Assembly: GCF_014077625.1 (NCBI RefSeq)
Contig: NZ_JACFXU010000014.1
Location: 124,001 to 188,000 of the forward strand
Direction: 5' to 3'
DNA: 64,000 nt
DNA from: Sediminihaliea albiluteola
Lineage (GTDB): Bacteria; Pseudomonadota; Gammaproteobacteria; Pseudomonadales; Halieaceae
Under the pieces are notes generated by a model that worked only from the letters and a program-made list of their open reading frames with translations, ran no database searches and was not told where the DNA came from. Below, piece after piece: positions 1 to 64,000 of this stretch. Numbering within the stretch: the stretch's first letter is position 1; each line of letters begins with the position of its first letter. A program made the translations under genes and the position numbers.

Positions 1-288
1 CCGATTAATATCTTCACTAGCGTGCTGGCCGTCGCCGTCCATAAAGACAATATACTTGGCACTGGCTGCTCGAGCGCCGGTTTTAATTGCCGCGCCATTG
101 CCTTTGGAATAAGGGTGAGAGATCACCTCAACCTGATGCTGATGGCAGCACTCAACCGTCGCATCCGTCGAACCATCGTCCACCACAATAATCTGCTGCT
201 CCGGATAAGCCGCCCGCAGCTCTGGCAGCAAGCGCGCTAGGCCAAGCTCTTCGTTTTTAGCCGGGATGACGATGGAGAAATCTTGCAT
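1..288 (-). CDS. Glycosyltransferase family 2, DPM1-like (3' end outside window)
   Basis: The first 96 residues are visible; the gene runs off the left edge. They show the start of a GT-A fold: FSIVIPAKNEE at the N-terminus, VVDDGSTDAT near residue 37, GNGAAIKTG, then MDGDGQH, which holds the Asp residues that bind the metal and nucleotide sugar. This resembles dolichyl/polyprenyl-phosphate mannose synthase-type GT2 enzymes, which load a sugar onto a lipid phosphate at the cytoplasmic face. Its ATG overlaps the stop of the preceding GT-C-like gene (TAATG), so the two are probably translationally coupled. I infer that it makes the lipid-linked sugar used by the two membrane proteins upstream of it. 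Whether membrane segments follow cannot be seen. Confidence 0.85.
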   Translation of the reverse strand, partial: MQDFSIVIPAKNEELGLARLLPELRAAYPEQQIIVVDDGSTDATVECCHQHQVEVISHPYSKGNGAAIKTGARAASAKYIVFMDGDGQHASEDINR

Positions 289-2201
289 TATTGCTCCGTG
301 TATAACTCTAGCGTCTGTTGCTGCGATAGAGACAGCAAACCTTGCTCTGACATTTCTGACAATGTCTGCAAGAGCTTGTGCTTCTCTTCATTTAGCTCTA
401 ACGCTGAGACAAAGTGTAAATTCATTAGCAAGCTTCTCACATTTCGAGGCTTTAATGCCAAGTGAGCCAGACTATATTGGTAGGCCTTATCATATCTAGC
501 AAGCGCATTCTCGAGCACAGCCAAGCTAAAATAAACTTCAGCGGCTGCCGTTGCGCTCTGCCCTAGCGGCAAGTAAATTTCGGCAAACTGATCCGCCAGC
601 AGCTCCGCATTTAAGCTAGGACACTTGCCGTCCTGGATTAACCTGACTAGCGTAAGCAGTGAGGATACAGATGAGATCGGGCGCTTAGCATCTTTTTTCC
701 CTAGCGACTCGATGGTCTGTATTGGAACAGACTCTCCCGCCATACAGGCGAGAGCGATTTCTCGAACAATCCTATCTCCATCACGTTTTTGCAAGGAGCT
801 ATCATGGGCTTTAGCCGCATAGTGCGCTGAGGCATTGGCATCACCGACACTGGCCAAGAGAATCGCCATATCGCTATTGGCGCGGAATGAGTTGGGATGA
901 CCTACCACCTGATGCAAGGTCAGCAATTCCCTACTGCCCCAAATTTTTGCTAATGACAGCGTATTCATTGTCATGATGAGGATATAAAAAGCGAGGCAAC
1001 TTAGTAGCGCAGTGTACATCTCTGACCAGCGCCTTTGCATCATGATCACCACAGTGCCAATAACAAGACACCAAGCAATATTGGGAAAATAATTTCGATG
1101 CTCAAAATACAGTTCCAGCGGCAGAAAAGTCGACTCAAGACTGTGACCAACAAGAAACCAGATTAAACCAAAAGCTAAGCGGCGCCCCCACTCACTTAAG
1201 TAAGCAAGTCCTATGGCCCCCAATACTGCAAGCCAGCCTAAAGCCGACCACAAGGTGCTCAAGGGCTCAGTAAAAGAAGTGGAGATGGGGTAGTCATCAT
1301 GATACAAACCCAGTCGCTTAATATCGGGCCAAAAGGTTTGTGCAATGTAATCCCAAACAATTCGCATCTCAGTCATCAAGCGCTCGCCCAAGTCAAAGGG
1401 CCGATGACCGTAACCATTGATATAGCTCGGTATTTTAATACTTATGATGAGCAGAAGCCCGACAGCACCTGCTGCGACTAAGAGGTAGCTTAAACGTCGC
1501 AGGCTATCAATTTGATTTCCCGCACGATCTTTAAACTGAAACCACATTAACTCCATTAAGAGAATAATAGGCAGTACAACTGCGGTGTTTTCCTTGGCAA
1601 ACATGCCCGCTGCGAAAAATGTCAGCAGCAAAACAAGCCAAAACAGACAGCGCCAGACATTGCCCCAGGACTCACGGGTAAAAATATAAGCATGAACAGC
1701 CAGCAACATAAATAAGCATGACAAAATGGTCATGCGCTGAACGCTGTACAAGACGGTACTCACCAAGATGGGCGCTAAGAGCCACAAAGCTGTTAACACT
1801 ACAGCAAGGCCAGCAGCCCTCGGGAAGCTGATAAAGCTAAACAGCCGAAGTAGCAAGAGCCCAACTAACAAGCCATTCAGCGCGTGTAGCGCAATATTGA
1901 CCCGTTTACTTATCTGCGGGGAATCTCCCCAAATCAGCTTCTCATAGACAAAGCTAGCCATGGACACAGGGCGACCAAGAGGGCCAGAAACCTCGCCAAA
2001 GATCAGCTCCCGAGCAAGCTCCGGCTCTGCAGTAACAACTGATAATTTTTGCAGACTGGAGTGATCATCCAGCATCACCGGGCCAGTATCACCGGGCAAA
2101 TAGCACCAAGCACTAAAGGCCAGCAAACACAACAAAGATAAATAAAAGCACAGCTGTCTAGTCAGCGGGGAGTGTTTAGCTAGCTCAGTCTGAGGTGTCA
2201 T
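288..2201 (-). CDS. TMTC/GT-C-like membrane glycosyltransferase with helical C-terminus (copy 2)
   Basis: A 637-residue protein with about ten or more hydrophobic segments over residues 1-420 and a soluble, Ala/Leu-rich helical C-terminus that may be TPR-like. After the first membrane segment comes MLDDHSS, then GPLGRPVSMASF. Later landmarks are STVLYSVQRMT, MFAKENTAVVLP and LELYFEHRNYFP. The same landmarks in the same order occur in the 651-residue neighbour upstream, so the two are paralogues. An acidic pair in the first outer loop is the usual catalytic site of GT-C enzymes, and the DD...RP(L/V)...SKE(N/Q) pattern recalls eukaryotic TMTC O-mannosyltransferases. The gene overlaps the upstream paralogue by 17 bases and the GT2 gene by one. 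Pilin O-glycosylation is inferred from position; sugar and acceptor are unknown. PilO/TfpW-like pilin transferases are the nearest functional analogy. Confidence 0.8.
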   Translation of the reverse strand: MTPQTELAKHSPLTRQLCFYLSLLCLLAFSAWCYLPGDTGPVMLDDHSSLQKLSVVTAEPELARELIFGEVSGPLGRPVSMASFVYEKLIWGDSPQISKRVNIALHALNGLLVGLLLLRLFSFISFPRAAGLAVVLTALWLLAPILVSTVLYSVQRMTILSCLFMLLAVHAYIFTRESWGNVWRCLFWLVLLLTFFAAGMFAKENTAVVLPIILLMELMWFQFKDRAGNQIDSLRRLSYLLVAAGAVGLLLIISIKIPSYINGYGHRPFDLGERLMTEMRIVWDYIAQTFWPDIKRLGLYHDDYPISTSFTEPLSTLWSALGWLAVLGAIGLAYLSEWGRRLAFGLIWFLVGHSLESTFLPLELYFEHRNYFPNIAWCLVIGTVVIMMQRRWSEMYTALLSCLAFYILIMTMNTLSLAKIWGSRELLTLHQVVGHPNSFRANSDMAILLASVGDANASAHYAAKAHDSSLQKRDGDRIVREIALACMAGESVPIQTIESLGKKDAKRPISSVSSLLTLVRLIQDGKCPSLNAELLADQFAEIYLPLGQSATAAAEVYFSLAVLENALARYDKAYQYSLAHLALKPRNVRSLLMNLHFVSALELNEEKHKLLQTLSEMSEQGLLSLSQQQTLELYTEQ

Positions 2202-4140
2202 GTTCGAATCTTAAAACGCTGTAACGCCGCAGCGAATCCATAGCCATTATTTGAGCCAGCGCTAAGTACATTTGGCCTTGCTCACCCGCCGCCGCGTACT
2301 CCTCTAATAGCTTTCTATGTAGCGCCTGAGAGTTGGGAAAGCGGGCTGCAAGCTGATTTAAAAACCCAACTCGATCCTGTGCCGAAGCATTGAGAGCCCG
2401 CATATACTCGTACTCAAGCAAAGCAATTCGTAGAGAGTCACCATTCTTTTGTCGTGCCAAGTCGAAAACTCGCTCCATTGAGGTAGCAGGCACAGTGCAT
2501 TGCGGGTCACCTGCACAAGTTACGAAACTCGACAGAGCGCCATAGTCTGTGGTTTGCAAGCGCTTTTCAGTGAGGGCCTGCAATATTCGCTCTAGCCACA
2601 GCTCCCGAGAATTCAGAAAGCTGAAATTTTTACTATCTAGGCGGTAGAGCATCACTAGAGATGGCAAATGCATTGGCTCTTTCTGCACAATGAGCTCGTA
2701 TTCATTACGGGCAGCAATCAACAAGGCCTCAGCTTTGGAGGCATCAGCCTGCAAGCCACTTTCATCATTTGCTCTGCGTACAAGGTTGTTGGCATACATA
2801 AAATGCGATCGAGTCGACTCAGGATGATTCAAGTAGGTGCTTAGAGCCAAGCGATCCTCATCCGCCCAAATATAAGCACGCAAGGCCAGCTGCAACACAA
2901 AAGGCATTAGGACTAGAACAAAAACCAGTCGCAGGTGGCGTTTTGACCAGCCTCTCGTAAAACAAATGCAGGAAGCCGCCAATAGCACTGATACAGCCAA
3001 GGCAGCTAAGTAGTTGCGGTGCTCAAACACAGGCTCTAAAGCAAATATGCTCGACTCCATGCTGTGTGCGATCAGAAAAAACAGAACAGCGAAAAACAAC
3101 AAAGGCAGTCGCTGCCGCATCGAAATAGCAACAGCAATCACTACGAGCCAAGCAAGCCCCGAGAGCCAAGTCGTCGCGGGCTGCCACCAACTTTGTGAGA
3201 GTTTTATATCGTCATGAAACAAGCCATAGACATCATTCATTGGCAGGGCTATCCAAGTAATATAAGTCCACAATAACCTAAGCTGCGTCAGCACCCGCTG
3301 CTCAATGGTAAATGGGCGACTTTGATAGCCACCCAGAATAAAATCCGGGTGAAAAATAGCGATACAAGCAATCAATAGCAGAGGAACAAGTAAACCCAAC
3401 CATGCCAAACGCTTGAACATAGGTACTTCCTTCGCTGCCCAGCGCCCTTTAAAAGCGGCAAGCTCTAACACAGGGATCAGCCAAAGGAGTAAGACGCCAT
3501 TCTCCTTGGAATACAGTGCTAGCAGCAAACATAATCCGATGTACAAGCTGCTACGGATAAGCTGCCCCGTGCTCGCGCCCCTCTCAGCCCATACACTGCG
3601 AGACTCTGCGTATAGCACCAAGCCCAGCAGAATAAAAAACGTCGAAAGCTGCGTCATCCTTTGTACGGCATACAACACGGTCGAAACGTGCAAGGGATGC
3701 AAGAGCCACAGGGCCGTAGCCAAGAGTATTAAGCGGCGCTGATGCAGCTCCTCCCAATGGGGCAACATGTAGGGAATAAGCGCGGTCAGTAACCGAAAGA
3801 TAAGCCAAGCAATCGCGCAGTGCAGCAGCACATTGACTAACTTAAAATAGTAAGGAATTTCGACACCAGAAAAGCTGGCATTCACTGCAAAACTCAGCAT
3901 GGAGAGCGGACGGTGCAGTGGGCCTGCATCAGAGCTAAAAGCCGCGACGCGCCAGGCTTCTAAATCACTTGCATCGAAATATAGTAAGCGGTTGTTGACG
4001 ATATTGGAGTGGTCATCGAGGAGCCAAGGACCAGAAAGGCCCCAAATAAAACAGGCGAATACCAGAAGAAAAAGAGCAAGAATTGCTTGACAAGCAGACT
4101 CTTTAAATAAGTGTTTTGCTTCACTTAGAGACAGCATCAA
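2185..4140 (-). CDS. TMTC/GT-C-like membrane glycosyltransferase with helical C-terminus (copy 1)
   Basis: A 651-residue polytopic protein and first gene after pilA on this strand. Key signatures in order are WLLDDHSNIVNN after membrane segment 1, GPLHRPLSMLSF, LHPLHVSTVLYAVQRMT, LYSKENGVLLLW and LEPVFEHRNYLA. About residues 430-651 are soluble and helical, consistent with a TPR-like acceptor-binding part. The N-terminal pattern matches that of TMTC O-mannosyltransferases (DD in the first outer loop, then RPL, then SKE), so a GT-C fold using a lipid-phosphate sugar donor is likely. A rho-independent terminator separates it from pilA, so it is expressed by read-through or from a weak promoter in 4141-4230. 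Pilin modification is an inference from location. The start codon is the first ATG of a tandem pair. Confidence 0.8.
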   Translation of the reverse strand: MMLSLSEAKHLFKESACQAILALFLLVFACFIWGLSGPWLLDDHSNIVNNRLLYFDASDLEAWRVAAFSSDAGPLHRPLSMLSFAVNASFSGVEIPYYFKLVNVLLHCAIAWLIFRLLTALIPYMLPHWEELHQRRLILLATALWLLHPLHVSTVLYAVQRMTQLSTFFILLGLVLYAESRSVWAERGASTGQLIRSSLYIGLCLLLALYSKENGVLLLWLIPVLELAAFKGRWAAKEVPMFKRLAWLGLLVPLLLIACIAIFHPDFILGGYQSRPFTIEQRVLTQLRLLWTYITWIALPMNDVYGLFHDDIKLSQSWWQPATTWLSGLAWLVVIAVAISMRQRLPLLFFAVLFFLIAHSMESSIFALEPVFEHRNYLAALAVSVLLAASCICFTRGWSKRHLRLVFVLVLMPFVLQLALRAYIWADEDRLALSTYLNHPESTRSHFMYANNLVRRANDESGLQADASKAEALLIAARNEYELIVQKEPMHLPSLVMLYRLDSKNFSFLNSRELWLERILQALTEKRLQTTDYGALSSFVTCAGDPQCTVPATSMERVFDLARQKNGDSLRIALLEYEYMRALNASAQDRVGFLNQLAARFPNSQALHRKLLEEYAAAGEQGQMYLALAQIMAMDSLRRYSVLRFEHDTSD

Positions 4141-4235
4141 GACGCTAGCTATCGTTGAGAGCGATTATGGTCATAAACCCATTAGCAAAGTCAGGCGATG
4201 CATAATCATCAACTATTAAACGGACTATCAATAAA

Positions 4236-4268
4236 GATCCGCCCAGCCACCAAATGGCTGGGCGGATC
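4236..4268 (-). terminator. Rho-independent terminator downstream of pilA
   Basis: Perfect 14-bp inverted repeat (arms 4236-4249 and 4255-4268) with a 5-base loop, GC-rich, followed on the minus strand by TTTAT. It lies 22 bases past the pilA stop and would insulate the abundant pilin mRNA from the downstream glycosyltransferase genes. Confidence 0.85.
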
Positions 4269-4290
4269 AAAAAGAGCGACGAGCTAACTA

Positions 4291-4767
4291 TTAGCCGCGG
4301 CAGTTGGCTGGCAGGTATTTATCGCTCATCTCGTCATCACCGTCTTTATCACCTGGCTTGCACTTCCACTTAATAGTGCCATCATTTTGCGTCGAACCTG
4401 ATAGCTGGAAGGATGCCCCCCCACTAGGAACATGATCCGCTTTAACAGTGACCGCGATCAAAGGGTTTGATGAGCCACCTCCTGTATATGTAAGCACGTC
4501 AATAATATCAGACATAGTATTACCTGAAGCAAGTATAGCAACACCTGCTTCAGCACCACTTGTTGGCAATTTACCCATAGTAGCATGGTACTCAGTAACT
4601 GCCGTTTTTGCTGCCGATAGTTTAGCCATCGGCTCAGACATCTTCGCCCGGACGGTGTAATCCTGATAAGCCGGCAGTGCAATCGCCGCCAAAATACCGA
4701 CGATCGCAATGACGATCATCAGTTCAATCAGGGTGAAACCCTGTTGTGCTTGTTGCTTCAATTTCAT
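4291..4767 (-). CDS. pilA: Type IV major pilin PilA
   Basis: A 158-residue type IVa prepilin. The short basic leader ends at Gly10, followed by [16 protein letters not shown], the class III signal cut and N-methylated by PilD; Glu15 is the conserved Glu5 of the mature pilin. The rest is a globular head with a C-terminal Cys136...Cys156 pair that would form the D-region disulfide loop, here strongly acidic ([13 protein letters not shown]). Ser/Thr-rich stretches in the head could be glycosylation sites. A strong Shine-Dalgarno (AAGGAGAAA) precedes the ATG. It is divergent from pilBCD, as in pseudomonads, and has a sigma-54 promoter. The subunit is assembled into pili for adhesion, twitching and DNA uptake. 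Confidence 0.95.
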
Positions 4768-4843
4768 TTGTTTCTCCTTTCCCTTGATAGGGAGTTGTTT
4801 AGATCGACTCTCGAGCTAACGAGACTCCGACGCATAAGTAATA

Positions 4844-4858
4844 GCAAATTACGTGCCA
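4844..4858 (-). promoter_or_regulatory. Sigma-54 (-24/-12) promoter of pilA
   Basis: On the minus strand the sequence reads TGGCAC-GTAAT-TTGC, matching the RpoN consensus TGGCAC-N5-TTGC exactly with correct spacing. It lies 77 bases upstream of the pilA start codon, predicting transcription start near 4832 and a leader of about 65 bases. In Pseudomonas, pilA is transcribed by RpoN with the PilS/PilR two-component system; rpoN itself is at 55.5 kb in this window. Confidence 0.9.
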
Positions 4859-4921
4859 GATTAGCAATTATTAAAAACACCATTAATACAACTCCTTAAA
4901 TTTCAATCACTTAGCTCTATT

Positions 4922-5060
4922 TGTCTGACATTTAACAAGCTCTTACACAAAGCACCATTAGCTACACAGCTGCCATTATATGCGAGCATGTGACGTTTTT
5001 TGTCACATTTTGGCACTCGTAATACACAGTTAATTGTCATCACTTGCCACAAAACTGACA
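4922..5060 (-). promoter_or_regulatory. Possible PilR activator sites upstream of pilA
   Basis: The 413-base gap between pilA and pilB holds, upstream of the sigma-54 promoter, several TGTC/GACA elements: TGTCTGACA at 4922-4930, the dyad GTGAC-N7-GTCAC at 4990-5006, TTGTCA at 5034-5039 and CTGACA at 5055-5060. The known PilR half-site in Pseudomonas is (C/G)TGTC. The cluster is 60-200 bases upstream of the promoter, as expected for an enhancer. Assignment to PilR is inference. The rest of the gap is AT-rich without an ORF. Confidence 0.45.
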
Positions 5061-5110
5061 AAAACCACAGAAAATCATCCTATTAGGGCCCACTGGGCTG
5101 TATAGCAAGA

Positions 5111-5159
5111 GCTCGATTTCATATACTCGAGCGCTAACAAAGCCCTGTGCAAAAGGGCT
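5111..5159 (+). other. Two small inverted repeats in the pilB leader
   Basis: GCTCGA-N10-TCGAGC (5111-5132) and AGCCCT-N7-AGGGCT (5141-5159) lie just before pilB. The loop of the first contains TATACT, a possible -10 hexamer, without a good -35. Either could be an operator or an mRNA hairpin; no T-run follows. Confidence 0.35.
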
Positions 5160-5180
5160 CGCTAATCTTTCGGGTGGTGT

Positions 5181-6899
5181 ATGAACGATAGGGCAACAAG
5201 GCAACTGAGCGGCCTGGTAGGTCGACTCGCCGCAGAGGGCATGCTGTCAATTGAGCAGGCCAGAGAAGCACAAAAGCAGGCGGTTTTAGAGCGCCGGCCG
5301 CTGGTGCAGTATCTGGTGGAAAACCTGCAGCTTGATAGCCACCGGCTGGCAGAGATTGCCTCATTGGAGTTTGGGGTGCCGCTATTTGACATCAGCTCCT
5401 TCAAGACCGAGTACATGCCGAACAACTTGGTCGATATTAACTTGGTGATCAAGCACCACGCTTTGCCGCTACTACATCGCGGCAACCGCCTGTTTATTGC
5501 GGTATCGGACCCGACTAACTTAGCCGCTCTGGATGAAATAAAGTTCCACACCGGTATTAACACCGATGCCGTACTGGTGGAAGAAAAAGCGCTGAGCAAA
5601 GCTATCAATAAGTGGGTGGAAGCCTACGATAACTTAGCTGCCGGCTTGGACGATATGGTCGCAGAAGACCTAGAAAACCTTGATCTGCATGCCCCTGATC
5701 AAGGGGATGCTGAAGAAAGCAGCACAGCCATTGATGAGACGCCGGTGGTGCGCTTCGTCAAGAAAGTGTTGATTGATGCGATCAGACAAGGCGCTTCGGA
5801 TATTCACTTCGAGCCCTATGAAAACGTGTACCGCGTGCGCTTTCGAACCGATGGTATCTTGCGCGAAGTGGTGCGACCACCGCGCAATCTCTCCGCAAGG
5901 CTGGCCGCGCGTCTCAAGGTAATGGCGCAGATGGACATCTCGGAGCGCCGTATGCCCCAGGATGGGCGAATCCAAATGCGATTGTCGCGCAAGCGCACCA
6001 TCGACTTCCGGGTGAGTTCGCTACCGACCTTGTTTGGCGAGAAAATTGTGCTGCGTATTCTGGATCCCAGCAGCGCTCAAATGGGCATTGATGCCCTGGG
6101 CTATGAAGAAGATCAAAAAGAGCTCTACCTTAAAGCCCTCAGTCAGCCCCAGGGCATGATTCTGGTCACCGGCCCCACCGGTTCGGGTAAGACGGTGTCA
6201 CTCTATACCGGCCTTAACATGCTCAATGAGCCAGAGCGGAATATTTCTACCGCTGAGGACCCGGTTGAAATCAATATGGAAGGCATTAACCAAGTTCACG
6301 TTAACCCCAAGGTGGGCCTGAACTTTGCCGAAGCTTTGCGCTCCTTCCTGCGTCAAGACCCAGACGTGATCATGGTCGGTGAGATCCGCGACCTAGAAAC
6401 GGCGGAGATTGCCATCAAGGCGGCGCAAACGGGTCACTTAGTGCTGTCCACGCTGCACACCAACAGCGCCGCGGAAACAATCACTCGCATGCTTAACATG
6501 GGCGTGCCTGCCTTTAACCTCGCCACCTCTCTAAACTTGATTATCGCCCAGCGCCTAGCGCGGCGCCTGTGTAAGATTTGCGCGCAGCCGGCGGCTGATG
6601 TCGCGCGGGAGGTGTGGCTAAAAGAAGGCTTCACTGAAGAGATGCTAGCCGAGGCTAAGATAATGCGCCCGGTGGGCTGCAGTGAGTGCAAAGATGGCTA
6701 CAAAGGCCGCATAGGGGTCTATGAAGTGGTCCGCGTGACACCTGAACTGGCCCGCATCATAATGGATAACGGTAATGCGATGGAAATTCATCAGCAGGCT
6801 CGTGCCGAGGGCTTTAATGACCTGCGCAGCTCGGCTCTGTGGAAGGTAGCTCGGGGAGTTACCAGCCTAGAAGAGATCAACAGAATCACCACGGATTAG
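5181..6899 (+). CDS. pilB: Type IV pilus assembly ATPase PilB
   Basis: A 572-residue GspE/PilB-type hexameric extension ATPase of the inner-membrane platform. The N-terminal MshEN-like domain spans about residues 1-160. The ATPase core follows: Walker A GPTGSGKT at 331-338, Asp-box region EDPVEINMEG, Walker B DPDVIMVGEIRD near 393-404, and His-box TGHLVLSTLHTNSA. A zinc-type four-Cys set follows (CKIC near 463-466 and CSEC near 500-503). Length is normal for PilB. It starts the pilB-pilC-pilD-coaE series, divergent from pilA, and powers pilin polymerisation. Confidence 0.97.
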   Translation: MNDRATRQLSGLVGRLAAEGMLSIEQAREAQKQAVLERRPLVQYLVENLQLDSHRLAEIASLEFGVPLFDISSFKTEYMPNNLVDINLVIKHHALPLLHRGNRLFIAVSDPTNLAALDEIKFHTGINTDAVLVEEKALSKAINKWVEAYDNLAAGLDDMVAEDLENLDLHAPDQGDAEESSTAIDETPVVRFVKKVLIDAIRQGASDIHFEPYENVYRVRFRTDGILREVVRPPRNLSARLAARLKVMAQMDISERRMPQDGRIQMRLSRKRTIDFRVSSLPTLFGEKIVLRILDPSSAQMGIDALGYEEDQKELYLKALSQPQGMILVTGPTGSGKTVSLYTGLNMLNEPERNISTAEDPVEINMEGINQVHVNPKVGLNFAEALRSFLRQDPDVIMVGEIRDLETAEIAIKAAQTGHLVLSTLHTNSAAETITRMLNMGVPAFNLATSLNLIIAQRLARRLCKICAQPAADVAREVWLKEGFTEEMLAEAKIMRPVGCSECKDGYKGRIGVYEVVRVTPELARIIMDNGNAMEIHQQARAEGFNDLRSSALWKVARGVTSLEEINRITTD

Positions 6900-6935
6900 T
6901 CAGCACACTACCTTTAATTTGGGGCACTCATCATC

Positions 6936-8153
6936 ATGGCTAGCAGCATAAGACGAAACAATATCTTTGTCTGGCATGGCACTGATAAACACGGTATGAA
7001 CGCTAAGGGCGAAATTAATGCGCCTAGCTCATCCATGGCCAGGGCCCTGCTGCGGCGCAAGGGTGTAGAGCCAAAGTCAGTCAAACGAAAGCCCAAACCC
7101 TTATTCAGCATTGGCAGGAGCATCAAGCCAGCGGATATTGCGGTATTCACTCGCCAACTGGCCACGATGATGAAAGCCGGTGTACCGCTAGTACAGTGCT
7201 TCGACATTGTCGCCGAGGGCTTAGCAAACGAACGCATGCGCGATCTCGTCCAAAGCATTAAAAATGATGTCGCTTCTGGTACCAGCTTAGCGCCCAGCTT
7301 AGCCAAACACCCGCGCTTGTTTGATGACTTACTCTGTAGTCTGGTCGCCTCGGGCGAGGCTTCCGGTACCCTTGAGGTGATGCTGGAGCGCGTCGCGACT
7401 TACAAAGAAAAAACCGAACAGTTAAAAGCTAAAATTAGAAAAGCCATGACCTACCCCACCGCAGTGGTGGTGGTTGCGCTCATAGTCACCGGTATTTTGT
7501 TGATTAAAGTGGTGCCGCAGTTTGCTGAAACCTTCCGTAGCTTTGGCTCCGACCTGCCAGCATTTACTTTATTGGTATTGAACATCTCCAACTTTGTACA
7601 GGACTGGTGGTATATCATCTTAGCTGGGGTTGTCGCGTTGATATTTGCCTTTCGAGAGGCTCGGTTGCGCTCAAGCCGCTTTGCGGCAACTATCGATCAA
7701 CTCGCCCTGCGCTTACCCGTAGTGGGTACCATTGTGCACGATGCAGTGGTGGCGCGCTTCTCCCGTACCTTGGCGACCACCTTTGCCGCCGGTGTGCCTT
7801 TAGTTGAGGCGCTTAACTCTACTGCTGGTGCCGCTGGCAATGCCGTGTACGCCCAAGCTATTCGCCAGATACGAGACGATGTCACCACCGGCACCACCCT
7901 CTATCAGGCGATTAGGGCGACGGGGCTATTCCCCAATATGCTGCTGCAAATGGTGTCGATTGGCGAGCAATCCGGCGCCCTGGATGACATGCTCGACAAA
8001 GTCGCCGGCCACTATGAAGAACTGGTCGACAACGCAGTAGACAGTCTCAGCTCTCTGATGGAACCCATCATCATGTCGGTGCTAGGAGTATTAGTGGGCG
8101 GCTTGATGATCGCCATGTACCTGCCGATCTTTATGCTGGGCTCGGTGATCTAA
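6936..8153 (+). CDS. pilC: Type IV pilus inner-membrane platform protein PilC
   Basis: A 405-residue GspF-family protein with the duplicated T2SSF domain: a cytoplasmic helical bundle beginning about residue 65 (FTRQLATMMKAGVPLVQ), a membrane segment near 170-190, a second near 218-236, a second helical bundle (FSRTLATTFAAGVPLVEALN) and a last membrane segment at 376-397. Gly-Val-Pro-Leu occurs at equivalent places in both repeats. PilC couples PilB rotation to pilin insertion. It is 36 bases downstream of pilB, and its weak Shine-Dalgarno (GGGGCA) suggests dependence on the operon message. Confidence 0.96.
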   Translation: MASSIRRNNIFVWHGTDKHGMNAKGEINAPSSSMARALLRRKGVEPKSVKRKPKPLFSIGRSIKPADIAVFTRQLATMMKAGVPLVQCFDIVAEGLANERMRDLVQSIKNDVASGTSLAPSLAKHPRLFDDLLCSLVASGEASGTLEVMLERVATYKEKTEQLKAKIRKAMTYPTAVVVVALIVTGILLIKVVPQFAETFRSFGSDLPAFTLLVLNISNFVQDWWYIILAGVVALIFAFREARLRSSRFAATIDQLALRLPVVGTIVHDAVVARFSRTLATTFAAGVPLVEALNSTAGAAGNAVYAQAIRQIRDDVTTGTTLYQAIRATGLFPNMLLQMVSIGEQSGALDDMLDKVAGHYEELVDNAVDSLSSLMEPIIMSVLGVLVGGLMIAMYLPIFMLGSVI

Positions 8154-8202
8154 AGCATAGCGCTGCCCCCTTGCGTGCAGCCACAAACGGCGAGATAGCC
8201 TT

Positions 8203-9069
8203 ATGTTACAAGTTTTTAGCGAGCACAGCTGGCTGCTCCCTTTGATGCTCTTGGCTCTGGGCCTAGTGGTCGGCAGCTTCCTGAATGTAGTGATTTATCG
8301 CCTGCCCCTAATGATGGAAGCCGGTTGGCGCCAAGAGTGCGCGAGTTTACTCGGCAGTGAACAGCCCGCCCCAGAACGGCGCCTCAGTCTTGCCAGCCCG
8401 AACTCCCACTGCCCCCACTGCGAAGCGCCGATTAAGCCCTGGCACAATATCCCAGTACTCAGCTACCTCTTGCTGCGCGGCAAGTGCGCTAACTGCAAAG
8501 CGGGGATCTCTCTGCGCTACCCCCTTGTTGAACTGAGCAGCGCTTTAGCGAGCATGTTCCTAGCACTGCACTTTGGCCCCAGCCTAGCCATGCTCGGGGC
8601 GGTCTTGCTCACTTGGTCCTTAATTAGCCTAACGCTGATCGATTTCGACCACCATTTACTGCCAGATAGCATCACCCTGCCCCTACTCTGGGCCGGGCTG
8701 CTATTTAACCTCAGTGGCGGCTATGTGCCCCTGCAAGATGCGGTGATTGGCGCTATTGCGGGCTACTTGAGCCTATGGTCGGTGTACTGGCTGTTTAAAC
8801 TGCTCACTGGCAAAGAGGGTATGGGCTATGGCGACTTTAAGCTCTTAGCCGCCTTGGGCGCCTGGCTGGGCTGGCAGGCGCTACCGATGATTATTCTCTT
8901 ATCCTCACTCGTGGGTGCTGTCGCGGGGATCGCGCTGATGCTGATTAAGCGTCGCGGCAAAGAGGTGCCGATTCCCTTTGGACCCTATTTGGCCATGGCG
9001 GGTTGGTTGGCGCTGGTCTGGGGTGATCAACTTATTGGTTTTTATCTACAAGCTTCAGGAATACAGTAA
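8203..9069 (+). CDS. pilD: Prepilin peptidase / N-methyltransferase PilD
   Basis: A 288-residue polytopic aspartic peptidase that removes the prepilin leader at Gly/Phe and methylates the new N-terminus. It has the N-terminal methylation domain with two CxxC pairs (Cys70/Cys73 and Cys95/Cys98), then the catalytic membrane domain with Asp149 in LIDFDHH and Asp211 in GYGDFK, the GxGD signature of the family. Length is typical. It follows pilC by 49 bases and its stop overlaps the coaE start (TAATG). It would process PilA here and any type II secretion pseudopilins elsewhere. Confidence 0.97.
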   Translation: MLQVFSEHSWLLPLMLLALGLVVGSFLNVVIYRLPLMMEAGWRQECASLLGSEQPAPERRLSLASPNSHCPHCEAPIKPWHNIPVLSYLLLRGKCANCKAGISLRYPLVELSSALASMFLALHFGPSLAMLGAVLLTWSLISLTLIDFDHHLLPDSITLPLLWAGLLFNLSGGYVPLQDAVIGAIAGYLSLWSVYWLFKLLTGKEGMGYGDFKLLAALGAWLGWQALPMIILLSSLVGAVAGIALMLIKRRGKEVPIPFGPYLAMAGWLALVWGDQLIGFYLQASGIQ

Positions 9070-9674
9070 TGGCTCTGATCGTAGGCGTCACCGGTGGTAT
9101 TGGCAGCGGCAAATCCGCCCTAACCCGCTACTTAGAAGCACGGGGAATCACTGTGGTGGATGCCGACGTGGTGGCACGAGAAGTCGTCGAACCCGGCCAG
9201 CCTGCACTAGCCGCGATTGCCGAACATTTTGGCCAAGCTATTTTACAAGCGGATGGCACTCTCGATCGCGCCGCCCTACGGCAAAAGGTTTTTGCCGATC
9301 CGGCGCAGCGGCGCTGGCTGGAAGAATTAACGCATCCACTGATTGGCGCAGCGATACAAGCGCAGCTCGCGGCCTCTCGCTCAGCTTATACCGTGCTGAG
9401 TTCGCCCTTATTGCTTGAGGGCAGTCAGGCATTACTCACTGAGCTAGTGGTCGTCGTCGATGTGCCCCCGGAGCTGCAGCTAGAGCGCACCATGGCACGG
9501 GACAACAATGATGAGGCCCAAGTAAAGCGCATTATGGCTGCGCAACTCGATCGCCAAGCACGCTTAGCTAAGGCTGACATAGTGATTGATAACAGTGGCA
9601 CGCTGGAAGACTTAGAACAGCAAGCCGAGGCCTTACATCAGCGCCTGCTAGAAAAAGCCAAGGCCGAGGCCTAG
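9069..9674 (+). CDS. coaE: Dephospho-CoA kinase
   Basis: A 201-residue P-loop kinase that phosphorylates the ribose 3'-OH of dephospho-CoA, the last step of CoA synthesis, in the cytoplasm. The P-loop GGIGSGKS is at residues 9-16, followed by the VVDADVVAREV substrate region and the lid VVVVDVPPELQLERTMARD. It is translationally coupled to pilD by a one-base TAATG overlap, the same position as in Pseudomonas. The small yacG gene that often follows coaE is not present; the next gene, mutT, is convergent. Confidence 0.96.
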   Translation: MALIVGVTGGIGSGKSALTRYLEARGITVVDADVVAREVVEPGQPALAAIAEHFGQAILQADGTLDRAALRQKVFADPAQRRWLEELTHPLIGAAIQAQLAASRSAYTVLSSPLLLEGSQALLTELVVVVDVPPELQLERTMARDNNDEAQVKRIMAAQLDRQARLAKADIVIDNSGTLEDLEQQAEALHQRLLEKAKAEA

Positions 9675-9690
9675 GTCGCTTCAGTGAACC

Positions 9691-10116
9691 CTATGCGCCT
9701 TGGTCACTGCGAGAGAGCTCACTGTCAGCGAGCTGCTCGCGCAGCGCGGCAATGATCGGCATATTGGCGGCGGGGAAAGCGTAGTCATCCAACGCTTCTT
9801 GGCGGACCCAAGCCATTGGCTGACCTTCAAGGGCCTGGGGCGAGCCCTCAAAAGCCCAGACGATGTGGACATCTAAAAGTACTGAGCCCTCAGCATAGTC
9901 ATGGCGCACTTCCAACAAGGGCGTGCTCTTAGTCACTTCAATACCCAGCTCTTCCCTAAGCTCTCGCCCTAGGGCCTCAAGTACTGTCTCACCCGGCTCC
10001 AGCTTACCGCCGGGAAATTCCCACAAGCCACCTTGGTGAACCTCAACAGCGCGCCGGGTCAGCAAAATCTCGCGGCGCGAGTTAAGGACCACGCCCACCG
10101 CCACCTGCAAGGCCAT
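9691..10116 (-). CDS. mutT: 8-oxo-dGTP diphosphatase MutT (Nudix)
   Basis: A 141-residue Nudix hydrolase that removes oxidised dGTP from the nucleotide pool. The Nudix box starts at residue 36 (GGKLEPGE) and ends REELREELG near 58, matching Gx5Ex7REUxEExGU with the metal-binding glutamates. The N-terminal LNSRREILLTRR strand and the later SVLLDVHIVWAF strand are typical of MutT. It lacks the C-terminal thiamine-phosphate-synthase-like domain fused to MutT in many pseudomonads, so it is the short form. It is two bases downstream of argJ and probably cotranscribed with it and secA. Confidence 0.93.
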   Translation of the reverse strand: MALQVAVGVVLNSRREILLTRRAVEVHQGGLWEFPGGKLEPGETVLEALGRELREELGIEVTKSTPLLEVRHDYAEGSVLLDVHIVWAFEGSPQALEGQPMAWVRQEALDDYAFPAANMPIIAALREQLADSELSRSDQGA

Positions 10117-10118
10117 CT

Positions 10119-11345
10119 TTAGCTGCGGTACTCGGCGTTGATACGCACGTAATCGTAGGAGAAGTCGCTAGTCCACACCGCAGCTTCCGCTGCGCCGCGG
10201 TTCAGCTCAACCCGTATCACGATGTTCTCTGGCGCCATAGCCTGCTGGCCCTGCTCTTCGGTGTAAGACTGAGCACGACAACCACGCTCAGCTATCAGCA
10301 CCTCATTGAGGTAGAGCGCGACTTGATTAACGTCCAAGTCTTCAACCCCCGCACGGCCAATCGCTGCTAGCAAGCGGCCCCAGTTGGGATCCGAGGCAAA
10401 TAAAGCGGTTTTTACTAGGGGTGAGTGGGCAATGGTAAATGCCACGTCTAGGCACTCCTGCTCCTGGCGGCCACCCGCTACTTGTACGGTGACAAACTTA
10501 CTGGCGCCTTCACCATCGCGCACTAAGCCTTGGGCGAGATCGACACAGACTTCCTGCAGGCTGCTAAGCAGGGCCTGATACTCAGGGCTATCTTGCTGGC
10601 TAACTAGCTCATTAGCTGCGGCGCCAGTTGCCACTAAAGCACAGGCATCATTCGTTGAGGTATCGCCATCAATAGTGATGCGGTTAAAGGAGATATTGAC
10701 CGCTTCACTTAAAGCGCTTTGCAATAGCTCCGGCGCCACTGCCATGTCAGTGCCCAAGTAGGCCAGCATAGTGGCCATATTGGGCCGAATCATACCGGCA
10801 CCCTTGGCAATACCAGTGACCACGTAATCGCGGCCGGCCACAGAGAAACGCTTTGAAGAGGCTTTAGGGCGAGTGTCGGTGGTCATGATGCCGCTAGCCG
10901 CATCGGCCCAGCCCTCGGGGCTCAGCGCTTCAAGCGCAGCGGGCAGCACGGCAGTGATTTTATCGATGGGCAATGGCTCACCGATCACCCCAGTCGAAAA
11001 GGGCAGTACCTGCTCGGCTGTCACTTCGGCCAGCGCCGCTACAGCCTCGCTAGTGGCGCGGGCGTCAGCAATACCCTGCTTGCCGGTACCGGCATTGGCA
11101 TTGCCAGTGTTCACCAGCAGATAACGCGGCTGGCGGCCACAGGCTTGCCAGTGCTCACGGGCGACAGTGATCGGCGCTGCGCAAAAAGCATTTTGGGTAA
11201 ATACGGCGGCGCAATTGCTGCCAGGGGCGGCCTCAATTAGCACCAGATCCTGGCGGCCGGGCTTTTTAATGCCGGCCGATACAGTGGCCAAACGCAGCCC
11301 GGGAACTGGATACAAAGTAGGTAAAACATCGTTGCCAACAGCCAC
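10119..11345 (-). CDS. argJ: Bifunctional ornithine acetyltransferase / N-acetylglutamate synthase
   Basis: A 408-residue ArgJ that recycles acetyl from N-acetylornithine to glutamate in arginine synthesis. The precursor cleaves itself before Thr192 in NMATMLAYLG, creating alpha and beta chains with Thr192 as nucleophile. KGAGMIRPNM precedes the cut, and NISFNRITIDGDTSTND and ASDPNWGR are further family landmarks. The secA-argJ-mutT order is as in Pseudomonas. The start ATG is followed by AVGNDVLPTLYPVPG, a normal ArgJ N-terminus. Confidence 0.96.
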   Translation of the reverse strand: MAVGNDVLPTLYPVPGLRLATVSAGIKKPGRQDLVLIEAAPGSNCAAVFTQNAFCAAPITVAREHWQACGRQPRYLLVNTGNANAGTGKQGIADARATSEAVAALAEVTAEQVLPFSTGVIGEPLPIDKITAVLPAALEALSPEGWADAASGIMTTDTRPKASSKRFSVAGRDYVVTGIAKGAGMIRPNMATMLAYLGTDMAVAPELLQSALSEAVNISFNRITIDGDTSTNDACALVATGAAANELVSQQDSPEYQALLSSLQEVCVDLAQGLVRDGEGASKFVTVQVAGGRQEQECLDVAFTIAHSPLVKTALFASDPNWGRLLAAIGRAGVEDLDVNQVALYLNEVLIAERGCRAQSYTEEQGQQAMAPENIVIRVELNRGAAEAAVWTSDFSYDYVRINAEYRS

Positions 11346-11387
11346 GTTCAGCGTCTCCAGGCAGGTGAATAGTTAGGGTTGAAGTGC

Positions 11388-11414
11388 GCCACTACGGGCG
11401 CTGCCCGCAGTGGC
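11388..11414 (-). terminator. Hairpin between secA and argJ
   Basis: GCCACT-A-CGGGC ... GCCCG-C-AGTGGC forms a strong near-perfect stem just past the secA stop. No T-run follows on the minus strand, so it may be an mRNA stabiliser or weak attenuator and not a full terminator. Confidence 0.45.
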
Positions 11415-11425
11415 TCGCAGCATCA

Positions 11426-14143
<2,718 letters not shown>

Positions 14144-14220
14144 GGTGTTTGCTACTCAATAACGCGAGACAGGCGCCCCCAATAGCAGGAGCGGACTAAA
14201 CAGAGTGAGGAACTCTTCGG

Positions 14221-15150
14221 TCAGCGCCGAGTGCGGCGAACGTAACTGGAGGGGTCGACCGAGCGGCCATTTTTATAGACTTCAAAGTGCACATGAGCAC
14301 CGGTGGAGCGCCCACTGGAGCCCACTAGGGCAATTGGCTCACCCTTGCGTACTACATCGCCAGGAGCGACTAGGTTTTCTTGGTTGTGGGCATAGCGCGA
14401 TACTAAACCGTCGCCGTGGGAAATCTCTACCATGCGGCCATAGCCGCTGCGTTTGCCCACCCAAGTAACCACCCCACCGGCGACCGCCAACACGTTTGAG
14501 CCGGCCTTACCGGCAAAATCAATTCCGTGGTGATAGCTTTGCTTGCCAGTAAAGGGATCGGTGCGCTTACCGTAACGGGAAGATATCCAGCCTTTCTCGA
14601 GCGGCCGGCCAGAAAGATTGCTCTGCTCTTGCAGCTTACGGTTGCTCAACAGGGATTCAAGAATGCCCAGCTGCTGCTCGCGATCGCTCAGGCGCTGGCC
14701 AAAATCATCTAGCTCAGCTGAAAGGCCCATACTGCTGTAATCGACAGAGAACTCGCCGGCTAGAGGACCACCTAGGGCCGGTGGTTGGCTGAAATCGAAT
14801 TCGCCATCTTCCAAATCGGCCATCGCAGTGAGGTGCTCACCGAGCGCATCGAGCCGGGTCATACGAGCCTGTAACTCGGCCAAGCTCAAAGTGAGGGCTT
14901 GCAGCTTTAATTGGACTTCGTCGCGAATGGCCTCGAGATCGCTTGATTGCTGAGCCAGCTCATCCTGCAGGGCATCCATGGATTGCCCACGCAGAGCGCT
15001 GGCGCCGTGCTCCAAACCTACCTGATAGCCAAGCGCAACCATGCCTAGTGGCAAGCCGAGGCAGCACAGGGACAAGAGGGCACGGGACCAGCGACCGAGC
15101 TCAAAAGAGCGCGACGCAGCGTGCTTGCGGTTGACGAGAATAATTTTCAT
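14221..15150 (-). CDS. M23-family (LytM) murein endopeptidase with coiled coil
   Basis: About 309 residues: basic N-terminus MKIILVNRKHA, one membrane segment near residues 30-50, a heptad-rich coiled coil around 60-190 (ALQDELAQQSSDLEAIRD and following), then a C-terminal peptidase domain. Zinc motifs are HHGIDFAGKAG (HxxxD) and HVHFEVYKNG (HxH). It should cleave peptidoglycan cross-links in the periplasm or act as an EnvC/NlpD-like amidase activator; intact zinc ligands favour an active enzyme. An upstream TTG at 15189 would add 13 residues, but ATG at 15150 gives the family-like N-terminus. It sits between lpxC and secA as in pseudomonads. Confidence 0.92.
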   Translation of the reverse strand: MKIILVNRKHAASRSFELGRWSRALLSLCCLGLPLGMVALGYQVGLEHGASALRGQSMDALQDELAQQSSDLEAIRDEVQLKLQALTLSLAELQARMTRLDALGEHLTAMADLEDGEFDFSQPPALGGPLAGEFSVDYSSMGLSAELDDFGQRLSDREQQLGILESLLSNRKLQEQSNLSGRPLEKGWISSRYGKRTDPFTGKQSYHHGIDFAGKAGSNVLAVAGGVVTWVGKRSGYGRMVEISHGDGLVSRYAHNQENLVAPGDVVRKGEPIALVGSSGRSTGAHVHFEVYKNGRSVDPSSYVRRTRR

Positions 15151-15244
15151 GGGCGATTTTGCAAAAAACGGCTGCGAACTATGCCACAAGATTCAGCATT
15201 ATGCCATGCCACAGGAAGCCCCCGCCTGCAGCAGCCGTTCAGGC

Positions 15245-16159
15245 TCAAAGCGCCGGTACGGGGTTGGTCGCGTAGGAAATCGGAGCGCTCTCCTGATCTT
15301 CGAAGGTCACCATTTCCCAGGCGTCTGGCTGAGCAATGAGTGCGCGCAAGGAGGCGTTATTGAGAGCGTGCCCAGATTTATGGGCGCGGAACTCGCCAAT
15401 CAAGCTATAACCCAGCAGGTACACGTCGCCAATCGCGTCGAGGATCTTGTGCTTAACGAACTCATCGTCATAGCGCAGGCCGTCTTGATTGAGGATGCGG
15501 TATTCGTCGACCACGATCGCGTTGTCGACTGAGCCCCCGCGCGCCAAACCCTGGGAGCGCAGGTACTCAATTTCATGCATAAAACCAAAGGTTCTGGCGC
15601 GGCTCACTTCCTTGACAAAAGAAGTGGCCGAGAAGTCGATCTCGGCATGCGCAGAGCGGTCGCGAAACACCGGGTGGTCAAACTCGATAGTGAAGGAGAC
15701 TTTAAAGCCTTCAAAGGGGAGAAAGCTGGCTTTCTTGTCTCCGTCTTCCACCGTGACCGGGCGCTTTACACGAATAAACTTCTTGGCCGCATCCTGCTCT
15801 TCGATACCAGCAGACTGGATCAAGAACACAAAAGGCCCCGCACTGCCGTCCATGATCGGCACTTCTGGCGCACTGACATCGACAAAAGCGTTATCAATGC
15901 CTAAGCCCGCCATCGCGGACAATAGATGCTCAACAGTCGACACCCGTTCGCCATCGGCAATCAGCGTGGTTGAAAGCGTGGTATCGCCAACGTTCTCGGC
16001 CCGAGCGGGAATTTCCACCACTGGATCGAGGTCTACGCGACGGAACACAATACCTGTGTCTATCGGCGCCGGACTCAGGGTCAGATAGACCTTTTCACCC
16101 GTGTGCAGGCCTACGCCTGTCGCCTTAATTGCATTCCGCAATGTACGCTGTCGAATCAT
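15245..16159 (-). CDS. lpxC: UDP-3-O-acyl-N-acetylglucosamine deacetylase LpxC
   Basis: A 304-residue zinc deacetylase catalysing the committed step of lipid A synthesis in the cytoplasm. The zinc ligands are His78 ([10 protein letters not shown]), His237 and Asp241 (HKILDAIGD), and the catalytic His264 lies in HKSGHALNN; these positions match those of E. coli LpxC within one residue. Length is normal. It follows ftsZ, the standard end of the division cluster. In E. coli LpxC is degraded by FtsH through its C-terminus; the tail here is [10 protein letters not shown]. Confidence 0.98.
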
Positions 16160-16239
16160 AATACTCCCAACCGTAACTTGTGCCTTACCAAAAGCTGCAA
16201 GGCCATGCCGAAACGGTATCGGTCGAGCGCCTTGCCCTG

Positions 16240-17400
16240 CTAGTCTGCCTGGCGGCGTAAGAAAGCAGGAATATCGAAATACTCCTCAGCGCCAGCATCC
16301 GCTGCAACAGCTGCTTGCCCACCTACGCTGTGTCGTGCCTTGCGCATGCTCGGGGGACGGTCAAAGTCCTTGTAATTAGGCTCTACTGACATATCCACCG
16401 CTTTGGGCGTGCTTTCCACTACCTGCAAGGGCGCCTTGGCGGCCTCACTGCCCAAGCCCGTGGCAACCACGGTGACTTTGAGCTCATCTGTCATTTCAGG
16501 GTCGATGACTGTACCGACAACGACTGTTGCATCATCCGATGCAAACTCTTCGATCGTGTCGCCAACTTCGGAAAACTCACCGAGGGTCAGGTCCAAACCG
16601 GCAGTGATATTCACCAATATGCCGCGTGCACCCTGCAAGTCGATATCATCCAGCAGTGGGCTGTTAATGGCGCGCTCTGCAGCTTCGCGAGCACGGTTTT
16701 CACCTTTGGCGCTACCAGTACCCATCATCGCCATACCCATTTCGGACATCACCGTTCTAACGTCCGCAAAGTCCACGTTAATCATACCGGGGCGGATAAT
16801 CAGGTCGGCGATACCCTGAACTGCGCCCAACAATACATCATTGGCTTCCTTAAATGCATCCAATAAACTGGTATTTTTTCCCAACACTTCCAGCAACTTT
16901 TCGTTGGGAATGGTGATCAAAGAGTCCACATTTTGCTGCAGCTCACGCAGGCCTTCGCTAGCGATTGCTATGCGTTTTTTCCCTTCAAAGGGGAAGGGAC
17001 GGGTCACTACCGCAACAGTCAAAATGCCCATTTCCCGCGCCACTTCTGCCACTACTGGCGCACCACCTGTACCGGTGCCACCACCCATGCCAGCGGTGAT
17101 AAAGACCATGTCGGAGCCACGAATCGCATCGGCAATACGCTCGCGATCTTCCATCGCCGCCGCCCGACCAATCTCAGGGTTAGCACCCGCGCCGAGCCCT
17201 TTGGTAATTTCACCGCCCAATTGCAGCACGGTTTTAGAGGTGATATCCGACAGCGCCTGAGCGTCGGTATTAGCGCAGATAAAATCTACACCCTCGACTG
17301 AATTTTCGATCATGTGCTTAACGGCGTTACCGCCGCCGCCACCGATGCCGATGACTTTAATGACCGCGTTTTGAGGTACATTATCGATTAGTTCAAACAT
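16240..17400 (-). CDS. ftsZ: Cell division GTPase FtsZ
   Basis: A 386-residue tubulin-like GTPase that forms the Z ring. The nucleotide motif GGGTGTG is at 106-112, with [14 protein letters not shown] at the N-terminus and [15 protein letters not shown] as the T7 synergy loop. A variable linker precedes the conserved C-terminal peptide [13 protein letters not shown] that binds FtsA, ZipA and MinC. It is separated from ftsA by 75 bases and from lpxC by 80, so local ftsZ promoters are possible. Confidence 0.99.
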
Positions 17401-17475
17401 GTTATTTCTCCCCTTGCTTGGTTTGCCGCATTAACTGCGGCGGTTTACAACATTCGGCTCCTCTCGAAGCCAAAT

Positions 17476-18717
17476 TTAAAAATTGCTTTGCATCCAGGCC
17501 TTCATCCGCGACAGCAGGCCCTGATCCTCGTTAGCGTTACGTGCTGAACCAGCAGCGCCGCTGGCATCCAGCTGGCTGATGCCGTATTGCAGCAGGCCTA
17601 CGCCGGTGGAATAAATGGGGTTGCGCACAATATCGCTCAAACCCTTCGCCGACTGTGGGTAACCTACCCGCACCGGCATGTGGAAAATTTCCTCGGCCAA
17701 CTCCACCACACCTTCCATTTTTGAGGTGCCACCGGTGAGCACGATGCCGGCTGGAATCATCTCTTCATAACCACTGCGCCGCACTTCAGCCTGCACCAAG
17801 GTGAAGAGCTCGTCGTAACGCGGCTCCACCACTTCAGCCAGCGCTTGGCGCGACAAATCCCGCGGCGCACGCTCACCCACGCTAGGCACTTTGATGGTCT
17901 CGTCAGGACCGGCCAGTTGAGTCAGCGCACAGGCGTACTTAATCTTGATCTCTTCGGCATGCTGAGTAGGCGTGCGCAGAGCCATGGCAATATCGTTAGT
18001 GACTTGATCACCGGCAATTGGAATCACTCCGGTGTGGCGAATAGAGCCCTCGGTAAAGATGGCGATATCGGTGGTGCCTCCACCAATGTCGACTAAGCAG
18101 ACCCCCAGTTCGCGCTCATCGTCAGTCAGTACGGAATAGCTCGAAGCCAGCTGCTCCAGAATAATTTCTTCCACTTCCAGGCCGCAGCGGCGAATACACT
18201 TCTCAATGTTCTGGGCAGCATTGACTGCGCAAGTCACTAAATGCACTTTGGCTTCAAGGCGCACGCCTGACATTCCCAAGGGCTCTTTAATGCCCTCTTG
18301 GTTATCAATCACATACTCTTGGGGCAGGATGTGCAGTATTTTCTGATCCGCGGGAATTGCCACGGCTTGTGCGGCATCGATCACTCGCTCCAGATCTAGC
18401 GCGTAGACCTCGCGGTCTCGGATTGCCACTATGCCGTGGGAGTTAAGGCTGCGAATGTGGCTACCGGCAATACCGACATACACCGAATGAATCTGGCAGC
18501 CGGCCATCAGCTCGGCTTCCTCGACGGCGCGCTGAATCGACTGCACCGTGGACTCAATATTCACCACGACACCTTTCTTCATGCCCTTGGAGGGGTGGGA
18601 GCCGATACCGACGATCTCGATATCACCGTCCACGCCGACTTCTCCGACAATGGCCACCACTTTTGAAGTACCGATATCCAGTCCGACGATCATTCTTTTA
18701 TCCTGTCCGCTGCCCAT
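17476..18717 (-). CDS. ftsA: Cell division protein FtsA
   Basis: A 413-residue actin-fold membrane tether of FtsZ. Starting at ATG 18717 (MGSGQDKRMIVGLDIGTSK) gives the normal N-terminus with a GGGGAG Shine-Dalgarno-like sequence; an in-frame ATG at 18777 would lie inside ftsQ and is unlikely. Phosphate-binding motifs are VGLDIGTSKV and LVDIGGGTTDIAIF; GIVLTGGTSKMEGV is the adenosine loop. The C-terminus LLSRMKAWMQSNF is the amphipathic membrane-targeting helix. Confidence 0.97.
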   Translation of the reverse strand: MGSGQDKRMIVGLDIGTSKVVAIVGEVGVDGDIEIVGIGSHPSKGMKKGVVVNIESTVQSIQRAVEEAELMAGCQIHSVYVGIAGSHIRSLNSHGIVAIRDREVYALDLERVIDAAQAVAIPADQKILHILPQEYVIDNQEGIKEPLGMSGVRLEAKVHLVTCAVNAAQNIEKCIRRCGLEVEEIILEQLASSYSVLTDDERELGVCLVDIGGGTTDIAIFTEGSIRHTGVIPIAGDQVTNDIAMALRTPTQHAEEIKIKYACALTQLAGPDETIKVPSVGERAPRDLSRQALAEVVEPRYDELFTLVQAEVRRSGYEEMIPAGIVLTGGTSKMEGVVELAEEIFHMPVRVGYPQSAKGLSDIVRNPIYSTGVGLLQYGISQLDASGAAGSARNANEDQGLLSRMKAWMQSNF

Positions 18718-18739
18718 GGCAGTGTGTCTCCCCGTACTG

Positions 18740-19546
18740 TTACTCTGCTGCCAGCCCAGCCACCTGGGCGGGCTCATTAAATTTAACGGCTAAACCGCTC
18801 TCGTAGCGCATGTCGACGCGCTGTACCTCAACCGCTCGGCTAGCTAACTCACTGCGATAAACCGACATAAAACGCTGCACCCGCTCTAAAAATTGTTTGC
18901 CGCCCAAGACCAGTGTCAGATCACCCGTTAACACTGCCTGGATCTGCCCGCGGGCATCCATTTCTAAGTGCTTGACGCCCAGCGCCACCTCATCAAGCAG
19001 CTCTTCCAAGCGCTGGTAGTTGGCCATCAGCTGGCGTTCACTACCGGCGGGGCCCTGCAAGCTGGGCAGGTCGCTCCACAGCTCGGCATTGTCTGAGTGA
19101 AACACCTGTCCCTCATGGTTGAGGAAGCCGCCCTCACCCCAGCGCGCAATAGGCAACTGTTCGATCACATGGATCTCCAGGGAATTGGGCCAGCGGCGCC
19201 GCACTGAGGCTTCATAAATCCACGGCAGCTCTTCCAGTTGGGCGCGTATTTTTTCCAAATCGGCACCGAGAAAACCACCGATCAAGGCCGGCTGAACCAT
19301 ATCCTGCACCGCCGCTGTCTGGGTGTGGCGCAACTTGCCGGTCACGGTCACCTGCTCCACCGGTATCGCTTGCAGGGTGATATAAGCCTGCAAACCCGCA
19401 GCGACCACCACGCCACTGCCGACTAAGATCAGCAAGCGATTGAGCCAAGAGAATGACCACTGCCGAGATTCGCGCTGCGCCGCCTGTTGCTGGCGGGTTG
19501 CTCCGCGATGATTGCCTTTATTGCTGCGCTGCACTTTGCGACTCAT
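18740..19546 (-). CDS. ftsQ: Cell division protein FtsQ
   Basis: A 268-residue bitopic divisome protein. A basic, Gln/Arg-rich cytoplasmic tail is followed by a membrane segment at about 35-57, a POTRA domain (IPVEQVTVTGKLRHT onward) and the beta domain that binds FtsB/FtsL. RRRWPNSLEIHVIEQLPIARW is a family hallmark. It overlaps ddlB by four bases (ATGA-type coupling). FtsQ with FtsB and FtsL forms the switch that activates FtsWI septal synthesis; ftsB is not in this window. Confidence 0.96.
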   Translation of the reverse strand: MSRKVQRSNKGNHRGATRQQQAAQRESRQWSFSWLNRLLILVGSGVVVAAGLQAYITLQAIPVEQVTVTGKLRHTQTAAVQDMVQPALIGGFLGADLEKIRAQLEELPWIYEASVRRRWPNSLEIHVIEQLPIARWGEGGFLNHEGQVFHSDNAELWSDLPSLQGPAGSERQLMANYQRLEELLDEVALGVKHLEMDARGQIQAVLTGDLTLVLGGKQFLERVQRFMSVYRSELASRAVEVQRVDMRYESGLAVKFNEPAQVAGLAAE

Positions 19547-20475
19547 TGCTCAGCACCTCGCGCTGCCCAGCTCAGCTCAAGGATGCGTCGCACCAGCGCG
19601 GCGATATCCAGGCCGGCGACTTTGGCTGCCATTGGCACCAAACTGTGTGAAGTCATGCCAGGAATGGTGTTGACCTCCAAGACATAAAAACGGCCATCGC
19701 TGTCGCGCATTAAATCCACGCGACCCCAAACCTCACAGCCCAGGGATTTGAAAGCAGCCAAGGCCAGCGCCGCTGCCGCTGCTTCTTCTTCGGCATTTAA
19801 GTCCGATGGGCAGTGATAGCGCGTGGCATTGGAAATGTACTTGGCTTCGTAATCGTAAAACTCGTTATCGGTTTCCATGCGGATAGAGGGCAGCGCCTCA
19901 TCACCCAATATGGCTACGGTGTACTCCGGGCCATTAATAAACTTTTCCGCGATTACCGCCGTGCCATAAGCCGCAGCATTTTGATAGGCCGCACGCAGTT
20001 GCTGCGCATCGCTCGCCGGTGCCATGCCAATACTCGAGCCCTCACAGGCAGGCTTCACAAAGACTTTGCCAAAACGCTCAATCACCGCCTGCCAGTCAGT
20101 GTCTGACTGCAATAATTCAAAGCCAGCGGTGGCAATACCAATGCCCTGCCACAGCTGCTTGCTGCGCTGCTTATCCATGGCCAGCGCTGAGCCCAACACC
20201 GAGGAGCCGCTGTAAGTAATACCCAGGGACTCCAGCGCACCTTGCATCACGCCGTCTTCACCGCCTGGGCCATGCAAGGCATTAAACACGCAGCTCACGC
20301 CCTGCAATTGCTCAAGCCAATGCTCATCAGCTGGGTCAACAGCGCGGGTCTCACAGCCCAGAGACTTAAGTGCAGAGAGCACGGTGGCACCACTTTTTAG
20401 CGAGACCTCTCGCTCGGCCGACCCCCCCCCTAGCAAGACTGCCACGGGAGCTGCGCTAATCTGCTCCCAGGTCAT
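19543..20475 (-). CDS. ddlB: D-alanine-D-alanine ligase
   Basis: A 310-residue ATP-grasp ligase making D-Ala-D-Ala for the MurF step. [14 protein letters not shown] near the N-terminus, [20 protein letters not shown] and the metal/phosphate region [12 protein letters not shown] are diagnostic. The glycine triplet at residues 17-19 is encoded by nine consecutive G bases (C run at 20422-20430 on the plus strand). It overlaps murC and ftsQ by four bases each, as expected inside the tightly coupled dcw operon. Confidence 0.97.
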
Positions 20476-21905
20476 AGCTCTACCTCCAACATCTCTATCG
20501 CTTTGAGATCCTGTGCTAAACGGCCGATATTGCCGGCGCCCTGTGCCACCACGATATCGCCATCACGTAAAATCCCCGCCAGCACCCCTGGCACTTCATC
20601 GGGTGTTTCAACAAAAATGGGCTCAATCAAACCCCGCTGACGAATGCTGCGGCTTAAGCTGCGGCTATCGGCTCCAGGAATCGGGGCCTCGCCCGCTGGA
20701 TACACTTCCAGTAGCACCAGCACATCACAGCGCGACAGAACCGCGACAAAGTCTTCATAAAGGTCACGAGTGCGCGAATAACGATGTGGCTGATAAATCA
20801 TCACCACCCGCCGCTCGGGCCAGGCCTGCCGAGCTGACTCGAGGGTGGCGCGCACTTCAGTCGGGTGGTGTCCGTAATCATCAACTAACTGCGCCTTACC
20901 CCCCTTGAAGCTCAGCTCACCGAGTCGGCTGAAACGCCGCCCAACACCAGCAAAATTGGCCAGACCTCGAATTATCGCTGCGTCGTCTAAGCCCTCATCA
21001 CTGGCCACGGCAATCGCCGCTGCGGCATTGAGTACGTTGTGAGTGCCGGGCATGTTGAGCGTTACCTCTAGCGAGGTTTGCAGGCCGGGGCGGTGCACTG
21101 TAAAACTGGTCGATAGGCCCTGCTTGAGCATGTTATCGATACGGTAATCAGCATCGGCATTAAAGCCATAGGTCAGTACCTGACGGGTGAGATCAGGAAT
21201 CAAACCAGCGACAACTGGGTCATCGATACACAATACCGCCAAGCCGTAGAAGGGCAGGTTGTGTAAGAAATCTAAGAAGGTGCTGCGCAACACCGAGAAG
21301 TCACCGCCATAGGTCTCCATGTGGTCCGCTTCGATATTAGTGACCACTGCGACCATTGGCTGCAGGTGCAAGAAAGAAGCGTCGCTTTCGTCAGCCTCAG
21401 CCACTAAGTAGCGGCTAGCACCTAGCTGGGCGTTACTGCCCACGCTGTTAACCAGACCACCGATGACAAAAGTGGGATCTAATCCCGCCTCACCAAAGAG
21501 CGCCGCTATCAGGCTGGTGGTAGTGGTTTTGCCATGGGTGCCGGCCACCGCTATGCCGTGGCGATAGCGCATTAACTCGGCCAGCATCTCGGCCCGTGGT
21601 ACCACCGGAATTCGCGCTGCACGAGCGGCGACGACTTCTGGATTGTCGTCACTGACAGCGCTGGAACTGACCACTACATTGGCCCGATCAATATTGTCCG
21701 CGGCGTGCCCAAAGTATAATTTGATCCCGAGGGCCTCTAAGCGATCAGTCACCGAGCTGCGACGGATATCCGAACCCGCCACCTCATAACCAAGGTTAAC
21801 CAGCACCTCGGCAATACCGCTCATTCCGGTACCACCGATACCGATCATATGGATGCGACGAATGCGACGCATTTCTGGCACGCTGTACACGCTGAGCTCA
21901 CTCAT
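20472..21905 (-). CDS. murC: UDP-N-acetylmuramate-L-alanine ligase
   Basis: About 477 residues. It adds L-Ala to UDP-MurNAc in the cytoplasm. The N-terminal Rossmann motif [18 protein letters not shown]-loop GTHGKTTT and the C-terminal [16 protein letters not shown] are MurC signatures. I chose ATG 21905 ([14 protein letters not shown]) because GAGGAG lies eight bases upstream; an ATG at 21920 would add five residues. It overlaps the murG stop by eight bases. Confidence 0.97.
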
Positions 21906-22995
21906 CGACCATCTCCTCACAGCAATCCGCTACCGCAGCCGTTGCCTCTGGCTGTGCCAGTGATAAGGCGGCGCTGGCCATAGCTGCCAAACGCGAGGGC
22001 TCCTGTATCAGCGCACTCAAGGCACTGGCTAGTGAATCGACCGTCATGTCTTTCTGCTCCAGCAGTAGGCCGCCTCCTTGATCGGTCAAAGCGCGGGCAT
22101 TCCACAGCTGATGGTTATCAATCGCATGGGGTAAAGGCACTAAGATTGCCGGCCGTCCCATAATGGCCAGCTCTGCCACCGTCAGTGCACCGGCTCGGCA
22201 CAGCACCAAGTCCGCCCAGGCATAAGCAGCCGCCATATCTTCAATAAAGGGGCTGAGCTTGACCTCTAGACCACCTTGCTTGCGATAGGCTTCACTCACC
22301 GCGGCTATATTGGCTTCACCACTTTGGTGCCACACTTCGATTTGCCCTGCCCCGAGCTCCGCTTGCAGTCGCGCTAGCGTGGCTGGCAGGACATCATTAA
22401 TCGCCTGGGCGCCGAGGCTGCCCCCGACTACCAGTAAGCGCAGCGGCCGCGATCCATCAAACTGCCAGGGGGCCTGCTGTGCAGTGCTGAGCAACTCTGC
22501 CCGCACCGGATTACCTAAGACCAATACATCTTGGCGCCCTTTGAAGGCAGCAGGAAAACCTGACACCACACGCCGAGCCAGTGGTGCCAATAATCGGTTG
22601 GTGGTCCCTGCCACGGCATTTTGTTCGTGAATCAGCAAGGGCTTACGCAGCAGCCAAGCGGCAAAACCGGCCGGGCCGGCCGCGTAGCCACCCATGCCGA
22701 TCACGCAATCTGGGGCGCGGCGCCACACTAATGCCAGCGCCTGAACACAGGCCCACAATAAACGCAGTAAGCCCAGCACTGTCTGCAGCAGATTCTTGCC
22801 GCGCACGCCGCGCACCGCGAGGTAGTGCAAAGCAATCCCAGCTGCCGGCACAACCCGCGACTCCATACCGTGACGGGTGCCTACCCACTCGACCTGGTGG
22901 CCGCGCTGAATAAGCTCACGGGCTACTGCTAGCGCTGGGTAGACGTGTCCGCCGGTGCCGCCGGCCATCATTAATACTTTCATCGGCCTGCGCAT
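21898..22995 (-). CDS. murG: UDP-GlcNAc:lipid I GlcNAc transferase MurG
   Basis: About 365 residues, GT28 family with GT-B fold, converting lipid I to lipid II on the inner face of the membrane. The glycine loops [16 protein letters not shown] and [12 protein letters not shown] and the donor site [25 protein letters not shown] are typical. Possible starts are GTG 22998, ATG 22995 and ATG 22983; ATG 22995 overlaps the ftsW stop (TGATG) and is preceded by AGGCGGG. Confidence 0.96.
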
Positions 22996-24149
22996 CACAG
23001 CACCCGCCTAGCTGACTTCGGCTGGGGCTGTCGCAATTCCTGTTGAATGCGCAGGACCATGGCCAGCATACTGCAGCAGACAATCAAGCTGGTGCCGCCG
23101 TAGCTAATGAAAGGCAAGGTCAGGCCTTTTGTCGGCAGCAAGCCGGAGCTGACACCCATATTGACAAAGGCTTGACCGGAAAAAACTAACGCTACGCCGT
23201 AGCAGATATAGGCACTAAAATCTCGGCTAGCGAGAGAGGCTTTGCGCCCCACCCATAAAATACGGCCAATCAAGGCGGCATAGAGTAGGATTACCACACT
23301 CGCGCCGAGAAAGCCGGTCTCTTCAGCCCAGATTGAAAAGACAAAGTCGGTGTGCGCCTCGGGAAGGTAGAACAGCTTTTGCACGCTATTCCCCAAACCG
23401 ACGCCCAGCCACTCACCGCGGCCAAAAGCGATCAAGGACTGGACCAACTGAAAACCGCTGCCAAAAGGATCTGCCCAGGGGTCGGTATAGGCCGTTAGCC
23501 GCTGTACCCGATAGGGCGCACTAAAGATCAAAGCCACCAGCCCGGCGACGCTAAGACCCAGCACGACAATGAAGTACATCAAGCGCACACCGGCTAAGAA
23601 CATCAGACCAAATGCGGTGGCCGCGACAATGACAGTAGCGCCAAAGTCCGGCTCCACCATCAAGAGTAAAGCGAAGCAAGCTACAACGACCACCGGCAGC
23701 ATGAAACCTTGCCAGCTATTGCGCACGGCGTCTGCCTGGCGATCCAAGTAACCGGCCAAGTACACCACCATCGCCATTTTGGCGAACTCCGATGGCTGCA
23801 GGGTAAAGGGCCCAAGCGGCAACCAGCGCTGACTGCCATTCACGTCTTTACCCACTCCAGGCAGCAACACCAGAATTAACAAAATCAAGGCGGCGAACAA
23901 CCAAGCCCAGCCGGTTTTCAACCAGATGGAGCTGGGCACTTGATAGACCACAAAGCCCGCTGTAACTGCGATGGCGATATACATCAAGTGCCGCTTGGTG
24001 TGGAACCAAGGGCTGTTGTAGTTAAACTCAGCGTATTCAATAGAAGCGGAACTAATGGCCACCAGGCCCACCACCAACAGGGCCAGCCCTAGTAGTGCCA
24101 GCAGCGGATCCAGGCTTGGCCATCGCATACTCAGCGCCCCGATCCTCAT
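22995..24149 (-). CDS. ftsW: Septal peptidoglycan glycosyltransferase FtsW (SEDS)
   Basis: A 384-residue SEDS polymerase with about ten membrane segments; partner of FtsI. Landmarks are QPSEFAKMAMVVYLA, MVEPDFGATVIV with the catalytic-loop Asp region, LPEAHTDFVFSIWAEETGFLG and FISYGGTSLIV. It overlaps murD by four bases (ATGA). Confidence 0.97.
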   Translation of the reverse strand: MRIGALSMRWPSLDPLLALLGLALLVVGLVAISSASIEYAEFNYNSPWFHTKRHLMYIAIAVTAGFVVYQVPSSIWLKTGWAWLFAALILLILVLLPGVGKDVNGSQRWLPLGPFTLQPSEFAKMAMVVYLAGYLDRQADAVRNSWQGFMLPVVVVACFALLLMVEPDFGATVIVAATAFGLMFLAGVRLMYFIVVLGLSVAGLVALIFSAPYRVQRLTAYTDPWADPFGSGFQLVQSLIAFGRGEWLGVGLGNSVQKLFYLPEAHTDFVFSIWAEETGFLGASVVILLYAALIGRILWVGRKASLASRDFSAYICYGVALVFSGQAFVNMGVSSGLLPTKGLTLPFISYGGTSLIVCCSMLAMVLRIQQELRQPQPKSARRVL

Positions 24150-25516
24150 GCGCCACTCTCCTGCAACTGCTTAACAGCTGCTACAAAGGCCTCGCCTCGA
24201 GCGGCGTAGCCGCTGAACATATCAAAGGAGGCACAGGCTGGAGAGAGCAGCACCACATCGCCTGCTATAGCTTTTGCGGCTGCCACTTGCAGGGCTTCCT
24301 GCATGTTTGCCACAGAGCTCACTGGCACCAGATCCTGCAGCGCAGTGCGCAGGGCTTCATTCGCCTCGCCCATCAGCAGGAGGTGACGGCAATGCTCTTG
24401 CACCGCTTCGCGCAGCTGCCTGAAATCGGCGCCCTTGCCTTGGCCGCCGGCGATTAACAGGACATTGCCTTTGCCACCAAGGCCTTTCAAGGCTGCTTCG
24501 GTGGCGCCAATGTTGGTGCCCTTGGAATCATTGACATAGGACACGCCCTGCAACTGTGCCACTAACTGACAGCGGTGTGGCAGGCCGCGAAACTCGCGCA
24601 GAGCTTCGAGCATCGCTGGCATGGCTAAACCAGCCGCATGACCTAGAGCCAGAGCGGCCAGCACATTGGCAAGGTTATGGCGTCCACTGAGAGCTAAGTC
24701 GCTCACTGGCAGCAAGCGCTCAAAGCCATGGTAAATCGACTCGACCCCAGCCTCTGTACGCAGCCCAAAACCCTGCAATTCCGGCTCGCGCATACGCCAA
24801 CTTATCTGGGCCACATCCTCAGCTACTAGCGGTACAGTCAAGCGATCATCGCGCTGCAGCACCACCTTGCGGCAACCGCGGAAAATGCGATGCTTGGCCT
24901 GGTGATAGCGCGGCAAGTCACCGTGGCGATCGAGGTGGTCTGCGCTAATATTCAGTACAGTCGCCACTGCTAAATTCAGCACCCCGGCCCGCTCTAGCTG
25001 AAAACTGGACAGCTCCAAGACGTAGAGCTCAACGCTGTCGGACAGCAGTTCCAGCGCAGGGGTGCCCAAGTTGCCACCAACGGCGACGGTGATACCCGCT
25101 TTACGCGCCATAGCTCCCACTAACTCAGTCACTGTCGACTTAGCGTTAGAACCGGTAATACCAACTACGGGCGCTTTGGCTTCGCGCACAAAGAGATCGA
25201 TATCACCGAGTAACTCAGCGCCCGCTTCAAGCGCAGCACGCACCAATGGCTCATCCAGCGCGACACCGGGACTAACAACCACTTGCGATGCACTTTCCAG
25301 TACCGCTAAAGGGATATCACCAGCAAATAGCGAAACTTCTGGCATCTCTTCTTGTAGTTGAGCTAGGCCTGACGGTTCACTGCGAGTGTCCACCACCGTA
25401 AAGGACTGCCCCAAACGATGCAGATAGCGCGCACAGGACAAGCCGGTAACGCCTAGGCCGAAAACGACCCAGTTGTCACTGCTTGCAATCATGTCCTGTG
25501 TCACTGCCACATTCAT
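24146..25516 (-). CDS. murD: UDP-MurNAc-L-Ala:D-Glu ligase
   Basis: A 456-residue cytoplasmic Mur ligase adding D-glutamate. N-terminal VFGLGVTGLSCARYL, P-loop GITGSNAKSTVTEL, NISADHLDRHG and C-terminal LLLSPACASFDMFSGYAARGEAF are the MurD signatures. It is 16 bases downstream of mraY. Confidence 0.97.
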   Translation of the reverse strand: MNVAVTQDMIASSDNWVVFGLGVTGLSCARYLHRLGQSFTVVDTRSEPSGLAQLQEEMPEVSLFAGDIPLAVLESASQVVVSPGVALDEPLVRAALEAGAELLGDIDLFVREAKAPVVGITGSNAKSTVTELVGAMARKAGITVAVGGNLGTPALELLSDSVELYVLELSSFQLERAGVLNLAVATVLNISADHLDRHGDLPRYHQAKHRIFRGCRKVVLQRDDRLTVPLVAEDVAQISWRMREPELQGFGLRTEAGVESIYHGFERLLPVSDLALSGRHNLANVLAALALGHAAGLAMPAMLEALREFRGLPHRCQLVAQLQGVSYVNDSKGTNIGATEAALKGLGGKGNVLLIAGGQGKGADFRQLREAVQEHCRHLLLMGEANEALRTALQDLVPVSSVANMQEALQVAAAKAIAGDVVLLSPACASFDMFSGYAARGEAFVAAVKQLQESGA

Positions 25517-25532
25517 TCCTTAGTTTTTAGTC

Positions 25533-26615
25533 CTAGCGCAATTTCAAGGTGGCCAAGCCAAACAACACCAGCATCACCGTGATAATCCAAAAGCGGACAA
25601 TCACCCGCGGCTCGGGCCAGCCCTTGAGCTCAAAATGATGATGAATCGGCGCCATACGGAAAATGCGCTTGCCCGTCATCTTGAAGGAAGCCACCTGTAA
25701 AATGACCGACACGGTCTCCATGACGAAGATGCCGCCCATGATGAAAAATACAATTTCGTGGCGGGTAATCACCGCCACGGTGCCCAGTGCTGCGCCCAGT
25801 GCCAGGGCACCGACGTCACCCATAAATACCTGCGCCGGATAGGTGTTAAACCAGAGGAAACCGAGACCTGATCCGGCGATAGCGCCACAGAACACCGCCA
25901 ACTCGCCACTGCCGGCCACATAGGGAATATGTAGGTACTGAGCAAAGTCCACGTGACCGGTGAGGTAGGCAATAATGCCCAAAGCGCTGCCGACCATGAC
26001 AGTGGGCAGGATTGCTAGCCCATCTAAGCCGTCGGTCAAGTTGACCGCATTACTCGAACCGACAATGACGAAGTAAGTCAGCAGGATAAACAGCGGGCCC
26101 ATGCTCCAGGCAAAGTCTTTAAAGAAGGGTATGTACAGCTCGGTGGTCACCGGCGTAGTGAAATTGAAATAGAGGTAGAGCGCAGCAGCTAAGCCGGCCA
26201 CCGACTGCCATAGATACTTCCAGCGAGCGGGAAGTCCGCGCGAATCTTTCTCCACCACTTTGCGATAGTCATCTACCCAGCCCACTGCGCCAAATACTGC
26301 GGTGACCAGTAGCGTGATCCAAATATAATCGTTGCGCAGGTCGCCCCAGAGCAGCGTGCTGATCGCGATGGCCACCAGAATAAGGGCTCCCCCCATGGTG
26401 GGCGTGCCTGACTTGCTCAGATGAGACTGCGGTCCATCGTCGCGCACTGCCTGGCCAACCTGATAATAATTCAAGCGGCGAATCATGGTCGGCCCGACCA
26501 GCAGCGAAATTACCAGCGCTGTCCCCGCCGCGAGAATGCCGCGCAGAGTCAAGTACTGGAACACCTGAAAGCCGGTGTGGAATTGGGTGAGATATTCAGC
26601 AAGGAACAACAGCAT
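25533..26615 (-). CDS. mraY: Phospho-MurNAc-pentapeptide transferase MraY
   Basis: A 360-residue integral membrane enzyme that transfers phospho-MurNAc-pentapeptide to undecaprenyl phosphate to form lipid I. Catalytic loops are visible: [20 protein letters not shown] (the Asp-Asp pair), [19 protein letters not shown] and [15 protein letters not shown]. Length is standard. It is two bases downstream of murF, so tightly coupled. Confidence 0.98.
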
Positions 26616-26617
26616 GG

Positions 26618-27982
26618 TTAGCGCTCTGCCTCCATCTGTTGGTTACTAAGAACAGCTAAGAGGTGCTCCATGTGCGCGCCACGGGACCCTTTAACCAATA
26701 CGGTGTCATCTTCATTGAACTCACCGGCCAAGGCCTCGATAGCCTCGTCTCGGTGTTTAAATAGCAGGCCGTTGCCAAAAGCCGCTACGGCTGGCGCCAG
26801 CTCTGGGCCGACTCCCCAGAAGCGTTCAATGCCACACTTCCGAGCGTACTCACCTATTTCGCGATGCAAGTTCGCGGACTCATCACCCAGCTCCCGCATC
26901 GCGCCAAGAATCAATGTTCGGCGCCCTTTACTGCCGGCCAAGACATCGATCGCGGCACGCACCGAACCAGGATTAGCGTTATAGCAGTCATCAATGACTG
27001 TGCAGCCGCCCAGACCACGGCCCACGGCAAGTCGGCCACTGACGGGCTTGACTGAGGCCAAGCCAGCGGCAATTTCAGATAGTGTCAGTTTGCAGGCTAG
27101 GCCAACCGCGATGGCGGCCAGGGCGTTAGAGACATTGTGCAAGCCCGGCAATTTTAGCGTTACCGGCACGTCACCGGCGGGGGTACTAGCGACAAAGCTG
27201 ATACCCGCCGTTCCCCGTGAGCTGATGTTAGAGGCGCTAATAGCAGCGGGCTGGTGCACGGCAAAATCTAAGATTGTGGCGGCAGAAGCTCGGCTGCGCC
27301 AGCGCCGCGCATAGGGCTGATCGGCATTGATGATCGCGATATCGGAAGCGCCTAAGCCCTGGTAAATTTCCCCCTTAGCCTCGGCCACTGCTGCCACACT
27401 ACCAAAGCCCTGCAAGTGTGCCGGCATGGCATTTAATAAGACCGCCACATTGGGCTGCGCCAGCTCACACAGCCAAGCAATATCACCAGCTTTAGCCGCG
27501 CCCATTTCCACTACGGCAAAGTCATGCTCCGGGGCCAGCTGCAGCAGTGTTAGCGGCAAGCCAATTTCATTGTTGAGATTCCCCTCAGTGGCCAGCGCTG
27601 CACCGCGCTTGGACAACAGCGCGTGGACCAGTGTTTTTACTGTGGTTTTACCACTGCTACCGGTAATCGCCACCAGCGGATTTTTGTACAGCGAGCGGTT
27701 AAAAGCTCCCAACCTACCTAAAGCCTGCTGGGTATCGGCAACCTCCAATTGGGGCAAGGCGATATCTAACTGACGGCTGACTAGGGCAGCGACCGCAGCC
27801 GAGTCCGCGGCCGCCTGCACATAATCATGCCCGTCAAAGTTCTCACCTTGCAGGGCCACAAAGAGCTTGCCCTGCAGTGCTTGGCGAGTATCGGTCGAGA
27901 CCTCGCTAAAATGTGCATCAGCTCCGTGCAACTTGGCCCCCAACGCAGGGGCCAATTCGCTTAGCAACAGTGGCCGCATCAT
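26618..27982 (-). CDS. murF: UDP-MurNAc-tripeptide:D-Ala-D-Ala ligase
   Basis: A 454-residue Mur ligase adding D-Ala-D-Ala to complete the pentapeptide. P-loop [27 protein letters not shown] and [16 protein letters not shown] are typical of MurF. Its ATG overlaps the murE stop (ATGA). The product of ddlB in the same operon is its substrate. Confidence 0.97.
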
Positions 27983-29469
27983 GAGGCGGCCCTCTTGTTT
28001 AGTGCAGCCTGTGCCTGCTCCGCATCGCTAAAGTGTAAGCGCTGGCCTTCGATAATCTGATAATCCTCGTGTCCTTTACCGGCAATCAGTACACAGTCAC
28101 CGGGGGCCGCGCTGGCAATGGCTTCAGCAATGGCCAGAGCTCTGTCGACCTGCAAGCTAAAGTCACCGGTGCAAGCCACTGCGATATCCTGCAGGATGGC
28201 TTGTGGGTTTTCAGTGCGCGGGTTATCACTGGTGACGATGACTCGATCGGAGATCTCACAGGCTATACGGCCCATCACTGAGCGCTTGCCGGCATCTCGG
28301 TCGCCACCGCAACCAAATACAGTAATCAGTTGCCCCTCGAGATGGGGTTTAATCGCTCGCAGCACCTGCTCGAGCGCATCGGGTGTGTGGGCGTAATCCA
28401 CCAAGACCTGAATGCCAAGCTCATTGGCAATGCTTTGCAAGCGGCCTGGCACTGGCTGCAAATTCGACACTGCGGCCAAGACATCTTGCAAGGCGTGGCC
28501 TCCCAGCAGCGCACAGCCAATGGCAGCAAGTAAGTTGGCGACATTGAAATCACCGGGCAGTGGCGAACTAAACTCGCCCTCACCCCAAGGCGTGCTTATC
28601 AACCCTTTGACACCCCCTGAATGGAAGTGCAAATTGCTGGCCCGCAGCTCTGCTGCAGGGTCACCAGCTGCTGAGTAACGCAGCACCTGAGTGTTAGCTG
28701 CAGCGCTCGTTGCCAGTGTGGCTCCGTAGGGATCATCACTGTTGATCAGCGCATGGCGCAGCCCCTCCCAGGCAAATAGCGTGGCTTTAGCCCGCGCGTA
28801 AGCTGCCATGGAGAGGTGGTAATCCAAGTGGTCTCGCGACAAGTTAGTAAACACCGCGGTATCAAAGTGCAGGCCATTGACGCGACCTTGCACCAGCGCA
28901 TGGGATGAGACTTCCATCGCCACTGCAGCCACATTTTGATCACGCCACTGAGCCAAACACTGCTGTAGGGCGAGTGCATCAGGTGTGGTATTGCGGGCTT
29001 CACTCAGCTCATCGCCTAAAGAGGCGCCCAAAGTGCCAATGACGCCGCTGGGCTGTTTGAGTGCGCGCAGCAGCTGCGCCAACAAACGGGTGACAGTGGT
29101 TTTGCCATTGGTTCCAGTGACACCAATGACTCGCATTGAGCTACTTGGCTGGCCATAAAAACGCGCGGCAATAAGACCCGCCTCTTGGGCTAACTCGGGG
29201 ATTTCAATCAGAGGCACCGGCAGCGCTTCGACAAAACCACTGGCCGGCGCATCAGCAGCGACCGCCACCGCGCCTGCGGCAACCGCCTGCTCCATAAACT
29301 GGCGCCCGTCGTGCAGCTCGCCGGCCATCGCTAAAAACAAATCACCGGGCTGCACCTGACGGCTATCAAGGCTCAGACCAGTGATCGGCAGGTCCTGCGC
29401 CAACTCTCTATCAAGTAGCGCTGCAAGTGAGCGGCTGGCGCTAGTATGCTGAACGGCGGCCATCATCAC
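27979..29469 (-). CDS. murE: UDP-MurNAc-dipeptide:meso-DAP ligase
   Basis: A 496-residue Mur ligase. P-loop VTGTNGKTTVTRLL, then AMEVSSHALVQGRV, and the DNPR motif (TSDNPRTENPQ) that recognises meso-diaminopimelate and not lysine, showing DAP-type peptidoglycan. Several ATGs head the gene; the first overlaps the ftsI stop by four bases. Confidence 0.97.
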   Translation of the reverse strand: MMMAAVQHTSASRSLAALLDRELAQDLPITGLSLDSRQVQPGDLFLAMAGELHDGRQFMEQAVAAGAVAVAADAPASGFVEALPVPLIEIPELAQEAGLIAARFYGQPSSSMRVIGVTGTNGKTTVTRLLAQLLRALKQPSGVIGTLGASLGDELSEARNTTPDALALQQCLAQWRDQNVAAVAMEVSSHALVQGRVNGLHFDTAVFTNLSRDHLDYHLSMAAYARAKATLFAWEGLRHALINSDDPYGATLATSAAANTQVLRYSAAGDPAAELRASNLHFHSGGVKGLISTPWGEGEFSSPLPGDFNVANLLAAIGCALLGGHALQDVLAAVSNLQPVPGRLQSIANELGIQVLVDYAHTPDALEQVLRAIKPHLEGQLITVFGCGGDRDAGKRSVMGRIACEISDRVIVTSDNPRTENPQAILQDIAVACTGDFSLQVDRALAIAEAIASAAPGDCVLIAGKGHEDYQIIEGQRLHFSDAEQAQAALNKRAAS

Positions 29470-31217
29470 ACCCCCGCCCCGCGCTGGTTTTCTAGGGCTG
29501 CAATAGTAGCGGCATCAGGAACTGCTGCCTCTGGTGCGACGTTAAGCAAGCGCAAAGCGCCCTGGGCTACCCGCGAAAAGACTGGCGCCGCTACCGCGCC
29601 GCCGCCATAAGCATCACCCTTAGGGCCGTTGAGCACAACAACGGTGACAATGCGCGGATCTTTGGCTGGCGCTACGCCGGCAAACAGAGCTCGATATTTG
29701 TTATCGATATAGCCCTGGGCACCCACTTGGTGCACTGTGCCAGTTTTCCCACCCACTTCGTAACCCGCCACCTTGGCTCGACGGGCCGTGCCGTTGCTAC
29801 CGGTCACTCGGTGTAAGACTTTTAATACTTCAGCGGCAATTTCTGGAGCCATGACTTGCTCGCCATGGGGCACCTCGCCATCCAGTGACAACAGCGACAC
29901 TGGCAACAGCACGCCATTATTGGCAAAGGCTGTATAAGCCCGGGCCAACTGCAGAGGCGTCACCGTCAGGCCATAACCAAAGGCTAAAGTAACCTCTTCA
30001 ATTTGGCGCCAGCGGGGACGGTTGGGCAGGCGACCGGCACCTTCTCCTGGGAAGCCTGTACCGAGGGGCTGACCAATTCCTAAACGCTGAAACACATCCC
30101 AGATCGGCTCGTGGCCAAGATCCAGTGCGATCTTAGTGACACCCACCTGACTCGACTTTTCAATCACGTTAGAGAGCGTCATTTCGCCGTAGTTGCGCGG
30201 GTCCTGTAAGGTCTTTCTACCCACCCGAATGCGACCCGGCGTGGTATCAATGACGGTGTCGGTGGTGTAGCGACCGCTTTCCAAGGCCGCCACCAATGTG
30301 AGTGACTTCATGGTCGAGCCGGGCTCGTACTCATCCGCCATCGCTAGGTTGCGAGTATTGCCCGGTTTAAAACTCTTGCGGCTATTGGGGTTAAATACCG
30401 GGTGGTTGACCATCGCCAGAACTTCACCGGTATGGGCATCGAGAGTGACGATGGTGCCGGAGTCTGAGCCAGTTTGAGCGATAGCCCGCTGCAATTCGCG
30501 GTGCTGCAGAAACTGTAAGCGCAGATCGATACTCAGCTTGAGGTCACGACCGGGACGGGCCGGCTCAAGAACGCCGATATCGCGCACCGCATCGCCGTGC
30601 AAATCTTTGATGTACTGTTTTTTACCTGGAATACCGCGCAACCACTCGTCGTAAGACAGCTCTAGGCCGGCAATGCCGCCGTCATCCACATTAGTGATAC
30701 CCACCAACTGTGCGGCCACTTCACCGGCCGGGTAGTAGCGTTGATATTCACGCTCACCGTATACCCCAGGGATTTTATGAGCCAAGATTTCACGCGCTTC
30801 AGCCGGCACCCGGTGGCGCTGCAAATACATAAAGCGCTTACCGGCAAAGCGCTCCAACTTCGCCTCTAACTCAGGTAGAGGCTGCCCCAGAAGGCCAGCC
30901 AGTTTCGCCAAGTGCTCTGAACCACTCAATTGTGCCGGGTCGGCCCAAATAGAAATCACCGGCGTACTAACCGCCAAAGGTTCACCCCGACGGTCGGTAA
31001 TCACGCCGCGATAGGCGGGAATTTCGGCTGTGCGCACCGAGCGAATTTCACCCTGATTTTGCAAAAAGGCGTAGCCTTTATCGGTGTTGAGCACCTGCAG
31101 CGAGAGCACCCGCCCCAGCAATACAACCAGCAGGGCCACCAGCACAGTCGCCACCAGATAGAAGCGCCAGGGAGCCACGGCCACTACGGTTTTCGTTTTG
31201 CGCGCCCTAGCCCTCAT
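29466..31217 (-). CDS. ftsI: Septal transpeptidase FtsI (PBP3)
   Basis: A 583-residue class B penicillin-binding protein. Short cytoplasmic tail, membrane segment at about 17-40, pedestal domain, then the transpeptidase domain with SxxK = Ser301-Thr-Met-Lys304 and KTG = 491-493. The second active-site triad reads Ser355-Ser-Gln357, where most FtsI proteins have Ser-x-Asn. Other landmarks (EYEPGSTMKSLTL, LTVTPLQLARAYTAFAN) are normal and length is typical. It works with FtsW in septal wall synthesis and overlaps ftsL and murE by four bases each. Confidence 0.97.
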   Translation of the reverse strand: MRARARKTKTVVAVAPWRFYLVATVLVALLVVLLGRVLSLQVLNTDKGYAFLQNQGEIRSVRTAEIPAYRGVITDRRGEPLAVSTPVISIWADPAQLSGSEHLAKLAGLLGQPLPELEAKLERFAGKRFMYLQRHRVPAEAREILAHKIPGVYGEREYQRYYPAGEVAAQLVGITNVDDGGIAGLELSYDEWLRGIPGKKQYIKDLHGDAVRDIGVLEPARPGRDLKLSIDLRLQFLQHRELQRAIAQTGSDSGTIVTLDAHTGEVLAMVNHPVFNPNSRKSFKPGNTRNLAMADEYEPGSTMKSLTLVAALESGRYTTDTVIDTTPGRIRVGRKTLQDPRNYGEMTLSNVIEKSSQVGVTKIALDLGHEPIWDVFQRLGIGQPLGTGFPGEGAGRLPNRPRWRQIEEVTLAFGYGLTVTPLQLARAYTAFANNGVLLPVSLLSLDGEVPHGEQVMAPEIAAEVLKVLHRVTGSNGTARRAKVAGYEVGGKTGTVHQVGAQGYIDNKYRALFAGVAPAKDPRIVTVVVLNGPKGDAYGGGAVAAPVFSRVAQGALRLLNVAPEAAVPDAATIAALENQRGAGV

Positions 31218-31549
31218 GGAGACACCACTTTCTGTTCTTCAATTACCGGCGGCTGCATCGACAACTCAGAGGTCGCGACCTTCTCGACTCGGTAATGTGA
31301 GGCCCAAGTGCTTTGCTCCAAGAGCAGGCGGCTATAGTCTTCCTGCAGGTACCACTGATCGGCTTCCAAGCCCTGCAGTTCGGCGTACAGCTGACGGCAA
31401 GCATGAGACGAGTGGATCACCGCAAAGGCACTGCCCACCACCGTCAGCATCAAGATAGAGGCAAACACTCGCTGCACACGCAGCAAGCCGCTAGGCGACG
31501 GTGTATCCGCCGCGCTGCGCGCTGGTCTGTTGTCAGCTCTGCCCACCAT
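31214..31549 (-). CDS. ftsL: Cell division protein FtsL
   Basis: A small bitopic protein of 111 residues: basic N-terminal tail, membrane segment at about 28-46 (FASILMLTVVGSAFAVIHSS), then a periplasmic coiled coil (LYAELQGLEADQWYLQEDYSRLLLEQ) with a conserved-looking WASHYRVEKVA end. It pairs with FtsB and FtsQ. Start ATG overlaps the rsmH stop (TGATG) and its stop overlaps the ftsI start. Identity rests on structure and on its place between rsmH and ftsI. Confidence 0.95.
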   Translation of the reverse strand: MVGRADNRPARSAADTPSPSGLLRVQRVFASILMLTVVGSAFAVIHSSHACRQLYAELQGLEADQWYLQEDYSRLLLEQSTWASHYRVEKVATSELSMQPPVIEEQKVVSP

Positions 31550-32475
31550 CAGTGTAATTTCTCCGCTACGCGCATAATCGCGCTGCGTGAGCGCGTGTTA
31601 GCTGCGACTTCTTCTTTACTAGCCCGCAGTGCCTTACCCACCAGCTTCATACGGCGATTGAGCTCGACGTCCTGTACCGGCACGCCGGCCGGCAACTGCT
31701 CGCCTCGCGCCATATCGCGCATATAGCGCTTAACCAAGCGATCTTCGAGCGAGTGAAAACTGATTACCACTAAGCGACCACCTGGGCGGAGCAAGTCCAG
31801 CGCATTGCCGAGCAAGTCTTTGAGATCATCCAGTTCGCGGTTGATATAGATACGTATGCCCTGAAAAGCCCGGGTAGCCGGATGCTTATGTTTCTCCCAG
31901 CGCGGGTTGGCATCTGTCACTATTTGCGACAGGCGAGCTGTGGTCACAATCGGCTCTTTGCTCCGCTCATTAACAATTGCCCTAGCTATACGGCGCGAAA
32001 AACGCTCTTCGCCGTATTCATAGAGCACATCGGCGATATCCACTTCTTCTGCCCGCGCCAGCCACTGGGCTGCTGTTTCACCACGGCTGGTGTCCATGCG
32101 CATATCCAGCGGGCCATCATTCTGAAAGCTGAAGCCGCGCTCGGCGTCGTCCAGCTGAGGGCTAGAAACACCTAGATCAAGTAAAATGCCATCAACTGCG
32201 TCGATCCCCATCCCACGCAGTTGATGGGGAAGCAGAGCGAATGACCCGTGATAAAACCCAAAGCGGGCATCGCTCCCTGCTAACTCTTTGGCAGCCGCTA
32301 CTGCCGTGGGGTCTTTATCCACCCCTATCAACTGGCCATTAGTATCCAGCGCTTTCAAAATCGCACGACTGTGCCCACCGCGACCAAAAGTGCCGTCCAC
32401 ATAAATGCCGCTGCTCGTCGTCAGTAGAGCCTCGACCGCTTCTTGCAACATCACCGTTTGATGCAATTCACTCAC
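31549..32475 (-). CDS. rsmH: 16S rRNA (cytosine-1402-N4) methyltransferase
   Basis: A 308-residue SAM-dependent enzyme methylating C1402 in the ribosomal P site. [13 protein letters not shown] is the SAM loop; [21 protein letters not shown] and [18 protein letters not shown] are MraW/RsmH hallmarks. The start [17 protein letters not shown] is standard. It is directly adjacent to mraZ. The other enzyme acting on the same base, RsmI, is also in this window. Confidence 0.98.
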
Positions 32476-32931
32476 CTATAGGGTCAGCGACATAAGTTCA
32501 TCGGGTAATTCTGCGTCTGGCCCAGAATCCAGCAGGGCCTGATCACGCTCTTCAATCCACAAGTCTTCAGACCATAACTCCAGCTTATTGCCCTGCCCTA
32601 CCAGCACCAGCTTCTTCTCCAAATGGGCATAATCTCGCAGCGGCTGCGGCAACAGCATGCGGCCATTGCCGTCCAATTCCACATCAGTGGCATAACCCAG
32701 CACTAAGCGCTGAAAACGCTTAACCGCGGGGTTGAGCGCTGGTAAGCCTTGAATATCTTTCTCAATGCGCTCCCACTCGGGCAGCGGATAAACCGCCAGG
32801 CAACGCGCTTGGGTATCAATAGTGACAACGATTTGGCCTGCGCACTGTTCCAGCAATGGCTCGCGCTGGCGTGCTGGCATGGCCAGTCGCCCCTTGGCGT
32901 CCATATTGATGTGCTGTACTCCGCGAAACAC
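32476..32931 (-). CDS. mraZ: Transcriptional regulator MraZ
   Basis: About 151 residues with two SpoVT/AbrB-like domains: first DAKGRLAMPARQRE near residues 11-24, second LDGNGRMLLPQPLRD near 82-96. MraZ forms ring oligomers and represses the dcw operon by binding direct repeats upstream of itself. I chose the GTG at 32931 (MFRGVQHINMDAKGR) because it gives the MFRG N-terminus and length of E. coli MraZ and has GGGGAA upstream; a GTG at 32946 would add five residues. Confidence 0.95.
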   Translation of the reverse strand: MFRGVQHINMDAKGRLAMPARQREPLLEQCAGQIVVTIDTQARCLAVYPLPEWERIEKDIQGLPALNPAVKRFQRLVLGYATDVELDGNGRMLLPQPLRDYAHLEKKLVLVGQGNKLELWSEDLWIEERDQALLDSGPDAELPDELMSLTL

Positions 32932-32962
32932 GCCAGTTTTCCCCACTCATCCGACTCGGTTT

Positions 32963-32997
32963 TCCACAAAAAGCCAGATTTATCCACTTATTCCCAC
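32963..32997 (-). promoter_or_regulatory. MraZ operator: four 10-bp-spaced repeats
   Basis: On the minus strand, GTGGG, GTGGA, CTGGC and GTGGA occur at exact 10-base spacing (cores at 32994-32997, 32984-32987, 32974-32977 and 32964-32967). MraZ is known to bind GTGGG-like repeats spaced by five bases. They lie just after the predicted transcription start, suited to autorepression. Confidence 0.88.
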
Positions 32998-33005
32998 TTT
33001 GCAAC

Positions 33006-33035
33006 ACTATAGGTGGGTGCCGAACGGGGTGTCAA
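33006..33035 (-). promoter_or_regulatory. Sigma-70 promoter of the dcw operon
   Basis: TTGACA (33030-33035), 18-base spacer, TATAGT (33006-33011) on the minus strand, predicting a start near 32999. The -35 is a perfect consensus. It directly precedes the MraZ repeats. Confidence 0.85.
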
Positions 33036-33253
33036 GCAGGCAATTTTAAAAAAACGTTGTAATTTCAGTGAATTAGCGCCGATTCTAAAGACTAGGCTCA
33101 GGCCATTGCGGGGAGCAAATAAATAAAAAATCACGTAAAACATGCATGTAAACGCGCATGCTAAGAACTTACTTTAAGTTTCAGTTTATTTTTTCTAGGA
33201 ATGAGCCTGATTTAGGCCAAAAAGCTATAAGAGGGACTGCAGCCTGATAAAAA

Positions 33254-33610
33254 ACGAGTCGGTCGATAAGCCGGGTTCTGTCGTGGACGATCATTCATCT
33301 GCGACAGGCGTCGCCGCCTGCCTGTAGCGACCTACCCGAATCCACCGTGGGCCACGGCATACGGATTCCTATTTGGTCTTGCTCCGAGTGGGGTTTACCA
33401 TCGCCACGCCTGTTACCAGCCGCGCGGTGCGCTCTTACCGCACCTTTTCACCCTTACCCGTACACCGAAGTGAGCGGGCGGTATCCTTTCTGCTGCACTT
33501 TCCGTAGGCTCACGCCCCCCAGGAGTTACCTGGCACTCTGCCCTATGGAGCCCGGACTTTCCTCCCTGCCGACACGCGAGGTGGCAACAGAGCGATCGCC
33601 TGACCGACTC
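33254..33610 (-). ncRNA. rnpB: RNase P RNA
   Basis: Catalytic RNA of RNase P, which matures tRNA 5' ends; about 355 nt, type A. The minus strand carries the universal 5' core GAGGAAAGTCCGGGCTCC (within 33547-33565) and the 3' core AGAACCCGGCTTAT (33266-33279). Helix P1 is formed by GAGTCGGTC at the 5' end (33602-33610) and GACCGACTC at the 3' end (33256-33264), followed by a run of six T as terminator. It lies alone between mraZ and rsmI; 33060-33250, which precedes mraZ on the other side, holds no gene I can see. Confidence 0.97.
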
Positions 33611-33617
33611 GCCGGCA

Positions 33618-33646
33618 AGACTACGCGGGGGGCCATATTTTGTCTA
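33618..33646 (-). promoter_or_regulatory. Sigma-70 promoter of rnpB
   Basis: TAGACA (33641-33646), 17-base spacer, TAGTCT (33618-33623) on the minus strand. The predicted start near 33611 agrees with the RNA 5' end set independently by helix P1. The promoter begins nine bases past the rsmI stop. Confidence 0.75.
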
Positions 33647-33654
33647 GCGGATTA

Positions 33655-34491
33655 TCAGCTCGACGGGTGCGCCAAGAGATAGTCATAGAGTAACTTCTTA
33701 CGCAGGCCACTGAGCTCCGCCACTATTGCCGCCGCTTTCTTGCCGGGCAAATCCTGTGCGAGACGCTGCAGCAATCGCGCCGTCTCTGGGTCAACTTCGC
33801 TACTGCGCTGTCGCAGCCCAGCCACTACCAAGACAATTTCCCCCCGCTGCTGATTACTGTCTCCTTGAACAAATGCCAGCAGCTCGCCCAAGGGCGCACG
33901 GCGCACAGTTTCAAAAGTCTTGGTGATCTCCCTAGCCAACAGCGCTTCGCGATCCGCGCCAAACACAGCCACTAAATCAGCCAAACAATCTTCAATGCGA
34001 TGTGGCGCCTCGTAGAAGATCAGTGTCTCTTCACGCTGTTGCAATTCCCGCAGCCGGTTACTGCGAGTGCCAGATTTATTGGGGAGAAAACCCTCAAACA
34101 TAAAGCGATCAGTTGGCAGACCTGAAACACTTAATGCTGCCACTGCAGCACAGGGCCCTGGCAGGGGGATTACCCGATAGCCAAGGTCCTGGGCCTCGCG
34201 CACCAGACGGTAGCCCGGGTCCGAGATCAGCGGAGTGCCAGCATCAGACACCAATGCCACTGCACCACCCTCAGCCAAACACTGCATAACGCGCTGTGCG
34301 GCACGCTGATCACTGTGCTCATGGTAGGCCAGCACCGTGTTGTCGATAGCATAGTGCTGTAGTAACTGAGCGCTGTGGCGGGTATCCTCAGCTGCAATCA
34401 AATCAACAGCGGCTAGCACCTCCAGCGCTCGAGCTGAGATATCCCCGAGGTTGCCGATAGGTGTCGCGACAACATATAGTCCTGATTCCAC
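33655..34491 (-). CDS. rsmI: 16S rRNA (cytidine-1402-2'-O) methyltransferase
   Basis: About 278 residues, tetrapyrrole-methylase fold (SAM binding), modifying the 2'-OH of C1402 together with RsmH. LYVVATPIGNLGDISARALE, EDTRHSAQLLQHY, LVSDAGTPLISDPGYRLV and FYEAPHRIEDCLADL are RsmI signatures. The GTG at 34491 has AAGGGACAG upstream and gives the family length; an ATG at 34548 would add 19 unlike residues. It is divergent from lpoA, the usual yraL-lpoA arrangement. Confidence 0.95.
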   Translation of the reverse strand: MESGLYVVATPIGNLGDISARALEVLAAVDLIAAEDTRHSAQLLQHYAIDNTVLAYHEHSDQRAAQRVMQCLAEGGAVALVSDAGTPLISDPGYRLVREAQDLGYRVIPLPGPCAAVAALSVSGLPTDRFMFEGFLPNKSGTRSNRLRELQQREETLIFYEAPHRIEDCLADLVAVFGADREALLAREITKTFETVRRAPLGELLAFVQGDSNQQRGEIVLVVAGLRQRSSEVDPETARLLQRLAQDLPGKKAAAIVAELSGLRKKLLYDYLLAHPSS

Positions 34492-34565
34492 ACTCTGTCC
34501 CTTATAATAGTACGCACATCCATGTCGGCTAGTGCCCTGCCGACCCATTAGCCACGAAGGATAGC

Positions 34566-36401
34566 ATGAGTAAATACCAATCCACCTTGCGCTACAGCAG
34601 CTCTCAATCCCTCAGCAAAGTGCTATTGATCGCTATGACCTTGTTAGTCAGCAGCTGTAGCACTGAGCCGACCAAACCCAGCGGCAGCAGCGAGGGCCCC
34701 TTAGCCACCGAGGGAGGCGATGTTTCCGAGTTAATTGGCCAGCCTCACTCCTTGCCGGCTAGCGACTACGCGGCGGTTTTTGAACGCGCAGAAGCCGCTC
34801 TAGCTCGATTTGAGTGGGTGGCGGCAGAGGCCAGCTTAAACACCCTGAGTGATGCCCTTAACAGCAATGATCGCGTTTACCGTGATTACCTGCGCGCCCG
34901 CATCGCCTATTTGCGCGGCCAGACGGCAGTAGCGACACAACTGCTACAAGACTTGCCAAAGGCTGACACTGCTCCCGCACTGAGCAGCAAAGTACTTAAC
35001 TTTCAGCGCTACATGGTGCGAATGGCCGGTGACTATTTAGGCAGCGCCGAGCTGGCCCAGCGCTTGCTGGACATTACTCCCGACCCAGTTACCAGCACAG
35101 CCCTCAAGCGCAGTCTGTGGCGCGACCTGGAGCACTTACCTGCGGAAGCCTTGCAGAGCGCCGGCGACACTGAAGATCCGATATGGCGTGGTTGGCTTGA
35201 GCTCGCCACTATTAGTGCCAGCACCACAGACGCTAACTCCCTGCACCAAGCCATCAACCAGTGGCGCCAGGACAATGCCGCCCACCCAGCAGCCAAGGCA
35301 CTGCCCGGTGGACTGGAGCCTTTTGTCGACCAAGCCCTCGGGGTGCAGCGAGTCGCCCTACTGCTGCCGCTGAGCGGCCGCCTAGCACCCGCAGCCAAAG
35401 CAGTCAGAGATGGCTATCTCGCCCGCTTTTATGCTGACAGTGAAGCTATCCTAGGGCAGCGACAATTGCTGATTTTCGACACCCAGTCCAGCGAAGGTGG
35501 CGCACTCGCAGCCTACCAAGAAGCTGTACAGCGCGGTGCCAACCTCGTGGTGGGTCCACTGAGCAAAGAAGCGGTATCACAGCTAGCTGCACAGCCCGAG
35601 CGCCCGGTACCCATATTGGCCTTAAACCGCGTGGATGAAACGCTAGCGCCTAGCAGTACCGCACTGGTACAAATGGCTTTAGCTCCCGAAGATGAAGCCG
35701 AGCGCCTGGCTGAGCTGGCCTATGGTGCAGGTGCCAGACGCGCCCTGATCGTGCGCCCCGCCGGTGCTTGGGGTGACAAAATGGAAGCGGCGCTGCGGCC
35801 TTATTGGCAGGCCATGGGCGGGCAAATAAATGCCAGCGCGGTGTACAGCAAAGCAGAGAGCTACTCAGACAGTATCAAACAGTCTCTCAACCTAGCGGCC
35901 AGTGAAGAGCGCGCGCGCAGCATCCGCAGCATGCTGGCGACCAACATTGAAAGCAACGCGCGGCGGCGGCAGGACATCGACGCTATCTTCCTGCTCAGCG
36001 GCAGTGCCGATGAAGCGCGCTCAATCAAACCCCTGCTGGTTTTCCACTATGCTGGCAATTTACCGATCTATGCGCCCTCTAGCATCTATAGCGGCATGCC
36101 CAATGAGCGGGACCGCGACCTCAACGGCATACACTTAGTTGAGCTGCCCTGGCTCTTAGGTAGCAACCCCGCACTGCGCGTAGCCATTACCGCCGGCGAC
36201 ACCGGGAGTGATAGCTATCCACGGCTCAACGCCTTGGGAGCGGATGCCTACCTTGTGCAAAGCCGTTTTCTACAACTGCAGGGTGGCGCCGACGCTCTGC
36301 TGCGCGGCGATACAGGTTTGCTGAGCATGGACCCACAGTTGAGAATTATCAGGGAGCCACAGCCCGCCACATTTGATGGCGGCGCGCTGAAAGCACTCTA
36401 G
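34566..36401 (+). CDS. lpoA: Penicillin-binding protein activator LpoA
   Basis: A 611-residue outer-membrane lipoprotein that reaches through the periplasm to stimulate PBP1a. The signal peptide ends in a lipobox with Cys31 (LLVSSC). An N-terminal helical TPR-like part covers about 60-240; from about 260 a periplasmic-binding-protein fold begins (VALLLPLSGRLAPAAKAVRDG). LNGIHLVELPWLL near the C-terminus is typical. Shine-Dalgarno GAAGGA precedes the ATG. First of lpoA-yraN-diaA-dolP. Confidence 0.94.
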   Translation: MSKYQSTLRYSSSQSLSKVLLIAMTLLVSSCSTEPTKPSGSSEGPLATEGGDVSELIGQPHSLPASDYAAVFERAEAALARFEWVAAEASLNTLSDALNSNDRVYRDYLRARIAYLRGQTAVATQLLQDLPKADTAPALSSKVLNFQRYMVRMAGDYLGSAELAQRLLDITPDPVTSTALKRSLWRDLEHLPAEALQSAGDTEDPIWRGWLELATISASTTDANSLHQAINQWRQDNAAHPAAKALPGGLEPFVDQALGVQRVALLLPLSGRLAPAAKAVRDGYLARFYADSEAILGQRQLLIFDTQSSEGGALAAYQEAVQRGANLVVGPLSKEAVSQLAAQPERPVPILALNRVDETLAPSSTALVQMALAPEDEAERLAELAYGAGARRALIVRPAGAWGDKMEAALRPYWQAMGGQINASAVYSKAESYSDSIKQSLNLAASEERARSIRSMLATNIESNARRRQDIDAIFLLSGSADEARSIKPLLVFHYAGNLPIYAPSSIYSGMPNERDRDLNGIHLVELPWLLGSNPALRVAITAGDTGSDSYPRLNALGADAYLVQSRFLQLQGGADALLRGDTGLLSMDPQLRIIREPQPATFDGGALKAL

Positions 36402-36436
36402 GTAAACTGGCCACTCGACGATAAACGGTGGCCAAG

Positions 36437-36796
36437 ATGACAGCAGCAGGGGCAGAGTACGAGGAACATGCCGCCCAATGGCTAGAGCAGCGAGGTTGGA
36501 AAATACTGTATCGCAATGTGCGATTTCGCAGCGGCGAGCTAGATATTGTCGCACTCGACCAGCAGCAGCTAGTGTTTGTTGAGGTGCGTAAACGCAGCAA
36601 TCCACGCTACCCTAGCGCCACTGAATCGGTCGATAAGCGCAAGCAACAGCGACTGCTATGGGCCGCGGCAAGCTTCCTGCAGCGGCATCCGCAATGGGCA
36701 AATAGAGCCTGCCGATTTGACGTGATCGCCTTCGAGCCGCGACAATCTCTCGCCAGCTTCGAGCCCATTTGGATACGGGCTGCGTTCACAGCTTGA
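36437..36796 (+). CDS. yraN: UPF0102 family protein YraN
   Basis: About 119 residues with the PD-(D/E)xK nuclease-like fold: GAEYEEHAAQWLEQRGW, then RSGELDIVALD and VFVEVRKRS, which carry the putative catalytic Asp, Glu and Lys-like positions. Role unclear in the family; a DNA-processing function has been proposed. ATG 36437 has GGTGG five bases upstream; a GTG at 36428 would add three residues. It lies between lpoA and diaA as in most gammaproteobacteria. Confidence 0.9.
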   Translation: MTAAGAEYEEHAAQWLEQRGWKILYRNVRFRSGELDIVALDQQQLVFVEVRKRSNPRYPSATESVDKRKQQRLLWAAASFLQRHPQWANRACRFDVIAFEPRQSLASFEPIWIRAAFTA

Positions 36797-36871
36797 CGCT
36801 CAAAGCGCGACACTGGCCGTTGATCACCCGTCATCACTAACTATTAACCACGACAATTTGAGCCACAACGC

Positions 36872-37477
36872 ATGGATATTTACCCGAGCTTGGCCGCTAA
36901 CTGCCAGGCGACTATCGAAGGACTGGCAATGACTGTGGATGCAGTGGCAGAGCCATTAGCCGCCGCGGTCGGCCTCATTACCGGGGCCCTACTGGGCGAG
37001 CGCAAAGTACTGACTTGCGGCAGTGGCGCTGACGCCACACTGGCTCAGTTATTTGTCGTTCAGATGCAGAGCCAGTTCCAACAGGAGCGCCCCGCCTTAC
37101 CCGCGATGACGCTAACCGCCGATGGCGCGACACTGGCAGCAATTGCCGGCCACAGCGGCCAATCTGAACTCTACGCCCGCCAACTTAGAGCACTTGGTCA
37201 GCCTGGAGACGTTCTATTATGCATCGCCAGTAGCGACGCCGATCCTAGCGTTCTACAGGCTATCGACGCCGCCCACGAGCGCAGCATGAGCGTAGTTGCA
37301 CTATCTAAAGCCCAAGATAATATGCTGCAGGCCACACTGGCCGCCAGCGATGTGCAAATAGCGGTCAATGTGGCTATTCCAGCTCGTGCTCTGGAGTTAC
37401 ATACCGTTATTATCCAAAACTTATGCGAACTAATCGATTCAACCATTTTTGGCAGTTACACAGGAACCCCCTCATGA
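36872..37477 (+). CDS. diaA: DnaA initiator-associating protein DiaA (SIS domain)
   Basis: A 201-residue SIS-domain protein of the DiaA/GmhA group. VLTCGSGADATLAQLF is the sugar-phosphate-loop equivalent; LCIASSDADPSVLQAID is the second SIS strand. In E. coli DiaA binds DnaA and times replication initiation. GmhA (sedoheptulose-7-phosphate isomerase) is the close alternative, but yraN-diaA-dolP synteny favours DiaA. Its stop overlaps the dolP start (ATGA). Confidence 0.88.
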   Translation: MDIYPSLAANCQATIEGLAMTVDAVAEPLAAAVGLITGALLGERKVLTCGSGADATLAQLFVVQMQSQFQQERPALPAMTLTADGATLAAIAGHSGQSELYARQLRALGQPGDVLLCIASSDADPSVLQAIDAAHERSMSVVALSKAQDNMLQATLAASDVQIAVNVAIPARALELHTVIIQNLCELIDSTIFGSYTGTPS

Positions 37478-38049
37478 CCCGCTTGCTTATCGCCACCGTC
37501 CTTTTATCCAGCTTAGCCCTCAGCGGCTGCGGCAGCATGATAGCTGCTGTAAAAGCCAATCCAATTGAAGATGAGCCTGTAAAACGCACCCTAGGGCAAA
37601 AGCTCGAAGATGAAAGCATTGAAACCAAAGCCATGGTCAATATCAGAGTATCCGACGAAGGCTTCGCCAATTCACATTTAGAAATTGTTAGCTATAACGG
37701 CTTTGTACTGCTCGCTGGCCAAGTGCCCACTGCGGCGCTAAAAAACCAAGCGGCCGAGGTAGTGCGTAAAATCCACGGGGTCAGACGTATTTACAATGAG
37801 CTGGAGGTTTCCGCTCCTAGCTCTGCCATGACCCGCACCAGTGATACTTGGATCACGGCTAAAGTTAAATCATGGATACTCGGCACACCCAGTACTCCAG
37901 GTATGCGCATTAAAGTACTCACTGAAAACGGCGTGGTCTACTTGATGGGTTTGGCCACGGAAGCCGAAGGACAACGCGTGACCGACGTGGCTGCCAACAT
38001 TTCAGGTGTGCAGCGCGTGGTGCGTTTATTTGAGATAGTGCCAGGCTAA
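37474..38049 (+). CDS. dolP: Outer-membrane lipoprotein DolP, two BON domains
   Basis: About 191 residues. The signal peptide from ATG 37474 ends in LALSGC (lipid Cys19). BON domain 1 covers about 45-112 and BON domain 2 about 120-190 (ending SGVQRVVRLFEIV). DolP binds anionic phospholipid, supports outer-membrane integrity and goes to the septum in E. coli. AGGAA lies upstream; a longer frame from 37423 only reads through diaA. Confidence 0.94.
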   Translation: MTRLLIATVLLSSLALSGCGSMIAAVKANPIEDEPVKRTLGQKLEDESIETKAMVNIRVSDEGFANSHLEIVSYNGFVLLAGQVPTAALKNQAAEVVRKIHGVRRIYNELEVSAPSSAMTRTSDTWITAKVKSWILGTPSTPGMRIKVLTENGVVYLMGLATEAEGQRVTDVAANISGVQRVVRLFEIVPG

Positions 38050-38065
38050 GTGGCAGCGATGAAAA

Positions 38066-38101
38066 ACTTTGCAGTGCCGATAACCCGAGGCACTGCAAAG
38101 T
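38066..38101. terminator. Bidirectional terminator between dolP and sspB
   Basis: Perfect 13-bp inverted repeat (38066-38078 and 38089-38101) with a 10-base loop between convergent genes. On the minus strand it is followed by a T run (GTTTTTC), a good rho-independent end for sspB; on the plus strand the tail is weaker. Confidence 0.82.
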
Positions 38102-38106
38102 CATCG

Positions 38107-38514
38107 TTATTTGACGATTTTTAGCGAGGGCCGACCCTCACCACGACTCTGCGGCTTATCCGCGGGGCTCGGTGGCTTGGGATCATCATCGGGATCTTCC
38201 GGCGGCTGCTCGGCTTCAAACACCATGCCCTGACCGTTTTCTCGAGCGTAGATACCGATCACCGCAGAAACAGGGACCATAATGTCGGTGGCTACCCCGC
38301 CAAAACGACCATTAAAGGTCACCACATCATTGGCCATATTGAGCTCAACCACCGCGCTCGGTGAGATATTCAGCACTATTTGGCCGTCTTTGACGTACTG
38401 CTCCGGCACTTCAACACCGCGAATCGAGGCGTCAACGAGTAAATAAGGCGTGCAGTTGTTATCGACAATCCACTCGTAGAGTGCACGCATTATGTAGGGA
38501 CGGCTAGGGGTCAT
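38107..38514 (-). CDS. sspB: ClpXP protease adaptor SspB
   Basis: A 135-residue adaptor that hands ssrA-tagged and other substrates to ClpXP. The N-terminal globular domain (RPYIMRALYEWIVDNNCTPYLLVD) is strongly conserved; an acidic Pro-rich flexible linker follows (residues about 105-125), then the ClpX-binding tail RPSLKIVK. It is cotranscribed with sspA. Confidence 0.95.
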   Translation of the reverse strand: MTPSRPYIMRALYEWIVDNNCTPYLLVDASIRGVEVPEQYVKDGQIVLNISPSAVVELNMANDVVTFNGRFGGVATDIMVPVSAVIGIYARENGQGMVFEAEQPPEDPDDDPKPPSPADKPQSRGEGRPSLKIVK

Positions 38515-38544
38515 AGATGCTCCGGCTCCAGTGCGAAATGCGCC

Positions 38545-39177
38545 TTAAAGGCGCATTTCCTTTTCCTGCTCAGACAGGCTTTCCTGGAAGGATTCACGGC
38601 TGAACAGGGAATCCATATAAGCCAACAGCGGCTTAGTTTGCTTGGTAGAGCGGATGTCCACGCCCAGCGAAGGCAAGCGCCACAAAATAGGCGCAATCAC
38701 GCAGTCGACCAAGGTGAATTCATCGCTCATAAAGAAAGGTTTTTCGGCAAAGATAGGTGCAATGCCGGTAATGCTCTCACGGAGTTCCTTAGTGGCTTTG
38801 CTCACCACATTGTCGCTGCGTGAAGTCAAAATGGAGTCGACCAGCGAACACCAATCCTTTTCAATCCGGTGGATGTAAAGGCGGCTTTCAGCGCGTGCCA
38901 CAGGATATACCGGCAACAGTGGTGGGTGCGGGAAGCGCTCATCCAAGTACTCCATCATTACCTTAGACTCATAGAGCACTAAATCGCGGTCAACCAAGGT
39001 CGGCAGAGAGTTGTAGGGGTTTAGGTCTGCCAACTCAGCCGGGGGATGCGCGCCGTCCGCTTCGATCAAATCTACCGTTACGCCTTTTTCGGCAAGAACA
39101 ATGCGTACCCGGTGACTGTAATGACTAGTACTGTCGGAAAAAAAGGTCATTGAAGACCGCTTTGCCACAACGCCCAT
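38545..39177 (-). CDS. sspA: Stringent starvation protein A
   Basis: A 210-residue GST-fold RNA polymerase-associated protein. N-terminal thioredoxin-like domain ([23 protein letters not shown]) and C-terminal helical domain ([15 protein letters not shown]). Aligns from the first residues with E. coli SspA, supporting the start. SspA acts in stationary-phase and acid-stress transcription. It follows petBC as in Pseudomonas. Confidence 0.95.
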
Positions 39178-39258
39178 GGGGGTATCCTCAGCTTATCAAG
39201 AAAAAATAATGCCGCCGACGCGGGTTTAAGCGCGCGGCGGCAGCGACTCTTGCGAGTC

Positions 39259-41298
39259 TTAGTGTATGTCTTTCCAATATTCGCGATTGAGCAACCAGGC
39301 GAATACAAAGAACAGGGCTACAAAGAGCAGCACAAAAGTACCGATGCGCTTGCGATCATTCGCCATCGGCTCTGATGTGTAGGCCAGAAAGTTGGTCAGG
39401 TCGTACATTGCCGTGTCGAACTCTTCAGGCGACATCGATCCCTCTTCAGTCACCACCAAGCGACCACAAGGCACTTCCATGATGTCCTCGCCGGTCAGCG
39501 GATCACGCTTCACTCCGCCGTTAGCAGCTCTTGCTGGCCCCAGTGCACACTCCTGCATGCCCTGCAGCTCCAACAAGACATGGGGCATACCCACATCCTT
39601 AAAGACCTTATTGTTCACTCCCCAAGGACGACTCTCATCCTTGTAGAAAGTGCGCAGGTAGGTATACAGCCACTCTGGCTGGCGAGCCCGCGAGATCAGC
39701 GTCAAATCTGGCGGTGCAGCACCAAACCATACTTTAGCATCCTTCACTGACATAGAATTGTTCATCAGCTCGCCGATTTTGACACTGGGGTCAAAAATCA
39801 GGTTGGCCTCGAAAAGGTCCTCTGGAATGCCTAGGTCAGCCGCTACGCGGTTGTAACGAGAGTACTGCAAGGAGTGACAGCCCATACAGTAGTTCATATA
39901 GAGCTTGGCACCATTTTGCAAGGAAGCCTTGTCCGATGCATCGGCAGTAAACTCATCACAGGGCACAGTGCCGCAGTTGAAACCTGACTCGGCTCCCACT
40001 GCTTTGAGCGGCAAAATAGTCAGCGCAAGAATCAGCGCCAAACCCGCCAAGCTGCCCCAGAAACCAATGCCGCCATCCATAGTAACACGCTCGGGTACTG
40101 GCTTGGTCTTGTCCATCTTAGACCAAATAGGCATCAGCAGGAAAAAGGCGAAGTAGAATATCGAGCAAATCTGCGCCAAGAAAGTACGCTCAGGAGTCGG
40201 CGATTTAACACCCAGCACACCCAGAATCAGGAAGCAGGCCACAAACAGCACCAGCATGACCTTATTCAGGTTGCCGCGATAGCGCCAAGACTTCACCGGG
40301 TTGCGATCCAACCAGGGCAAGATAAAGGGAATCGCTACCGAGGCGGCAAAGGCCACAAAACCCCAGAACTTATCCGGTACAGCACGCAGCACCGAGTAGA
40401 AGGGTGTGAAGTACCATACGGGCGCAATATGCTCAGGCGTCTTCAAGCCATCTGCCTGTTCAAAGTTGGCGTATTCTAAGAAGAAGCCGCCCATCTCTGG
40501 CATAAAGAAAATCACCGCACAGAACACAAACAGGAACACAGCGATCGCCTGTAAATCGTGCACTGTGTAGTAAGGGTGGAAGGCCACGCCATCTAGCGGC
40601 ACGCCATCTGGCCCTTTATTCTTTTTGATCTCCACACCATCGGGGTTATTTGAGCCCACTTCGTGCAGAGCCAGCAAGTGCAGCACCACCAGCGCCAACA
40701 ACACGATTGGCAGGGCAACTACGTGCAGCGCGAAGAAGCGGTTCAGAGTGGCACCGGAAATCAGGTAGTCACCGCGAATCCAAGTCACCAGATCTTCCCC
40801 GACCACGGGAATCGCACCAAACAGGGAGATAATCACCTGGGCGCCCCAGTAGGACATCTGCCCCCAAGGCAATACGTAGCCAACGAAGGCCTCGGCCATT
40901 AGCACCACGAAGATCAACATACCGAAGATCCAAATCAACTCGCGGGGCTTCTTGTAAGAGCCATAAATCAAGGCGCGGAACATGTGCAAATACACCACCA
41001 CAAAGAAGGCCGAGGCCCCCGTGGAGTGCATGTAGCGCAGAATCCAGCCGTAGTCGACATCGCGCATGATGTACTCGACCGATGCGAAAGCATTTTCGGC
41101 ACTCGGTGTGTAGCTCATAGTCAGCCAGATACCTGTCAGTAGCTGATTAACCAGCACTAACAGCGATAGCACACCAAAGTAATACCAGAAGTTAAAGTTT
41201 TTCGGCGCGTAGTACTTGGCCATGTGCGTATTCCACGCACGCATGATGGGCAGACGCTCATCTACCCAGTCTCGCAAACCTACTAGCATATTGATCAT
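39259..41298 (-). CDS. petBC: Fused cytochrome b / cytochrome c1 of the bc1 complex
   Basis: A 679-residue continuous frame. Residues 1-406 are cytochrome b: eight membrane segments, heme His pairs in RYMHSTGASAFFVVVYLHMF and FALHVVALPIVLLALVVLH, Qo motif PVWY, and an end (KPVPERVT) where the Pseudomonas protein stops. Residues 407-679 are cytochrome c1: a signal-like hydrophobic segment at about 412-432, CMGCH heme c site (Cys471, Cys474, His475), probable axial Met571 (DVGMPH) and a C-terminal anchor at 653-670. Bradyrhizobium fbcH is a known precursor of this kind, cut by signal peptidase. An ATG at 40080 could also start c1 separately, but its Shine-Dalgarno is weak. Its start overlaps petA (TGATG). 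The complex oxidises ubiquinol and reduces cytochrome c. Confidence 0.93.
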   Translation of the reverse strand: MINMLVGLRDWVDERLPIMRAWNTHMAKYYAPKNFNFWYYFGVLSLLVLVNQLLTGIWLTMSYTPSAENAFASVEYIMRDVDYGWILRYMHSTGASAFFVVVYLHMFRALIYGSYKKPRELIWIFGMLIFVVLMAEAFVGYVLPWGQMSYWGAQVIISLFGAIPVVGEDLVTWIRGDYLISGATLNRFFALHVVALPIVLLALVVLHLLALHEVGSNNPDGVEIKKNKGPDGVPLDGVAFHPYYTVHDLQAIAVFLFVFCAVIFFMPEMGGFFLEYANFEQADGLKTPEHIAPVWYFTPFYSVLRAVPDKFWGFVAFAASVAIPFILPWLDRNPVKSWRYRGNLNKVMLVLFVACFLILGVLGVKSPTPERTFLAQICSIFYFAFFLLMPIWSKMDKTKPVPERVTMDGGIGFWGSLAGLALILALTILPLKAVGAESGFNCGTVPCDEFTADASDKASLQNGAKLYMNYCMGCHSLQYSRYNRVAADLGIPEDLFEANLIFDPSVKIGELMNNSMSVKDAKVWFGAAPPDLTLISRARQPEWLYTYLRTFYKDESRPWGVNNKVFKDVGMPHVLLELQGMQECALGPARAANGGVKRDPLTGEDIMEVPCGRLVVTEEGSMSPEEFDTAMYDLTNFLAYTSEPMANDRKRIGTFVLLFVALFFVFAWLLNREYWKDIH

Positions 41299-41894
41299 CA
41301 GGCTGCCTCCGTATCCACGCCAATCACCAGAACGTTGTCGCCTTCGTAGGAGTACGGCGGCACCACCAAGTTAGCTGAAGCCGGCACACCATTGTACACG
41401 CGGCCAGCAAGGTCGAACTTAGAGCCGTGGCAGGGACAGAAAAAGCCGCCCACCCAAGCATCGCCACCCAGATCAGCAGCGCCGACTTCAGGACGATATT
41501 TAGGCGCACAACCGAGGTGGGTGCACAGACCAACCGCCACAAATATTTCGGGGCGAATCGCGCGACCTTCACCGGTCACGTAGTCTGGCTGCTCAGAAAT
41601 TTCGGACGCGGGATCTTTCAGGCTACCGTCTAGCGACGACAGTGCGGCGAGCATTTCCGGCGTGCGGTACACCACATAAACCGGCTGACCACGCCACTCC
41701 ACGACCACCATCTGGCCCGGCTCTAACTTACTGATATCGGCTTTGACCGGCGCACCGGCGGCCTTCGCCTTGGCAGATGGGTTCCAAGAACCCAGAAATG
41801 GCACAGCAATTCCTACCGCACCGGCAACACCCACCGCACTGGTGGCGGCCGTTAGGAAACGCCTCCTGCCGGTGTTTACGCCATCGCTACTCAT
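41298..41894 (-). CDS. petA: Ubiquinol-cytochrome c reductase Rieske iron-sulfur subunit
   Basis: 198 residues. A twin-arginine-like N-terminus (GRRRFLTAATSAVG) with one membrane segment at about 15-33, then the Rieske domain with CTHLGC and CPCHGS, the two Cys and two His that hold the 2Fe-2S cluster. GVPASANLVVPPY is the C-terminal Pro loop. First gene of petA-petBC, following rpsI. Confidence 0.97.
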   Translation of the reverse strand: MSSDGVNTGRRRFLTAATSAVGVAGAVGIAVPFLGSWNPSAKAKAAGAPVKADISKLEPGQMVVVEWRGQPVYVVYRTPEMLAALSSLDGSLKDPASEISEQPDYVTGEGRAIRPEIFVAVGLCTHLGCAPKYRPEVGAADLGGDAWVGGFFCPCHGSKFDLAGRVYNGVPASANLVVPPYSYEGDNVLVIGVDTEAA

Positions 41895-42066
41895 GCTTCT
41901 CTCCCCTAATCATCGGCTCGTTGGCAGAGATTACCAGACCACCGGGACCGCTTTGCGAAAATGTTGCAAATAGTAATGATTTTAGCCGGTTCTGACAAGG
42001 AAAAAGCCCGACATAGCCGACTCTTAGGGGCCAACACAGCAGCCCCACAAAAGGACTCTCCAGACA

Positions 42067-42104
42067 CAAAAAAACGCCCGACCTGCGTGCAGACCGGACG
42101 TTTT
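42067..42104 (-). terminator. Rho-independent terminator after rpsI
   Basis: On the minus strand ACGTCCGGTCTGC pairs with GCAGGTCGGGCGT (with G-U pairs) across a short loop, followed by seven T. It lies about 50 bases after the rpsI stop and separates ribosomal from respiratory genes. Confidence 0.8.
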
Positions 42105-42155
42105 GTCTTGAGCTTGGCCTGATAGGTGCCGAGCTGAGCCCGCACCTGAAGCCAA

Positions 42156-42548
42156 TTAACGCTTGGAGAACTGGGGACGCTTGCGCGCTTTGCGCAGGCC
42201 CACTTTCTTCCGCTCAACCGCACGGGCATCACGTGTCACATAGCCTGCGCCACGCAGGGTGCCACGCAGAGACTCATCGTATTCCATGAGTGCGCGCGTA
42301 ATACCGTGACGAATCGCACCGGCTTGGCCGAAGCTGCCGCCGCCTTCCACTGTCACGTTGATGTCGAACTTGTCACTCAGTTCAACCAACTCCAGCGGCT
42401 GACGCACGATCATACGTGCCACTTCGCGACCGAAGTACTGGTCCAGTGGACGCTTGTTTACTGTGATCGCACCTTCACCGCTTTGGATAAACACACGCGC
42501 GGTGGAAGTCTTGCGACGACCTGTTCCGTAGTATTGGGTAGCTGACAT
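42156..42548 (-). CDS. rpsI: 30S ribosomal protein S9
   Basis: 130 residues. [16 protein letters not shown] at the N-terminus, [19 protein letters not shown] in the middle, and the basic C-terminal tail KRPQFSKR that reaches the P-site tRNA. It is 12 bases after rplM. Confidence 0.99.
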
Positions 42549-42560
42549 AGGTGATTTCCG

Positions 42561-42989
42561 TTAGATATTCAATTCTTGCGGCTGCTGCGCGGCGTGCGGA
42601 TGCTCAGTACCTGCATAGACTTTCAGTTTCTTGAACATAGCGCGGCCGAGCGGGTTGCGCGGCAGCATGCCTTTCACAGCACCCTGAAGCACACGCTCAG
42701 GTGCCTTTTCGATCAACTTCTCGAAAGACATAGATTTCAGACCACCGGGATAACCCGTGTGGTGGTGGTACATTTTGTCGGTCGCCTTGGCACCGGTCAC
42801 ACGGATTTTCTCGGCGTTGATCACCACGATATAATCGCCGGTGTCGACGTGAGGTGTGTATTCGGGCTTGTGCTTGCCACGCAAACGGTGAGCAATCTCA
42901 CTGGCCAGGCGCCCCAGAGTCTTGTCAGACGCGTCGACCACGAACCAGTCGCGGGACACTTCTTCAGCTTTGGCACTAAAAGTTTTCAT
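42561..42989 (-). CDS. rplM: 50S ribosomal protein L13
   Basis: 142 residues from ATG 42989, which has AGAGGCGG upstream; a longer frame from 43049 adds 20 residues of leader. Landmarks are [35 protein letters not shown] and [19 protein letters not shown]. The rplM-rpsI pair is universal. In E. coli L13 represses its own message through the leader. Confidence 0.98.
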
Positions 42990-43030
42990 CAATAACCGCC
43001 TCTTGGAGGGCTCCAATTTCGAGAGCGCGA

Positions 43031-43059
43031 ATACTACCGCCGCGCCCACGCCTTTTCAA
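43031..43059 (-). promoter_or_regulatory. Sigma-70 promoter of rplM-rpsI
   Basis: TTGAAA (43054-43059), 17-base spacer, TAGTAT (43031-43036) on the minus strand, predicting a start near 43024 and a 35-base leader. Confidence 0.75.
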
Positions 43060-43182
43060 GCGAAAAGTAAAAGAATATTCGCTACTTACATTTAATTTAG
43101 CCGAATCGCTATTGGGGCTCTGTGGCCCGGCCTGTCGACATCTGCATCTGCGACCAACCTATCTGCTGCGTGCTCCGTGGTT

Positions 43183-44292
43183 TCAGGGGCGGTGCTCGCG
43201 AGCTAAATACTCCGTAGACTGCATCTCTTGCAGCCGCGATACGGTGCGCTGGAACTCGAACTCCAGGCGGCCGCTACTATACAGCTCTAAAAGTGGTTTG
43301 TCTGCCGCTAAAACCAGCTTTACGTTACGATCGTAAAATTCATCGACTAAATTGATGAAACGGCGCGCCGCATCATCATTGGCACGGCCCATCGCCGGCA
43401 CCCCAGATATCAGCACAGTATTAAAAATACGCGCTAACTCGATATAGTCATTCTGCGACCTCGGCCCATCGCAGAGCTCATCAAAGTCAAACCAGGCGAC
43501 ATCTTCGGTCAATCGCCGACAAGTCAGGTAGCGACCATTCACCAGCAGCCGCTCCCAGTGTTTGCCAGGCTCCGACGCCAGCTGCTCAAAGCTACGCTCC
43601 AAACTGTTATCAGCCGCCTCGCCCAAGGGGTAATGGTAGAGCTCTGCCTGCTGCAGTGTGCGCAGACGATAGTCCACCCCCGCATCCACATTAACGACTT
43701 GGGTATAGCGCTCGATCAGGGCTATGGCCGGCAAAAAGCGCTGTCGCTGCAGACCGTTCTCATAGAGCTTCGAAGGCACGATATTTGAAGTGGCCACCAA
43801 GCTTACGCCGCGCTCAAAGAGGGCCTCCATCAAAGCGCCTAAAATCATCGCATCGGCAATATCGCTGACAAAAAACTCATCGAAACAAATAATACAGGCC
43901 TCGCTGGCCAAGCGATCTGCCACCAAGTTTAGGGGGTTCTTTTCACCATCGAGCGCAGTGAGCTCAGCGTGTACGCGCTGCATAAAGCGATGAAAATGCA
44001 CCCGCATTTTGTCCTTAAATGGCAAGCACTCATAAAAGGTATCGACCAAATAGGTCTTGCCGCGGCCTACGCCACCCCAAAAATATAGCCCAATCTCGGG
44101 CTCCTGCCGCTCTTTTTTCAATCTCCGCCACAGCGCCCCAAAGCCCTTGTTGTTTCGTTTGCGAGCCAATAAGCGCTGATAGAGGTCATCGAGCAGGCGC
44201 ACAGCATGCTCTTGGGAGGCATCGTAGCTAAAGCCCTCACGCTGTAGATCAGCTTGATAGCGTTGCAGTGGTGTTTGTGTAATTGAAGTCAA
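43183..44292 (-). CDS. zapE: Cell division ATPase ZapE (AFG1-like)
   Basis: About 369 residues, AAA-type P-loop ATPase. Walker A GGVGRGKTYLVD, Walker B CIICFDEFFVSDIADAM and arginine region VATSNIVPSKLYENGLQR are typical of ZapE. It associates with FtsZ and affects Z-ring stability under low oxygen in E. coli. No ATG is available; TTG 44292 gives MTSITQTPLQRYQ, close to the usual MTPLxRYQ start, so I chose it over TTG 44379 or GTG 44346. It is divergent from zapG. Confidence 0.92.
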   Translation of the reverse strand: MTSITQTPLQRYQADLQREGFSYDASQEHAVRLLDDLYQRLLARKRNNKGFGALWRRLKKERQEPEIGLYFWGGVGRGKTYLVDTFYECLPFKDKMRVHFHRFMQRVHAELTALDGEKNPLNLVADRLASEACIICFDEFFVSDIADAMILGALMEALFERGVSLVATSNIVPSKLYENGLQRQRFLPAIALIERYTQVVNVDAGVDYRLRTLQQAELYHYPLGEAADNSLERSFEQLASEPGKHWERLLVNGRYLTCRRLTEDVAWFDFDELCDGPRSQNDYIELARIFNTVLISGVPAMGRANDDAARRFINLVDEFYDRNVKLVLAADKPLLELYSSGRLEFEFQRTVSRLQEMQSTEYLAREHRP

Positions 44293-44393
44293 TTCGAGAC
44301 GGCTCGAGTAGCTGCTTATTTCAGGTGGATTTCCGGAAGGCGCCACTTTAACGACCGCGCAGGCTATTGGCAACGACAATGGCTAGCGCAAAC

Positions 44394-44422
44394 CTTTTGT
44401 CCGCCCTATATTCGGGTATACT
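44394..44422 (+). promoter_or_regulatory. Possible promoter of zapG
   Basis: TATACT (44417-44422) is a good -10 hexamer; the -35 at 17 bases (CTTTTG, 44394-44399) is poor. It lies 38 bases before the zapG start. Confidence 0.35.
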
Positions 44423-44459
44423 AGCCGACCTGTTTTTCCCGCCCTGTGAGGATTTGCCT

Positions 44460-44945
44460 GTGTATAGCATAACCATCGTCGCCATTTCAGTTGCCATCGC
44501 CCTACTTGTCGGTTTGGGCATCGGTCTGCTGCTAGGCCGACGGAGCTCAGCAGATGGTAAGAAATACCGCGAGGTCGAACGCAAACTAGATCAAGTCATT
44601 CAAGACAAGCGCGCTTATGAAGATGAGGTTGTGGAGCACTTTGGCAAAACCGCTAAGCTGCTCAATTCGCTCACCGATAGCTATCGCGATGTGCATAACC
44701 ACCTAGCCAATGGCGCCGCCACCCTGTGCCAAGGACAAGGCCCGATCTCTATGGACCGCCTAGAACGGGCCGGCGATGACGCTGAAATTCCCGCCCACTT
44801 GGCCAGCATTCAGCCACCGCTGGACTATGCGCCCAAATCTTCACCTGAAGAAAAGGGCATGCTGAACGAAGAATTCGGCTTGGAGAACGAAAAGCCGCGC
44901 GCCCCCGCCGTGGAGCACAAAGAAGAAAGCGCTGCCAAGCTCTAA
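44460..44945 (+). CDS. zapG: Z-ring associated protein ZapG (YhcB, DUF1043)
   Basis: About 161 residues: N-terminal membrane segment (VAISVAIALLVGLGIGLLLGRR), then a cytoplasmic coiled coil (KYREVERKLDQVIQDKRAYEDEVVEHFGKT) and a disordered acidic tail. YhcB links division, wall and lipid synthesis in enterics. GTG 44460 is chosen with GAGGAT seven bases upstream and because the membrane helix then starts at the N-terminus as in the family. Confidence 0.9.
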   Translation: MYSITIVAISVAIALLVGLGIGLLLGRRSSADGKKYREVERKLDQVIQDKRAYEDEVVEHFGKTAKLLNSLTDSYRDVHNHLANGAATLCQGQGPISMDRLERAGDDAEIPAHLASIQPPLDYAPKSSPEEKGMLNEEFGLENEKPRAPAVEHKEESAAKL

Positions 44946-44974
44946 ACCCTAGCCTACTTGCTTGGCAGGCACCG

Positions 44975-45736
44975 CTACACCGGGTTATCGATATCGATGT
45001 AGCGGTGCTCTAAATCAAACAAACTCGCCATTGCCGCACCCACCGCCTGCACCCCATAGCGCTCCGTTGCGTGGTGACCGGCAGCAATAAAGCCAATCCC
45101 CTCTTCCCGGGCAGTGTGGACAGTTTGCTCTGAAGCCTCGCCGCTTATAAACAACTCCGCTCCTGCTGCGAGTGCCGCATCGATGTAAGATTGCGCCGCA
45201 CCCGTACACCAAGCCACGCGCTGTACCTGCTGCTCTGGATCACCGATATGCAGTGGCTCACGACCTGTTAGCTCGCGCAATTGCGCCACCAACTCAGACG
45301 CCGAGCGCGGCACAGACAAGCTTGCCACATTACCCACTGCGTCACTGCGCCCGGGAAACAAGCTCTCATTATCGTCAAACTCTAAGAGCCGCCCCAAGCA
45401 GGCGTTATTACCGAGCTCTGGGTGGGCATCGAGGGGCAAGTGATAAGCCAAGAGACTAATATCATTAGCTAGCAGAGTCGCCAAACGCCGGCGCTTCATA
45501 CCAGTAATTACTTCGGGCTCACCCTTCCAAAAATAGCCATGGTGGACCAATATCGCATCAGCCTCCCACTCCAAGGCGGCATCGAGCAGAGCTTGGTTGG
45601 CAGTCACACCAGTGACCAAGCGTCGCACTTCGCTGCGCCCCTCTACCTGCAAGCCATTCGGGCAGTAATCTCTAAATAGCTGCGGTTGCAGCACCCGATC
45701 CAATTCCAGTTGAAGCTCCCGCAGTGATACAGACAC
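44975..45736 (-). CDS. NIF3-like dinuclear metal hydrolase family protein
   Basis: 253 residues, NIF3/YbgI family of dinuclear metal-binding hexamers. Metal residues are seen in AILVHHGYFWKG, HLPLDAHPELGNN and GHHATERYG. Biochemical role in bacteria is unsettled (GTP cyclohydrolase I type 2-like annotation is common but doubtful). It is convergent with zapG and divergent from the degS-like gene. Confidence 0.93.
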   Translation of the reverse strand: MSVSLRELQLELDRVLQPQLFRDYCPNGLQVEGRSEVRRLVTGVTANQALLDAALEWEADAILVHHGYFWKGEPEVITGMKRRRLATLLANDISLLAYHLPLDAHPELGNNACLGRLLEFDDNESLFPGRSDAVGNVASLSVPRSASELVAQLRELTGREPLHIGDPEQQVQRVAWCTGAAQSYIDAALAAGAELFISGEASEQTVHTAREEGIGFIAAGHHATERYGVQAVGAAMASLFDLEHRYIDIDNPV

Positions 45737-45823
45737 GCTTTTAACCCCCGACTATGATGTGTTTGAATAGCTCTCATCCGGCTCCCAGCTAGCGCCAGCA
45801 TATCAAGGCACAGGACACCGGAA

Positions 45824-45847
45824 GGGCGCATCATATACAATGCGCCC
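45824..45847. promoter_or_regulatory. 8-bp inverted repeat in the NIF3 / degS-like divergent gap
   Basis: GGGCGCAT-N8-ATGCGCCC is perfect, and its loop holds TATACA, a plausible -10 element for the degS-like gene. A repressor site overlapping a promoter is possible; no factor is identified. Confidence 0.45.
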
Positions 45848-45870
45848 GCTAAACGACATGTAACGGCGCT

Positions 45871-46998
45871 ATGAAAGACACCCTCAAATTTATTACTTGG
45901 CCGACTTTGGCCGGCCTATTTGCAGCTCTGCTGATTCTAGATCGCTATGTTTTGCCCAGCAGCCCAGGCAACAGCCCAGCCACAGCAGAGACCGTGAGCT
46001 ACGCAGCAGCTGTACGCAGCGCCAGCCCAGCGGTTGTTAACATATATACCGCACGCCTTGTAGCCGAACGCAGCCAGCCAATGAGCGGCTTATTTCCTGG
46101 GCGCCAAAATCTACATCAGGAGCGCCGCCAGAGAATTGAGCAATCCCTCGGCTCGGGCGTCATCATGACCCAAGAGGGTCACATTCTGACCAACAATCAT
46201 GTGATTAACCAAGTCGATGCAATCCAAGTTCTACTGCACGACGGTCGCCTAGCTAAAGCCCGAGTCATCGGCACCGATACCGCCACCGATTTGGCAGTGC
46301 TCAAAATCGACTTGCCCGACCTGCAACCGATAGAGCTTGGCAACTCCGATAACACCCGGGTGGGCGATGTGGTGCTCGCGATCGGCAACCCCTTGGGCTT
46401 TGGTAACTCGGTCACCCAAGGCATCGTCTCGGCACTGGGCCGCTACTTCCCACAACAGGGCCGCAGCAACACCTACGAAGACTACATTCAAACTGATGCC
46501 ATCATTCACCTGGGTAACTCGGGCGGGGCACTGATCGACACTCAGGGCCGCTTGCTTGGCATCAACACACTGATTTACACGGCTGGCGACCAGGGCCGTG
46601 CCGCTTCACCCACCGGCATCGGTATCAGCTTGGCTATTCCCGTCAATCTCGCTGTGTTTGTCATGCAAGATCTGGTGGACTACGGCGAGGTGATTCGCGG
46701 CTGGCTCGGTGTGAGTGTCGAGCCAGTAAGGCGCCTCATTAACGGCTCACCCACCGGTCAAGCACTAGCGGTTGAAGCCATTACCGAAGGCAGCCCCGCC
46801 CAACGGGCCGGCATCCAGCTGGGCGATATCATTACTCACATCGACGGCGAAGCGATTCGCGATGGACGTCAAACCATGCACCGAATAGCCATGTTGCGCC
46901 CCGGTGACGGCATTGATGTAACGGTGCTACGCGACAAGCAGTCGCTGGACCTACAGGCCATCGTTGGCACTCTGCGATATTCGCCCAGCCTGCAATAA
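45871..46998 (+). CDS. degS: DegS/AlgW-like periplasmic serine protease
   Basis: 375 residues: N-terminal membrane anchor (about 7-25), trypsin-like domain with His110 (LTNNHVIN), Asp140 (TDLAVLKID) and Ser217 (GNSGGA), and one PDZ domain from about 280. One PDZ and an anchor fit the DegS/AlgW site-1 protease that cuts anti-sigma RseA/MucA on envelope stress; position near hisD and murA matches algW. The residues before Gly-Asn-Ser are His213-Leu214 where the family normally has Asn-Pro. A short insertion follows (GDQGRAASPT). The alternative is another HtrA paralogue. Confidence 0.92.
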   Translation: MKDTLKFITWPTLAGLFAALLILDRYVLPSSPGNSPATAETVSYAAAVRSASPAVVNIYTARLVAERSQPMSGLFPGRQNLHQERRQRIEQSLGSGVIMTQEGHILTNNHVINQVDAIQVLLHDGRLAKARVIGTDTATDLAVLKIDLPDLQPIELGNSDNTRVGDVVLAIGNPLGFGNSVTQGIVSALGRYFPQQGRSNTYEDYIQTDAIIHLGNSGGALIDTQGRLLGINTLIYTAGDQGRAASPTGIGISLAIPVNLAVFVMQDLVDYGEVIRGWLGVSVEPVRRLINGSPTGQALAVEAITEGSPAQRAGIQLGDIITHIDGEAIRDGRQTMHRIAMLRPGDGIDVTVLRDKQSLDLQAIVGTLRYSPSLQ

Positions 46999-47026
46999 CC
47001 ATAAGCCCTAGCCTACTTGCCCAGGG

Positions 47027-48322
47027 CTAGTCTTCTATCAGGCGCATCTCAGCACTGCGGGCGTGGGCACTTAGCTGCTCGCCTCGAGCTAGCTCCGAGG
47101 CGATACGGCCCAAACTCTGCACCCCTTGCTCGCTGCAGTAAATCACCGAACTGCGCTTCTGAAAATCATAGACCCCAAGCGGTGATGAGAAGCGTGCAGT
47201 AGCCGAGGTTGGCAGCACGTGATTGGGGCCGGCGCAATAGTCGCCAAGGGTTTCTGTGGTGTAGGGCCCCATAAATATAGCGCCGGCGTGCTGCACTGCT
47301 GGCAACAAAGCCTCCGGGTCTTGCACCGACAATTCCAAGTGCTCAGGGGCTAAGCGATTACTAATCGCTACCGCTTCGTCGAGGTCGCGCGTCAAGATCA
47401 TCGCACCTCGAGCACTTAAAGAAGCGCGGATAATCGCCTGCCGCTCCATGGTCGGCAACAAACGCTCAATACTTTCCGCCACCCGATCGAGATAAGCGGC
47501 ATCAGGACAGAGTAACAAGGACTGGGCATTTTCATCGTGCTCGGCTTGGGAGAACAAATCCATCGCCACCCAATCTGGGTCGGTGCCACCATCGCAAATG
47601 ACTAGAATCTCTGAGGGTCCAGCGATCATGTCGATACCCACACGGCCAAATACCTGCCGCTTAGCCGTAGCCACGTAAATATTACCTGGACCGACTATCT
47701 TATCTACCGCGGGTACAGTTTCGGTGCCGTAGGCCAGCGCCGCCACGGCCTGCGCGCCGCCAATGGTAAACACGCGGTCGACCCCAGCAATGCGAGCTGC
47801 CGCCAGTACCATATCGCTTAGCTCACCATCTGGCGCCGGCACCACCATAATCACTTCCGCGACGCCAGCCACCTTCGCCGGCAAGGTATTCATCAGCACC
47901 GAAGAGGGATAACTCGCCTTGCCACCCGGCACATAGACCCCCGCGCGCTCCAGCGGACTAACTTTTTGCCCCAGGCGGTTGCCGAGTTCATCGTGGTAGA
48001 ACCAGCTCTCCTGTCGCTGGTGCTGGTGATAACTGCGCACTCGCTCAGCTGCCTGCTCCAGCGCACTGCGCTGTGCCGGGCTAATCGCTGCCAGTGCTGC
48101 ATCAAGACGCTCTTCGCTAACTTCCAGCTCGGCCATGCTGGCAGCTGGCAAACGGTCAAAACGCGCGGTGTAATCGAGCACCGCTTGATCTCCCCGCTGC
48201 CGAACATCGCGCAATATTTCAGCCACGGCGGCATCAACTTCGCGATCTAAGGCGTCATCCCACTCGGTCAGGCGCTTCAGTTCAAGATCAAAGTCAGATT
48301 GACGGCTATCTAAACGTCGCAT
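47027..48322 (-). CDS. hisD: Histidinol dehydrogenase
   Basis: About 431 residues; oxidises histidinol to histidine in two NAD-dependent steps with Zn. Landmarks are [41 protein letters not shown] and [21 protein letters not shown]. Start ATG 48322 ([12 protein letters not shown]) directly follows the hisG stop; a longer frame would overlap hisG. hisC, next in Pseudomonas, is absent here. Confidence 0.96.
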
Positions 48323-48323
48323 A

Positions 48324-48962
48324 TCAGCTCTGCTGGGCAACAACATCAGCCAGGCGATCAACTATCGCCTGAATGTTGCCGTATCGCGCGCGCATGGAGG
48401 CCTTGTTAACTACCAGCCGGGAGCTGATAGAGGCAATTTCTTCCAGCGGCTCCATATCGTTGGCGCGCAGCGTATTGCCGGTATCAACGATATCTACGAT
48501 CAGGTCAGCTAAGTCCATCATCGGCGCCAGCTCCATCGCTCCATAGAGCTTGATCACATCGGCGTGAACTCCCTGCTGAGCAAAGTAGCGGCGGGCTATA
48601 TTGGCAAACTTGGTTGCCACGCGCACCCGCGCGCCGTTGGGCTGCCAGCCCACTGGGCCTGCGGTCATCAAACGACAGCGGGCAATACCTAGATCCAGAG
48701 GCTCATACAAGCCCTCCGCACCGTGCTCGAGCAGAATGTCTTTGCCCACCACGCCAAAGTCAGCCGCACCATGGCGGACGTAGGTGGGCACATCAGTGCC
48801 GCGAATAATGACTAGCTGTAAGCCAGGCTCAGTGGTGGCGAAAATTAGTTTACGACTCTGCGCCACATCCTCTAAGGGCTCAATGCCGGCCTGCGCTAGC
48901 AGCGGCAGCGTCTCCTTTAGAATGCGGCCCTTAGTCAAGGCCAGTGTTAGGGGCTTATTCAT
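48324..48962 (-). CDS. hisG: ATP phosphoribosyltransferase, short form
   Basis: About 212 residues from ATG 48962 ([22 protein letters not shown]); the longer frame to 49109 runs into murA. It catalyses the first step of histidine synthesis. Landmarks are [21 protein letters not shown] and [16 protein letters not shown]. It lacks the C-terminal ACT-like regulatory domain, so it is the HisGS form that needs HisZ for activity and feedback; hisZ is not in this window. Confidence 0.96.
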
Positions 48963-48984
48963 GCTTGGGCTATCGCTTCTGGTG

Positions 48985-50277
<1,293 letters not shown>

Positions 50278-50517
50278 CTAGGCTAAGGCCTGCCACTGCT
50301 CGGGGGTAAATGTTCTAATATTGACAGCGTGGATGCTGCCAGCGGCAATTTGATCTGCCAAACCGGCGTACACTAACTGCTGCTTTTTTACTGGCCGCAT
50401 ATCGGCAAATAACTCACCGACAACGGTGATGTTATAGCGATCACCCTCACCTTCCACGAAGATTTCACAGCCTTCTAATTTGGCCTGCAGCAGAGATTTC
50501 ACTGTGGCAGCGTCCAT
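50278..50517 (-). CDS. ibaG: BolA-family protein IbaG
   Basis: 79 residues from ATG 50517 (MDAATVKSLLQAKLEG), which has GAGAG upstream. BolA fold with RPVKKQQLVYAGL and a C-terminal AVNIRTFTPEQW. BolA-like proteins pair with monothiol glutaredoxin for Fe-S or acid-stress roles. Its place before murA is the usual one. Longer starts (50523 and beyond) add unlike residues. Confidence 0.92.
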   Translation of the reverse strand: MDAATVKSLLQAKLEGCEIFVEGEGDRYNITVVGELFADMRPVKKQQLVYAGLADQIAAGSIHAVNIRTFTPEQWQALA

Positions 50518-50603
50518 AATCATTCTCTCATTCAGGGGGTACAGACAAGCGTTTAGTCGCACCAAAAAGCGCGCATTTTATGAGATATCAGTCGGGATAG
50601 CGA

Positions 50604-50624
50604 GGCCAGCCGCGTTGGCTGGCC
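50604..50624 (-). other. Hairpin between mlaC and ibaG
   Basis: GGCCAGCC-N5-GGCTGGCC, an 8-bp perfect stem 35 bases after the mlaC stop. No T-run follows, so it is more likely an mRNA processing or stability element, or part of a rho-dependent end. Confidence 0.5.
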
Positions 50625-50658
50625 CGCTCGGGCCACTGAGAGCCGATGTCTAAGCCAC

Positions 50659-51321
50659 TTAGCCCTCGAGTTCGACGGCTGACCAACTTTCGATCACCTT
50701 ATCGAGGTCACCGTCGTATTTACGCGCAGCACTTTCAAATTGGCTGCGATAAATTTCACCCAAATTGACATTCTCAATGATCATATTGCGCAGCTTCCAC
50801 TGCCCCTCACGATCTTTACCCATTTGGTAAAACACCACGTAAGGCTCTGAGCCATCTTTGTAAATCAGCTGTTGCACGGAGGCGCGACGGCTGTTGTCAT
50901 CGGCGGCATCGGGCTCTTTCACTTCAATCCGTGAGCCACCAAAAGCCAGCAAGCCTTTGCTGTAGGTGCGCACCAAACCGCTGCGCATGGTCTCTGTGAA
51001 GCGATCTAACTGTGAGGCCAATTCTGCACGGCCTGCTTCATCTAATGAGCGGTAACGCGAGCTACTGGCATAGGGCCCCATCACACCGCGTGCAAAGCCG
51101 CGAAAATCGACCACTGGGTCGAGCAACTCTTGCACCTTGTCATAATAGCCTTCGGTGTCGGCACCCTGGGCGTTCTGGGCTTCTTCGACCACCTCCATGA
51201 CAGCCTCCGTAGCACTGCGCACCACCTCATGGGCTGTCTTCTGTTCAGCAAAAGCTGCCGTTGATACGAGCAGGCCAACAGCGGCCAACCATGAAAAAAC
51301 TATTCGGGTAACTGGATTCAC
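50659..51321 (-). CDS. mlaC: MlaC-family periplasmic phospholipid shuttle (solitary)
   Basis: 220 residues with a signal peptide ending near Ala25 (STAAFA). The Tgt2/MlaC domain shows YDKVQELLDPVVDFRGFARGV, then RFTETMRSGLVRTYSKGLLAF and WKLRNMIIENVNLGEIYRSQF. MlaC carries phospholipid between MlaA at the outer membrane and MlaFEDB at the inner membrane. GTG start with AGGAG upstream. The usual operon partners mlaF, mlaE, mlaD and mlaB are not present on either side. Confidence 0.92.
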   Translation of the reverse strand: MNPVTRIVFSWLAAVGLLVSTAAFAEQKTAHEVVRSATEAVMEVVEEAQNAQGADTEGYYDKVQELLDPVVDFRGFARGVMGPYASSSRYRSLDEAGRAELASQLDRFTETMRSGLVRTYSKGLLAFGGSRIEVKEPDAADDNSRRASVQQLIYKDGSEPYVVFYQMGKDREGQWKLRNMIIENVNLGEIYRSQFESAARKYDGDLDKVIESWSAVELEG

Positions 51322-51381
51322 TTGCTTTGCTCCTACTACTCTTTTCTGTGAGCTAATGGTCTGTATACTTGCCGCCCGGTT

Positions 51382-51411
51382 TTCACAAGCATGGCCATGC
51401 CATAATGTGAA
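51382..51411. promoter_or_regulatory. Palindrome in the mlaC / yrbG divergent gap
   Basis: The 12-bp perfect palindrome GCATGGCCATGC (51389-51400) sits between TTCACA (51382-51387) and TGTGAA (51406-51411). CATAAT (51401-51406) may be a -10 for yrbG. Possible shared operator; factor unknown. Confidence 0.35.
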
Positions 51412-51503
51412 CGAAACCGCGATACACCAACTATGACAACGTTGGCTCCTCCACAGTTCCCCGAGTTCTGGGCGGCGCCCACTGTAACAGGAAAGCTGTT
51501 TTT

Positions 51504-52469
51504 ATGCTGTTAGCCGCCGCTGCCACTTTGCTCGGTTTTATTATTCTCATCTGGAGCGCCGATCTATTTGTTGCTGGCGCAGCCTCTATTGCCGAAAATA
51601 TGGGCCTGTCGCAAATCATGATCGGCCTGACGATTGTATCAATCGGCACTTCTGCCCCTGAAATTTTGGTGTCAATCACCGCTGCCCTCTCCGGCGTCGG
51701 CGAGTTGGCTATTGGCAATGCCATCGGCTCCAATATCGCCAATATTGGCTTAGTACTGGGGATTACGGTGCTAATTGCGCCCCTGTGCATCAATCGCGCC
51801 ACTATCCGCAAAGAGCTCCCCGTCTTACTGCTAGTGACCTTCGGCTGCGGCGCGCTGCTATTAGATGGAGAACTATCGCGTTTTGACGGCCTTCTCATGC
51901 TGGGCGCACTGGCTGTTGTGCTCTACCTCATGTGGCGTTTTCAAGATCAAGTCAGCGAGCTTCTCGGCGATGAAAACCCCGCTCATTTAAGCCCTCTGCG
52001 TGCCTGGCTGAGTTTCACCGCCGGTCTGCTGTTGCTGGTCGCCAGTTCGCGGCTGCTGGTTTGGGGAGCGAGCGAAATCGCACTCTTTTTAGGTGTTTCA
52101 CAGTTACTGATTGGCCTAACTGTGGTTGCCATCGGCACCTCTCTGCCCGAGCTTGCCGCCACCGTTGCTAGCGCTCTGCGAGGCCACAGCGATATCGCTG
52201 TGGGCAATATCTTAGGCTCCAATCTATTTAACCTGTTGGCGGTGATGGCTATCCCGGGCTTGTTTGAGACAGAGCAGCTCGACAGTCAGCTCCTGCCTCG
52301 CGACTACAGCACCATGACCGCAATGACGCTGTTGTTGGCGCTGGCGCTTTATCTGGGCCGAGGTAGCAAACAAGTGGTCGCGGGACAGAGTTATGTCGGT
52401 CGCTCGGCCGGCATACTGTTCGTAAGTATCTACGCGCTGTATTATTACTGGTTGTACCAAACCCGCTAG
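51504..52469 (+). CDS. yrbG: CaCA-family calcium/sodium antiporter YrbG
   Basis: 321 residues, about ten membrane segments in two inverted halves, each with an alpha repeat: IGTSAPEILVSI with GNAIGSNIANIGL in the first half, and IGTSLPELAATV with GNILGSNLFNLLA in the second. These hold the ion-binding acidic and polar residues of the NCX/CaCA family. It is 10 bases upstream of kdsD as in E. coli. Confidence 0.94.
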   Translation: MLLAAAATLLGFIILIWSADLFVAGAASIAENMGLSQIMIGLTIVSIGTSAPEILVSITAALSGVGELAIGNAIGSNIANIGLVLGITVLIAPLCINRATIRKELPVLLLVTFGCGALLLDGELSRFDGLLMLGALAVVLYLMWRFQDQVSELLGDENPAHLSPLRAWLSFTAGLLLLVASSRLLVWGASEIALFLGVSQLLIGLTVVAIGTSLPELAATVASALRGHSDIAVGNILGSNLFNLLAVMAIPGLFETEQLDSQLLPRDYSTMTAMTLLLALALYLGRGSKQVVAGQSYVGRSAGILFVSIYALYYYWLYQTR

Positions 52470-52479
52470 AGACCCTCCC

Positions 52480-53457
52480 ATGCCCAACGAACCGATGAAG
52501 CCCTTTCGCAATTCGGCCCTGCGCACCATCCGCATGGAAGCCGAGGCGGTCGCTGCGCTTGCTGAGCGCATCACCGACGACTTTGACCGCGCCTGTGAAT
52601 TGCTACTGGCCACTAGCGGCCGAGTCATTGTGACCGGCATGGGTAAATCCGGTCATATCGCGCGCAAAATCGCCGCTACGTTTGCCAGTACCGGCACTCC
52701 CGCACACTTTGTCCACCCCGGCGAGGCCAGCCACGGCGATATGGGTATGATCACAGCGAACGATGCCATCATCGCCTTGTCTAACAGCGGTAACGTACCT
52801 GAGGTCATTACCTTGTTACCCATGTTCAAGCGCTTGGGAGTCCCTTTGATCAGCATGACCGGCAACCCCAACTCGACCTTGGGACTGGCCAGCGACGCCC
52901 ACTTAAATACCGGCGTTGCCACCGAGGCCTGCCCCCTAGATCTCGCGCCAACCTCCAGCACCACCACAGCGCTGGTCATGGGGGATGCTTTAGCCATTGC
53001 GCTCTTAGAAGCCCGTGGCTTTACCGCGGAAGACTTCGCCTTTTCACATCCCGGCGGGACTCTAGGTAAGAAGCTTTTATTAAAAGTGGGCGATGTGATG
53101 CACAGCGGCGAGCGCATTCCTCAGGTGAGCAGTGACACGCCGCTGGCTCAGGCCCTGCTGGAGATCAGCAACAAGGGCCTGGGGATGACGACGGTCATTG
53201 ACCGGGATGGCCAACTGGCCGGCATCTTCACTGACGGTGACTTGCGCCGCGCTATTGATTTACAGGTCGATATCAACCAAACCAAGATCGCCACACTGAT
53301 GACCCGCGGACCCAAAACAGCCAAACCAGGTATGCTGGCCGCTGAGGCACTGCGCATCATGGAAGAAAACAAAATTACCTCACTGGTGGTCATCGATGAC
53401 GGCCGAGTTGTTGGTGTGATACATCTGATGAGCCTGCTACAAGCAGGTATAGCTTAA
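52480..53457 (+). CDS. kdsD: Arabinose-5-phosphate isomerase KdsD
   Basis: 325 residues: SIS domain (about 40-180; VTGMGKSGHIARKIAATFASTG, FVHPGEASHGDMGM, ALSNSGN) and two CBS domains (about 205-325). It converts ribulose-5-phosphate to arabinose-5-phosphate for Kdo, the inner-core LPS sugar. The usual partner kdsC (Kdo-8-P phosphatase) is missing between kdsD and lptC. Confidence 0.96.
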   Translation: MPNEPMKPFRNSALRTIRMEAEAVAALAERITDDFDRACELLLATSGRVIVTGMGKSGHIARKIAATFASTGTPAHFVHPGEASHGDMGMITANDAIIALSNSGNVPEVITLLPMFKRLGVPLISMTGNPNSTLGLASDAHLNTGVATEACPLDLAPTSSTTTALVMGDALAIALLEARGFTAEDFAFSHPGGTLGKKLLLKVGDVMHSGERIPQVSSDTPLAQALLEISNKGLGMTTVIDRDGQLAGIFTDGDLRRAIDLQVDINQTKIATLMTRGPKTAKPGMLAAEALRIMEENKITSLVVIDDGRVVGVIHLMSLLQAGIA

Positions 53458-53472
53458 CGCCGGGCCAAGCTA

Positions 53473-54033
53473 ATGCAAAAAACTGTGTTACAGCTCTTGC
53501 TTGCTATCGCGGCTTTACTCGCTGCCGGCCTCTATTGGACGCCCGGCGCCGACCCCAGCGCCGACCCAGCGGTCATGAAACGCCAGATGGCACTAGCCCA
53601 AACTTATCTTGAGGAGACGCGCAGCTGGGAGTACAGCGACAGCGGCGAGCTGTCACAGATACTGGAAGCCCAGCGAGCGGAGTTTTTTAAACGCCGCAAT
53701 GTGTCGGAGCTAGAGCAACCTCGCTTCTACTCCCACGATGGCAATGACCGCAGCTGGTCTGCCTCTGCCGAATGGGGCCGCTATCGCCACGCCGCTGGCA
53801 TATTGAACCTGCAGGACTCGGTGGTACTACACAACGATCAGACCGGCGGCACACTGGAATCCGCGGCCATGACCCTCAACGTTAACAACAATACCGCCCG
53901 CTCTAAAGTACCCGTCACTATCACTCAGGGTGACAGCAACATACGCGCAGATGGTATGGTAGCCGACCTCAACCGAGAACGAATTGTTATGAGCCCCAAT
54001 GTGGAGAGCATTTATGTCCAAGCGCAGCCCTAA
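53473..54033 (+). CDS. lptC: LPS export protein LptC
   Basis: 186 residues, N-terminal membrane anchor (about 5-20) and a periplasmic beta-jellyroll (YSHDGNDRSWSASAEWGRY ... [25 protein letters not shown]). LptC receives LPS from LptB2FG and passes it to LptA. It overlaps lptA by 20 bases. Confidence 0.93.
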   Translation: MQKTVLQLLLAIAALLAAGLYWTPGADPSADPAVMKRQMALAQTYLEETRSWEYSDSGELSQILEAQRAEFFKRRNVSELEQPRFYSHDGNDRSWSASAEWGRYRHAAGILNLQDSVVLHNDQTGGTLESAAMTLNVNNNTARSKVPVTITQGDSNIRADGMVADLNRERIVMSPNVESIYVQAQP

Positions 54034-54610
54034 GGCAATCAGAGCCGCTGTCCGCTGCTGGCGCTCAGCATTGGCCTGCTGTAGCGCCTTACTCTTGCTG
54101 GGCATGGCTGCTGGCGCTGTGGCATTGCCTGAAGACCGCAAGCAACCAATACATATCAGCGCTGACCAAGCTATACGCGACGACAAGCAGGGCTATACCG
54201 TGTATCAAGGCAAGGTTCAAATGAGCCAGGGCAGCCTAAAAATCACCGCCGGCAAAGTGACCGTCTACCACCAAGTGGAGGAAGCTGATCGCATCGTGGC
54301 CGAGGGCAGCCCAGCACACCTCCAGCAACGGCCTGGCCCCGACAAAGGGCTCGTGCATGCCCGCGCTAATATTATTGAATACTATAAGGCCGAAGAGCGT
54401 GTCATGCTGCGGCGCAACGCCAGTCTTGAACAAGACGGCTCTCGAGTGGCCGGTGAGTCCATCGAGTACTTTATTGCTAAACAACTGATCAAGGCTGATT
54501 CCGACTCAGCTTCCGAGGCGGGCAGCGAAAACACTAAACGGGTGCAGGTAGTCATTCCAGCATCGACACTAGAACAAGAGGATGACAGTGGCTCAGCTGA
54601 TCGCCAGTAA
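54014..54610 (+). CDS. lptA: LPS export periplasmic bridge protein LptA
   Basis: About 198 residues with a signal peptide (cleaved near GAVALP) and the OstA-like beta-jellyroll ([35 protein letters not shown]). It polymerises into a bridge carrying LPS across the periplasm. ATG 54014 is chosen with GGAGA upstream; an ATG at 53999 adds five residues. The polar C-terminal tail (about 165-198) is probably disordered. Confidence 0.94.
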
Positions 54611-55313
54611 TCTGGCCAAAGCCTATCGCAGTAGAGCTGTGGTACAAGATGTTTCACTGCACTTGGAAAGCGGCAGTATCGTTGGCCTACTAGGCCCCAA
54701 TGGGGCGGGGAAAACCACCTGTTTTTATATGATTGTGGGCATTATTCATGCTGACAAAGGCACCATTACGCTCAACGGAGAAGACATCACTGCACTGCCG
54801 ATGCACGAGCGCGCGCGTCGCGGCATTGGCTACCTGCCCCAAGAGGCCTCTATCTTCCGCAAACTGAGCGTGGCTAATAATATCCTCGCTATTCTTGAGA
54901 CGCGACCCGACCTGAACCGGCAGCAGCGCAATGAGCGCTGTGATGCTCTGCTAGACGAGTTTCACATCGGGCATCTGCGCGACAGTCTCGGCCAGTCCCT
55001 ATCCGGCGGTGAGCGCCGGCGGGTAGAGATTGCCCGCGCGCTAGCAACCGAACCGGACTTCATCCTACTGGACGAGCCCTTTGCCGGTGTCGACCCCATT
55101 TCGGTCAACGACATCAAGCAGATCATCCGCCAGTTGCGCGACCGAGGTATCGGCGTTTTAATCACCGACCATAACGTTCGCGACACTTTGGACATTTGTG
55201 AAAATGCCTTTATTGTCGGCGAAGGACATATTATTGCCGAAGGTAACACCGACGCCATCCTGTCCAATGACAATGTCCGCCGGGTCTATTTAGGCGATCA
55301 GTTCCGCCTCTAA
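54582..55313 (+). CDS. lptB: LPS export ABC transporter ATPase LptB
   Basis: 243 residues. Walker A GPNGAGKT at 38-45, Q-loop LPQEASIF, signature [15 protein letters not shown], Walker [14 protein letters not shown] and H-loop [10 protein letters not shown]. It powers LPS extraction with LptFG (not in window). It overlaps lptA by 29 bases; GTG 54588 is an alternative start nearer an AAGAGG Shine-Dalgarno. Confidence 0.97.
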
Positions 55314-55461
55314 ATGAGGCTTCTTCCCAGCTCGCATCGATACGACAAGCAATTTTCGCGCCATGAGTTGTCAATGCGCTGCCGTCAGGGCTACACTGAG
55401 ATAACTCTCCCATAAGTGGAAATGCACTTCGAGTGGTAAATCGCGTGTGTAAAATCCAGTC

Positions 55462-56970
55462 ATGAAACAGTCGCTACAGCTCAAGCTAGGCCAGCAACTT
55501 ACCATGACCCCCCAGTTGCAGCAGGCCATCAAGTTGCTGCAACTCAGTACGCTCGATCTACAGCAAGAAATTCAGCAGGTGCTCGATAGCAACCCGCTGC
55601 TAGAACTTGCTGAAGATGAGCATGAGCAGAGCGCGCCAGTCGACAACGATCAGCGCCATCAAGAACAAAGTTCTTCCTCCAGCGATGGGCCTCTAGAAAA
55701 CCTCGAGCACAGTAACGAAGGTGGCGACTCCAACAACACTCAGGAGGATTGGCCTAGCAACATACCAGATGAGCTGCCTGTCGATACCCAGTGGGACGAC
55801 CTGTTGCCTTCCGCCTCTGCGCCCATGAGCAATGCCAGCAGCGACCATCTTGACCCCGACTACGATTCTCGCAATGCCAGCAGCGAGTCGCTGCAAGACC
55901 AATTGCGCTGGCAACTTAATTTAACTCGGCTATCCGATATCGACCGTATTATCGCCCTAGCCATCATCGATGCCACTGATCCGAGCGGTCGCCTAAGCCT
56001 TAGCCTTGAAGACTTGCTAGAGTCACTGCGCCCTGAGCTGGATATTGAACTGGACGAAGTGCTCGCAGTGCTGCACTGCTTACAGCAGTTTGAGCCAGCC
56101 GGTGTTTGCACCCGCGATCTGCAGGAGTGTCTCTTAGTGCAGCTAAGGCAGCTGCCCCCAGAGACGCCCCACTTGGAACTGGCCACCATTATTATTTCGC
56201 GCTATTTAAAGCAGGTCGGCAGCGGTGATTACAGTCAGATCACACGGCGCCTGCGCATCAGCGAAGACGAACTAAAAGAAGCCTTAGGGCTTATTCGAAC
56301 TCTCGATCCGAACCCTGGTCTAAGCGTAGAGGCCGATGACACGGAGTACGTTGTACCCGATGTATTTGTCAGTAAAAAACAAAGCCGCTGGGTTGTAGAG
56401 TTGAATCCAGATATTGCTCCGCGCTTGCGCATCAACAGTGACTATGCCAGCCTGATCAAACGGGCTGACAACAGCGCCGACAATACCTACTTAAAGGACA
56501 ACTTGCAGGAAGCACGTTGGTTTTTGAAGAGCTTAGAAAGCCGCAATGAGACTTTGATGAAGGTGGCCAGCAAAATTGTTGAACATCAGCGCAGCTTTTT
56601 CGAATATGGCGAGGAAGCCATGAAGCCGCTGGTACTGCATGATATTGCCGAAGCGATCGAGATGCACGAGTCCACCATCTCCCGGGTGACCACCCGCAAG
56701 TACATGCACACCCCAAGAGGGATTTTTGAGCTTAAGTATTTTTTCTCCAGCCACGTCAGTACCAGCAGTGGCGGAGAATGCTCTTCGACTGCTATCCGAG
56801 CGCTAATTAAAAAACTGGTTGCAGCAGAAGACCCACGCAAGCCCCTGAGCGACAATAAGATTGCTCAGCTGCTTGAAGAACAAGGCATCCAAGTTGCCAG
56901 ACGTACCATTGCCAAATATCGTGACACACTGTTTATTCCCCCCTCAAACGAGAGGAAACGATTAGTCTAG
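55462..56970 (+). CDS. rpoN: RNA polymerase sigma-54 factor RpoN
   Basis: 502 residues. Gln/Leu-rich activator-interacting region I (1-50: [21 protein letters not shown]), acidic region II (about 50-130), core-binding domain, HTH (about 385-410: [23 protein letters not shown] follows) and the RpoN box [12 protein letters not shown] near the C-terminus that reads the -24 element. Its predicted target, pilA, is in the same window. A 148-base gap after lptB may hold its promoter; I see no clear one. Confidence 0.98.
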
Positions 56971-56980
56971 AATGAAAGAT

Positions 56981-57003
56981 AGGCGAGGCAGTATTGCTCG
57001 CCT
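56981..57003 (+). other. Small hairpin between rpoN and hpf
   Basis: AGGCGAG-N9-CTCGCCT just after rpoN, without a T-run. Possibly an mRNA processing site in the operon. Confidence 0.35.
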
Positions 57004-57047
57004 TGGTATCGGGTTCAGCCCGGTTTTTCAATAAGAAGGAGTCAGAT

Positions 57048-57335
57048 ATGCAAATAAATGTCAGCGGTCACCATGTAGACGTCACGCCTCCCATGCGGGA
57101 TTTCGTGGACAAGAAATTTGAACGCCTACAGCGACATTATGACCAGATCACCAATACTGAGGTGACTCTGACTGTTGATAAGCTGATCCAAAAAGCGGAA
57201 GCGACAATATTCATCGCCGGCGGGGAAATTTTTGCTGCCGCCGAGTCCGATGACATGTACGCTGCCATCGACGCCCTGACGAGCAAACTCGACCGTCAGC
57301 TCATTAAGCACAAGGAAAAAGCACGAGGTCATTAA
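57048..57335 (+). CDS. hpf: Ribosome hibernation promoting factor (short HPF)
   Basis: 95 residues from ATG 57048 with AAGAAGGAG upstream; the upstream frame to 56994 is leader. MQINVSGHHVDVTPPMRDFVDKKFERL is the standard beginning. Short HPF promotes 100S ribosome dimers in stationary phase. Second gene of the rpoN cluster. Confidence 0.96.
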   Translation: MQINVSGHHVDVTPPMRDFVDKKFERLQRHYDQITNTEVTLTVDKLIQKAEATIFIAGGEIFAAAESDDMYAAIDALTSKLDRQLIKHKEKARGH

Positions 57336-57346
57336 CTCACAAGCCC

Positions 57347-57805
57347 ATGCACACCCTAGCCCAGATCCTGACCCCCGGACGCACTCTCTGCCGCGTTTCC
57401 GGGGGCAGTAAAAAACGACTGTTTGAAACTATCGCCAAGCTTATCGGCGACGATCAGCTTTCCCTCCCCGCCAACGAGGTCTTTACACAATTAATAGCAC
57501 GTGAAAAATTGGGCAGCACCGGCCTTGGCAAAGGGATTGCCATACCACACTGTCGGATCAACAATTGCACCCAACCCCTGGGCTGTCTGCTGACACTGGA
57601 TGAGCCCATTGACTTCGACGCGCCTGATGGCGATCCAGTCGATCTACTTTTTGTGTTGCTGGTGCCCGACGAGGCACATCAACAACACTTAGACATTCTG
57701 TCTCATATCGCCAGCCTATTTAGCCAAGAGGCTTTTTGCAGCGCATTACGCCAAGCAGAAGATACGACGAGCCTATTCCAGATCGCAACCAATTGGGCTG
57801 CCTAG
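57347..57805 (+). CDS. ptsN: PTS-Ntr EIIA component PtsN
   Basis: 152 residues, EIIA(Ntr) fold. The phosphorylatable His68 lies in GKGIAIPHCRI. It receives phosphate from NPr (also here) and regulates potassium transport and nitrogen/carbon responses. Located between hpf and rapZ as usual. Confidence 0.95.
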   Translation: MHTLAQILTPGRTLCRVSGGSKKRLFETIAKLIGDDQLSLPANEVFTQLIAREKLGSTGLGKGIAIPHCRINNCTQPLGCLLTLDEPIDFDAPDGDPVDLLFVLLVPDEAHQQHLDILSHIASLFSQEAFCSALRQAEDTTSLFQIATNWAA

Positions 57806-57817
57806 AGTAAGATAACA

Positions 57818-58684
57818 ATGGAACTTGTGATCATCAGTGGCCGCTCTGGCTCCGGTAAAAGTACTGCCCTTCACCAGTTAGAGGACGAGGGTTATTACTG
57901 CATCGATAACTTGCCTATTGGCCTGCTGCCGGCACTAGTCAATGAAACCAATCGCTCAGAGTTCGCCCACTTCCGCGGTGCTGCGGTTTGTATTGATGCC
58001 CGTAATGCGTGGAAGGATTTACAGAATTTCAACGCTATCTTGGCCTCGCTACCCGAGGAAATTAACAGCCAAATTCTGTTTCTTGACGCTCAAGATAGCG
58101 CCCTGATCAAGCGCTTCAGCGAGACGCGTCGCAAGCACCCGCTGAGCAGTAGCAGCACGCCTTTGGCCGAAGCCATTGAGCGCGAACGCGTTTTGTTAGA
58201 GTCCATTGCCAGCGCCGCAACACTGGTCCTTGATACAACACAACTGACCATCTATGAACTGCGAGACGCCATCAAACAGCGCTTGCTTGGCTCCAATGAC
58301 GGCAGTATGTCACTGTTAATTCAGTCATTTGGTTTCAAACGCGGCGTGCCCATCGATGCCGATCTGGTATTCGATGTCAGAGTGTTACCCAACCCCCACT
58401 GGGTCGCTGAGCTGCGCATGCAAAGTGGGCTAGACCAGCCCGTGCAGGATTTTCTTAATGCGCAGCCCATGACGAGCGAATTATTCGATAGCATCAGCAG
58501 CTACTTAGACCTCTGGCTACCGCAATACGCAAAGAGTAATCGCAGCTATATGACGGTATCCATAGGTTGTACCGGCGGCCAACATCGTTCAGTATACTTC
58601 TCAGAACGACTGTTCCAGCGTTACCAACATCTGTTTCCGCAAGTCCATCTCAGGCACAGAGAACTACAGCAGCACAAACCGTGA
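57818..58684 (+). CDS. rapZ: RNase adaptor / nucleotide-binding protein RapZ
   Basis: 288 residues. P-loop GRSGSGKS at 8-15, YYCIDNLPIGLLP, and the C-terminal RNA/metabolite-binding domain with SFGFKRGVPIDADLVFDVRVLPNPHW and VSIGCTGGQHRSVYFSERL. In E. coli it controls glmS mRNA through GlmZ decay, i.e. cell-wall precursor supply. Its stop overlaps the npr start (GTGA). Confidence 0.97.
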   Translation: MELVIISGRSGSGKSTALHQLEDEGYYCIDNLPIGLLPALVNETNRSEFAHFRGAAVCIDARNAWKDLQNFNAILASLPEEINSQILFLDAQDSALIKRFSETRRKHPLSSSSTPLAEAIERERVLLESIASAATLVLDTTQLTIYELRDAIKQRLLGSNDGSMSLLIQSFGFKRGVPIDADLVFDVRVLPNPHWVAELRMQSGLDQPVQDFLNAQPMTSELFDSISSYLDLWLPQYAKSNRSYMTVSIGCTGGQHRSVYFSERLFQRYQHLFPQVHLRHRELQQHKP

Positions 58685-58950
58685 TCAAAACGCAAGTCAT
58701 CATCGTCAACAAACTTGGCCTGCATGCGCGGGCGGCAGCTAAATTTGTGAGCTGTGCTTCCGCCTACTCCAGCGACGTGCAGCTCGGCAAAGACGATAAA
58801 ATGGTTGACGGTAAAAGCATTATGTCGGTGATGATGCTGGCTGCAGGCAAAGGTAGCGTGCTGGACCTGCATATTGATGGAGACGACGAGGAAGCCGCCA
58901 ATGACGCCCTGTGCGCCTTGGTCAGCAACCGTTTTGAAGAAGCGGAATAA
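58681..58950 (+). CDS. npr: Phosphocarrier protein NPr (PTS-Ntr HPr)
   Basis: 89 residues from GTG 58681, which overlaps the rapZ stop. The phosphorylated His15 is in NKLGLHARAAAKF and the Ser46-region is DGKSIMSVMMLAAGKGS. Relays phosphate from EI(Ntr), encoded elsewhere, to PtsN. Confidence 0.96.
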   Translation: MIKTQVIIVNKLGLHARAAAKFVSCASAYSSDVQLGKDDKMVDGKSIMSVMMLAAGKGSVLDLHIDGDDEEAANDALCALVSNRFEEAE

Positions 58951-59057
58951 TCCCAGTTTTAGCTTCAGTCCCTCACTTCACATTGTTGTAGTTCTCACTT
59001 TCACGGATAATTAGCCCGCCCGGCACCACCGCTGGGAATCGACAGCGGAACTCTTCT

Positions 59058-60413
59058 ATGGCTTTAGTGAAGACGCCAAAATCCCAGCAGCAACTCGACC
59101 GGCTATCCGCGGCTCTGGAAAGTGGCACCTTCGTTGATGTAAAACGCATGCTCAACGGGCTGCCCGCCCACGATGTAGCCCACCTACTCGAATCCTCCCC
59201 TCCAAAATTCCGCCACACCCTCTGGCGAATGGTCGATCGAGAAAATGAGGGGGAAGTCATTAACGAGCTCAACGATGAGCTCCGGGTGCACTTCCTCAGT
59301 GATATGAACGCCAGTGAGGTTGCTCATATTACCGAGCACCTCGAAGATGACGATGTCGCCGATATTCTGCAGCAGCTGCCTGATGCGGTTACCCGTGAAG
59401 TCCTCGAGGCGATGGACCATCACGACCGCGCTCGCATAGAACGGGTTTTACAGTACCCCGACGACACTGCCGGCGGCCTGATGAACACCGACACCATCAC
59501 CGTCCGGCCGAGCCTAACGCTCGACGTGGTGCTGCGCTACCTACGTCGGCACGAAGAAATCCCCAAAATGACTGACAGCTTGTTTGTGGTTAACCGCAAC
59601 GACCAGTTTATTGGGCTATTACCACTGCGCACGCTACTGGTATCGGATGCCTCGGCCACGGTGCGGGAAATGATGGATACCAATATTGAAGCCATCCCAG
59701 CCTACATGCCCGACGACCAGGTAGCCCGACTCTTTGAGGGCAACGACTGGGTATCTGCTCCGGTCATAGGCGATAGCGGTCAGTTGGTCGGCCGTATTAC
59801 CATCGATGACGTGGTGGATGTGATCCGCGAAGATGCCGACCATTCACTGACCTCAATGGCCGGCCTCGAAGAAGACTTAGACACTTTCGCCCCAGTGTTC
59901 CGCACTGCCTCACGCCGTGCCATCTGGCTGGGCATCAATCTACTGACGGCTTTCCTCGCCTCTTCTGTGATCAACATTTTCCAGGGTACTATTGAAAAAG
60001 TCGTCGCCCTGGCAGTACTGATGCCCATTGTGGCCTCTATGGGCGGCATCGCCGGGACCCAAACTCTCACCGTGTTAGTGCGAGGTATCGCACTGGGGCA
60101 TGTCACCCCAAAAAATGGCTGGTGGCTGATTAACCGCGAAGTGGCTGTAGGCATACTCAATGGTATGCTTTGGGCCTGTGTGGTCGGGCTCGCGGCCTCG
60201 GCATGGTTTGATGACTGGCACCTGGGTTTAATTATCGCTGCAGCGATGGTGATCAACCTGGTCACCGCCTGTCTGACTGGCGCCATGCTGCCACTACTTT
60301 TGAAGCGTATCGACATTGATCCAGCTCTGGCTGGGGGCGTGGTACTCACCACTGTCACCGATGTAGTAGGCTTTGTTTCATTCCTCGGCTTGGCGACTTG
60401 GTTCTATGGCTAA
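59058..60413 (+). CDS. mgtE: Magnesium transporter MgtE
   Basis: 451 residues. N-terminal helical superhelix (about 10-130), two CBS domains (about 135-260; YPDDTAGGLMNTD marks the first), a plug helix and five C-terminal membrane segments from about 290 with PIVASMGGIAGTQTLTVLVRGIALG and GGVVLTTVTDVVGF, the Mg2+ pore residues. Cytosolic Mg2+ binding to the N and CBS domains closes the channel in homologues. No Mg-riboswitch-like structure is evident in the 107-base leader. Confidence 0.97.
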   Translation: MALVKTPKSQQQLDRLSAALESGTFVDVKRMLNGLPAHDVAHLLESSPPKFRHTLWRMVDRENEGEVINELNDELRVHFLSDMNASEVAHITEHLEDDDVADILQQLPDAVTREVLEAMDHHDRARIERVLQYPDDTAGGLMNTDTITVRPSLTLDVVLRYLRRHEEIPKMTDSLFVVNRNDQFIGLLPLRTLLVSDASATVREMMDTNIEAIPAYMPDDQVARLFEGNDWVSAPVIGDSGQLVGRITIDDVVDVIREDADHSLTSMAGLEEDLDTFAPVFRTASRRAIWLGINLLTAFLASSVINIFQGTIEKVVALAVLMPIVASMGGIAGTQTLTVLVRGIALGHVTPKNGWWLINREVAVGILNGMLWACVVGLAASAWFDDWHLGLIIAAAMVINLVTACLTGAMLPLLLKRIDIDPALAGGVVLTTVTDVVGFVSFLGLATWFYG

Positions 60414-60936
60414 CGACAACACGCTCAATCACAGTAATAACGACGACGAGGTTCTCAGTAAGAGTGAGATGAAACGGCGCATGAGCGCTTTGCAAGAGCT
60501 CGGTGAAACCCTCGCAGCGCTCAGTGCCAAGCAGCTGGCGACAGTGCCCTTAGATGACGCCCAGCTATTGGAGGCGATTGCTGAAGCACAGAACATTCGC
60601 TCCAATAGCGCCCGCCGACGGCATTTCCAGTACATCGGCAAGCTGATGCGCAATATCGACCCATTGCCCATCCAAGAGGCGCTCGACAAGCTACATAACG
60701 AGCGCGGCAAAAACAGCCAGCGCTTCCAACAAATCGAAGCTCTGCGCGATGAAGTATTAGCTCGAGGTGTAAAAGGTATCGAGCAAGTGCTCACCCAGTG
60801 GCCCAATGCAGACCGTCAGCACTTGCGGCAACTGGTGCTACAACATCAGCGTGAGTTAGCGCGTGGCAAAGCAGCGGCGGCTAGCCGCAAGCTGTTTCGC
60901 TACCTGCGGGAGCTACAGGAAAACAGCGCTCACTGA
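60406..60936 (+). CDS. yjgA: Ribosome-associated protein YjgA / DarP (DUF615)
   Basis: About 176 residues, highly charged and helical. SKSEMKRRMSALQELGETL and RRRHFQYIGKLMRNIDP are DUF615 hallmarks. In E. coli it aids late 50S assembly. ATG 60406 overlaps the mgtE stop by eight bases, suggesting coupling. Its 3' end overlaps the convergent yhdP-like gene by seven bases. Confidence 0.94.
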   Translation: MANDNTLNHSNNDDEVLSKSEMKRRMSALQELGETLAALSAKQLATVPLDDAQLLEAIAEAQNIRSNSARRRHFQYIGKLMRNIDPLPIQEALDKLHNERGKNSQRFQQIEALRDEVLARGVKGIEQVLTQWPNADRQHLRQLVLQHQRELARGKAAAASRKLFRYLRELQENSAH

Positions 60937-63900
60937 GCCTGGCCGGTCTCTGACTCCAGCACTTGCGGTGCTGGTATCTGTTGCTCGGGCTCTGCTGATT
61001 CGCTCTCAAGCGCCGACTCTGCCCGATCCTGCCGCAGCTTATCTTGCTCGCTCCGATCTTGCTCTGCCGGCCCCTGTTCTAACTTATCTTGCTCCTCGCT
61101 CTGCTCACGCTGTTCTTTTTGCTCTTCTGCCCTACCACCGCTGTCAAAGATACGACTCAAGCTCAGTTGTGGCTCATCCCAACTACCCTCTAGTCGATAG
61201 ACCGCACTCGACATGCGGTTCATTTGCTTCTCAAAAACTCTACTCACTACATAAACACCGGCTGCTACTGGCAAACCCGCTGTTAAAGCGGCCACCCAAG
61301 GTAGGTTACTAGCCACTAGCAGCGTGGCCACTAGCTCCCCATCTAGTGTGCGCTCTTTAAGCGGACTCTCGCCACTAAAGAGGAAGTGACTGGCAGCACC
61401 TTCAACAGTTATCGAGGGCACCACAATGGTCCCGTGGCGAAATAGCACCTCCCCCCTGACCCGATCAAAAGGAATGCCCGACTCGAACACTTGGGTCAGA
61501 CTCAGGCGCTGCAGAATTTGGCTCAGGTTGAGGATGCTCACCACCCGCAGGGTGCCTGAGGCACTGGCTGGCGCATCCAAAAAACGACCGCTATCAATCG
61601 CCAAATCCAAGTCGCCATCCACCACCAGCAAGGAAAAGTCCTGGGGCCCACCACTCCACTCAAGGGCCAAATCCATCCGGCCGAGTTCTGTCTCCAAGAT
61701 GCGCTCGTAACCCAACTCATCCAGCACTACACCCAAATCATCAAACTGTAAAGGAGCCACCAGCTTAGTCAGCCCAGCTGCTCCTTGCTGCCACTCCAGC
61801 TCGCCTGGCCTCTCTTTGGCCAGCGTCAGCCCAGCAATTACCCCGGTGATGGTTGCAGCCCGCAAAGTCCCCGCGCTGCTATTGAGCTGAAACTGCAGGT
61901 GCCCCAGTGACCGCCCTCCCTTTAAAAGCTCAGCCACGCTGACACTCAGCTCAGGCAGCTCCACTGCTTCAGCTGCCGACTCCCGGTCTCCAGACAAGCC
62001 ACTGAGACCATCGAGCTCTAGATAATCGAGCACTAAGCTACCGCGGTCTAAGCCCGCCTCGAGCTGTAAGCTACCTTGCAGCCAGTCAGTTTCAGCCGCT
62101 ACTGTCCATTCGCCACTTGGCTCGATGCGCGCGTTAAGCATCACTTGACTGAGCTCCATGCCCTCCACTAGCAGTGTTTCCGCCAGCAAATCATCCACCT
62201 CAAACAGCAAGCCAACATTGTTTGCTTCAGCCGCCACTTCTTTTTTAGCCGGCCACAGGGGCAGCAATAAATCCCGCCAGGCCAGCGGGTCGAGATAAGC
62301 AAGCTGCCCCGACAACTCAAATAAACCAGCACTGGGCAGCGGCGCACGATCTTGCAGGGCGATATGCCCACCACTGAGAGCTCCCTTAGCGCCAACTAAC
62401 AATGTTGCGTGGAGACGCCGCTCTAGCTCGATCTCAAGGCTATAGGGTAGCGCGGTCAAATCTAAGTCCACTTGCAAAGCTAAAGCCTCATCCTTAGCTT
62501 TGCTCAGAGGGGGCGGCAATTTCACTGTCCAACCCTGTAGCTCAGAGGCCAAGCGAAACTGAGCCCTACGACCGGGAATTACCTCCAGTGAGGCAGTGGC
62601 AGGGCTGCTTCCAGAAGCCAAAGATGCCGCCTCTAAACCCAGCCAATGCTGCAGGGGCTGCGCGGGTAATTGGCCCTTAAAATCAATGCGCAAGGAAGAC
62701 GCTAAGCCCTCAGCAAGTGGCTGCGCATCAGGCTTCAGAGAGGGCGAACTGAAGTTGGCGCTTATCGCTTGCTGCCACAGTTGAGCACTCAGGTCCTGAG
62801 AACTGAAGCCGCGCTGGGAGTGGTAGGACACTTCGCCCTGAATATTGTCCAGCTGCAACTTTAAGGGCTGCATATTCAGCTCGCTCTGCTGCAGCGCTAC
62901 TTTGACCGCGACCAGTGGTGCTACATTCTTGTCATTAAGTGCGAGCTCTAAGGCCAGATCGGTCGCTAGCTGCCCCGCTCCCGACCAGTTGTCAAAGACA
63001 TGTCCCGTCATCGCCGCCAGCGGGGAAGATTTCACCAGGCGCAAAGCATCTTCGGTGGAGCCTTGCATAGTGGCAGAGACTGCCAGTTGCATTCCGCTCT
63101 CGGGGCTCATCCAGGCCTCTGCCGAAATATCGCTGAGCTCAGATTGATAAAGTTTTGCGCTGTCAGCCCAAACACTGACATTGCTATCGTCAATCAGTAT
63201 AAGACCTTGCAGATCATCTAGGGCTGGCCAGTCCGAGTGATAACTCAGAGCCGTGTCATTGACGTCAAAAAACAACTGTAGGGTGCGCAACTCATGAGCG
63301 CTTGGTTTTAAGCTGCCGCGCCACAGAAAGGCGCCTTGCTGCACGGCACCTTCACCTAAACTGTCGCGCAGCCAGGCCAGCAACTGTGGGTTGAGCACTG
63401 AGGGCAGATATTTGTGCCGGTAGCCCGCTTCGGAGTCTTGCAAGCCGACCAGCAAATCCATTTCAATGCCGGCATCTGTTTTAGTAAAAGGTACATTCAG
63501 GGCAAACAGCGCCCTAGACATGCCTTCTTCCGCCTGAGCTGAAATTAAGCCGCTGTTTAACTGTAAGCCCTGCTCATCCCAGCTGATATCTATGCTGCCA
63601 GCAAGGTCGTTATATTCCAGCGGGTGATCGTATACGGTGGGGAAATACATCGCGAAGCGCTGGCTATCCAATATGACCTGCCCCTGACCGGGCCGCAGCG
63701 ATACATAGCCCTCGGCTGAGCGGATACCCGGTGCACCGTGCCAAGAAGTGGCATTGAAATCACTGAAATTGGCGCTCAAATGCCAAGCCCGCCCCGGAGC
63801 CTGCACATCATCCAAACTGAACTCCACCCGCCTTAGTTGAGCGCTGGCATCGAGTACTCGCAAAGCATCAGCTAAACCTGTGGGGGTCTTCTCAAAGTCG

Positions 63901-64000
63901 GCCAACAAAGCACTGATTGGCGCCAGCGAAACCTGCTTACCACGCAAGCGCAGCGAATCGCCCCAAACATCTAGCTGCAAACTTGGTACATCGAGCTCGA
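60930..64000 (-). CDS. yhdP: YhdP-like AsmA-family envelope protein (5' end outside window)
   Basis: At least 1022 residues are visible; the frame is open to the right edge. Long runs of alternating beta strands (repeating-beta-groove type) with the conserved C-terminal AsmA-like part: GDLDLAIDSGRFLDAPASASG, VVSILNLSQILQRLSLTQVFESGIPFDRVRGEV and GELVATLLVASNLPWVAALTAGLPVAAGVYVVSRVFEKQM. YhdP, TamB and YdbH move phospholipids to the outer membrane in enterics. After the domain, about 70 residues form a low-complexity Glu/Gln/Asp/Arg-rich tail. tldD, a frequent neighbour, is not in view. Confidence 0.92.
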   Translation of the reverse strand, partial: ELDVPSLQLDVWGDSLRLRGKQVSLAPISALLADFEKTPTGLADALRVLDASAQLRRVEFSLDDVQAPGRAWHLSANFSDFNATSWHGAPGIRSAEGYVSLRPGQGQVILDSQRFAMYFPTVYDHPLEYNDLAGSIDISWDEQGLQLNSGLISAQAEEGMSRALFALNVPFTKTDAGIEMDLLVGLQDSEAGYRHKYLPSVLNPQLLAWLRDSLGEGAVQQGAFLWRGSLKPSAHELRTLQLFFDVNDTALSYHSDWPALDDLQGLILIDDSNVSVWADSAKLYQSELSDISAEAWMSPESGMQLAVSATMQGSTEDALRLVKSSPLAAMTGHVFDNWSGAGQLATDLALELALNDKNVAPLVAVKVALQQSELNMQPLKLQLDNIQGEVSYHSQRGFSSQDLSAQLWQQAISANFSSPSLKPDAQPLAEGLASSLRIDFKGQLPAQPLQHWLGLEAASLASGSSPATASLEVIPGRRAQFRLASELQGWTVKLPPPLSKAKDEALALQVDLDLTALPYSLEIELERRLHATLLVGAKGALSGGHIALQDRAPLPSAGLFELSGQLAYLDPLAWRDLLLPLWPAKKEVAAEANNVGLLFEVDDLLAETLLVEGMELSQVMLNARIEPSGEWTVAAETDWLQGSLQLEAGLDRGSLVLDYLELDGLSGLSGDRESAAEAVELPELSVSVAELLKGGRSLGHLQFQLNSSAGTLRAATITGVIAGLTLAKERPGELEWQQGAAGLTKLVAPLQFDDLGVVLDELGYERILETELGRMDLALEWSGGPQDFSLLVVDGDLDLAIDSGRFLDAPASASGTLRVVSILNLSQILQRLSLTQVFESGIPFDRVRGEVLFRHGTIVVPSITVEGAASHFLFSGESPLKERTLDGELVATLLVASNLPWVAALTAGLPVAAGVYVVSRVFEKQMNRMSSAVYRLEGSWDEPQLSLSRIFDSGGRAEEQKEQREQSEEQDKLEQGPAEQDRSEQDKLRQDRAESALESESAEPEQQIPAPQVLESETGQAQ

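Follow-up and report, generated by a model that had tools for sequence, protein, structure and literature searches.

The direction and the energy source of the Mla pathway have long been debated. A member of the MlaC family, HpnM, is paired with an MMPL/RND transporter, HpnN, in the Hpn system. In E. coli, according to the available excerpts of the articles cited, residues I241, L245 and I248 of the acidic MlaA tail helix are needed to bind MlaC, at a site overlapping that of the MlaD beta6-beta7 loop (PMC10245069), the negative charges of this tail are required for MlaC recruitment (PMC10719372), and a positive groove on MlaC accommodates the MlaD loop (PMC11289387). In the Grasekamp survey, MlaEFD is taken as the ancestral core, to which MlaABC were added later, and no discussion of MlaA and MlaC without MlaEFD was found in the portion of its text available (PMC10665443). 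The accessible part of the account of the Mpc architecture in Brucella abortus describes a bridge of its own, with no MlaC homologue found there (PMC12436622). A search of the literature, from which most subscription papers and preprints are excluded, returned no paper joining MlaA with MMPL; among the papers listed for MlaC, none joins it with MMPL, RND or HpnN, and none of the listed titles or abstracts dealt with this arrangement.

The window, that is the whole stretch of 64,000 nucleotides analysed here (G000:C6:124001-188000), belongs to a genome of 3.30 Mb in 18 contigs, 98.4% complete. The initial annotation had pointed to a solitary mlaC between yrbG and ibaG-murA, and this was borne out by the sequence, the open reading frames and the Pfam matches. 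The gene (50659..51321, minus strand, GTG start) encodes 220 residues, with an N terminus resembling a signal peptide, and belongs to the MlaC family by its match to the Pfam profile PF05494 (5.5e-34, 117.8 bits for a cut-off of 26). Among solved structures, the toluene-tolerance protein 4fcz is the nearest (E 2.3e-24). The protein scored 21.2 bits, below the cut-off of 195, with the NCBIfam MlaC equivalog PRK15117, which is a narrow model. On one side lie ibaG, of the BolA family (50278..~50523, minus strand, Pfam 4.7e-11), and murA (48985..50247, minus strand, EPSP synthase, 2.1e-122). On the other side are yrbG, of the Na/Ca exchanger family (51504..52469, plus strand, Na_Ca_ex, 1.5e-64), and kdsD (52480..53457, plus strand), named from its position and the E. 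coli order, followed by lptC, lptA, lptB and rpoN. These genes flank the ancestral mla slot, which in E. coli contains mlaF-E-D-C-B. Here, 182 bases (51322..51503) separate mlaC from yrbG, at the mlaF-E-D site of canonical relatives, and about 135-141 bases, depending on the ibaG start (50524..50658), separate it from ibaG, at the mlaB site. As had also been claimed, both gaps are too short for mlaB, mlaD, mlaE or mlaF, none of which was found there in the sequence or among its reading frames.

Two other features of the window were recorded. Between kdsD and lptC (53457-53473), kdsC is absent; a gene of kdsC size occupies this spot in E. coli and in most relatives (cluster c15 in the latter). 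The YhdP-like gene reported in the same window is real (60930..63980, minus strand, 1016 residues as called, PF13116 at 7.6e-128), but nothing ties YhdP to MlaC. Its reading frame covers positions 317-1223 of the 1224 of the profile, and the N-terminal part, outside the frame, may be past the window end.

Whole-genome profile searches yielded a single MlaC, MlaA, MCE protein and MlaE each. MlaA, whose presence is expected of a canonical Mla system, matches PF04333 at 4.4e-72 in the genome search; judged by eye, its signal peptide ends without an obvious lipobox cysteine. Downstream of mlaA (L006:9009-11535) are a response regulator with a SpoIIE phosphatase domain and then a STAS gene.

The spread of this arrangement was surveyed in 145 genomes of the order, taken in one even draw that was identical for every search. 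MlaC was found in 136 of them, a count that includes one match below the family cut-off (genome G129), MlaA in 135, MlaE in 80 and any MCE protein in 100. MlaE adjoins mlaC in 58 genomes (57 of these with MlaA) and occurs only away from mlaC in 22, all with MlaA. A further 19 genomes have MlaC, MlaA and an MCE protein without MlaE, 33 have MlaC and MlaA with neither MlaE nor MCE protein, 4 have MlaC alone, and 9 have no MlaC. No MCE-type partner can therefore be general. In total, MlaE is missing from 56 of the 136 genomes with an MlaC match, a warning that a complete Mla system should not be presumed from MlaA or MlaC alone. In the loci around the fetched mlaC genes (L007-L106), the order in relatives is kdsD-yrbG-[mlaFED]-mlaC-[mlaB]-ibaG-murA, and in 24 of the 47 family codes mlaFED and mlaB are gone with mlaC remaining in the ancestral slot. 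Generality in the order, which the initial annotation had named as a finding that would refute its view, thus holds in so far as the arrangement is common, but it is not universal; its frequency adds to what it can tell and does not render it trivial. Six genomes of families f6, f40 and f36 (G005, G039, G076, G105, G072 and G129; 97-100% complete) have no MlaA, MlaE or MMPL and no MlaC above the cut-off, an apparent loss of the whole pathway.

A lead to another partner came from extra copies of mlaC that adjoin both an mlaA and an MMPL gene at three loci (order MlaA-MMPL-MlaC in L058 and L088, MlaC-MlaA-MMPL in L045), and an MMPL gene at a fourth (MMPL-MlaC in L090). MlaA-MMPL pairs were also seen in L163, L177, L184 and L187, where a second mlaA lies directly upstream of a diverged MMPL gene with no mlaC alongside; these are perhaps a further MlaA-MMPL system. 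The idea that the large neighbours of unlinked mlaC genes are all RND transporters was wrong for L016 (GGDEF-EAL), L007 (CarboxypepD_reg-like), L072 (FtsX) and L091 (RNase R).

As a marker, the PF03176 family proved useless, being found in 145 of 145 genomes, and a close homologue was therefore needed as query. We used the transporter of L058, from the MlaA-MMPL-MlaC operon of genome G040, at E<=1e-60, and found an MMPL of about 870 residues in 78 of the 145 genomes; only some six candidates per genome were scored, so that the MMPL may have been overlooked in some genomes counted as lacking it. The genomes with an MlaC match (136) fall into 68 that have no canonical-size MlaE, 66 of which carry the MMPL, and 68 that have one, 8 of which carry it (Fisher p 1e-26, relatedness ignored). 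The 66 are made up of 54 of 56 genomes without MlaE and 12 of 12 with a long MlaE only. The two exceptions, lacking both MMPL and canonical-size MlaE, are G088 and G129, the latter being the genome with the sub-threshold MlaC match. The eight genomes holding both belong to families f20 (three), f3, f4, f32, f46 and f17. Counting only MlaC matches above the cut-off, the MMPL occurs in 4 of 4 genomes with MlaC and no MlaA, and in 0 of 6 lacking both. Four genomes have MlaA and MMPL with MlaC not found, three of which are only 75-87% complete. The initial annotation had offered, as one of two readings, that this MlaC works with another transporter, and the near-perfect complementarity of the MMPL/RND gene with mlaFED favours it.

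In the window genome, the MMPL gene (G000:C6:276252-278870) encodes 872 residues, has the MMPL domain (PF03176, 3.8e-27), and lies about 100 kb from mlaC on the same contig, between mpl and a CxxCxxCC/LON-domain pair; it adjoins neither mlaC nor mlaA. An mpl-type gene (cluster c1) was found in 20 of 44 compared MMPL loci, mostly directly upstream or one to two genes away. For a second sample, named genomes were scanned with the MMPL of the window organism, giving 80 loci from Halieaceae (Parahaliea, Haliea, Halioglobus, Luminiphilus), Zhongshania, Dasania, Oceanicoccus, Microbulbifer, Porticoccaceae, SAR92/HTCC2207, Gilvimarinus and Aestuariicella. The closest named relatives of the MMPL are those of Parahaliea (74-76% identity), and an mpl match lies inside the fetched stretch in 71 of the 80. 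In this sample, which covers MMPL and MlaE, 50 of the 80 genomes were chosen before the result and searched for MlaE: 27 lack it, 20 carry the long form alone (>=376 aa) and 3 carry one of canonical size, with at least 7 of the 50, including one of these 3, repeating the first sample.

A tree was built from murA, hisD, hisG, kdsD and rpoN for the 72 of the 145 genomes having at least two of these five genes in the fetched loci. The mlaFED state changes 7 times on it, 6 of the changes being forced by well-supported branches. Of 6 independent pairs differing in mlaFED, on average 4.3 showed the opposite change in the MMPL, 0 the same change and 1.7 no difference, and the sign test gave a median p of 0.125, short of 0.05. 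Families f18 and f39 switch mlaFED and MMPL together, f17 is mixed, and in f4 and f32 the MMPL occurs with either mlaFED state. By family code, 20 of the 46 with MlaC uniformly have MMPL without canonical MlaFED, 17 are the reverse, and 9 are mixed or other. The tree pairs and the family switches imply that the complementarity is not one event, with few independent events behind it; they are suggestive of phylogenetic independence.

The MMPL itself was examined for a site at which MlaC might dock. The AlphaFold2 model of the Parahaliea mediterranea protein, 76% identical to that of the window genome, has a mean pLDDT of 83 and the two-half RND fold, with MmpL5, MmpL4, MmpL3, NPC1-type proteins and HpnN among its fold matches. 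Residues 517-572, an acidic loop between strand 496-503 and helix 582-597, have a pLDDT under 50 and are predicted disordered, the rest being confident; helices at about 444-463 and 696-730, which we take as transmembrane, flank the loop. In primary MMPLs, this loop of the second periplasmic domain has a median of 52 residues, with 33% D/E, 2% K/R and 10% F/W/Y. Motif statistics were computed on one loop per family (27 families), 36 of 46 MMPLs being counted as primary. The pattern [DE][DE]x[FWYL] occurs 57 times versus 19.7 in shuffles, and hydrophobic-x-[DE][DE]-hydrophobic 19 times versus 4.3 expected. Hydrophobic residues are enriched at spacings of 4 (z 4.2) and 8 (z 3.9) and depleted at 2 (z -4.5), repeats within the loops inflating the motif and spacing z values. 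Among 80 further MMPLs, the acidic-aromatic motif was present in 65 of 65 parsed loops, with a mild bias since one of the six patterns of the scan that gave these proteins lies inside the loop. The secondary MMPLs adjoining only MlaA (L163, L177, L184 and L187) have no acidic loop, which counts against a role of the loop in docking MlaC.

The repeats in the loops include F-x-D-D-F and D-D-P-F. MlaA tails of these genomes end in a similar way, for example with VDDSFSDFGDDEQWEDF in the window genome and VEDDF in canonical family f21, and canonical MlaD loops read like GGEEEFLDDGD. By analogy, we infer that the MMPL loop may be a multivalent bait for MlaC. Acidic, Phe-rich loops of low complexity can mimic docking motifs for other reasons.

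What was observed is gene content, gene order, a phyletic distribution complementary to that of mlaFED, genes that stand side by side in some genomes, and a loop that bears the motif and is predicted to be disordered. On this basis our preferred reading, which we hold to be somewhat probable, is that MlaA and MlaC work with an MMPL/RND transporter that stands in for MlaFEDB. From an ancestral yrbG-mlaFEDCB-ibaG-murA locus, mlaF, mlaE, mlaD and mlaB would have been lost several times in this order, with mlaC kept in place and mlaA kept elsewhere. Judging from its conservation and from the E. coli system, MlaC would still carry phospholipids in the periplasm, together with MlaA at the outer membrane. 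Its inner-membrane partner would most likely be the MMPL/RND protein of about 870 residues, here the one encoded beside mpl, whose loop motifs may draw in MlaC by the same groove to which the C-terminal tail of MlaA and the beta6-beta7 loop of MlaD bind in E. coli. Lipid would then be handed over between the two, and knowledge of the RND family suggests that the energy would come from the proton gradient instead of ATP. The wider proposal has an even chance of being right, in our estimate: a second Mla architecture, in which a proton-driven MMPL/RND transporter replaced the ATP-driven MlaFEDB several times in one order, serving MlaA-MlaC and recruiting MlaC by a repeated short motif like the MlaA tail or the MlaD loop. 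Against the MMPL as partner we counted that it adjoins neither mlaC nor mlaA here, and that eight genomes have it together with a canonical-size MlaE. RND relatives usually export lipids, which counts against a retrograde role.

Among the alternatives, the one that survives best, although we consider it unlikely, is that MlaC has no dedicated energised partner: it would shuttle passively between MlaA and the inner membrane, or rely on YhdP, TamB or a similar AsmA-like protein, the MMPL being coincidental and handling another lipid. The 33 genomes that keep MlaA and MlaC with neither MCE protein nor MlaE would fit such a shuttle, as would the YhdP gene in the window. Against a coincidental MMPL stand its distribution, 66 of 68 genomes without canonical MlaFED versus 8 of 68 others, and its position next to MlaC or MlaA in several genomes.

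It is quite improbable, though a little less so than the readings taken up below, that MlaC hands its lipid, in the window genome and its family, to an Mpc-like MCE complex. The genome's MlaE and MCE protein lie together on contig C5, unlinked to mlaC, in a cluster composed of a MlaE with an N-terminal STAS-like domain (376 aa), an ATPase (284 aa), an MCE protein (322 aa) and a PF03886 lipoprotein (196 aa), of a family that we take to be PqiC-like. MlaE, ATPase, long MCE protein and PqiC-like lipoprotein in one cluster make up the part list of Mpc. This complex is the genome's only MCE/MlaE system, a long MlaE was found in 5 of 5 sampled genomes of family f1, and the 20 of 50 named MMPL-bearing genomes with only a long MlaE also speak for it. 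The 56 genomes with an MlaC match and no MlaE imply that it cannot be a general partner, the long MlaE also occurs in genomes of other families with a complete linked mlaFED, and the Brucella complex is described, in the part of the account available, without MlaC and with its own bridge (PMC12436622).

The other reading of the initial annotation, that the ABC part had moved elsewhere, we regard as very improbable. Relocation does occur, a canonical-size MlaE being found away from mlaC in 10 genomes (e.g. in families f29 and f39), but no MlaE exists in 56 genomes, and no canonical mlaFED, linked or elsewhere, was found in the window genome, 98.4% complete, whose sole MlaE is STAS-fused. The C5 cluster having the Mpc architecture, it is therefore not a moved mlaFEDB, and this lone MlaE/MCE locus speaks against a relocated operon. 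An intact mlaFED(B) with a second mlaC, which had been named as a finding that would contradict a solitary mlaC, did not turn up either, the genome having one MlaC.

That solitary mlaC is a decaying relic, as the loss of four of the five operon genes from the locus might suggest, is hardly credible, since 63 in-place solitary MlaCs (24 families) are open frames and equal 54 canonical ones in conservation (mean column entropy 2.22 versus 2.26 bits, correlation 0.84). The alignment holds 140 of 149 matches, leaving out those under 300 bases and unfetched copies. Compared to E. coli MlaC, the window protein is longer in the helix 3-4 loop, through an insertion of about 12 residues; this does not set solitary MlaCs apart, since 10 of their 24 families (29 of 63 sequences) carry it, as does canonical family f30. 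The published interface positions vary in canonical MlaCs too, and conservation of the groove residues is not clearly higher in solitary ones. Solitary MlaCs are more acidic (median net charge -4 versus +0.5), so that an electrostatic groove is not favoured. The groove residues and the charge thus weigh against the MMPL loop as a bait for MlaC. In L072 (8883-10391, plus strand), an MlaC domain is naturally fused to a family 3 solute-binding domain and adjoins an FtsX-like permease; frames in L079 and L011 belong to the same cluster as this fusion.

To return to the coupling of MlaA-MlaC to an MMPL/RND transporter, a pump that is probably proton-driven may have taken over from the missing ABC pump in the window bacterium and many of its relatives. 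If true, the same MlaC and MlaA working on an RND instead of an ABC transporter would separate the role of MlaA-MlaC from that of MlaFEDB, a natural MlaA-MlaC-RND system would offer a simple test of transport direction, and a widespread MMPL family would receive its first role.

Compared to known systems, the arrangement has partial likenesses to several. The BstABC sterol transporters also combine an MMPL-family RND transporter with periplasmic partners, but in the accessible part of their description BstB is PhnD-like and BstC TRAP-T-like (PMC10942540), which removes BstC as a relative of MlaC, and the MMPL of the window genome scores 24.6 bits for 1400 with BstA. With the Brucella Mpc, the C5 cluster shares MlaE, ATPase, long MCE protein and PqiC-like lipoprotein; Mpc is described without MlaC and with a lipoprotein that is not MlaA-like, whereas here the cluster coexists with unlinked MlaC and MlaA. 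The HpnM-HpnN pair is alike in joining an MlaC-family protein to an MMPL/RND transporter, and HpnN structures are among the fold matches; it differs in that both cut-offs were missed (MlaC, 41 of 160 bits with HpnM; MMPL, 109 of 752 bits with HpnN) and in that MlaA belongs to the pattern here. Finally, the canonical Mla system of E. coli, ttg2 in Pseudomonas, has MlaC and MlaA of the same families and mlaC in the same genomic slot; the window genome differs from it in being without canonical mlaF, mlaE, mlaD and mlaB, with an RND/MMPL transporter bearing an acidic loop as the candidate partner.
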